A stretch of DNA of 32,497 bases. It comes from Acidobacteriota bacterium. GTDB taxonomy: Bacteria; Actinomycetota; Thermoleophilia; Gaiellales; Gaiellaceae. Where the stretch lies: assembly GCA_028876365.1 (NCBI GenBank), contig JAGWRZ010000148.1:1-32497 (forward strand), written 5' to 3'. The notes below the pieces were generated by a model. It had not been told where the DNA came from. It made no database searches and saw only the letters and a list, made by a program, of their open reading frames with translations. This document shows positions 1 to 32,497 of this stretch, piece after piece (positions within the stretch are counted from its first letter, which is position 1; each line of letters begins with the position of its first letter). Made by a program: the position numbers and the translations under genes.

Positions 1-581
1 TGCCAGAGGAGGAAGTTCGAGATGCGGTGCTCGCCCGACGTGCGGATGACGAGATCCGGGTCCGGCATCTCCGGCGCGTACAGATGCCGCGCGAAGGCGT
101 CCTCGTCGTACGGGCCGCCGGCCGCCGCGAGCCCGCGCGCCGCCTCGACGATCTCGGCCCGGCCGCCGTAGTCGAACGCGATCCAGAGGTGCAGCCGCCG
201 CGCGGCATGCGTCGCGCGCTCGAGCTCATCCATCTTCGCCCGGAGCCACGCCGGCGCGCGGTCGCGCCGCCCGACGAACTGGGTGTGCACCCCTTCCTCC
301 GCGAGGTCGTGCAGCTCGCGGTCGATCGACTCGCCGAAGATGTCCATCAGCGCCGCGACCTCGTCCTCCGACCGCGTCCAGTTCTCCGTGGAGAACGCGT
401 ACACGGCGAGCGACGCCACCCCGACGTCGATCGCGGTCTCGACGACGGGCCGGAGCGCGCGCGAGCCGGCGCGATGACCCTCGGCGACGTCGAGCCCGCG
501 TGCGGCCGCCCAGCGGCCGTTGCCGTCCATCACGATCGCGACGGCGCGCGGGATCTCGGTGAGGAGGTCGGCGGCGGTCAG
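1..581 (-). CDS. uppS: Undecaprenyl diphosphate synthase (partial, C-terminus beyond window)
   Basis: Cis-prenyltransferase that condenses isopentenyl diphosphate onto farnesyl diphosphate to make the C55 lipid carrier for peptidoglycan. About 193 residues are visible. The catalytic-Asp motif VMDGNGRWA (Asp about residue 19), AFSTENW and RTSGEHRISNFLLW (substrate loop near the C-terminus) are all present. The gene runs off the left edge. The start is unusual: upstream of the motif the frame has no ATG, GTG or TTG before a stop. CTG at 581-579 overlaps the frr stop as CTGA, with GGAGG just before it, and gives an N-terminus of normal length. The only other options, GTG 533 and ATG 530, fall on the catalytic motif itself. 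It is the last visible gene of rpsB-tsf-pyrH-frr-uppS. The function is secure; the start is inferred. Confidence 0.93.
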   Translation of the reverse strand, partial: MTAADLLTEIPRAVAIVMDGNGRWAAARGLDVAEGHRAGSRALRPVVETAIDVGVASLAVYAFSTENWTRSEDEVAALMDIFGESIDRELHDLAEEGVHTQFVGRRDRAPAWLRAKMDELERATHAARRLHLWIAFDYGGRAEIVEAARGLAAAGGPYDEDAFARHLYAPEMPDPDLVIRTSGEHRISNFLLW

Positions 582-1141
582 ACCTCCATGACCTCCGCTT
601 CCTTGTGCCTCAAGAGGTCGTCGATCTGCTTCGTGTGCTCGTCGGTGAGCTTCTGGACGCGCTCCTCGGCGCGGTGCTCGTCGTCGGCGCCGACGTCCCC
701 GCTGTCGACGAGGTCCTTGAGGTGCTTCATCGCGTCGCGCCTGATGTCGCGGACGGCGACCCGATGCTCCTCCGCGAGGCCGCGCACGACCTTCACGAGG
801 TCCCTGCGCCGCTCCTCCGTCAGCTGCGGAATCGGCAGCCGGATGATCTTCCCGTCGTTCGAGGGCGTGAGCCCGAGGTCGGACTCCTGGATCGCCTTCT
901 CGATCGCGCGGATCGAGCTCGGGTCGAACGGCTGGATCGTCAGCATCCGGGCCTCCGGGACGCCGATCGTGGCGAGCTGCTTCAGAGGAGTCTTCGTCCC
1001 GTAGTAGTCGATCTCGATGCGGTCGAGGAGCGCCGCGGACGCCCTCCCGGTGCGCACCGTGTTGAACTCGGTGCGCGAATGGTCGACCGACTTCGCCATC
1101 CGCTCCTGCGCGTCCTTGATCAGCTGGTCGACGGTTGCCAT
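578..1141 (-). CDS. frr: Ribosome recycling factor
   Basis: Splits the post-termination ribosome together with EF-G. The 187-residue product matches the usual length of about 185. Recognisable stretches are FNTVRTGRAS near residue 30, TPLKQLATI and PFDPSSIRAIEKAI in the middle, and the helical C-terminal arm LPIPQLTEERRRDLVKVV. The chosen start (ATG 1141) has a strong AGGAGG five bases upstream, which rules out the 13-residue longer in-frame start. It lies 104 bases after pyrH, and its stop overlaps the proposed CTG start of uppS. Confidence 0.97.
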   Translation of the reverse strand: MATVDQLIKDAQERMAKSVDHSRTEFNTVRTGRASAALLDRIEIDYYGTKTPLKQLATIGVPEARMLTIQPFDPSSIRAIEKAIQESDLGLTPSNDGKIIRLPIPQLTEERRRDLVKVVRGLAEEHRVAVRDIRRDAMKHLKDLVDSGDVGADDEHRAEERVQKLTDEHTKQIDDLLRHKEAEVMEV

Positions 1142-1181
1142 TGCCCTCCTAGGCGTCGCTTGCGATGCCGATTTCAGCACG

Positions 1182-1196
1182 CGCGGGTCTCCCGCG
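1182..1196. other. GC-rich perfect hairpin in the pyrH-frr gap
   Basis: CGCGGG-TCT-CCCGCG is a 6-bp perfect stem with a 3-base loop in the 104-bp gap between pyrH and frr. No T-tract follows on the minus strand, so it does not look like a classical intrinsic terminator. It could slow polymerase or protect the mRNA end, which would let frr-uppS be set apart from rpsB-tsf-pyrH. In DNA this GC-rich a hairpin of this size could also be chance. Confidence 0.3.
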
Positions 1197-1245
1197 GGTG
1201 CGTCCGCTCGGTCGGACTCCGGCGCTGACGATTCTCACCACCGCT

Positions 1246-2805
<1,560 letters not shown>

Positions 2806-2813
<8 letters not shown>

Positions 2814-3618
2814 CGGATGCCTCGACCTCCTCCACGACCTCGACCGGCTCGGGCTCGACCGGAGCCTTCGCATCCGCTTCCACCGGCGCGTCCGCCTCGG
2901 CGCCGTTCTTCGGCGCCTTGAACTCCTTCACCGCGATCTTCTGCTTGCCCTGCTCGATCGCGTCCGCGATCACCTTGGAGATGAGCGTGCACGAGCGGAT
3001 GGCGTCGTCGTTCCCGGGGATGATGTAGTCGGCCTCGTCGGGATCGGCGTTCGTGTCGACGAGCGCGATGATCGGCATGTTCAGCCGGCGCGCCTCGCGC
3101 ACCGCGAGCGCCTCCTTCTTCAGGTCGATGATGAAGATCGCGTCCGGCTGGCGGCGCATGTCGGCGACGCCCCCGAGATTCTGCTCGAGCTTCTCGAGCT
3201 CGCCCGCCATGGCGATGCGCTCCTTGGCCGGGAGCAGCTCGAGCTGCCCCTCGTCCCGGAGGCGCCGCATCTCGTGCAGCCGCTCGATCCGGTCGGAGAT
3301 GGTCCGCCAGTTGGTGAGCAGGCCGCCGAGCCAGCGATGGTTGACGTACGGCATGCCGACGCGCTTCGCCTGGTTCTCGACCGCATCCTGAGCCTGCTTC
3401 TTCGTCCCCACGAACAGCACCGTGCCGTTTCGCGCGGCGACGTTGCGGACGAACTCGGCGGCCTCCTCGAGGTGGTCGCTCGTCTGCGTCAAGTCGATGA
3501 TGTAGATGCCGGACCGCTCGGTGAAGATGAAACGGCGCATCTTCGGGTTCCAGCGTCGCGTCTGGTGGCCGAAGTGGACTCCGGCCTCCAGCAGCTCGCG
3601 CATGGAGGCAACGGGCAT
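2806..3618 (-). CDS. rpsB: 30S ribosomal protein S2
   Basis: Structural protein of the small subunit. The 270-residue product starts [19 protein letters not shown] and includes [25 protein letters not shown] and DTNADPD, all typical of S2. The C-terminal 35 residues or so form a low-complexity acidic tail rich in Ala, Glu, Pro and Val, as in many actinobacterial S2 proteins. AAGGAG lies a few bases before ATG 3618. It is the first gene of the operon and has a leader of about 115 bases, unlike the leaderless genes elsewhere in the window. Confidence 0.98.
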
Positions 3619-3733
3619 GGTGCTCCTTCCGGGTTGGTTTCTCTCGCGTCGTGCGCCGGCGGCTCCGGGACGCCACCACTCGCAAGGAGCGGCACCTGCG
3701 CCACGGCCGATCCGCCGGGGAGTCGGGACGGGT

Positions 3734-4630
3734 TTAGGCCCGAAGTGTAGCGAGGGCCTCTTCGAGGTCCGGCGGGAGCGCCGAGGCCACCTCGACCGGC
3801 TCGCCCGTCATCGGGTGCGGGAAGGCGAGACGGGCAGCGTGGAGGAACTGGCGCTCGAGACCGAGGTCCCCCGCGCGGCCGTAGAGCGGGTCGCCGGCCA
3901 CGGGCAGGTCGACGGCGGCGAGATGGACGCGGATCTGGTGCGTTCGGCCCGTCTCCAGGGTCACGCGCAGGAGCGCGTGCCGCGCGAAGAGCTCCTCCAC
4001 CGCGAAATGCGTGACCGCGTCGCGCGGCGTGTCGGTGTCGAGCGAGTGGCGCATCGGGTCGTTGCGGTCGCGGCCGATCGGCGCGTCGATCGTCCCGCGA
4101 CGCGACCGGGGCCGGCCGGCGACGAGCGCGAGGTACTCGCGCCGGAGCGCCCGCCGTTGCACGAGCTGCTGCAGCCTGCGGTGCGCTTCGGGGGAGCGCG
4201 CCACCACCATCAGGCCGGAGGTGTCGCGGTCGAGCCGGTGGACGATGCCGGGCCGTTCGGGCTCGTCGCCGCCCTCGACGGCGTATGCGAGGAGCCCGTG
4301 CACGAGTGTCCCCCGAGCGTGCCCGGGCGCCGGATGAACGACGAGGCCCGCCGGCTTGTCGACGACCAGCAGGTGCTCGTCCTCGAACGGGACGACGAGG
4401 TCCATCTCCTCGGCGACGAGATCGCTCGCCGGGGCCGCCGGCGGGTCGAACTCGAGCTCCTCGCCGCCGGCGAGCTTCATGCTCTTCGGACGGACGGCTC
4501 CGTCGACGAGGACGCGGCCGTCGCGCAGGAGCCGCTCTGCGGCGGCCCGCGAGCCGATCTCCGCCACATCGGCGAGGAACCGGTCGAGCCGCTCGCCGGC
4601 CGCGGTCTCAGGAACGCGCAGGCGCGTCAC
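3734..4630 (-). CDS. RluD-family 23S rRNA pseudouridine synthase
   Basis: Isomerises specific uridines in large-subunit rRNA to pseudouridine. The 298-residue protein has an N-terminal S4 RNA-binding domain (about residues 12-60, [10 protein letters not shown]...RDGRVLVDG) and an RluA-type catalytic domain with [11 protein letters not shown] and [13 protein letters not shown], where Asp134 is the expected catalytic residue. The exact target uridines cannot be read from sequence. GTG 4630 is preferred because the conserved S4 domain begins a few residues later; GTG 4639 is also possible. The gene overlaps lspA by 23 bases, the usual lspA-rluD pairing of bacteria. Confidence 0.94.
3744..3749 (-). 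promoter_or_regulatory. Possible -10 element for the rpsB operon
   Basis: TACACT on the minus strand, inside the last codons of rluD, matches the TAnnnT pattern seen before other genes here. It would place the rpsB transcript start about 118 bases before the start codon and leave a sizeable untranslated leader in 3619-3733. I see no clear -35. This is a weak call; the true promoter may lie elsewhere. Confidence 0.25.
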
Positions 4631-5195
4631 GGCGTCCACGACTGCTCGGCACGCGATCCGCCGCGAGCAGCGTGCCGAGCAGGATGGCGACTCCGATGAC
4701 GATGAAGCTGTCGGCGAGATTGAACGCCGGCCAGTAGCGCAGGTCGATGAAATCGGTGACGTAGCCGAGACGCACGCGATCGAGCAGGTTCGACCCGCTG
4801 CCGCCGATGACGAGGCCGAGCGCGACCGGTAGAACCGGGTGGCGCGCACCCGATCGCATGAAGAAGAGGAGCATCCAGGCGATCGCGATTCCCGTGAGGA
4901 CGATGACGACTGCGGTCGCGCTCGCGAACAGGCCGAAGGCGATGCCCGAGTTCTGGACGTGGTGGATCCAGAACGGGCCGAGGACGTGGATGCCGTCGCC
5001 GAGCGCGAGGTGGCTCGTGACGATGTGCTTGGTCAGCTGGTCGGCTGCGACGACGGCGAGCACGATCGCGAGCAGCCCGACCCACTGGACGGGGCCGGCG
5101 CGCAGAGATCGCTCCGCGACGGAGACCGGGGTGAGCGCGTCCGTCGTCGAGCCCACTCTCACGTCCGGCTGCCCTCGCCGCAGGGGCTCGCTCAT
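4608..5195 (-). CDS. lspA: Lipoprotein signal peptidase (signal peptidase II)
   Basis: Inner-membrane aspartyl protease that cleaves prolipoprotein signal peptides after lipid attachment. The 195-residue product has about 35 polar N-terminal residues before TM1 (about 37-52), ADQLTKHIV, NSGIAFGLF, then GSGSNLLDR and GYVTDFIDL (catalytic Asp148) and FNLADSFI (catalytic Asp162). Four hydrophobic segments fit the family. The N-terminal extension is longer than in E. coli LspA. Its ATG overlaps the stop of a 17-codon ORF (ATGA). Confidence 0.95.
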   Translation of the reverse strand: MSEPLRRGQPDVRVGSTTDALTPVSVAERSLRAGPVQWVGLLAIVLAVVAADQLTKHIVTSHLALGDGIHVLGPFWIHHVQNSGIAFGLFASATAVVIVLTGIAIAWMLLFFMRSGARHPVLPVALGLVIGGSGSNLLDRVRLGYVTDFIDLRYWPAFNLADSFIVIGVAILLGTLLAADRVPSSRGRRDAPARS

Positions 5196-5245
5196 CCGCG
5201 CTCCGCTTCCCGCTTGCAGTCGACGGACGCGGTGTCGATGGTCAT
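5192..5245 (-). CDS. 17-residue ORF linking the DUF167 gene to lspA
   Basis: A tiny frame encoding MTIDTASVDCKREAERG. Its ATG overlaps the stop of the upstream DUF167 gene (ATGA at 5242-5245) and its stop overlaps the lspA ATG (ATGA at 5192-5195). AAAGGA lies about nine bases before its start. The two matching overlaps suggest it is translated and carries ribosomes from the DUF167 gene into lspA. The peptide has no recognisable function. It may serve only as a coupling leader, or the arrangement may be chance. Confidence 0.4.
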   Translation of the reverse strand: MTIDTASVDCKREAERG

Positions 5246-5553
5246 GACCGCCTGTCCTTTCTGCCGTGATCCCCCGTGGACGCCGATGCGAGGCGCCGCT
5301 CGACCAGGCCGGGGCCGAGCCCGCTCAACTCGATGATCTTCTCCCGCGCGCCGTGGCCCGAAACGATCGTCACCGACGCGAGCGGGATCGCGAGCGTGTC
5401 CGCGACGAGTCGAACGACGGCGTCGTTCGCGCGGCCGTGCTCCGGCGGCGCGGTGACCCGCACCTTCCATCCGTCGCCGTGCCGGCCGACGATCTCAGCC
5501 CGGCCGCTGCCGGGGCTGACGCGCAACCGCAGCCGCGTCGTGGCAGCGCTCAT
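5242..5553 (-). CDS. DUF167 / YggU family protein
   Basis: Small conserved protein of unknown biochemical role. The 103-residue product has the family pattern LRLRVSPGSGRAEIVG at the N-terminus, VRVTAPPEHGRANDAVVRLVA in the middle, and VTIVSGHGAREKIIEL. ATG 5553 has TACAAT ending six bases upstream and no Shine-Dalgarno sequence, so the transcript is probably leaderless. It is the first gene of a short unit with the 17-codon ORF, lspA and rluD. Confidence 0.88.
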   Translation of the reverse strand: MSAATTRLRLRVSPGSGRAEIVGRHGDGWKVRVTAPPEHGRANDAVVRLVADTLAIPLASVTIVSGHGAREKIIELSGLGPGLVERRLASASTGDHGRKDRRS

Positions 5554-5559
5554 CCATCG

Positions 5560-5565
5560 ATTGTA
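5560..5565 (-). promoter_or_regulatory. -10 element of the DUF167-lspA-rluD unit
   Basis: TACAAT read on the minus strand, six bases before ATG 5553. It is the closest match to consensus TATAAT of all the start-adjacent elements in this window. The spacing puts transcription start on or next to the start codon. Confidence 0.65.
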
Positions 5566-5576
5566 GACCCGGACTG

Positions 5577-6008
5577 CTACGCCGCTTCGAGCCCGTGCAG
5601 CGTCTCCTCGTCGATTGCCCCGAGCGCGGTGCGCAGCCGCTGGCGGAGCATCCGCGTCTCCGTTGCGAGGCGCTCGTTCTCGGCGAGCGACGTGCGCTGG
5701 ATCGCGCGCGCCTCGGCGTGCGCCTCGGTGAGGATGAGCTCCGCCTCCTTTCGCGCCTGCTCCTTCATGTCGGCCGACGCCCGCTCAGCCGACACGAGCG
5801 TCGTGCGCAGCAGCGCCTCGAGCTCGCGGAAGCGAACGAGGTCGGACTCGAGCTGCTCGACCTTGTCGGCGAGGTCGGCGCGCTCCCGCCACACGTCCTC
5901 GAAGCTCGCGACGATCTCGGCGAGCAGCCGGTCGGTCGCAGCGCGCTTGTAGCCGAAGAGGCCCCTGCCCGGCGTCATGTGCAGGATCTCGACTGGTGTG
6001 AGTGCCAT
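5577..6008 (-). CDS. DivIVA-domain coiled-coil protein
   Basis: Probable DivIVA/Wag31-type pole or septum organiser. The 143-residue product opens with LTPVEILHMTPGRGLFGYKRAATDRLL, the DivIVA N-terminal lipid-binding module, followed by a long coiled coil (about residues 35-125) rich in Glu, Arg, Leu and Ala. It is shorter than Wag31. GGGGAGAGA precedes ATG 6008. Last gene of the operon after yggT and sepF, a gene order typical of Gram-positive dcw regions. Confidence 0.88.
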   Translation of the reverse strand: MALTPVEILHMTPGRGLFGYKRAATDRLLAEIVASFEDVWRERADLADKVEQLESDLVRFRELEALLRTTLVSAERASADMKEQARKEAELILTEAHAEARAIQRTSLAENERLATETRMLRQRLRTALGAIDEETLHGLEAA

Positions 6009-6022
6009 CTCTTCTCTCCCCT

Positions 6023-6334
6023 CTAGTGGAACTGGTCGAGGATCCGGATCGCCACCTGGCCGAGGATCAGGAGGACGATGATCCCGATCATCGGCGAGAG
6101 GTCGAGCGGGCCGAACGACGGCAGGATCCGCCGGAACAGCCGCAGGTACGGCTCGGACACGTCGTAGAGGAAGCGCTGGATCCGGTTGAGCCAGGGCGAA
6201 TAGGGCAGCCGCAGCCAGCTCGCGACGATGTACAGGAGGATCACGAGCGAGTACACGCTGACGAAGACGTCGATGAACTTCTCCGCCTTCGTGATCGCGT
6301 CTCCGAGCAGGGTGAGAGAGGCTGCAACGCCCAT
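6023..6334 (-). CDS. YggT family membrane protein
   Basis: Small integral membrane protein of about 103 residues with two hydrophobic segments (about 22-42 and 78-97) joined by a loop with the family's YDVSEPYLRLFRRILPSFG motif. Relatives are linked genetically to cell division and osmotic tolerance, but the exact role is unknown. The larger open frame upstream is a shadow of sepF, so I start at ATG 6334, 32 bases after sepF. No clear ribosome-binding site is seen. Confidence 0.87.
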   Translation of the reverse strand: MGVAASLTLLGDAITKAEKFIDVFVSVYSLVILLYIVASWLRLPYSPWLNRIQRFLYDVSEPYLRLFRRILPSFGPLDLSPMIGIIVLLILGQVAIRILDQFH

Positions 6335-6366
6335 CAAGGGGCGGTTCGCGGTGGGAGCCCCGTTTC

Positions 6367-6921
6367 CTACGCCTGGTTGAAGAAACCGCCCCGCTCCAGC
6401 ATCCGGGCCCGCTCCTCGGCGGAGACCTCGACGTTGCGCGGGGTGAGCAGGAAGACCTTGTCGGCGACGCGCTGCATGCCGCCGTCGAGCGCGTACGTGA
6501 GGCCGCTCGCGAAGTCGATCAGCCGTTTCGCGAGCTCCTGGTCGGAGCCCTGGAGGTTGAGGATGACCGGCATGCCCTCCTTGAAGCGGTCGGCGATCTG
6601 TTGCGCGTCGTTGAAGCTTCGCGGCAGCACGAGGTGGACACGGACGGCGCCGGGCCCGGGCACGCTCTCGACGCCGCGGAGCCGGCGCGGCTCCGGCGCC
6701 GGCCGCAGGATGCTCGTCCGCGCCATCGACGCGGACTCCGGGTCTGTCCAGTCGTCGTATTCCTCCCGGCGGCCGCGGCGCGGCAGGCGGCGGACGTTCG
6801 GCCGCTCGGCGTAGGCGCGCTGCAGCTCCTCGTCGGTGACGAACCCGTCCTCGTCCCAGTCCTCCTCTTCGGCGATCCCGAAGTAGACGAGCGTGCGGTT
6901 CCACACATCGGCGAAGGCCAT
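6367..6921 (-). CDS. sepF: Cell division protein SepF
   Basis: Binds FtsZ and membrane and helps anchor and order the Z-ring in organisms without FtsA. The 184-residue protein has an N-terminal amphipathic helix (MAFADVWNRTLVYFGI), a variable acidic and Arg-rich linker (about residues 17-85), and the conserved SepF core with VHLVLPRSFNDAQQIADRFK, PVILNLQ and RLIDFASGLTYALDG near residue 140. Thirteen bases separate it from yggS. TAACAT lies ten bases before ATG 6921, a possible extra near-leaderless promoter. Confidence 0.95.
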   Translation of the reverse strand: MAFADVWNRTLVYFGIAEEEDWDEDGFVTDEELQRAYAERPNVRRLPRRGRREEYDDWTDPESASMARTSILRPAPEPRRLRGVESVPGPGAVRVHLVLPRSFNDAQQIADRFKEGMPVILNLQGSDQELAKRLIDFASGLTYALDGGMQRVADKVFLLTPRNVEVSAEERARMLERGGFFNQA

Positions 6922-6934
6922 GGTTGCGCGGATG

Positions 6935-7516
6935 TTACCCCGACCAGAGGACTGATCCCAGCCGCACGAGGGTGGCGCCCTCTTCGGCGGCGACGGCGTA
7001 GTCCTGGCTCGTGCCCATCGACAGCTCGGGCAGCCCGTGCTCCTCGCCGAGCTCGCGCAGGCGGCGGAAGTACGGCCGGGACGCCTCCGGATCGGCGGTC
7101 GCCGGCGGCATCGTCATCAGCCCCCGGACGCCGGGGTGGAGATCGAGGAAGCGCGGCAGGTCGCCGGGGTCGAGCCCGGATTTCGACGGCTCGCCGGAGA
7201 GGTTCACCTCGACGAGCGCGGGGATCGCCAGCCGCTGTGCCGCCGACTCGGAGTCGAGCGAGTGGCAGAGCTCGCAGATGGCGTTGACGATCTTCGCCTT
7301 GCGGCTCTGCAGGTGGCCGATGAAGTGCCAGCGGAACGCGTCGCCGTACCGCGCGTGCTTCGCCGCCAGGTCCTGCGCTCGGTTCTCTCCGACGACGGAG
7401 ATCCCCGCCTCGGCGAGCAGCGCCATGTCGTCGAGGCCGACGTACTTCGTCGCGGCGACGACCGTGACCTGCGGGCCGATCTCCTCGACGATGCGCGTGT
7501 ACCGCTCGCGGATCGC
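6935..7516 (-). CDS. YggS/PLPBP family PLP-binding protein with no usable start codon
   Basis: PLP homeostasis protein of the alanine-racemase-fold family. Conserved parts are VTVVAATKYV (PLP lysine, codon 7447-7445), VVGENRAQDLAAKH, FHFIGHLQ-like WHFIGHLQSRK, and the C-terminal LSMGTSQDY and GATLVRLGSVLW. The frame carrying all of these has no ATG, GTG, TTG or CTG between the in-frame stop at 7537-7535 and ATG 7426, which is too far in because it lies after the PLP lysine. ATG 7518 overlaps the pgeF stop in the expected coupled position but is out of frame by one base. I give the extent from the first codon after that ATG. Either a base was lost next to the start, or the assembly is wrong there. 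Confidence 0.8.
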   Translation of the reverse strand, partial: AIRERYTRIVEEIGPQVTVVAATKYVGLDDMALLAEAGISVVGENRAQDLAAKHARYGDAFRWHFIGHLQSRKAKIVNAICELCHSLDSESAAQRLAIPALVEVNLSGEPSKSGLDPGDLPRFLDLHPGVRGLMTMPPATADPEASRPYFRRLRELGEEHGLPELSMGTSQDYAVAAEEGATLVRLGSVLWSG

Positions 7517-7517
7517 A

Positions 7518-8258
7518 TCAGGTGACGTATGCGATCACTCCCTGCCGCCCGGTCCTGCCCGCGTCGCGGCGATGGGAGAAGAAGCGGTCGCCGTCGCACG
7601 ACGTGCACTGGTCGAAGCGCGCGACCTCCTCGACGCCGGCCGCGCGGAGCGCACGCTCGACGCACGTCCAGAGGTCGAGCTTCCCCTCGCGGACGACGTC
7701 CGCGCCGAACGCCTCCCGCGACGGCGCGGCGACGTCTTCCCCGACCTCGTAGCAGCACGGCCCGATCGCGGGGCCGGTTGCGGCGGCGAGCAATCCCGGC
7801 CCGAGCGCGCGTACGCCCTCTGCGACGATGCCCGCGAGCAGGCCGCGCCAGCCGACGTGCAGGACGGCGAGCGCGGGCCGGACGCCCGGCTTCGGCATGC
7901 GCGCGATCGCGACCGGGACGCAGTCGGCGGTGATGAGGAGCATCGCGCGGCCGCGCTCGTCGCTCCACAAGCCGTCGCAGTGGTCGTACACCGTGCCGGG
8001 GGTGACGATGCCCCGCGACTGAGCGCGTGTCACCGTGGCGCCGTGGCGCTGCCACGCCATCGTCGCCGCGTCCGGGTCGGCGCCGACCGCCTCGCACAGG
8101 AGGCGGCGGTTCTCGACGACGCGCGCGGGATCGTCCTCCGTGCGGATGCCGAGGTTCAGCGATGCAAACGCTCCCTCGCTGACGCCGCCGGCGCGCGTGG
8201 AGAAGGCCACGCGGTATGCGCCCGGCGCATCCCACTCGATCAGCCCGACCGCGCTCAC
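7518..8258 (-). CDS. pgeF: Peptidoglycan editing factor PgeF / multicopper polyphenol oxidase-like (LACC, YfiH family)
   Basis: Family proteins are reported as purine nucleoside phosphorylases or deaminases and as amidases that remove wrong stem residues from peptidoglycan precursors. The 246-residue product has the expected metal ligands His72 (WQRHGATV), Cys113 (ITADCVP) and His134 (LHVGWRGL), plus GPAIGPCCYEVG. GTG 8258 overlaps the stop of the cca-type gene as GTGA. Position beside yggS, sepF and divIVA is the standard one in Gram-positive bacteria. Confidence 0.92.
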   Translation of the reverse strand: MSAVGLIEWDAPGAYRVAFSTRAGGVSEGAFASLNLGIRTEDDPARVVENRRLLCEAVGADPDAATMAWQRHGATVTRAQSRGIVTPGTVYDHCDGLWSDERGRAMLLITADCVPVAIARMPKPGVRPALAVLHVGWRGLLAGIVAEGVRALGPGLLAAATGPAIGPCCYEVGEDVAAPSREAFGADVVREGKLDLWTCVERALRAAGVEEVARFDQCTSCDGDRFFSHRRDAGRTGRQGVIAYVT

Positions 8259-9550
8259 CCGTTCAGCATCGCACGAGCGCGGTTGACGAGCTCGTCGCGC
8301 GTGTTCGACTCGGGGTGGTCGACGACGTATTCCAGGAGGTCACGCAGCGCGCTGCCGAGCTCCGGTCCGGGGCGGAAGCCGAGGGCGATCAGGTCGTTCC
8401 CGTCGACGGCGAGGTTTCGCAGGTGGTGCGGGCTCGAGAGCTCCTGCTCGAGCAGTCCGCGCAGCTCCTCGAGGCCGCCGGCGTCGCGATCCTTCGCACG
8501 GAGGTCCGCGATCCGGTGCGCGACGAGATCGAACGCGAGCTCGTCGTCGTGCGCGTACAGAAAGCGGCGCGCCTCCCGGGGCGTCTTCGGCCGGTCCTCG
8601 GCGCGGTAGGGGTGATCGCGCACGATCGCGACGACGCGGCGGGTCAGCCGTGCCGGAAAGCGGAGGCGCTCCATCGTGGCGTGCGCGATGCCGGCTGCGA
8701 CACGTGCGTGCCCGATCGGGTCGCCGTCGACGGGCTTTCCGACGTCGTGGAAGAGCGCGGCCAGCCGGACCGCGAGCTCGTCGCCTGCATCGGCCGTCTC
8801 CTGCACGACCGCGAAGATGTGGTCGGAGAGGTGCACCGCCGGTCCGAACTCCGGGATCAGCTCGACGAGGACGCCGGTGTCGCGCGCGACGACGAGAGCG
8901 TCGCGGGGGCGCGCGCCGAGCAGGAGCTTCGCCAGTTCGTCCGCGATCCGCTCGCCCGAGACGCGCGTCACCGCGGCGGCTTCCGTCCGCATGTGCTCGA
9001 GCGTCCCGGCCTCCAGCTCGAACCCGAGCTGGGAGACGAAACGCAGACCGCGGACGAGCCGCAGCGGGTCCTCTGCGAAGCTCGTCGGGGACACCGTGCG
9101 GAGGAGTCGCAGGCGCAGGTCCTGCCGCCCCCGCAGCGGGTCGACGAGCGCGCCGTCGGCGAGCCGCCGCGCCATCGCGTTGACGGTGAAGTCGCGGCGG
9201 CGCATGTCGTCCTCGACCGACAGCGAAGGGTCGGCGACGATCTCGAAGTCGTGCCGGCCCGGGCCGGTGCTCACCTCCTTGCGCGGCGGAGCGAACTCGA
9301 TCCCCGCCGGCGCGAGTCCCCGGATGCCCTTGTCGCGCGGGTGCAGCCGCACGCCGACGAGGCGCTCGGCGACGACGAGGTCCTCGACGCGCCCGTGGGG
9401 CTCGAGCGCCGCGCGCAGCGCGTCCGTGTCGACGCCGGGGACGAGGAAGTCCGCGTCCTTCGACTCGAGGCCGAGCAGCTCGTCGCGAACAGCGCCGCCG
9501 ACGAGATACGCGTCGAGACCGAGAGACCGGACGTAGTCCTCGATGAGCAC
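8255..9550 (-). CDS. tRNA nucleotidyltransferase / poly(A) polymerase family with HD domain
   Basis: Class II nucleotidyltransferase, probably CCA-adding. The 431-residue protein has LVGGAVRDELLG (residues 16-27) and the metal-binding pair DAD at 32-34, then RRRDFTVNAMA and EDPLRLVRGLRF in the neck region, and a C-terminal HD domain with LFHDVGKP. Sequence alone does not separate CCA-adding, A-adding or CC-adding specificity. GTG 9550 follows the ridA stop directly (TGA then GTG). Confidence 0.9.
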   Translation of the reverse strand: MLIEDYVRSLGLDAYLVGGAVRDELLGLESKDADFLVPGVDTDALRAALEPHGRVEDLVVAERLVGVRLHPRDKGIRGLAPAGIEFAPPRKEVSTGPGRHDFEIVADPSLSVEDDMRRRDFTVNAMARRLADGALVDPLRGRQDLRLRLLRTVSPTSFAEDPLRLVRGLRFVSQLGFELEAGTLEHMRTEAAAVTRVSGERIADELAKLLLGARPRDALVVARDTGVLVELIPEFGPAVHLSDHIFAVVQETADAGDELAVRLAALFHDVGKPVDGDPIGHARVAAGIAHATMERLRFPARLTRRVVAIVRDHPYRAEDRPKTPREARRFLYAHDDELAFDLVAHRIADLRAKDRDAGGLEELRGLLEQELSSPHHLRNLAVDGNDLIALGFRPGPELGSALRDLLEYVVDHPESNTRDELVNRARAMLNG

Positions 9551-9940
9551 TCAGAGAGCGGCGATTGCTTCGATCTCGACGAGCGCGCCGGATGGGAGCT
9601 TCGCGACCTCGACCGTCGAGCGCGCAGGCGGCGTGTCGCCGACGTGCTTCGCGTAGACCGCGTTCATGCCCTGGAAGTCGTCGAGGTTCTGCAGGAAGAC
9701 CGTCGTCTTCACGAGCTTGTCGAGCCCGCTGCCCGCTTCCTCGAGGATCGCGCGCAGGTTCGCGAGCGCCTGCTCGGTCTGCTCCTCGATCGTTCCCCCG
9801 GTCAGATCCTTGTCGCCCGCCTTCAGCGCGAGCTGGCCGGAGACGAAGACGAAGCCGCCGCTGCGGATCGCCTGCGAGTACGGTGCGCCCTGGAAGGGCG
9901 CGGGCGCCGCCTCCGTGCGCACGACGGTCTTGTCAGCCAC
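9551..9940 (-). CDS. ridA: RidA family reactive-enamine deaminase
   Basis: Hydrolyses 2-aminoacrylate and related enamines or imines produced by PLP enzymes. The 129-residue product has PYSQAIRSGGFVFVSGQ, PARSTVEVAKLP with the key Arg107, and VEIEAIA with Glu122, which match the Arg105/Glu120 pair of canonical RidA. Start GTG 9940 overlaps the end of the HisB-like gene by 8 bases. It shares an operon with yggS, also a PLP-related housekeeping gene, so a joint role in PLP side-chemistry is plausible but unproven. Confidence 0.93.
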   Translation of the reverse strand: MADKTVVRTEAAPAPFQGAPYSQAIRSGGFVFVSGQLALKAGDKDLTGGTIEEQTEQALANLRAILEEAGSGLDKLVKTTVFLQNLDDFQGMNAVYAKHVGDTPPARSTVEVAKLPSGALVEIEAIAAL

Positions 9941-10451
9941 GCTCTGCCCCTTTCTCGGTGCACGCTCCCGCGAGGGCGACGCCGAGCGCCTTGAAGATCG
10001 CGTCGAGCACGTGCTGGGTGTCGGTTCCATTGAGGAGGCGCACGTGCAAGGTGATGCCGGCGCCGTCGGCGAAGCGCTCGAGGAAGCGGCGGGCGACGTC
10101 GGTGCCGAGCCCGCCGATGCGCGCCTGCGTCAGGTCGACGTTCGAGACGAGAAGCGGCGCGTCCGACACCTCCAGGATCACGTTGGCGAGCGCCTCGGCG
10201 GACGTCATCAGCCCGAAGCCGTAGCCGCGACCCTCACGCAGCGGGCCGGCGAGCGCGCGTCCGAGCCCGGTGCCCGCCTCGGCCACCTCCGTCTCGGCGG
10301 CGCCCGGCTCGACCTCGAGCGAGAGGTCGAACGAGGCGTACTCGGCGAGCCGCTCGAGCAGCCGGTCGAGGATCGGAAGGCCGGTCTCGACGCTCACCGA
10401 TCCGGCCCCGCGCGGGTCGACCCGCACACCGCTTCTCCCCGCCGCGTTCAT
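9933..10451 (-). CDS. HisB-like protein (imidazoleglycerol-phosphate dehydratase fold) lacking most metal ligands
   Basis: The 172-residue protein aligns along its length with IGPD: ETGLPILDRLLERLAEYASFDL matches the TGVPFLDHM region, and ITLHVRLLNGTDTQHVLDA plus IFKALGVAL matches the C-terminal region. The two Mn-binding HH motifs are changed: HHTVED corresponds to ETEVAEA (residues 53-59) and NxHHxxEA to DTQHVLDA (144-151, only His147 kept), and the His of LDH is Arg30. Glu86 of the DEALA motif remains. It is unlikely to dehydrate imidazoleglycerol phosphate. No other his gene is in the window. It leads a long operon with ridA and cell-division genes. True role unknown. Confidence 0.82.
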   Translation of the reverse strand: MNAAGRSGVRVDPRGAGSVSVETGLPILDRLLERLAEYASFDLSLEVEPGAAETEVAEAGTGLGRALAGPLREGRGYGFGLMTSAEALANVILEVSDAPLLVSNVDLTQARIGGLGTDVARRFLERFADGAGITLHVRLLNGTDTQHVLDAIFKALGVALAGACTEKGAERG

Positions 10452-10458
10452 GGCGGCG

Positions 10459-10464
10459 AGACTA
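10459..10464 (-). promoter_or_regulatory. -10 element of the HisB-like/ridA...divIVA operon
   Basis: TAGTCT on the minus strand, seven bases before ATG 10451, predicts a leaderless or near-leaderless transcript that would carry eight genes down to divIVA. Confidence 0.55.
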
Positions 10465-10526
10465 CTAGGTCCACGGCGGCCGAAAGATGGGCCGCGCGGC
10501 CCATGGATCCGTCTTCCGCGGCGCCG

Positions 10527-10532
10527 TAGCGT
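10527..10532 (+). promoter_or_regulatory. -10 element of the subtilisin gene
   Basis: TAGCGT on the plus strand, exactly six bases before GTG 10539, with no Shine-Dalgarno sequence between. Predicts a leaderless mRNA. Confidence 0.5.
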
Positions 10533-10538
10533 CGGACG

Positions 10539-11432
10539 GTGCTTCCCGCCGCGGCCGCCTTCCTCGCTGCGCTCGCCGTCTCGGGAGCGGGATGGCAGCT
10601 CGCGGCCCTCGACGAGGAGAGCGTGCCGCCGGCGGTCGTCCATGCTGCGGCCCATGTCGAGATCGCCGTCATCGACACAGGGGCGGACATGCGCGTTCCG
10701 GAGATCGCGGCGCACGTGTCCGGCACGTTCGACGTGCGCACCGGGACGAGGGACGTGCGCGATCCGAACGGTCACGGCACGTTCGTCGCCTCGATCGCGG
10801 CCGCCTACGGCGGCGATGCGCGCCTTCTCATCGTCAAGGCCGGGAGCGCGAGCGGCGCGTTCACCGACCAGTACGAGTCCGCCGCGATCCACTATGCGGT
10901 CGCCCACGGCGCCCGCATCATCAATCTGAGCATCGGCGGGTCGAGCACGTCGGCGATCGAGCGCGCCGCGATCCGCTTCGCGGTCGCGCACGGGGCCCTC
11001 CTCGTCATCGCCGCCGGGAACGACTACGGGATGGGCAATCCGGTCGAGTATCCGGCTGCGCTCGTCCAGCCCGTCGGATCGAGGGGAGCCGGCAGCAAGG
11101 GCCTCGCCGTCGCCGCGGCAGCCGAGGGCGCGCGAGCGCCGTTCTCCGACAGCGGATCGTGGATCTCTCTCGCGGCTCCGGGCGTACGGGTCTACGGGGC
11201 GCTCGGCGACGGCAGGTACGGGTACGGAAGCGGCACGTCGTTCGCCGCCGCAGAGGTCTCCGGCGCGGCCGCGCTCGTGTGGGCGGCGAACCCGTCGCTC
11301 TCGGCGCAGGAGGTCGCCCGCATTCTCGAGACGACCGCGTCGGGTCACGGCGCGTGGACCCCGGAGCTCGGCTTCGGCGTCGTGGACGTCTCGGCCGCCG
11401 TCGTGCGCGCGCAGCGGCTCGCGGCCCGCTAG
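10539..11432 (+). CDS. Secreted subtilisin-like serine protease (S8 family)
   Basis: Small S8 peptidase of 297 residues. Residues 1-18 or so are a hydrophobic signal peptide. The catalytic triad is Asp46 (IAVIDTG), His79 (NGHGTFVAS) and Ser234 (SGTSFAAAEVSG), with oxyanion Asn161 (IAAGNDYG). Only about 25 residues separate the signal peptide from the catalytic domain, so the usual inhibitory/chaperone prodomain is missing or very short. There is no C-terminal membrane anchor, unlike mycosins. GTG 10539 is fixed by the -10 spacing. The stop overlaps the murA stop in CTAG. The substrate is unknown. Confidence 0.9.
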   Translation: MLPAAAAFLAALAVSGAGWQLAALDEESVPPAVVHAAAHVEIAVIDTGADMRVPEIAAHVSGTFDVRTGTRDVRDPNGHGTFVASIAAAYGGDARLLIVKAGSASGAFTDQYESAAIHYAVAHGARIINLSIGGSSTSAIERAAIRFAVAHGALLVIAAGNDYGMGNPVEYPAALVQPVGSRGAGSKGLAVAAAAEGARAPFSDSGSWISLAAPGVRVYGALGDGRYGYGSGTSFAAAEVSGAAALVWAANPSLSAQEVARILETTASGHGAWTPELGFGVVDVSAAVVRAQRLAAR

Positions 11433-12736
11433 GCGGACGTCTCGACGCGCTCGATCGACGCGCCGAGCGCGCGCAGCCGGTCGTCGATCCGCTCGTAGCC
11501 CTTGTCGATCTGGTGCGCGGCGCCGATCGTGGAGCGTCCCTCGGCGCACAGCGCGGCGAGCAGCATCGCCATGCCGGCGCGGATGTCCGGGCTCTCCATC
11601 CGCTGTCCCACGAGCTGGGTCGGGCCGGTGACGACCGCGCGATGCGGGTCGCACAGGATGATGCGCGCGCCCATCGAGATCAGCTTGTCCGTGAAGAACA
11701 GCCGGTTCTCGAACATCTTCTCGAACATGAGCACGGTGCCGAACGCCTGGGTCGCGACGGTGATCGCGATCGACGTGAGGTCGGACGGGAACGCCGGCCA
11801 GGGGCCGTCCTCGATCTTCGGGATCATTCCGCCGAGGTCGTCGCGGATGACGAGCTGCTGCCGCGACGGAACGTGCACGCTCGACTCGCCGACCTCCATG
11901 CGCACGCCGAGACGCTCGAATGCGGGCTTGATCGACACGAGGTCCTTCGGGTCGGCGCCCTCGACCGTGACGTCGCCGCCCGTGATCGCCGCCATGCCGA
12001 TGAAGCTCCCGACCTCGATGTGATCGGGGCCGATCGCCCACGATCCGCCGCGCAGGCTGTCGACCCCCTCGATGCGGAGGACGTTCGACTCGATCCCCTC
12101 GATGCTCGCCCCGAGCGAGACGAGGAAGCGACAGAGGTCTTGCACGTGCGGCTCGCAGGCGGCGTTGCCGAGCACCGTCTCCCCCGGCGTGAGCACGGCC
12201 GTCATCACCGTGTTCTCGGTCGCCATGACGCTCGCCTCGTCGAGGAAGACGTGCGCGCCACGCAGGCCCGCCGCGCTGAACTCGTACACGCGCTCCCCGG
12301 CGATCTGCGCACCGAGCTCCGCGAACGCGTGCATGTGCGGGTCCAGCCGCCGGCGGCCGATGACGTCGCCGCCCGGCGGCGGCATCGTCGCTGCGCCGAA
12401 GCGGGCGAGCAGTGGGCCCGCGAGAAGGAAGGAGGCGCGCATGCGCGCGCACAGCTGCGGATCGGGGCTCGACCGCGTGACGTTCGCCGTGTGGACGCGA
12501 ACCTCGTTCGGGCCCGTCCACCCCGCATCGGCGCCGAGGTCCGCGAGAAGGTCGAGCATCGTGTCGACGTCCCTGATCCGGGGAACGTTCGTCAGCGAGA
12601 CGGGCTCGGATGTGAGCAGCGTCGCCGCGAGGATGGGAAGGGCGCCGTTCTTGTTCCCCGCCACGCGGATCGTCCCGGTGAGAGGGCGCGAGCCTTCGAT
12701 CGCGAAGGCGTCGGCGACGGCGGGGGCGATGGCCAT
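11429..12736 (-). CDS. murA: UDP-N-acetylglucosamine 1-carboxyvinyltransferase (Asp-type active site)
   Basis: First committed step of peptidoglycan synthesis: transfers enolpyruvate from PEP to UDP-GlcNAc. The 435-residue protein has GNKNGALPILAA with Lys29, MRASFLLAGPLLARFG, and PPGGDVIGRRRLDPH, where the fosfomycin-target Cys is Asp124, as in mycobacteria and chlamydiae. FPSDLTS and RAGMAML carry the other expected active-site residues. ATG 12736 is preferred; the frame extends 23 codons further but into the divergent gene. Start codon lies 19 bases from the divergent HD gene. Confidence 0.95.
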   Translation of the reverse strand: MAIAPAVADAFAIEGSRPLTGTIRVAGNKNGALPILAATLLTSEPVSLTNVPRIRDVDTMLDLLADLGADAGWTGPNEVRVHTANVTRSSPDPQLCARMRASFLLAGPLLARFGAATMPPPGGDVIGRRRLDPHMHAFAELGAQIAGERVYEFSAAGLRGAHVFLDEASVMATENTVMTAVLTPGETVLGNAACEPHVQDLCRFLVSLGASIEGIESNVLRIEGVDSLRGGSWAIGPDHIEVGSFIGMAAITGGDVTVEGADPKDLVSIKPAFERLGVRMEVGESSVHVPSRQQLVIRDDLGGMIPKIEDGPWPAFPSDLTSIAITVATQAFGTVLMFEKMFENRLFFTDKLISMGARIILCDPHRAVVTGPTQLVGQRMESPDIRAGMAMLLAALCAEGRSTIGAAHQIDKGYERIDDRLRALGASIERVETSA

Positions 12737-12743
12737 AGGGCGG

Positions 12744-12750
12744 TAATGTA
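12744..12750. promoter_or_regulatory. Bidirectional -10 heptamer between murA and the HD gene
   Basis: TAATGTA. On the plus strand TAATGT (12744-12749) ends six bases before GTG 12756. On the minus strand TACATT (12750-12745) ends eight bases before ATG 12736. The whole intergenic gap is 19 bases, so both genes must start transcription inside it unless promoters lie in the opposing coding sequence. Confidence 0.6.
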
Positions 12751-12755
12751 GCGGC

Positions 12756-13319
12756 GTGTCCGAGCCGACTCGCGAGCATGCCTGGGAAACGCTGACGAAG
12801 TACACGAAGAGCGAGTCGCTTCTCCGGCACGCTCTCGCCGTCGAGGCTTCGACCGCTGCATATGCGCGAAAGCTCGGAGAGGACGAGGAGCTCTGGCGCG
12901 TCGCCGCGCTCCTGCACGATTTCGACTACGAGATGCACCCGACGCTCGACAAGCATCCGCAGGACGGCGCGCCGATCCTGCGGGAGGAGGGGTATCCCGA
13001 CGTCGTCGTCGACACGGTGCTCTCGCACGCGGAGCATCTCGGCCTGCCGCGCGACACCCCGTTGAAGAAGGCGCTCTTCGCCTGCGACGAGTTGTCGGGA
13101 TTCGTCCACGCATGCGCGCTCGTCCGCCCCACGGGCCTCGACGGCCTCGAGCCGAAATCGGTGCGCAAGAAGCTGAAGCAGCCGTCCTTCGCCGCAGGCG
13201 TCCATCGCGAGGACGTCTACAGGGGCGCCGAGGAGCTCGGTGTCGACCTCGACGACCACATCCGCACGATCGTCGACGCGCTCAAGCCGATCGCGACCGA
13301 GCTCGGACTGAAGGCGTAG
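12756..13319 (+). CDS. HD-domain metal-dependent phosphohydrolase
   Basis: Protein of 187 residues with the HD pattern: His25 (LLRHALAVE), His54-Asp55 (ALLHDFDYE), further histidines at 91 and 94 (LSHAEHLG) and Asp111 (ACDELSGFV). The family hydrolyses phosphomonoesters or nucleotides; the substrate cannot be told. Stretches such as KHPQDGAPILREEGYPD resemble a widespread actinobacterial HDIG-type hydrolase group. Start GTG 12756 agrees with the shared -10 element. It is convergent with the aminotransferase gene across an inverted-repeat element. Confidence 0.88.
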   Translation: MSEPTREHAWETLTKYTKSESLLRHALAVEASTAAYARKLGEDEELWRVAALLHDFDYEMHPTLDKHPQDGAPILREEGYPDVVVDTVLSHAEHLGLPRDTPLKKALFACDELSGFVHACALVRPTGLDGLEPKSVRKKLKQPSFAAGVHREDVYRGAEELGVDLDDHIRTIVDALKPIATELGLKA

Positions 13320-13323
13320 CACC

Positions 13324-13457
13324 GGGGACAGTCCCCGTCACGGGACGGCCTGGGTTCGGGGACGAAGTCGTGACACGCGGAGCCACGCGGCGCCGACGGC
13401 TCTCCCGATACGCGAACGTCACGGGAGCTCGACGCTCTCGTGACGGGGACTGTCCCC
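13324..13457. repeat. 134-bp element with perfect 19-bp terminal inverted repeats
   Basis: GGGGACAGTCCCCGTCACG (13324-13342) returns as its exact reverse complement at 13439-13457. The outer 13 bases, GGGGACAGTCCCC, are themselves a palindrome around a central A. Inside, CGTCACGGGA occurs at 13336-13345 and again at 13417-13426, and CACGCGG occurs twice (13374-13380, 13384-13390). It fills the gap between two convergent genes. This looks like a MITE- or REP-type repeat, or a paired bidirectional transcription stop. No transposase is encoded, no T-tract is present and I see no clear target-site duplication. Confidence 0.7.
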
Positions 13458-13470
13458 CATCGTGCCCCGA

Positions 13471-14529
13471 TCAGGCGAGGCCGGCGCGGAGGCGCTGGAG
13501 GTCGCCGTCGCTCGTCCACCAGCCGACCGACGCGCGGACGAGGTTGCGGCCGGGCAGCTCGCGCACGACGACGCCCCGGTCGTCGAGCGCGGCGACGAGC
13601 TCGGCCGGGTCGCCGTTCGGCCGGAACGAGACGAGCGTCGAGTGCCCCGGCGGCGTGACCACCTCGACGACGCCCTCGAGCTGCTCGCGGCAGCGTGCCG
13701 CCGTCTCCGCCGCGCGGTCGTAGCACCACTCCGGGCGCGTGCCGAGCGCGGCGAGGAGTCCGCGCACCGACGTCGACGGGATCCAGCCCGAGTCGAACCG
13801 CTTCGCGCCCTCCTTCGGCACGAACGCCCCGCTCGCCTCGTACGCGTCCTGCGACAGATACGACGGCGACGTCACGCGCAGCCGCTCCGGATCCGCCACG
13901 TACAGCGCGCCGGTCGCCTCCGGTCCGCACAACCATTTCTGCGCGGACACGGTGTAGAAGTCGACCGGGCCGACGTCCACTCGCACCGCCCCGGACGACT
14001 GCGCGCCGTCGACGAGGATGGGAACGCCCGTGTCCTCGCGCACGCGCGCCACGTCCAGCCTTCTTCCCGTCGTCCACAGGATGTGCGAGGTCGCGACGAG
14101 CTTCGTGCGCGGCGTGACCGCGTGCGCGATCGCCTCCTCGTCGGCCTCGACCACGACCACGCGCGCGCCGGTCGCGTGCAGTGGGCCCGTGAGCCCGAAG
14201 TGCTCCTGATCGGTGGTGACCACCTCGTCCCCGTCCGACAATCCGAGCCCGGCCAGAACGGCGGCGCAGCCGCGCGTCGTCGAATCCGTCAGCGCGAGCG
14301 ACGGAGGCTCGACGCCGATGACGCCGGCGATCCCCGCCCGCACCTGCTCGCGCAGCTCGAGCATCTCCTCGATGTAGGCCTTCCCGCTGCGCCCGTCCAC
14401 CAGGTCACGCGCGTTCTGCGCGTTCACCGCTTCGATCGTCGCCCGGGCGAGCGGCCCGTTCGTCCCCGCGTTCAGGTACGCCTTCGCATCGAGGACGGGG
14501 AATTGCGCGCGCGCTTCGTCGAAGGTCAT
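13471..14529 (-). CDS. Class V aminotransferase (cysteine desulfurase/kynureninase-like fold)
   Basis: PLP enzyme of 352 residues. Asp174 in ILVDGAQSSGA binds the pyridine nitrogen and Lys198 in TVSAQKWLCGPEATGALYV is the Schiff-base lysine. The N-terminus (FPVLDAKAYLNAGTNGP) is typical of the isopenicillin-N-epimerase-like branch. No Fe-S cluster genes are near and the active-site Cys loop of SufS/IscS is not evident, so I do not call it a cysteine desulfurase. ATG 14529 overlaps the stop of the EEP-family gene (ATGA). Substrate unknown. Confidence 0.88.
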   Translation of the reverse strand: MTFDEARAQFPVLDAKAYLNAGTNGPLARATIEAVNAQNARDLVDGRSGKAYIEEMLELREQVRAGIAGVIGVEPPSLALTDSTTRGCAAVLAGLGLSDGDEVVTTDQEHFGLTGPLHATGARVVVVEADEEAIAHAVTPRTKLVATSHILWTTGRRLDVARVREDTGVPILVDGAQSSGAVRVDVGPVDFYTVSAQKWLCGPEATGALYVADPERLRVTSPSYLSQDAYEASGAFVPKEGAKRFDSGWIPSTSVRGLLAALGTRPEWCYDRAAETAARCREQLEGVVEVVTPPGHSTLVSFRPNGDPAELVAALDDRGVVVRELPGRNLVRASVGWWTSDGDLQRLRAGLA

Positions 14530-15200
14530 CCGACGATCGCCTCCACCGGCGCATGATCGGAGAGAAGCCGGCCGTCGACGCGCCGCCGCTCGGCCGGCCA
14601 TGCGACCGCGAGCGTCGACGGCCGGCCGCGCACGAGGATCTGGTCGATGCTGCCGGCGAGCGGCTCGGAGAACCCCTCGAGCGCGTACGGCGGTCGTAGG
14701 TTGACGTCCCCGGCGAGGACGACGTCGTCGCCGTCGCCGGCAGCGAGCTCGACGACCCGGCGGAACTGCTCCTCCGCCGCCGCCCCGCCGGTGATGTGGA
14801 AATTGCCGACGTACGGTCCCCCCTCGAGCTGCACCCCGAGGAGGACGCGATTCGGCCCGACGGGGTCCCTGCGTTCGCCGACGACCGCGTGCCTCCGCGC
14901 GACGAGCGTGGCGAGCGCCTCGCCGGTGACCGCCGAGCGGAGGATTCCGTGGTTGAGCGCCGTGACGAGCCGCCCGAGCTCGGCGCTCCCGAGCAGCGGC
15001 TGCGCCCCGGTCGCGCCGAACGCGCGCATGCCGCTCCACGATTCGAGGCGGCCGATCGCCCACACAGGCACCTCCTGGAGGCAGACGACGTCGGGACCGT
15101 CGGCGGTGACGAGCTCGACCATCCGGCGGAGATACGCCCGTCGCTCCGGCGGGACGGCGTTGCCGTGAAAGAGATTCCACGTGCGTACGAGGAGCGCCAC
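14526..15200 (-). CDS. Endonuclease/exonuclease/phosphatase (EEP) family protein
   Basis: Metal-dependent phosphodiesterase or phosphatase fold, 224 residues. Family motifs in order: RTWNLFHGN (residues 6-14), DVVCLQEVP with the metal-binding Glu (about 43), GNFHITG, DDVVLAGDVNL, SIDQILVRG and LLSDHAPVEAIV with the catalytic His near the C-terminus. The substrate could be nucleic acid, a phosphoinositide-like molecule or another phosphoester. No signal peptide is seen. GTG 15200 is supported by TAGGCT six bases upstream. Coupled to the aminotransferase downstream. Confidence 0.87.
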   Translation of the reverse strand: MALLVRTWNLFHGNAVPPERRAYLRRMVELVTADGPDVVCLQEVPVWAIGRLESWSGMRAFGATGAQPLLGSAELGRLVTALNHGILRSAVTGEALATLVARRHAVVGERRDPVGPNRVLLGVQLEGGPYVGNFHITGGAAAEEQFRRVVELAAGDGDDVVLAGDVNLRPPYALEGFSEPLAGSIDQILVRGRPSTLAVAWPAERRRVDGRLLSDHAPVEAIVG

Positions 15201-15205
15201 ATCCG

Positions 15206-15212
15206 TAGCCTA
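15206..15212. promoter_or_regulatory. Bidirectional -10 heptamer between the EEP gene and the glycosyltransferase
   Basis: TAGCCTA. Minus-strand TAGGCT (15212-15207) ends six bases before GTG 15200; plus-strand TAGCCT (15206-15211) ends six bases before GTG 15218. The arrangement is symmetric. It means ATG 15212 overlaps the promoter and would lie upstream of the transcription start. Confidence 0.6.
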
Positions 15213-15217
15213 TGGCG

Positions 15218-16240
15218 GTGCGAATCGTCCTCGCGGACCCTCCCGCCTTCACGCCCGCCTACGACCATGCGCTCGCGTCCGCCCTGGCCGGGACCGGCGC
15301 CGACGTCGAGCTCGTGACGTCGCGCTTTCGCTTCGGCGCGTCTCCGCCACCGGACGGCTACGTGCGGAGCGAGATCTTCTATCCGGTTTCGTCGCGCGTC
15401 TTTCGCCGCTCGCGCCTCCGCGTGCCTCTGAAAGTGCTCGAGCACCCGTTCGGCGTCGCCGCGCTGAATCGCCGGCGCGCCGACGTCCTGCACGTCCAAT
15501 GGCTCGTCCCCGAGCTCGACGACCGGGTCCTGCGGCCGCGAATACCCTCCGTCTTCACCGCCCACGACCTCCTTCCACGCCGCACCGCCGCCAAGCAGCG
15601 GCTGTGGAGCGACCTGCTCGCGCGCTTCGATCGCGTCGTCGTGCACAGCGAGCGCGGCCGCGAGACGCTCGCCGGACTCGGCATCGACGCGACGGTCATC
15701 CCGCACCCCGTCTTCCCGAGCGCCCCCGACCGGCACGACGACGGCAGAACGGCGCTGGCGCTCGGCGTCATCCGCCCGTACAAGGGGCTGGGCGACGCGG
15801 TCGAGGCGACGCGGCGCGCAGGGGCGAGACTTCTCGTCGCCGGTGACCCGCTCGAACCGGTCGATGCGTACCGCGGCGATCACGTGGAGTGGCGACTCGG
15901 CTACCTCTCCGAGGCCGACCTCGATCGCGCGCTCGGCGACGCGACGGTCGCCGTCTTTCCGTACCGACCCGAGCTCGACCAGAGCGGCGCGCTGCTGCGG
16001 GCACTCGGGGCCGGCGTCCCGGCCGTCGCATACGACGTCGGCGGGATCGCGGACCCGCTCATCCGCTTCGGCGCCGGCAAGGTGGTCGCGCCGGGCGACG
16101 TCGAGGCGCTGGCGGCTGCGATCGCGGAGGTGCTGAACGATCCGGAGCCGTTCCGCGCGGGCGCGCGACGAGCGCGTGAGGAGCTCACCTGGGACGCGTC
16201 GGCACGGGCGCATCTCGCCCTGTACGAGGAGATCGTGTGA
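15218..16240 (+). CDS. Family 4 glycosyltransferase
   Basis: GT-B fold retaining glycosyltransferase of 340 residues from GTG 15218. The N-terminus MRIVLADPPAF forms the first strand of the Rossmann domain. ADVLHVQWLVPEL, FTAHDLLP and VVVHSERGRETL are typical of the acceptor domain. The C-terminal donor domain has ALGVIRPYKGLGDAVEA, then PELDQSGALLRALGAGVPAVAYDVGG in the place of the E-x7-E region. Donor and acceptor sugars are unknown. ATG 15212 would add two residues but lies inside the -10 element. Next gene overlaps by GTGA. Confidence 0.9.
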   Translation: MRIVLADPPAFTPAYDHALASALAGTGADVELVTSRFRFGASPPPDGYVRSEIFYPVSSRVFRRSRLRVPLKVLEHPFGVAALNRRRADVLHVQWLVPELDDRVLRPRIPSVFTAHDLLPRRTAAKQRLWSDLLARFDRVVVHSERGRETLAGLGIDATVIPHPVFPSAPDRHDDGRTALALGVIRPYKGLGDAVEATRRAGARLLVAGDPLEPVDAYRGDHVEWRLGYLSEADLDRALGDATVAVFPYRPELDQSGALLRALGAGVPAVAYDVGGIADPLIRFGAGKVVAPGDVEALAAAIAEVLNDPEPFRAGARRAREELTWDASARAHLALYEEIV

Positions 16241-16515
16241 AGCGCTTCGCCGACGTCATCTCCCGGCAACTCGATCTCTTCGCGCGGGACGACCTCCTCG
16301 AGGAGGCTCGCGACGCCAAGGAGCGCTATGACCGTGCGCCGCGCGACGAGGCGGAAGAGGCGTTCGGCGACTACATGGACGTCGTCGACGCGACGAAGGA
16401 CGCGCTCGCCGAGATGCGCGACGCGTTCGCGCGCACGCTCGACGGCGAGACATCCGAGGAGTACGAGGAAGCGTTCGAGCAAGCGGTGCGAAAGCGGTGG
16501 CGATGGCTCGCATAG
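16237..16515 (+). CDS. Small acidic helical protein, function unknown
   Basis: The 92-residue product has no signal peptide or membrane segment. It is mostly charged and predicted to be helical: QLDLFARDDLLEEARDAKERYD, then YMDVVDATKDALAEMRDAF, and ends in the basic-aromatic RKRWRWLA. GTG 16237 overlaps the glycosyltransferase stop (GTGA), and its own stop overlaps the start of the GH15 gene, so it is translated between two sugar enzymes. I do not recognise the family. Confidence 0.75.
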   Translation: MKRFADVISRQLDLFARDDLLEEARDAKERYDRAPRDEAEEAFGDYMDVVDATKDALAEMRDAFARTLDGETSEEYEEAFEQAVRKRWRWLA

Positions 16516-18323
16516 AGGACTACGCGATGATCGGCGACCTGCAGACCGCCGCCCTCGTCGAGCGTGGCGGCTCGATCGACTGGCTCTGCTTCCCGCGGTT
16601 CGACTCCCCCGCCTGCTTCGCCGCGCTCCTCGGCGATGCGGACAACGGCCGTTGGCTCCTCGCGCCGACCGCGGGCGGCAAGACGTGGCGCCGCTACTCC
16701 GGGGACACGATGATCCTCGAGACGACGTGGGAGAGCGACACGGGCGCCGTTCGCGTGTACGACTTCATGCCGCCGCGCAACTCCGCGCCGGAGCTCGTGC
16801 GCATCGTCGAAGGCGTCCGCGGCACGGTGGACATGCGCTCCGACCTCGTCATCCGCTTCGACTACGGCCACGTCGTCCCGTGGCTCCGGCGCATCGACGA
16901 CCTGACGCGGGTCGCCGTCGCCGGCCCCGACGGGCTGTGCTTCCGCACGTCCGCCCATACCCGCGGCGAGAACCTCCGCACGGTCTCGACCTTCACCGTC
17001 GAGGAGGGCCAGCGCGTCCCGTTCACGCTCTCGTGGTTCCCGCCGCACGGCGACCTGCCGCGGTACGGCGACCCGGAGGCCGCCCTGACCGAGACGGACG
17101 CGTTCTGGCAGGAGTGGATCGGGAAAGGGCGCCCGGACGTGCCCGACGAGTGGCGGCCGGTGCTCCTGCGCTCGCTCCTCACGCTCAAAGCGCTCATCTA
17201 CGAGCCGACGGGGGGCATCGTCGCGGCGCCGACGACGTCCCTGCCGGAGTGGATCGGCGGCGTGCGCAACTGGGATTACCGCTACTGCTGGCTACGCGAC
17301 GCGACTCTGACGCTGCTCGCGCTCCTGAACGCCGACTTCCGTGACGAGGCGAAGGCGTGGCGCACATGGCTCGTGCGCGCGGTCGCAGGCGACCCGGCCG
17401 ACATCCAGATCATGTACGGCGTCGCCGGCGAGCGCCGGCTGACGGAGCTCGAGCTGCCCTGGCTCCCCGGGTACGAGAGCTCGGCGCCGGTGCGCATCGG
17501 CAACGCGGCGAGCGAGCAGCTCCAGATCGACGTCTTCGGCGAGGTCGTCGACGCTCTCTACCAGGCGCGCGTGCACGGCCTCGAGTTCGCGCGCAATCCA
17601 TGGGACCTCCAGATCGTGCTGCTCGAGCATCTCGAGCGCATCTGGCGCGAGCCGGACGAGGGGATCTGGGAGATACGAGGGCCGAAGCGGCATTTCGTGC
17701 ACTCGAAGGTGATGGCCTGGGTCGCGTTCGACCGCGCGGTGCGCTCGGTCGAGGAGCACGCGTCGCCGGGCCCGGGCGAGCACTGGCGCGAAGTCCGGGA
17801 CGCCATCCACGCCGACGTCCTCGAAAAGGGCTTCGACGAGGAGCTCGGCTCGTTCGTGCAGTCGTACGGGTCGCAGGAGCTCGATGCGAGCCTGCTCCTG
17901 ATCCCCCTCGTCGGGTTTCTGCCGGCGTCCGACCGGCGCATTCGGGGAACCGTCGAGGCGATCGAGAAGCACCTCGTCGTCGACGGGCTCGTGCGCCGTT
18001 ACCGCCCGGAGAGAAGCGGCGTGGACGGCCTGCCGCCGCGCGAGGGCGTCTTCCTGCCCTGTTCGTTCTGGCTCGTCGACTGCCTCGAGCTCCTCGGGCG
18101 CAGCGACGATGCCACCCGGCTCTTCGATCGCCTCGTCTCGCTCGCCAATGACGTCGGGCTGCTCGCCGAGGAGTACGACCCGGAGGCGAAGCGGATGCTC
18201 GGCAACTTCCCGCAGGCGTTCACCCATCTCGCGCTCGTCAACTCCGCGTTCAACCTACTCCCGCACCTTCCCTCGCCGATGGACCGGCGTCACGCGCAGC
18301 GGCAATCGTCACCGCGGCGTTGA
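16503..18323 (+). CDS. Glycoside hydrolase family 15 enzyme (glucoamylase or trehalase), copy A
   Basis: Hydrolyses alpha-glucosidic bonds with inversion. The 606-residue protein starts [33 protein letters not shown], the beta-sandwich N-domain of bacterial GH15 enzymes, some of which are trehalases. The (alpha/alpha)6 barrel holds [19 protein letters not shown] (likely general acid Glu) and [22 protein letters not shown] (likely general base Glu). No signal peptide, so it acts in the cytoplasm. ATG 16503 is chosen; GTG 16497 is equally in frame. The last 25 residues or so overlap the opposing GH15 gene. Confidence 0.92.
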   Translation: [606 protein letters not shown]

Positions 18324-20067
18324 TGAGGGTCAGGTGGCTCAGGCCCTGAGGGAAGTTCCCGAGCAGATCGCCTGACGACGGGTCGACTTCCTCCGACAGC
18401 AGGCCGACGTCGTTCTCGTAGTCGAGCAGCTGCTCGAACAGCGCCTCGGCCTCGTCGATGCGGCTCATCTTCGCCAAGGCGGACACGAGCCAGAACGAGC
18501 ACGCGAGAAACGCGCCCTCGTGGCCGCACTCACGCGTCGTTCGATACAGGAGGCCGCCGCCGGCGTCGAGGCCGGCGCGGACCGCGTCGATCGTCAGCCC
18601 GAACCGCTCGGCCGAGTGATCCTGCCAGCCCATGTGCGCGCCGCGAAGCACGCCGGCGTCGAGCGAGTCGCCGCCGGCGAACTCGACGTACGCGCCGAGC
18701 TCGTCCGACCAGCACCGGGCTTCCACGAACGCGCGCACCGCGTCGCGCTGCTTCCGCCAGTGCGCGACGTGGTCGCCCGGAAGCTCACCGTGCTCGACGA
18801 GGGCGAGTCCGCGGTCGAAGGCCATCCAGACACCCATCTTCGACGAGGTGTAGTGGCGACGGTCGTCGAGCTCCCACATGCCGGAGTCGGCGTCCTGCCA
18901 GGCGATCGCGACGCGGTCGATGCAGCCGGCGAGCATCTTCGCCGTGTCGGGATCGAGCGCGTTCCCGTGCCGCACGTACATCGATGTCGTCTCGATGAGG
19001 TCGCCCCAGGTGCCGAGCTGGATCTGGCTCGCGGCCGCGTTGCCGTATCGCACCGGACGGGAGTCGCGGTACCCGCGGAGCGGGAGCCGGTCGCGTCGCT
19101 GCGCCGCTTCCCCGTCGACCGTGTAGAAGGGGTGCACGTCGGGCGCCGTCGAGCGAACCGCGCGCAGGAGGCAGGAGAACGACTCGTGCACTTGTTCGGG
19201 CAGGCCGAGACCGATGAGCGCGTCGAGCGTGAACGCCGCGTCTCGCACCCACATGTAGCGGTAGTCGTAGTTCTTGTCGCCGCCGATACGCTCGGGAAGG
19301 GAGGTCGTCGGCGCCGCGACGATCGCACCGCTCGGCGCATGCACGAGGAGCTTGAGCGCAAGAGCGCTTCGGGCGACGTGCTCGGCCCACGGGCCCTCGT
19401 AGTCCCATCCGCCGAGCCAGCGCCGCCAGACCTCGACAGTCCGGTCGATGCGACGCTCGACGTCGGCGCGCAGCGGCATCGGGATCGGCTCGTCCTCGGT
19501 CGCGCAGAGCGCGAGGAGCGCGCGCTCGCCCTCGCGGATCCGGAACACGCCCTGGACCGCGTCGCCGCCGATCGCCGGATCGCCCGCGTCCCAGGTGTGG
19601 ATGCCGACGCGCAGGCCGGCGCCGTGGGCGACGACGGATCCGCGCCGCATCTCGATCGCCGGCGCGACGCGGCCCCAGTCGAAGCGCGGCTCGACCCGCC
19701 ACGTCATCTCCACCTCGCCGGAAAGCCCCTCGACGCGACGCACGACTTCGGTCCATGGGAGGAGCCCGCCGTCCTGCAGCGAGAGCGCCTCGGTCACCCG
19801 GACGGCGCCGTCCCTCGTCGTGTAGGTCGTCTCGAGCACGTTCGAGCGGTCGAGATAGCGCCGGTTCGCGTCGAAGCTCGCGGTCGGCGCCAGCCCGAAG
19901 CGACCCCCCTTTTCGGGGTCGAGGAGCGCGGCGAACGTCGACGGCGCGTGGATGTCACGCAGCGAGAGAAAGTCGATCGCACCGTCGGCGGCGACGAGCG
20001 CGACCGTGCGGCCGTCGCCGAGCGCGGCGTATGCGCCGATCGGCGCAAACCCCTTTTTTCGCCTCAT
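18250..20067 (-). CDS. Glycoside hydrolase family 15 enzyme, copy B
   Basis: Paralogue of the plus-strand neighbour, 605 residues, with the same domain order: [28 protein letters not shown] at the N-terminus, [35 protein letters not shown] (general acid Glu) and [23 protein letters not shown] (general base Glu). The N-terminal region differs more from copy A than the barrel does, so the substrates may differ. ATG 20067 starts 14 bases after dnaE2 ends, so it may be read from the dnaE2 promoter. Its 3' end overlaps copy A by 74 bases, tail to tail. Confidence 0.92.
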   Translation of the reverse strand: [605 protein letters not shown]

Positions 20068-20081
20068 GTCGTGTAAACGCG

Positions 20082-23000
20082 CTAGCGGTGCCCGAAGTGA
20101 TGGGCCGAGGGGAGCGAGCCGCGGACGTCGGCTCCCTCGGTCAGCTCGCGGGCGAGCGGGGCGAGGGAGACGAGCTCGTCGACGACGACGTTCCGGTTGC
20201 GGTCGGCGCGCTCGTATCGGCCCTTGGCGAGGAGGAGCGGCTCCCCGCGGACGACGGCGCGGAAGCGGTCGTAGACCTGCGGGACGACGATGAGGTTGAT
20301 CTGCGCGAACTCGTCCTCGAGCAGCATGAAGACGACGCCGTTGGCCGTCGCGGGGCGCTGGCGGGCGACGACCATCCCCGCTACCTGCACGCGCGAGCGG
20401 TCCGGCCGATCGCGCAGCTCGATGCTCGAGAGCGTCTCCGGGGGGAAGTGAGGGCGCATGAGCTCGACCGGGTGGACGCCGATCGAGAGGCTCGTCGTGC
20501 GGTAGTCGGAGAGCACGCGCTCCCACGTCGACGGCTCCGGCAGGTCGGGCGTCGCCACCGTCGGCTCGAGCGGGAGCGCGAGCTGCTTCTCCTCGCCCCC
20601 CGACCCGGGAACGGTCCGCGGGCGCGGCACGAGCCCGAGCTGCCACAGGAGATCGCGGCGCCGCATCCCGAGCGAGTCGCACGCACCGGACTCGACGAGC
20701 GCGCGCAGCTCGTCGCCGGACAGCCGGGTTCGCTGCGCGAGCTCGCGGATCGATGTGTACGGGCGACTCGCCACCACCTCGGCGGCGTCGTCCTCCCCTA
20801 CACCCTGCACGTACGCGAGCCCGATGCGCACGGCGCCGCCTTCGATCGTGCAGCCGGCCCCGCTGCGGTTCACGTCCGGCGGCCGCGTCTCGATGCCGTG
20901 CCGCTGCCCGTCGCGCACGAGCGTCGCGGGCGGATAGAAGCCCATCGGCTGCGCATTCAGCAGCGCTGCGAGGAACTCGGCGCCGTAGTGGTGGCGAAGC
21001 CATGCCGACTGGTATGCGAGCAGCCCGAACGCAGCAGAATGCGACTTCGGGAACCCGAACCCGGAGAACGCGACGAGCTTGTCGTACACCATGTCCGCGG
21101 TGCCGGCGTCGACGCCGTGCGCGAGCGCGCCTGCGACGAAGCGCTCGCGGTACGACTCGAGCGCCGCGTGCGAGCGCTTGCGGCTCATGGCGCGCCGCAG
21201 CCCCTCCGCCTCGCCCACGGTGAAGCCGGCGAGATGGATGGCGACGTCGAGCACCTGATCCTGGAAGACGACGACGCCGAGCGTGTCGCGCAGCGGCTCC
21301 TTCAGCAGCGGATGGTCCGCAGGTGGATCGAAGCGCGGGTCCTCCCTCAGCTTCTGCCGCCGCTCGATGTACGGATGCACCGCCTTGCCCTGGATCGGCC
21401 CCGGCCGCACGAGCGCGACCTGGATGGTGATGTCGTCGAGGTTCTCCGGCTTCGTGCGCAGGATCGTCTGCATCTGCGCGCGGCTCTCGATCTGGAAGCA
21501 GCCGACGGTGTCCGCCTGCTGGATCTGCGCGAACACGTCGGGATCGTCGAGCGGGATGCGCGACAGATCGATCTTCTCGCCGCGCGTGCGCGCGATCATG
21601 TCGACGCATTCCTCGACCGCCGAGAGCATCCCGAGCCCGAGGAGGTCGATCTTGAGGAAGCCCGCGTCGGCGCACGAGTCCTTGTCCCACTGGCACATCT
21701 GACGGCCCGCCATCGCGGCAGGCTGCACAGGGACGAGCTCGACGAGCGGGCGGGTCGAGATGACCATCCCGCCCGGATGCTGGGAGATGTGGCGCGGGAG
21801 CCCGCCGATCTCGGCGCACAGCTCCGCGAATGCACGCCAGCGTGGGGACTCGAGCTTCTGCTGCGCATCCGGGAGCATGGCGAGCTCGTCGGAGACGCGC
21901 GCCGCGTTCCATCCGTCGGTGAGCCTCGCGATCCGCTCGAGGTCCGCGGACGGCAGGCCGAGCGCCTTGCCGACGTCGCGGATGGCGCCACGCGACCTGT
22001 ATGTCGCGAAGCTCGCGACGAGGGCGGCGTGCTCGCGGCCGTAGCGCTCGGTGACGCGGACGATGAGCTTCTCGCGGATGTCCCGCGGGAAGTCCAGGTC
22101 GATGTCCGGCACCGATGCGAGCTCGCGGTTGATGAAACGCCCGAGCGAGAGGTTCGCCTGCACCGGGTCGACGTGCGAGAGCCCGGTCAGGTAGCAGACG
22201 AGCGAGCCGACGGACGAGCCGCGCCCGCGCCCCGGGGGCAGCAGATGCCGCATCGACCCGGGGCCGCGCACCTCGAGCGCGACCTCGCGCGCGAGCTCGA
22301 GCACTTCCCAGTGCAGGAGGAAGAAGCCTGCGAGGCCGAGCTCGTCGATGAGCGCGAGCTCGTCGTCCAGCCGAGCCCGCGCGACGCGATCGTGGCCGTA
22401 GCGCTCGCCGAATGCGACGTTGCAGATGCGTGTCAGCTGCGCGATCGCGGGATCGGCGCCGTCGGAGAAGTCGGGATAGCGGTATCCGAGCTCTTGCGTC
22501 AGGTCGAACGCGAGCCGTTCCGCGAGCTCGTGTGTGCGCTCGACGGCGTCGCGATCCCCGGGAAAGCGGTCGAGCATGGTCGCCGGCGGAACGAGGACGC
22601 ACTCGTGGTTGCCGCGCCGCTCGCGCTCGCAGCCGTCGAGCGACGTGCGGCAGCGAACGGCGACGAGCACATCCTGGAGCGCAGCGCGCGATGCCGCATG
22701 CGCGTGCACGTCTCCGGTCGCGACCGTCTGCACGCGGAGCGAGTCGGCGAGATCGCGGAGCGCCGCGTTGCGGCGTGCGTCCCCACGCTCGTAGGGCCGC
22801 TGGAGCTCGACGTAGAAACGATCGCGGCCGAAGGCGCGGGCCAAGTCGGCCGCAGCGTTCGGATAGTGCACGGCGAGGCCGTCGCGGGCGCAGCCCGAGA
22901 GGCAGACGAGCCCCTCGTTGCGTTCTTCGAGCAGCTTCTGGTCGAGCGCCGGCGGCAGCGCCTCCCGGCTCTGCGTCGAGCGCGTGCGCGCATGCGCTGC

Positions 23001-23279
23001 GGTGAGGAGCAGGCAGAGGTTCGCGTAGCCGGCTGCGCTCTCGACGAGGAGCGTCACGTGCGCGCCCCCCGTCAGCGTCACCTCCGCGCCGGTGATCGGG
23101 CGCACGCCCGCGTGCTTCGCCGCGTGCGCGAACTCGAGCGACCCGTAGACGCCGTCGTGGTCGGTGAGCGCGAGCGCCTCGTAGCCGAGCTCCGCTGCCC
23201 GGGTTGCGAGCTCCTCGGGCTGCGACGCGCCGTCGAGAAAGGAGTACGCCGAGTGCGCGTGCAGCTCCGTGTAGGCCAT
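20082..23279 (-). CDS. dnaE2: Error-prone DNA polymerase III alpha subunit (DnaE2/ImuC)
   Basis: C-family polymerase for SOS translesion synthesis. The 1065-residue protein has an N-terminal PHP domain (TELHAHSAYSFLDGAS, LALTDHDGVYG), GRGRGSSVGSLVCYLTGLSHVDP at about 351-372 and the catalytic PDIDLDFPRD at 391-400, the finger region MSRKRSH, tandem helix-hairpin-helix, and an OB-fold near the C-terminus (VQVAGMVVARQRP). The ending SLPSAHHFGHR is typical of DnaE2. Length below the ~1160 of replicative DnaE, together with an SOS box before the start and imuB nearby, supports the error-prone type. Confidence 0.94.
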   Translation of the reverse strand: MAYTELHAHSAYSFLDGASQPEELATRAAELGYEALALTDHDGVYGSLEFAHAAKHAGVRPITGAEVTLTGGAHVTLLVESAAGYANLCLLLTAAHARTRSTQSREALPPALDQKLLEERNEGLVCLSGCARDGLAVHYPNAAADLARAFGRDRFYVELQRPYERGDARRNAALRDLADSLRVQTVATGDVHAHAASRAALQDVLVAVRCRTSLDGCERERRGNHECVLVPPATMLDRFPGDRDAVERTHELAERLAFDLTQELGYRYPDFSDGADPAIAQLTRICNVAFGERYGHDRVARARLDDELALIDELGLAGFFLLHWEVLELAREVALEVRGPGSMRHLLPPGRGRGSSVGSLVCYLTGLSHVDPVQANLSLGRFINRELASVPDIDLDFPRDIREKLIVRVTERYGREHAALVASFATYRSRGAIRDVGKALGLPSADLERIARLTDGWNAARVSDELAMLPDAQQKLESPRWRAFAELCAEIGGLPRHISQHPGGMVISTRPLVELVPVQPAAMAGRQMCQWDKDSCADAGFLKIDLLGLGMLSAVEECVDMIARTRGEKIDLSRIPLDDPDVFAQIQQADTVGCFQIESRAQMQTILRTKPENLDDITIQVALVRPGPIQGKAVHPYIERRQKLREDPRFDPPADHPLLKEPLRDTLGVVVFQDQVLDVAIHLAGFTVGEAEGLRRAMSRKRSHAALESYRERFVAGALAHGVDAGTADMVYDKLVAFSGFGFPKSHSAAFGLLAYQSAWLRHHYGAEFLAALLNAQPMGFYPPATLVRDGQRHGIETRPPDVNRSGAGCTIEGGAVRIGLAYVQGVGEDDAAEVVASRPYTSIRELAQRTRLSGDELRALVESGACDSLGMRRRDLLWQLGLVPRPRTVPGSGGEEKQLALPLEPTVATPDLPEPSTWERVLSDYRTTSLSIGVHPVELMRPHFPPETLSSIELRDRPDRSRVQVAGMVVARQRPATANGVVFMLLEDEFAQINLIVVPQVYDRFRAVVRGEPLLLAKGRYERADRNRNVVVDELVSLAPLARELTEGADVRGSLPSAHHFGHR

Positions 23280-23285
23280 CCGCCT

Positions 23286-23291
23286 ACGCTA
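23286..23291 (-). promoter_or_regulatory. -10 element of dnaE2
   Basis: TAGCGT on the minus strand, six bases before ATG 23279; adjoins the SOS palindrome, so repressor binding would cover the spacer of the promoter. Predicts a leaderless dnaE2 transcript. Confidence 0.55.
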
Positions 23292-23292
23292 T

Positions 23293-23308
23293 ACGAACAT
23301 ATGTTCGT
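23293..23308. promoter_or_regulatory. LexA operator (SOS box) of dnaE2
   Basis: ACGAACATATGTTCGT is a 16-bp perfect palindrome with the GAAC-N4-GTTC core of actinobacterial and Bacillus-type LexA boxes. It lies between the -10 element and the expected -35 region of dnaE2, in the 41-bp gap before the beta-propeller gene. Confidence 0.88.
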
Positions 23309-23320
23309 TCGCTACTGCTG

Positions 23321-24292
23321 CTAGGGGTGGTGCACGTCCGCCCAGAGCGGGACGTCGCCGAGCCCGAGCGGCACGAAGTCGAGGCCGTCCGGCGTGTTGA
23401 GATAGCCCGCCCCCGTGCCGGCGATCCCGGCGTGGCCGTACTGCCAGACGATCCGGTTCGTCTTCGGGTCGATGACGACGACGCGGTCGTTGTAGTCGTC
23501 GTTCACCGCGATGTTCCCGTTCGGGAGCATCATCGCGAGCGACGGATGGTCGAGCGCGGCCCATCCCGACACCGGCCTGTAGCGCCACAGCACCCTGCCG
23601 CGCCGGTTGATGATGAGCGCCGCGCCGGGGCTCGAGTAGTCGGCGAGCAGGATCCTCCCGCCCGGGAGCGGCTGCGGGTCGGACGGATACGACACGGGCG
23701 CCTGCACCGCCCACCGCAGCTTCCCGCTCCCCGAGATGTCGTCGATCCACGAGCCCTGGATCTCGGAGACGAGCACGCCTCCGCCGGGCAACGGCGTGTC
23801 GCCGTTGACGGCGCCGAGATAGCGCGGCGGGTCGTGCCGGCACACGCCGGTCGTCCCGAGCTGCTTGACGATCCGGTGCGCGCGGATGAAGAGGACGCGG
23901 CAGTTGTACGCGTCGGCCACCGTGAGCGTGCCGTTCGGGAGCACGTACGCGTCGTCGGGCGTGTTCAGCTCGTTCGGGCCGCTTCCTCGCACCCCCGGCG
24001 TGCCGTACAGATGAACGCGCGCGTGCGTCGCGATGTTCACGGAGACGATCGTGTGCGCCTCCTCCTCGTTGGACACGATCGCCTTGCCGCCCGGCTCGAC
24101 GAACGTGTCGTCGTCGAAGTAGAGGTGGACGCCCCGCGCGAGGTCGCGGGCGTTCGGGAAGTGCCACAGGATCCGGTGGTGCGAGTCGACGAGGAGCATG
24201 CGGTCGTTGCCGCGGTCGGCGATGAGCAGCGCGCCCGGGAGGGCGACGTGCAGCGAGAGGGCGCTCGCGATGGCTGCCAGCAGACCGATCAC
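23321..24292 (-). CDS. Secreted beta-propeller (PQQ/NHL-like repeat) protein
   Basis: The 323-residue product starts with a hydrophobic signal segment (MIGLLAAIASALSLHVALPG) and contains repeated blades of the form LPNGTLTVADAYNCRVLFI, LPGGRILLADYSSPGA, LPNGNIAVNDDYNDRVVVID and NRIVWQYG. The pattern [LP]-x-G-x-[IL]-x-[IV]-x-[DN] recurs five or six times, which suits a six-bladed propeller. It resembles arylsulfotransferase-like and NHL proteins, but I see no catalytic signature. GTG 24292 has TAGGGT six bases upstream. It shares no operon sign with dnaE2, whose SOS box lies between them. Confidence 0.82.
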   Translation of the reverse strand: MIGLLAAIASALSLHVALPGALLIADRGNDRMLLVDSHHRILWHFPNARDLARGVHLYFDDDTFVEPGGKAIVSNEEEAHTIVSVNIATHARVHLYGTPGVRGSGPNELNTPDDAYVLPNGTLTVADAYNCRVLFIRAHRIVKQLGTTGVCRHDPPRYLGAVNGDTPLPGGGVLVSEIQGSWIDDISGSGKLRWAVQAPVSYPSDPQPLPGGRILLADYSSPGAALIINRRGRVLWRYRPVSGWAALDHPSLAMMLPNGNIAVNDDYNDRVVVIDPKTNRIVWQYGHAGIAGTGAGYLNTPDGLDFVPLGLGDVPLWADVHHP

Positions 24293-24298
24293 CCCGGC

Positions 24299-24308
24299 AC
24301 CCTAGGCT
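24299..24308. promoter_or_regulatory. Back-to-back -10 elements for the propeller gene and thiE
   Basis: On the minus strand TAGGGT (24304-24299) ends six bases before GTG 24292. On the plus strand TAGGCT (24303-24308) ends 17 bases before the thiE ATG, giving a leader of about 11 bases. The two hexamers share the central TA of CCTAGG. Confidence 0.5.
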
Positions 24309-24325
24309 TAACCGCTGGGAATCGG

Positions 24326-24937
24326 ATGAGTGAACCGTTAAGAATCGGCGACGCGCGCCTCTATCTCGTCCTCGAGGGCCGCGATGCGGGAGTGGTCGAG
24401 CCGGCGCTGCGCGGCGGCGTCGGCGTCGTCCAGCTGCGCGACAAGGAGCTCACCGACGACGAGCTCGTGCGCGCCGCCGGGCCGTTTCGCCGTGCGTGCG
24501 AGGCGCACGGCGCGCTCTTCATCCTCAACGACCGTCCCGAGCTCGTCGCGGCATGCCGCGCCGACGGCGTGCACGTCGGGCAGTCGGACGCCTCGGTGGC
24601 CGAAGCGCGCGCGATCGTCGGGCCGGGCGCGATCGTCGGGCTTTCGGTCGAGACGGAGGCGCAGCTCGACGACATCGCGGGCGCCGACTATCTCGGCGTC
24701 ACCGTCTTCGGGACGCCGACGAAGACCGATGCGCGGCCCGGCGGGCTCGATCTCGTGCGCGCGGCGGCGGCTCGCGTGACGATCCCGTGGTTCGCGATCG
24801 GGGGCATCGATCTCGCGAACGTCGCCGAGGTGGCTGCGGCGGGGGCGCCGGGGATCGCGGTCGTGCGCGCGATTCGCGACGCGGACGACCCGGAGACGGC
24901 GGCGCGCGCGCTACGCGCCGTCATCGCGCAGGGGTAG
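24326..24937 (+). CDS. thiE: Thiamine-phosphate synthase
   Basis: Joins HMP-diphosphate and the thiazole phosphate to make thiamine monophosphate. The 203-residue TIM barrel shows GVVQLRDKEL, LFILNDRPELVAAC, GVHVGQSDAS, YLGVTVFGTPTKTDA (diphosphate loop) and PWFAIGGIDLANV, all classic ThiE motifs. It stands alone, with no thiC, thiD or thiG nearby, and no TPP riboswitch fits in the 33-base gap upstream. Convergent with the 47-residue gene, stops three bases apart. Confidence 0.95.
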   Translation: MSEPLRIGDARLYLVLEGRDAGVVEPALRGGVGVVQLRDKELTDDELVRAAGPFRRACEAHGALFILNDRPELVAACRADGVHVGQSDASVAEARAIVGPGAIVGLSVETEAQLDDIAGADYLGVTVFGTPTKTDARPGGLDLVRAAAARVTIPWFAIGGIDLANVAEVAAAGAPGIAVVRAIRDADDPETAARALRAVIAQG

Positions 24938-24940
24938 CAG

Positions 24941-25084
24941 CTAGACGCCCGGCGGGTCCCCGCGGAGCGATCCGACCGCCGTCTCGAGCAGGTCCCATGC
25001 TCGCCGGATGTTTTCGAGCCCGTCCTCGACGAGGATGTGCTGCACCGCGATCGCGTCGCGCTCGACGACGTCGTCGTCACTCAT
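24941..25084 (-). CDS. 47-residue protein at the end of the imuB operon
   Basis: The product begins MSDDDVVERDAIAVQHILVE and continues with an amphipathic helix (NIRRAWDLLETAVGSL). Its ATG overlaps the stop of the DUF6504 gene (ATGA), and it follows imuB and DUF6504 without a gap, so it should be induced with them by DNA damage. I do not recognise the family. The coupling and a reasonable hydrophobic-polar pattern argue that it is translated. Confidence 0.6.
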   Translation of the reverse strand: MSDDDVVERDAIAVQHILVEDGLENIRRAWDLLETAVGSLRGDPPGV

Positions 25085-25311
25085 GCGCCTCGCTGGGTAT
25101 ACCACCCGCCGCCTGAGCCGTCGTGGAAGACGACGGTGTTCTCGCCGCTCTCGAGCACGACCTCGAAGTAGCGGCGCAGCACCGGCTCCTCCGTCCACCA
25201 GCGGTCGAGCACCCGCCACTCCTCGCGCAGGACGGCGACGTGCTGGTGGTTCACCTCGCAGGGGACGCCGTCGAAGCGGGACTGGACGCGCGCGGGGCGC
25301 GGCGCATTCAG
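25081..25311 (-). CDS. DUF6504-like protein with a CTG start
   Basis: Small protein of 76 residues that resembles DUF6504 proteins found beside imuB/dnaE2 in actinobacteria: RFDGVPCEV, REEWRVLDRWWTEEP, RRYFEVVLESG and VVFHDGSGGGWYTQR. Function unknown, but linked by context to ImuB. The frame has no ATG, GTG or TTG before residue 20. CTG 25311 overlaps the imuB stop as CTGA and gives the full domain. ATG 25307 is out of frame. The alternative GTG 25254 would remove the first conserved strand. Confidence 0.8.
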   Translation of the reverse strand: MNAPRPARVQSRFDGVPCEVNHQHVAVLREEWRVLDRWWTEEPVLRRYFEVVLESGENTVVFHDGSGGGWYTQRGA

Positions 25312-26489
25312 TCGTCCCGCGGTACGAAGAGCGCGCGCGTCTCGGGAATCCGCGACCAGGGCGCCACCTCCACGACGGTGCAGACGGAGCCGGAGCCGGT
25401 GCTCGCACGGACCTGGCGAAGGCCGTCGCTCAGGCGGCGGCGGTCCTCGGCGCCCGCGGCGAGCAGCTCGAGCTGGCGGCCGGCGGGCTCGGTGAGCTCG
25501 ACGAGCTCGAGCCGCAGGTCGGTGACGGGGCCGGGAAGCTCTCCGAGCTTGGGAGCGAGCGCGATGCGGATGCGGCCCGCGTCGGCGCTCGGCTCGCGCA
25601 GCGTCAGCGTCCGCCGCCAGGAGCCGCCGCCGACGAGGGCGGCCGCGAGCGCGACCTTGCGGACGAAGCGGTCGCGTCGCTCCGGCCGCGCGAGCGTCGT
25701 CTCGATGAGCGCGGCGAGCGCGCGGCGTAGCGTCAGCTCGTTCGCGACGGCCTCCGGGAACGCGAGCGCCTCGGCGAGCTCGGACGGCGGCCGGCGACCG
25801 CGCACGCGCGCGGCCGCCCCGCCTCTCGCCAGGCTCCAGGCGCGCCGGCCGTCCGGCCCCAGACGTTCGGCGACGGCGCCACCCGGAAGCCCGGCAAGCT
25901 GTCCCAGCCTGCGAACGCCGAGCGATTCGAGCTCTTCGTGGCGCTGCCGCTCGAGCGGCAGCAAGGCGAGCGGCAGCGGTGCGAGGAAGCGGCCGACCTC
26001 CTCGTCGCGGACGACGAGCAGCCGGCCCGGCTTCGCGACGGAGGCTGCGGCGAGGGCGGCGAAGCGGCGGCGCGCGACGCCGAGGCGCGCATCCCATGCG
26101 GGCCCGACCGCGGCGAGGGCGCGCCGGAGCGACGGCTCGAGGCCGCCGTACAGCCGCTCCACCCCGCGCGTGTCGAAATACGCGACGCCGGCGGAGGCCG
26201 GCTCGACCGCGAAGCCCGCGTCCTCGAGCGAGCGGACGACCTCCTCCCATGCCCGCTCGGCGGCAGCCGGGTCGGGATCGACGAGCACGAGCCGCGGGCA
26301 CGTTGCCAGCGCCTCGCCCAGGCGCATCCGCGGTCGCACGCCCGCCGCCTCGGCTGCCGCCGTGACCGGCCCGATGAGCGGCTCGCCACCCGGTTCCGGC
26401 GCGAGCGCGGCAGGGCGGAGCGCAAGGGAGGGGGACGTGCGCAGCGCCGCCTTGAGCTCGAAGCCGGGGATGGAGAGACAGGCGATCAT
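25308..26489 (-). CDS. imuB: ImuB-type Y-family polymerase homologue (non-catalytic)
   Basis: Mutasome scaffold that links DnaE2 to the beta clamp during SOS mutagenesis. About 393 residues with Y-family order: IACLSIPGFELKAAL where active Y polymerases have an Asp-containing strand, VDPDPAAAERAWEEVVRSLED, and GVAYFDTRGVERLYGG where they have the SxDE motif. The missing carboxylates support an inactive ImuB. The little-finger and C-terminal regions follow. I use ATG 26489, which agrees with the TTGACA/TAGAAC promoter; GTG 26513 lies behind an AGGAGG but would start inside the operator. No imuA homologue is next to it. Confidence 0.87.
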   Translation of the reverse strand: MIACLSIPGFELKAALRTSPSLALRPAALAPEPGGEPLIGPVTAAAEAAGVRPRMRLGEALATCPRLVLVDPDPAAAERAWEEVVRSLEDAGFAVEPASAGVAYFDTRGVERLYGGLEPSLRRALAAVGPAWDARLGVARRRFAALAAASVAKPGRLLVVRDEEVGRFLAPLPLALLPLERQRHEELESLGVRRLGQLAGLPGGAVAERLGPDGRRAWSLARGGAAARVRGRRPPSELAEALAFPEAVANELTLRRALAALIETTLARPERRDRFVRKVALAAALVGGGSWRRTLTLREPSADAGRIRIALAPKLGELPGPVTDLRLELVELTEPAGRQLELLAAGAEDRRRLSDGLRQVRASTGSGSVCTVVEVAPWSRIPETRALFVPRDD

Positions 26490-26491
26490 GG

Positions 26492-26503
26492 GAACGTATG
26501 TTC
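26492..26503. promoter_or_regulatory. LexA operator A of imuB
   Basis: GAACGTATGTTC, a GAAC-N4-GTTC box two bases before ATG 26489, covering the -10/transcription start region. Sixteen bases from operator B, center to center. Confidence 0.8.
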
Positions 26504-26529
26504 TATCGAACACACGTTCCTCCTGTCAA
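26500..26529 (-). promoter_or_regulatory. imuB promoter
   Basis: TTGACA (26529-26524), an 18-base spacer and TAGAAC (26505-26500) on the minus strand. It is the only consensus -35 I find among the promoters in this window. The -35 overlaps the comB stop codon. Both SOS boxes lie between the -35 and the start codon, so LexA would block polymerase directly. Confidence 0.6.
26508..26519. promoter_or_regulatory. LexA operator B of imuB
   Basis: GAACACACGTTC, a second GAAC-N4-GTTC box, within the promoter spacer. Less symmetric in the center than operator A. Two tandem boxes suggest tighter repression of imuB than of dnaE2, which has one. Confidence 0.78.
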
Positions 26530-27236
26530 GAGCCTGAAACCTCCACGGCTACTTCAGCCGCGGGCCCGACCATGCGGACGAAGCGGGGGACGACGTCGAG
26601 CGCGTTCTCGCGCGCGCACCAGCCGATGTCCTCCTCGAGGCCGTGCCTCCGGAGGTTCTTCGCGCTCCGGCTCGCGCCGAGGCCGGCCTCCGCACTCGGG
26701 AAGCTCGCCGCGAGCCGCGCCGCGGCCGCCGCCGAGTCCATGTGGTCGCCGCCGAGCGCGGCGACGATCCTTCCCGCGCAGTACGCATCGTCGAGCGCGA
26801 GCTCGCCGAGCACCCCGGCGCAGAGAACGGCGACGTCCTCCCCGCTCTCGCCCGCCGCGCGCGCGACCGCGTCGAGGTTCAGGAGCGAGCCGACGTAGAC
26901 CCGCTCGAAGAGCGCCGCGGCCGCCACGAGCAGCCGCGTCCCGTTCGTCGTCGTCAGGACGAGCGTCTCGGCCGCCGGCGCGCCCGCGAGCTCGCGCGGC
27001 GAGTTGCCGAAGTCGAATCCCTCGATCGGCTCCAACCGCCGCTCGCCCGCGAGCTTCACGTCCCCCTCGCTCCGCGCGAGCGCCCGGGCCTCCTCGATCT
27101 CGGCGCAGCACAGGACGCGCCGGTAGCCGGCCGCGAGCGCCTGCGCCATCGTCGAGGTCGCGCGCAGGACGTCGACGACGACCCCCACCGGGGCCGGTGC
27201 CCGCTCGCCCGGGGTGAACGCGACGTGAACGCGCAC
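26526..27236 (-). CDS. comB: 2-phosphosulfolactate phosphatase family protein (ComB)
   Basis: Named for the archaeal coenzyme M enzyme that dephosphorylates 2-phosphosulfolactate; in bacteria the role is mostly unproven. The 236-residue protein has VGVVVDVLRATSTM, GERRLEPIEGFDFGNSP, LTTTNGTRLL and VLCAGVLGELALDDAYCAG, the expected active-site motifs. No other sulfolactate or coenzyme M gene is nearby, so the substrate is open. GTG 27236 has TAGGGT six bases upstream and lies 19 bases from the divergent rhomboid start. Confidence 0.9.
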   Translation of the reverse strand: MRVHVAFTPGERAPAPVGVVVDVLRATSTMAQALAAGYRRVLCCAEIEEARALARSEGDVKLAGERRLEPIEGFDFGNSPRELAGAPAAETLVLTTTNGTRLLVAAAALFERVYVGSLLNLDAVARAAGESGEDVAVLCAGVLGELALDDAYCAGRIVAALGGDHMDSAAAAARLAASFPSAEAGLGASRSAKNLRRHGLEEDIGWCARENALDVVPRFVRMVGPAAEVAVEVSGS

Positions 27237-27241
27237 CCGAC

Positions 27242-27248
27242 TACCCTA
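27242..27248. promoter_or_regulatory. Bidirectional -10 heptamer between comB and the rhomboid gene
   Basis: TACCCTA. Minus-strand TAGGGT (27248-27243) ends six bases before GTG 27236; plus-strand TACCCT (27242-27247) ends eight bases before ATG 27256. The gap is 19 bases, the same size as at murA/HD, with the 6- and 8-base sides swapped. Confidence 0.6.
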
Positions 27249-27255
27249 GTGCGGC

Positions 27256-28104
27256 ATGCCGACCTGCTACCGCCACCCCGACCGCGAGACCGGCCTCTCC
27301 TGCTCGGAGTGCGGCCGCCCGATCTGCACCGAGTGCATGACGATGGCGCCCGTCGGGATCCGCTGCCCCGAGCACGCGGGCGGCGCGGCGCGCCGCGCGG
27401 GCATCAAGGCGCCGACGATCGCCCGCGCGCAGCGGCAGCTGACGCGCGGGGTCGCGCCGGTCACGCGCGCCCTCATCGCGCTGAACGTCGCCGTCTATCT
27501 GATCGGCGCCGTCCAGGGGGCGGGGATCGACAACCCGGGCGGGTCGCTGTACCAGAAGCTCTGGCTCGACGCCTACGACGTGCACAACGGCGGCTGGTGG
27601 CGGCTGATCACCGCCGCCTTCCTGCACGCGAACATCATCCACATCGCGTTCAACATGTTCGCGCTGTGGGCGATCGGCACCCCCGTCGAGCACTACCTCG
27701 GCCGCTCGCGCTTCATCGGCCTCTATCTCGTCTCGGGGCTCGCAGGCTCCGCCGGCGCGCTTCTCCAGGCCCCGGACATCGTCACCGTCGGCGCCTCGGG
27801 CGCGATCTTCGGGATCCTCGGCGCCATGCTCATCCTGGAGTGGCAGCTGACGGGAAGCCTGGCCGGCCAGGCGATGACGTGGATCGTCATCAACCTCGTC
27901 TTCAGCTTCACGTTCGCCGGGATCTCGTGGGGTGGCCACATCGGCGGCCTCGTCGGCGGGATCCTCGTCACGCTCGCCTACGCGCGCTGGGGGCGCGGGC
28001 ATGCGGCGTACGGGCGCGTCGGGCTCGTCGGCGCGGCCGGGCTCATCCTCGTCGCGGCCGCGAGCATCGCCGTCGCGTACTGGCGCGTCCGCGGCCTCGC
28101 GTAG
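27256..28104 (+). CDS. Rhomboid family intramembrane serine protease with N-terminal zinc finger
   Basis: Cleaves transmembrane segments of substrate proteins. The 282-residue product starts with a B-box-like zinc module (Cys4, His7, Cys16, Cys19, Cys24, Cys27, Cys37, His40) followed by a basic linker and six or seven membrane helices from about residue 70. The catalytic dyad is Ser181 (TVGASGAIFG) and His228 (WGGHIGGL). WWRLITAAFLHANIIHIAFNM holds the conserved HxxxN region. Typical actinobacterial form. Ends six bases from the convergent ppdK stop. Confidence 0.94.
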   Translation: MPTCYRHPDRETGLSCSECGRPICTECMTMAPVGIRCPEHAGGAARRAGIKAPTIARAQRQLTRGVAPVTRALIALNVAVYLIGAVQGAGIDNPGGSLYQKLWLDAYDVHNGGWWRLITAAFLHANIIHIAFNMFALWAIGTPVEHYLGRSRFIGLYLVSGLAGSAGALLQAPDIVTVGASGAIFGILGAMLILEWQLTGSLAGQAMTWIVINLVFSFTFAGISWGGHIGGLVGGILVTLAYARWGRGHAAYGRVGLVGAAGLILVAAASIAVAYWRVRGLA

Positions 28105-28110
28105 CGCCGG

Positions 28111-30634
<2,524 letters not shown>

Positions 30635-30636
<2 letters not shown>

Positions 30637-31285
30637 GGGCGGCAGTAGTCAATCACGGCGGATCGTCGGCATGGGTGGATTCCCCGACCGCGCCGTGTGG
30701 GAACACGTCCTCGCGCTCGCGGGCGGCCCTCGCGTGCTCGTCGACCGTACCGCGAGCCCGCAGGCCGCCGATCCGGTCGAGCTCGCGGGCGAGCTGACCG
30801 ACCTGAGGTTCTTTCCCTGGCCCCCGGCCGGCCTGCGCGAGCTCGCGCTCGGCTCCGACGTCATCCTCGTCTGCGGCGGGAACACGGCGAACATGCTCGC
30901 GGTCTGGCGGCGGCACGGATTCGACCGGATCCTGCGCGAGGCGTGGGAGGCGGGCGTCGTGCTGGCCGGCTGGAGCGCGGGGATGATCTGCTGGTTCGAG
31001 GCCGGCGTCACCGACTCGTTCGGCCCGCAGCTCGAGGGCATGCGCGACGGGCTCGGCTTCCTGCCCGGGAGCGCGTGCCCGCACTACGACGGGGAGGAGC
31101 TGCGCCGTCCCGTCTACACCGGGCTCGTCGCGAACGGCTTCCCGGCGGGCATCGCGCTCGACGACGGCGCCGCGGCGCACTACGCCGGCGACGAGCTCGT
31201 CGAGGTGCTCGCCGCGGCGCCGGACGCGCGCGGCTACCACGTCGGGCCCGACGGCGAGGTCCCGCTGCCCGTGCGCCTTCTCTAG
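30635..31285 (+). CDS. Peptidase E-like (S51) / class I glutamine amidotransferase-fold protein
   Basis: The 216-residue protein has LVCGGNTANMLAVW, the nucleophile elbow GWSAGMICWFE with Ser114, and ACPHYDGEELRRP with His150, as in the S51 (dipeptidase E) group. The usual N-terminal GGGGFSMEP segment is short here (VGMGGFPDRAVW). No other start keeps the first strand SRRIVGMGG, so I use ATG 30635, which shares CATG with the ppdK start on the other strand. Substrate unknown, cytoplasmic. Its stop overlaps the small membrane protein stop in CTAG. Confidence 0.82.
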
Positions 31286-31419
31286 CGCCGTCTGCGCCTG
31301 AACTCCGCCGACCACGCGAGAGCGCGCAGGCCGATCCAGATCGGCGTCAGCAGGACGTAGAAGACGACGAGCGCGAGCGCGCTCAGCGACCACCACAGGA
31401 TCCAGTACCGGAGCGGCAC
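31282..31419 (-). CDS. Small single-span membrane protein
   Basis: About 45 residues: a short start (MPLRYWILWW), a hydrophobic span (SLSALALVVFYVLLTPIWIGL) and a basic end (AEFRRRRR), which suggests a cytoplasmic C-terminus. AAAGGA lies shortly before GTG 31419, 13 bases after ppsR; GTG 31440 overlapping the ppsR stop is possible. Cotranscribed with ppsR. No known family. Confidence 0.6.
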   Translation of the reverse strand: MPLRYWILWWSLSALALVVFYVLLTPIWIGLRALAWSAEFRRRRR

Positions 31420-31432
31420 ATGTCCTTTCTCG

Positions 31433-32251
31433 TTACGCACGCGTCCGCTCCTCGACGACGCGGAGCACACGGTGCGCGGTCTCCTCGATCGACAGCTCGG
31501 AGATGTCGATGACCGGGCAGCCGAGCCTGCGGTGGAGCTTCGCCGCCTCGTCGAGCTCCTCGTAGATCTCCGTCAGCTCCGCGTACTGGCGGTTCCGCGC
31601 GCCGCCCCCCATCGTGCGCACCCGCGCGCGACGGATCTCCGCGAGCCGGTTGGGGTCGATCGTCAGCCCGACCACGGTCGAGGGATCGACGTCGTAGAGC
31701 TCGGCCGGCGGCTCGATTCCCTTCACGACCGGGACGTTCGCGGCCTTGTAGCCGAGGTAGCCGAGGTAGATCGAGAGCGGCGTCTTCGAGGTGCGGGAGA
31801 CGCCGACGAGGACGATGTCCGCGTCGTGGAGGCCGCGGCCGACGCCGTCGTCGTACCGGACGGCGAACTCGATCGCCTCCATCCGCTTGAAGTACTGCGT
31901 GTTGAGCGGCGGCCGCGAGCCCGGCGTCATCGTCGCGGCCATCCCGGAGACCCGCGCGACCGCCTCGATCGGCTGGCCGAGCAGGTCGCAGTAGTGGAGG
32001 CGCGCGCGCCGGCACAGGGTCCGCATCGCCTCGCGCAGCGCCGGCTGGACGAGCGTGTAGACGACCACCGCCGGCCGGCCGCGCATGCGGTTGACCGCGA
32101 GCTGGAGGTCGGCCTCCGACTCGACCCGCGGATGGCGGATCTCGACGAACTCCTGGTCCGGGAACTGCGCCTCGAGGGCCTGGACGAGCCGCGCCGCCGT
32201 CTCGCCGGTCGCGTCGGAGACGACGTGCAGCTCGACGGGGATGGCCGGCAT
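31433..32251 (-). CDS. ppsR: PPDK regulatory protein (bifunctional kinase/pyrophosphorylase, DUF299)
   Basis: Switches PPDK off by ADP-dependent phosphorylation of the Thr near the catalytic His, and on again by phosphate-dependent removal. The 272-residue protein has [15 protein letters not shown] at the N-terminus, the P-loop-like [25 protein letters not shown] near residues 155-180, and [16 protein letters not shown] nearby carries the matching Thr-Ser-His, so the pair is probably functional. Related proteins act on PEP synthase in other bacteria. ATG 32251 has TAGGCT seven bases upstream. Confidence 0.94.
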
Positions 32252-32258
32252 CGGCAGG

Positions 32259-32264
32259 AGCCTA
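32259..32264 (-). promoter_or_regulatory. -10 element of ppsR
   Basis: TAGGCT on the minus strand, seven bases before ATG 32251. Same hexamer as before the EEP gene. Predicts a leaderless transcript. Confidence 0.5.
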
Positions 32265-32270
32265 GCCAGG

Positions 32271-32276
32271 TACCCT
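32271..32276 (+). promoter_or_regulatory. -10 element of glyS
   Basis: TACCCT on the plus strand, six bases before GTG 32283; same hexamer as before the rhomboid gene. No T-box-like leader is possible in the 31-base gap to ppsR. Confidence 0.5.
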
Positions 32277-32282
32277 CGCCGC

Positions 32283-32497
32283 GTGACCGCGGACGTGACC
32301 ATGGACAAGATCGTGTCGCTGTCGCGGCGGCGCGGCTTCGTCTTCCCGTCCTCCGAGATCTACGGCGGCCTGGGCTCGACGTACGACTACGGCCACTACG
32401 GCGTTCTCATGAAGAACAACATCCGGTCGCTCTGGCTCCGGGCGATGGTGCAGGAGCGGGACGACGTCGTCGCGCTCGATTCCGCCGTCATCCTCAA
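32283..32497 (+). CDS. glyS: Glycyl-tRNA synthetase (partial, N-terminus only)
   Basis: Charges tRNA-Gly. About 71 residues are visible before the window ends: after [18 protein letters not shown] comes [19 protein letters not shown] and [30 protein letters not shown], the N-terminus of the single-chain, homodimeric class II enzyme of actinobacteria. The E. coli-type two-subunit enzyme does not have this motif. GTG 32283 agrees with the -10 spacing; ATG 32301 is an alternative. Confidence 0.93.

Follow-up and report, generated by a model that had tools for sequence, protein, structure and literature searches.

A conserved HisB-like protein without the di-manganese site, encoded at the ancestral his-operon position in the Gaiellaceae

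Background

The window analysed here, a stretch of 32,497 nucleotides from a Gaiellaceae genome (contig JAGWRZ010000148.1 of assembly GCA_028876365.1), carries on its reverse strand a gene whose product resembles imidazoleglycerol-phosphate dehydratase (IGPD, HisB), although the residues expected to hold the metal are largely replaced. The question raised by this locus is whether such a protein can still be a dehydratase and, if it is not, why it has been kept. In the M. truncatula enzyme the first manganese ion (Mn1) is held by H141, E145, H213 and H238 of the neighbouring subunit, the second (Mn2) by H115, H142, H237 and E241, and the phosphate group is bound by R167 and R189 (PMC10978614); the motif HHXXE is present in all 535 IGPDs of a published set (PMC7284861). 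A preliminary description of the locus, made from the sequence, proposed a protein that keeps the HisB fold without the dehydratase metal site and that selection maintains as a conserved family of its own. This core idea agrees with the results presented below, in particular with the second hisB of the genome and with the losses and neighbours shared by the orthologues.

Results

The HisB-like gene (9933..10451, reverse strand) is an intact frame of 172 codons with its ATG at 10451 and its stop codon ending at 9933, and it lies where the preliminary description placed it. The 172-aa product matches the Pfam IGPD family (PF00475) over the entire domain with 88.5 bits (cut-off 27, E 6e-25); the NCBIfam HisB models give 64-92 bits, far under their cut-offs of 189-443, so that the protein does not score as a HisB equivalog. 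The AlphaFold2 model (pLDDT 87.7, pTM 0.86) shows the duplicated half-domain fold, and Foldseek aligned it with a TM of 0.86 to 8qax, 4qnj and 4mu0, the IGPDs of M. truncatula (HISN5) and A. thaliana (IGPD2). A profile built from 30 orthologues retrieves the solved IGPDs with an E value of 1.5e-35. Both its fold and its descent mark the window protein as an IGPD, and the whole-domain match and the structural model bear out the preliminary description on this point. It shares with the known enzymes (HisB/HIS3/HISN5) the core length, the glycines and the order of helices and strands, as well as the equivalents of K245 and H238. In contrast, most of the eight metal ligands are absent or seldom kept in the HisB-like family, the phosphate-binding R167 is lost, the xxET N-terminus and the STKG C-terminus are missing, and there is no tie to the histidine pathway.

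The ligand positions were taken from the M. truncatula enzyme (PMC10978614), their transfer to the alignment of the window protein being our own mapping. Three motifs (all on the reverse strand) are affected. L28-D-R30 (10362..10370) replaces LDH, which provides a Mn2 ligand; E53-T-E-V-A-E58 (10278..10295) replaces HHTVED, which provides ligands of Mn1 and Mn2 and a ligand-binding Asp; and D144-T-Q-H147-V-L-D-A151 (9999..10022) replaces NxHHxxEA. The window protein retains one of the eight ligands, H147, which corresponds to H238. Among 75 aligned orthologues one ligand is kept in 9, two in 33, three in 32 and four in a single protein, and none keeps more than four, whereas all eight are found in 78/78 canonical HisBs when Glu or Asp is accepted at H213. 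The equivalents of H141 and H142 are His in 0/75 orthologues and that of H237, the first His of the second pair, essentially never (at most 1/75); the H213 equivalent is mostly Arg, and the E145 equivalent is Glu in only 5/75. Other positions are better preserved, namely the equivalents of H115 (His in 55/75), H238 (73/75) and E241 (Glu in 40/75), and these three occur together in 29 orthologues.

The two replacements that the preliminary description reported as ETEVAEA and DTQHVLDA are those seen at E53-E58 and D144-A151. The loss of both HH motifs is indeed common to the orthologues, except that one His of the second pair is nearly always retained, and the change of LDH to LDR is real in the window protein and is no family trait. 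The list of lost metal motifs was right as far as it went, and it omitted several further changes: the His/Glu preceding FF is R122 in the window protein, the residue equivalent to R167 is G in 62/75 orthologues (R189 is kept in 37/75), the STKG C-terminus is absent in 75/75, and the N-terminal xxET is also gone. The set of features of a functional IGPD, i.e. two (D/N)xHHxxE motifs, the DH and H/E ligands, the pair of phosphate arginines, xxET and STKG, is not found in the HisB-like protein. As 75 full-length orthologues show the same kind of loss, a chance event in one genome is excluded, and with both metal sites lost, the residues make manganese-dependent dehydration by this protein very unlikely.

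Of 103 Gaiellaceae genomes searched for IGPD, 82 have the HisB-like gene and 48 a canonical hisB (both genes in 37, the HisB-like gene alone in 45, the canonical one alone in 11, neither in 10). A scan of GTDB genomes, together with class-wide searches, gave no members outside the Gaiellaceae among the genomes sampled; the gene appeared only in records that belong with this family, several of them titled Thermoleophilia, Gaiellaceae or Gaiella. Those matches in other phyla that were examined by alignment still have the HH motifs, and every copy taken from another family of the class is canonical. Between close orthologues dN/dS is 0.06-0.16, with a median of 0.185 over 123 pairs; these are Nei-Gojobori counts, which are rough where dS approaches or exceeds 1. 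Pairs of species without his genes are equally constrained (L015/L019, 0.07; L006/L179, 0.10). Purifying selection on the gene is strong, in accordance with the earlier view that it is under selection and not decaying.

Downstream of the HisB-like gene lies ridA, encoding the reactive intermediate deaminase (9551..9940, reverse strand), which begins with GTG and shares its first 8 nt with the end of the HisB-like frame. The two genes adjoin in 75/75 orthologous loci; the distance was measured in 73 of them and 44 show an overlap, most commonly of 4 nt, according to estimated start codons. A conserved block follows on the same strand (5577..9550), identified by profile matches and synteny: cca (tRNA nucleotidyltransferase), pgeF, yggS, sepF, yggT and divIVA. 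These neighbours, already listed in the preliminary description, are common to the orthologues. On the other side, murA (11429..12805, reverse strand) forms the upstream border of the ancestral his-operon site, and an S8 subtilase gene (10539..11432, forward strand) that is present in some genera only separates it from the HisB-like gene; both were assigned by profile match and synteny. An opposite-strand subtilase occupies this place also in L086, L088, L092, L097, L100 and L036. In most of the orthologous loci examined at length the HisB-like gene is downstream of murA and on the same strand, thus it usually does not head an operon as had been proposed. The promoter of its own that had been assigned to it was not recovered either, since no sigma-70-like site was found between 10380 and 10620; given the divergent subtilase gene upstream, some promoter must lie in the gap of about 90 bp in the window.

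The gene order of the Gaiellaceae at this site is murA-hisBlike-ridA-cca, and the same spot holds a his operon in other families of the class. The order in L103 (family f4) is murA-hisZ-hisG-hisD-hisB-hisH-hisA-hisF-ridA-cca-pgeF-yggS-sepF; L104 (f4) has in addition a gene for 151 aa before ridA; L105 (f9) reads murA-hisZ...hisF-cca-pgeF-yggS-sepF with no ridA tagged; and in L122 (f6) the his block has the order of L103, murA and ridA not being seen beside it. Because the murA-ridA interval houses the his operon in these families, the HisB-like gene is considered to be a remnant of that operon at its ancestral locus. The earlier statement that the gene does not sit among his genes holds for its present neighbours and fails for the site itself, which is the ancestral his-operon position in the class. 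A second kind of remnant is found in a sister family, where hisD alone lies between murA and ridA (L111, 11673-12965) and the relocated his operon of the same genome (L282) has no hisD. In Gaiellaceae without the HisB-like gene murA directly adjoins ridA (L276, L277, L278, L279, L281, L286, L287 and L109).

The working hisB of the order is a fusion, HisC::HisB, located elsewhere. It resembles the HisB-like protein in being a HisB domain present in the same genomes, and differs from it in having all eight ligands, in being joined to HisC, in its locus and in forming a separate clade. The fusion is one open frame in the his operons of Gaiellales that were examined (L119:3288-4796, L118, L117, L282, L283, L284), the two matched domains being almost always 12-24 residues apart; hisC is not among the fused his genes that PMC7284861 quotes. 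In the phylogenetic tree the orthologues of the HisB-like protein make up one clade and the HisC::HisB domains of the order another, both strongly supported. The orthologue clade sits on a long branch, and AU tests reject neither its placement with HisC::HisB (p 0.64) nor its grouping with the remaining families of the class (p 0.33). The case for descent from the ancestral hisB is therefore built on position and on signature residues: positions 104, 106, 114, 118 and 138 read N-D-G-D-R in 72/75 orthologues, in 3/3 HisBs of family f8 and in one HisB of f6, and in none of the commonest types of HisC::HisB of the order. This signature, which is no formal test, favours together with the position a descent from the ancestral hisB of the class.

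Elsewhere in the genome of the window, in a his operon on contig C6, there is a canonical hisB, hence the second hisB looked for is present. The relation of the HisB-like gene to histidine synthesis was analyzed in a near-complete set of 35 Gaiellaceae genomes (at least 90% complete, at most 5% contamination), where both genes occur in 18, the HisB-like gene alone in 11, the canonical one alone in 5 and neither in 1. All 11 genomes with the HisB-like gene alone are devoid of hisA and hisF, and all 23 with a canonical hisB have both; in two of the 11, G051 and G063, the hisA/hisF matches are marginal, near E 1e-5, and fall on an unrelated stretch, and three of the 11 (G027, G063, G165) have one HisD-like gene elsewhere. 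The HisB-like gene is consequently kept in 11/12 presumed histidine auxotrophs and in 18/23 prototrophs, 5/23 prototrophs being without it, and it is not confined to genomes that carry other his genes. By parsimony the his+/his- state changes 9 times on the orthologue tree, or 7 times when the genomes are at least 85% complete, and at least 4 changes are forced by strongly supported branches, in a count that does not tell gain from loss. The retention by 11 of the 12 near-complete genomes without his genes points to a role other than histidine synthesis. Many Gaiellaceae genomes, including 12 of the 35 near-complete ones, resemble histidine auxotrophs in having no hisA, hisF or canonical hisB; most genomes are metagenome-assembled, and absent his genes could in part be absent contigs. 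A literature search on histidine synthesis in Gaiellaceae found nothing relevant.

Discussion

From position, residues and selection, we consider it very probable that the gene encodes a vertically inherited HisB that became a conserved metal-free non-dehydratase, left at the ancestral his-operon site and probably working as a binder and not as a manganese enzyme. The ancestral site, the retention in genomes without his genes and the identification of HisC::HisB as the working hisB go beyond the preliminary description. In the simplest account, the his operon of the Gaiellales ancestor would have been moved, replaced or lost piecemeal, with hisB staying behind in the Gaiellaceae and hisD in the sister family. 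The HisB-like protein would then be no IGP dehydratase. To judge from the family it would form a stable homo-oligomer, probably a trimer, given that metal removal leads to inactive trimers for some IGPDs (PMC10978614). It would be made together with RidA, and often with MurA, by way of overlapping or near-touching genes, and would act through the binding of a small-molecule or protein partner instead of through manganese chemistry.

RidA is trimeric, and as the two genes touch or overlap, a complex shared by both proteins is possible, if speculative. The pairwise distances of the HisB-like protein and RidA are not correlated beyond what SepF accounts for (partial r -0.006), their adjacency was inherited from the his operon, and the link may be only positional. 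Co-loss of the two genes was considered and rejected: 101/103 genomes have a ridA homologue, and several species without the HisB-like gene carry ridA immediately after murA.

Among the functional options, a regulatory or scaffolding role is the likeliest, with a chance that we put at about one half, followed by a new metal-free enzyme as the chief alternative. The more specific proposal that the Gaiellaceae have derived from the ancestral hisB a new IGPD-fold family, either a metal-free enzyme or a regulator that senses a ligand, expressed along with ridA and murA and important enough to have outlasted several losses of histidine synthesis, is plausible and falls somewhat short of even chances. 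A comparable case is HisZ, the catalytically dead HisRS paralogue that regulates HisG, since both are dead enzyme copies kept by selection and both come from the history of the histidine pathway; HisZ, however, serves histidine synthesis, whereas the HisB-like protein persists without that pathway.

The strongest rival is an enzyme, metal-free or differently metallated, in which the IGPD pocket has been rebuilt around H147, K154, E86, N104, D106, D118 and R138 for another small molecule. H147 is nearly always retained, K154 and E86 are each found in 74/75 orthologues, N104, D106, D118 and R138 are nearly invariant, and the equivalents of H115, H238 and E241 coexist in a good part of the family; but the family as a whole conserves no combination of three or more ligands, the window protein has a single one, and N104, D106, D118 and R138, being found in certain normal HisBs of the class as well, may be structural. 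We regard this rebuilt pocket as unlikely on balance, while giving it real weight. The protein could also be imagined to serve the histidine pathway as a regulator or structural partner, for instance of HisC::HisB, by analogy with HisZ and HisG, on account of the HisB homology and of the 18 near-complete genomes that hold both genes. This partnership is largely refuted and seems highly improbable, as nearly all near-complete genomes without canonical hisB, hisA and hisF keep the HisB-like gene, dN/dS stays low in his-minus genomes, and some prototrophs do without it. Still less probable is an active IGPD standing in for an absent HisB: Pfam assigns the protein to IGPD and the NCBIfam HisB models match it weakly, but it has lost metal ligands, phosphate arginines and the motifs at both ends, and the near-complete genomes where it is the only copy have neither hisA nor hisF. 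A decaying pseudogene of the old hisB, an idea suggested by its being the leftover of a lost operon and by its clean absence in species with murA beside ridA, is refuted by the purifying selection (dN/dS 0.06-0.2), the intact frame in 75 species, the invariant residues and the confident fold, and is the least credible of all.

A conserved, naturally metal-free IGPD such as the one proposed here would offer a natural test of the part that the metal plays in folding and in the switch from trimer to 24-mer, and a full-text search of a limited collection of papers returned none naming both IGPD and a pseudoenzyme. The murA-ridA locus shows how a leftover gene of a dismantled operon may be retained for a new role. 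For genome annotation, reliance on Pfam alone would give histidine-auxotrophic species a HisB. As a separate observation on this locus, cca exists in two forms, one of about 430 aa, as in the window, and one of about 850 aa, found in other species, that carries long additional domains at its N terminus (L109:4388-6943, L106:7921-10485, L110:4411-6999 and L111:8649-11243).
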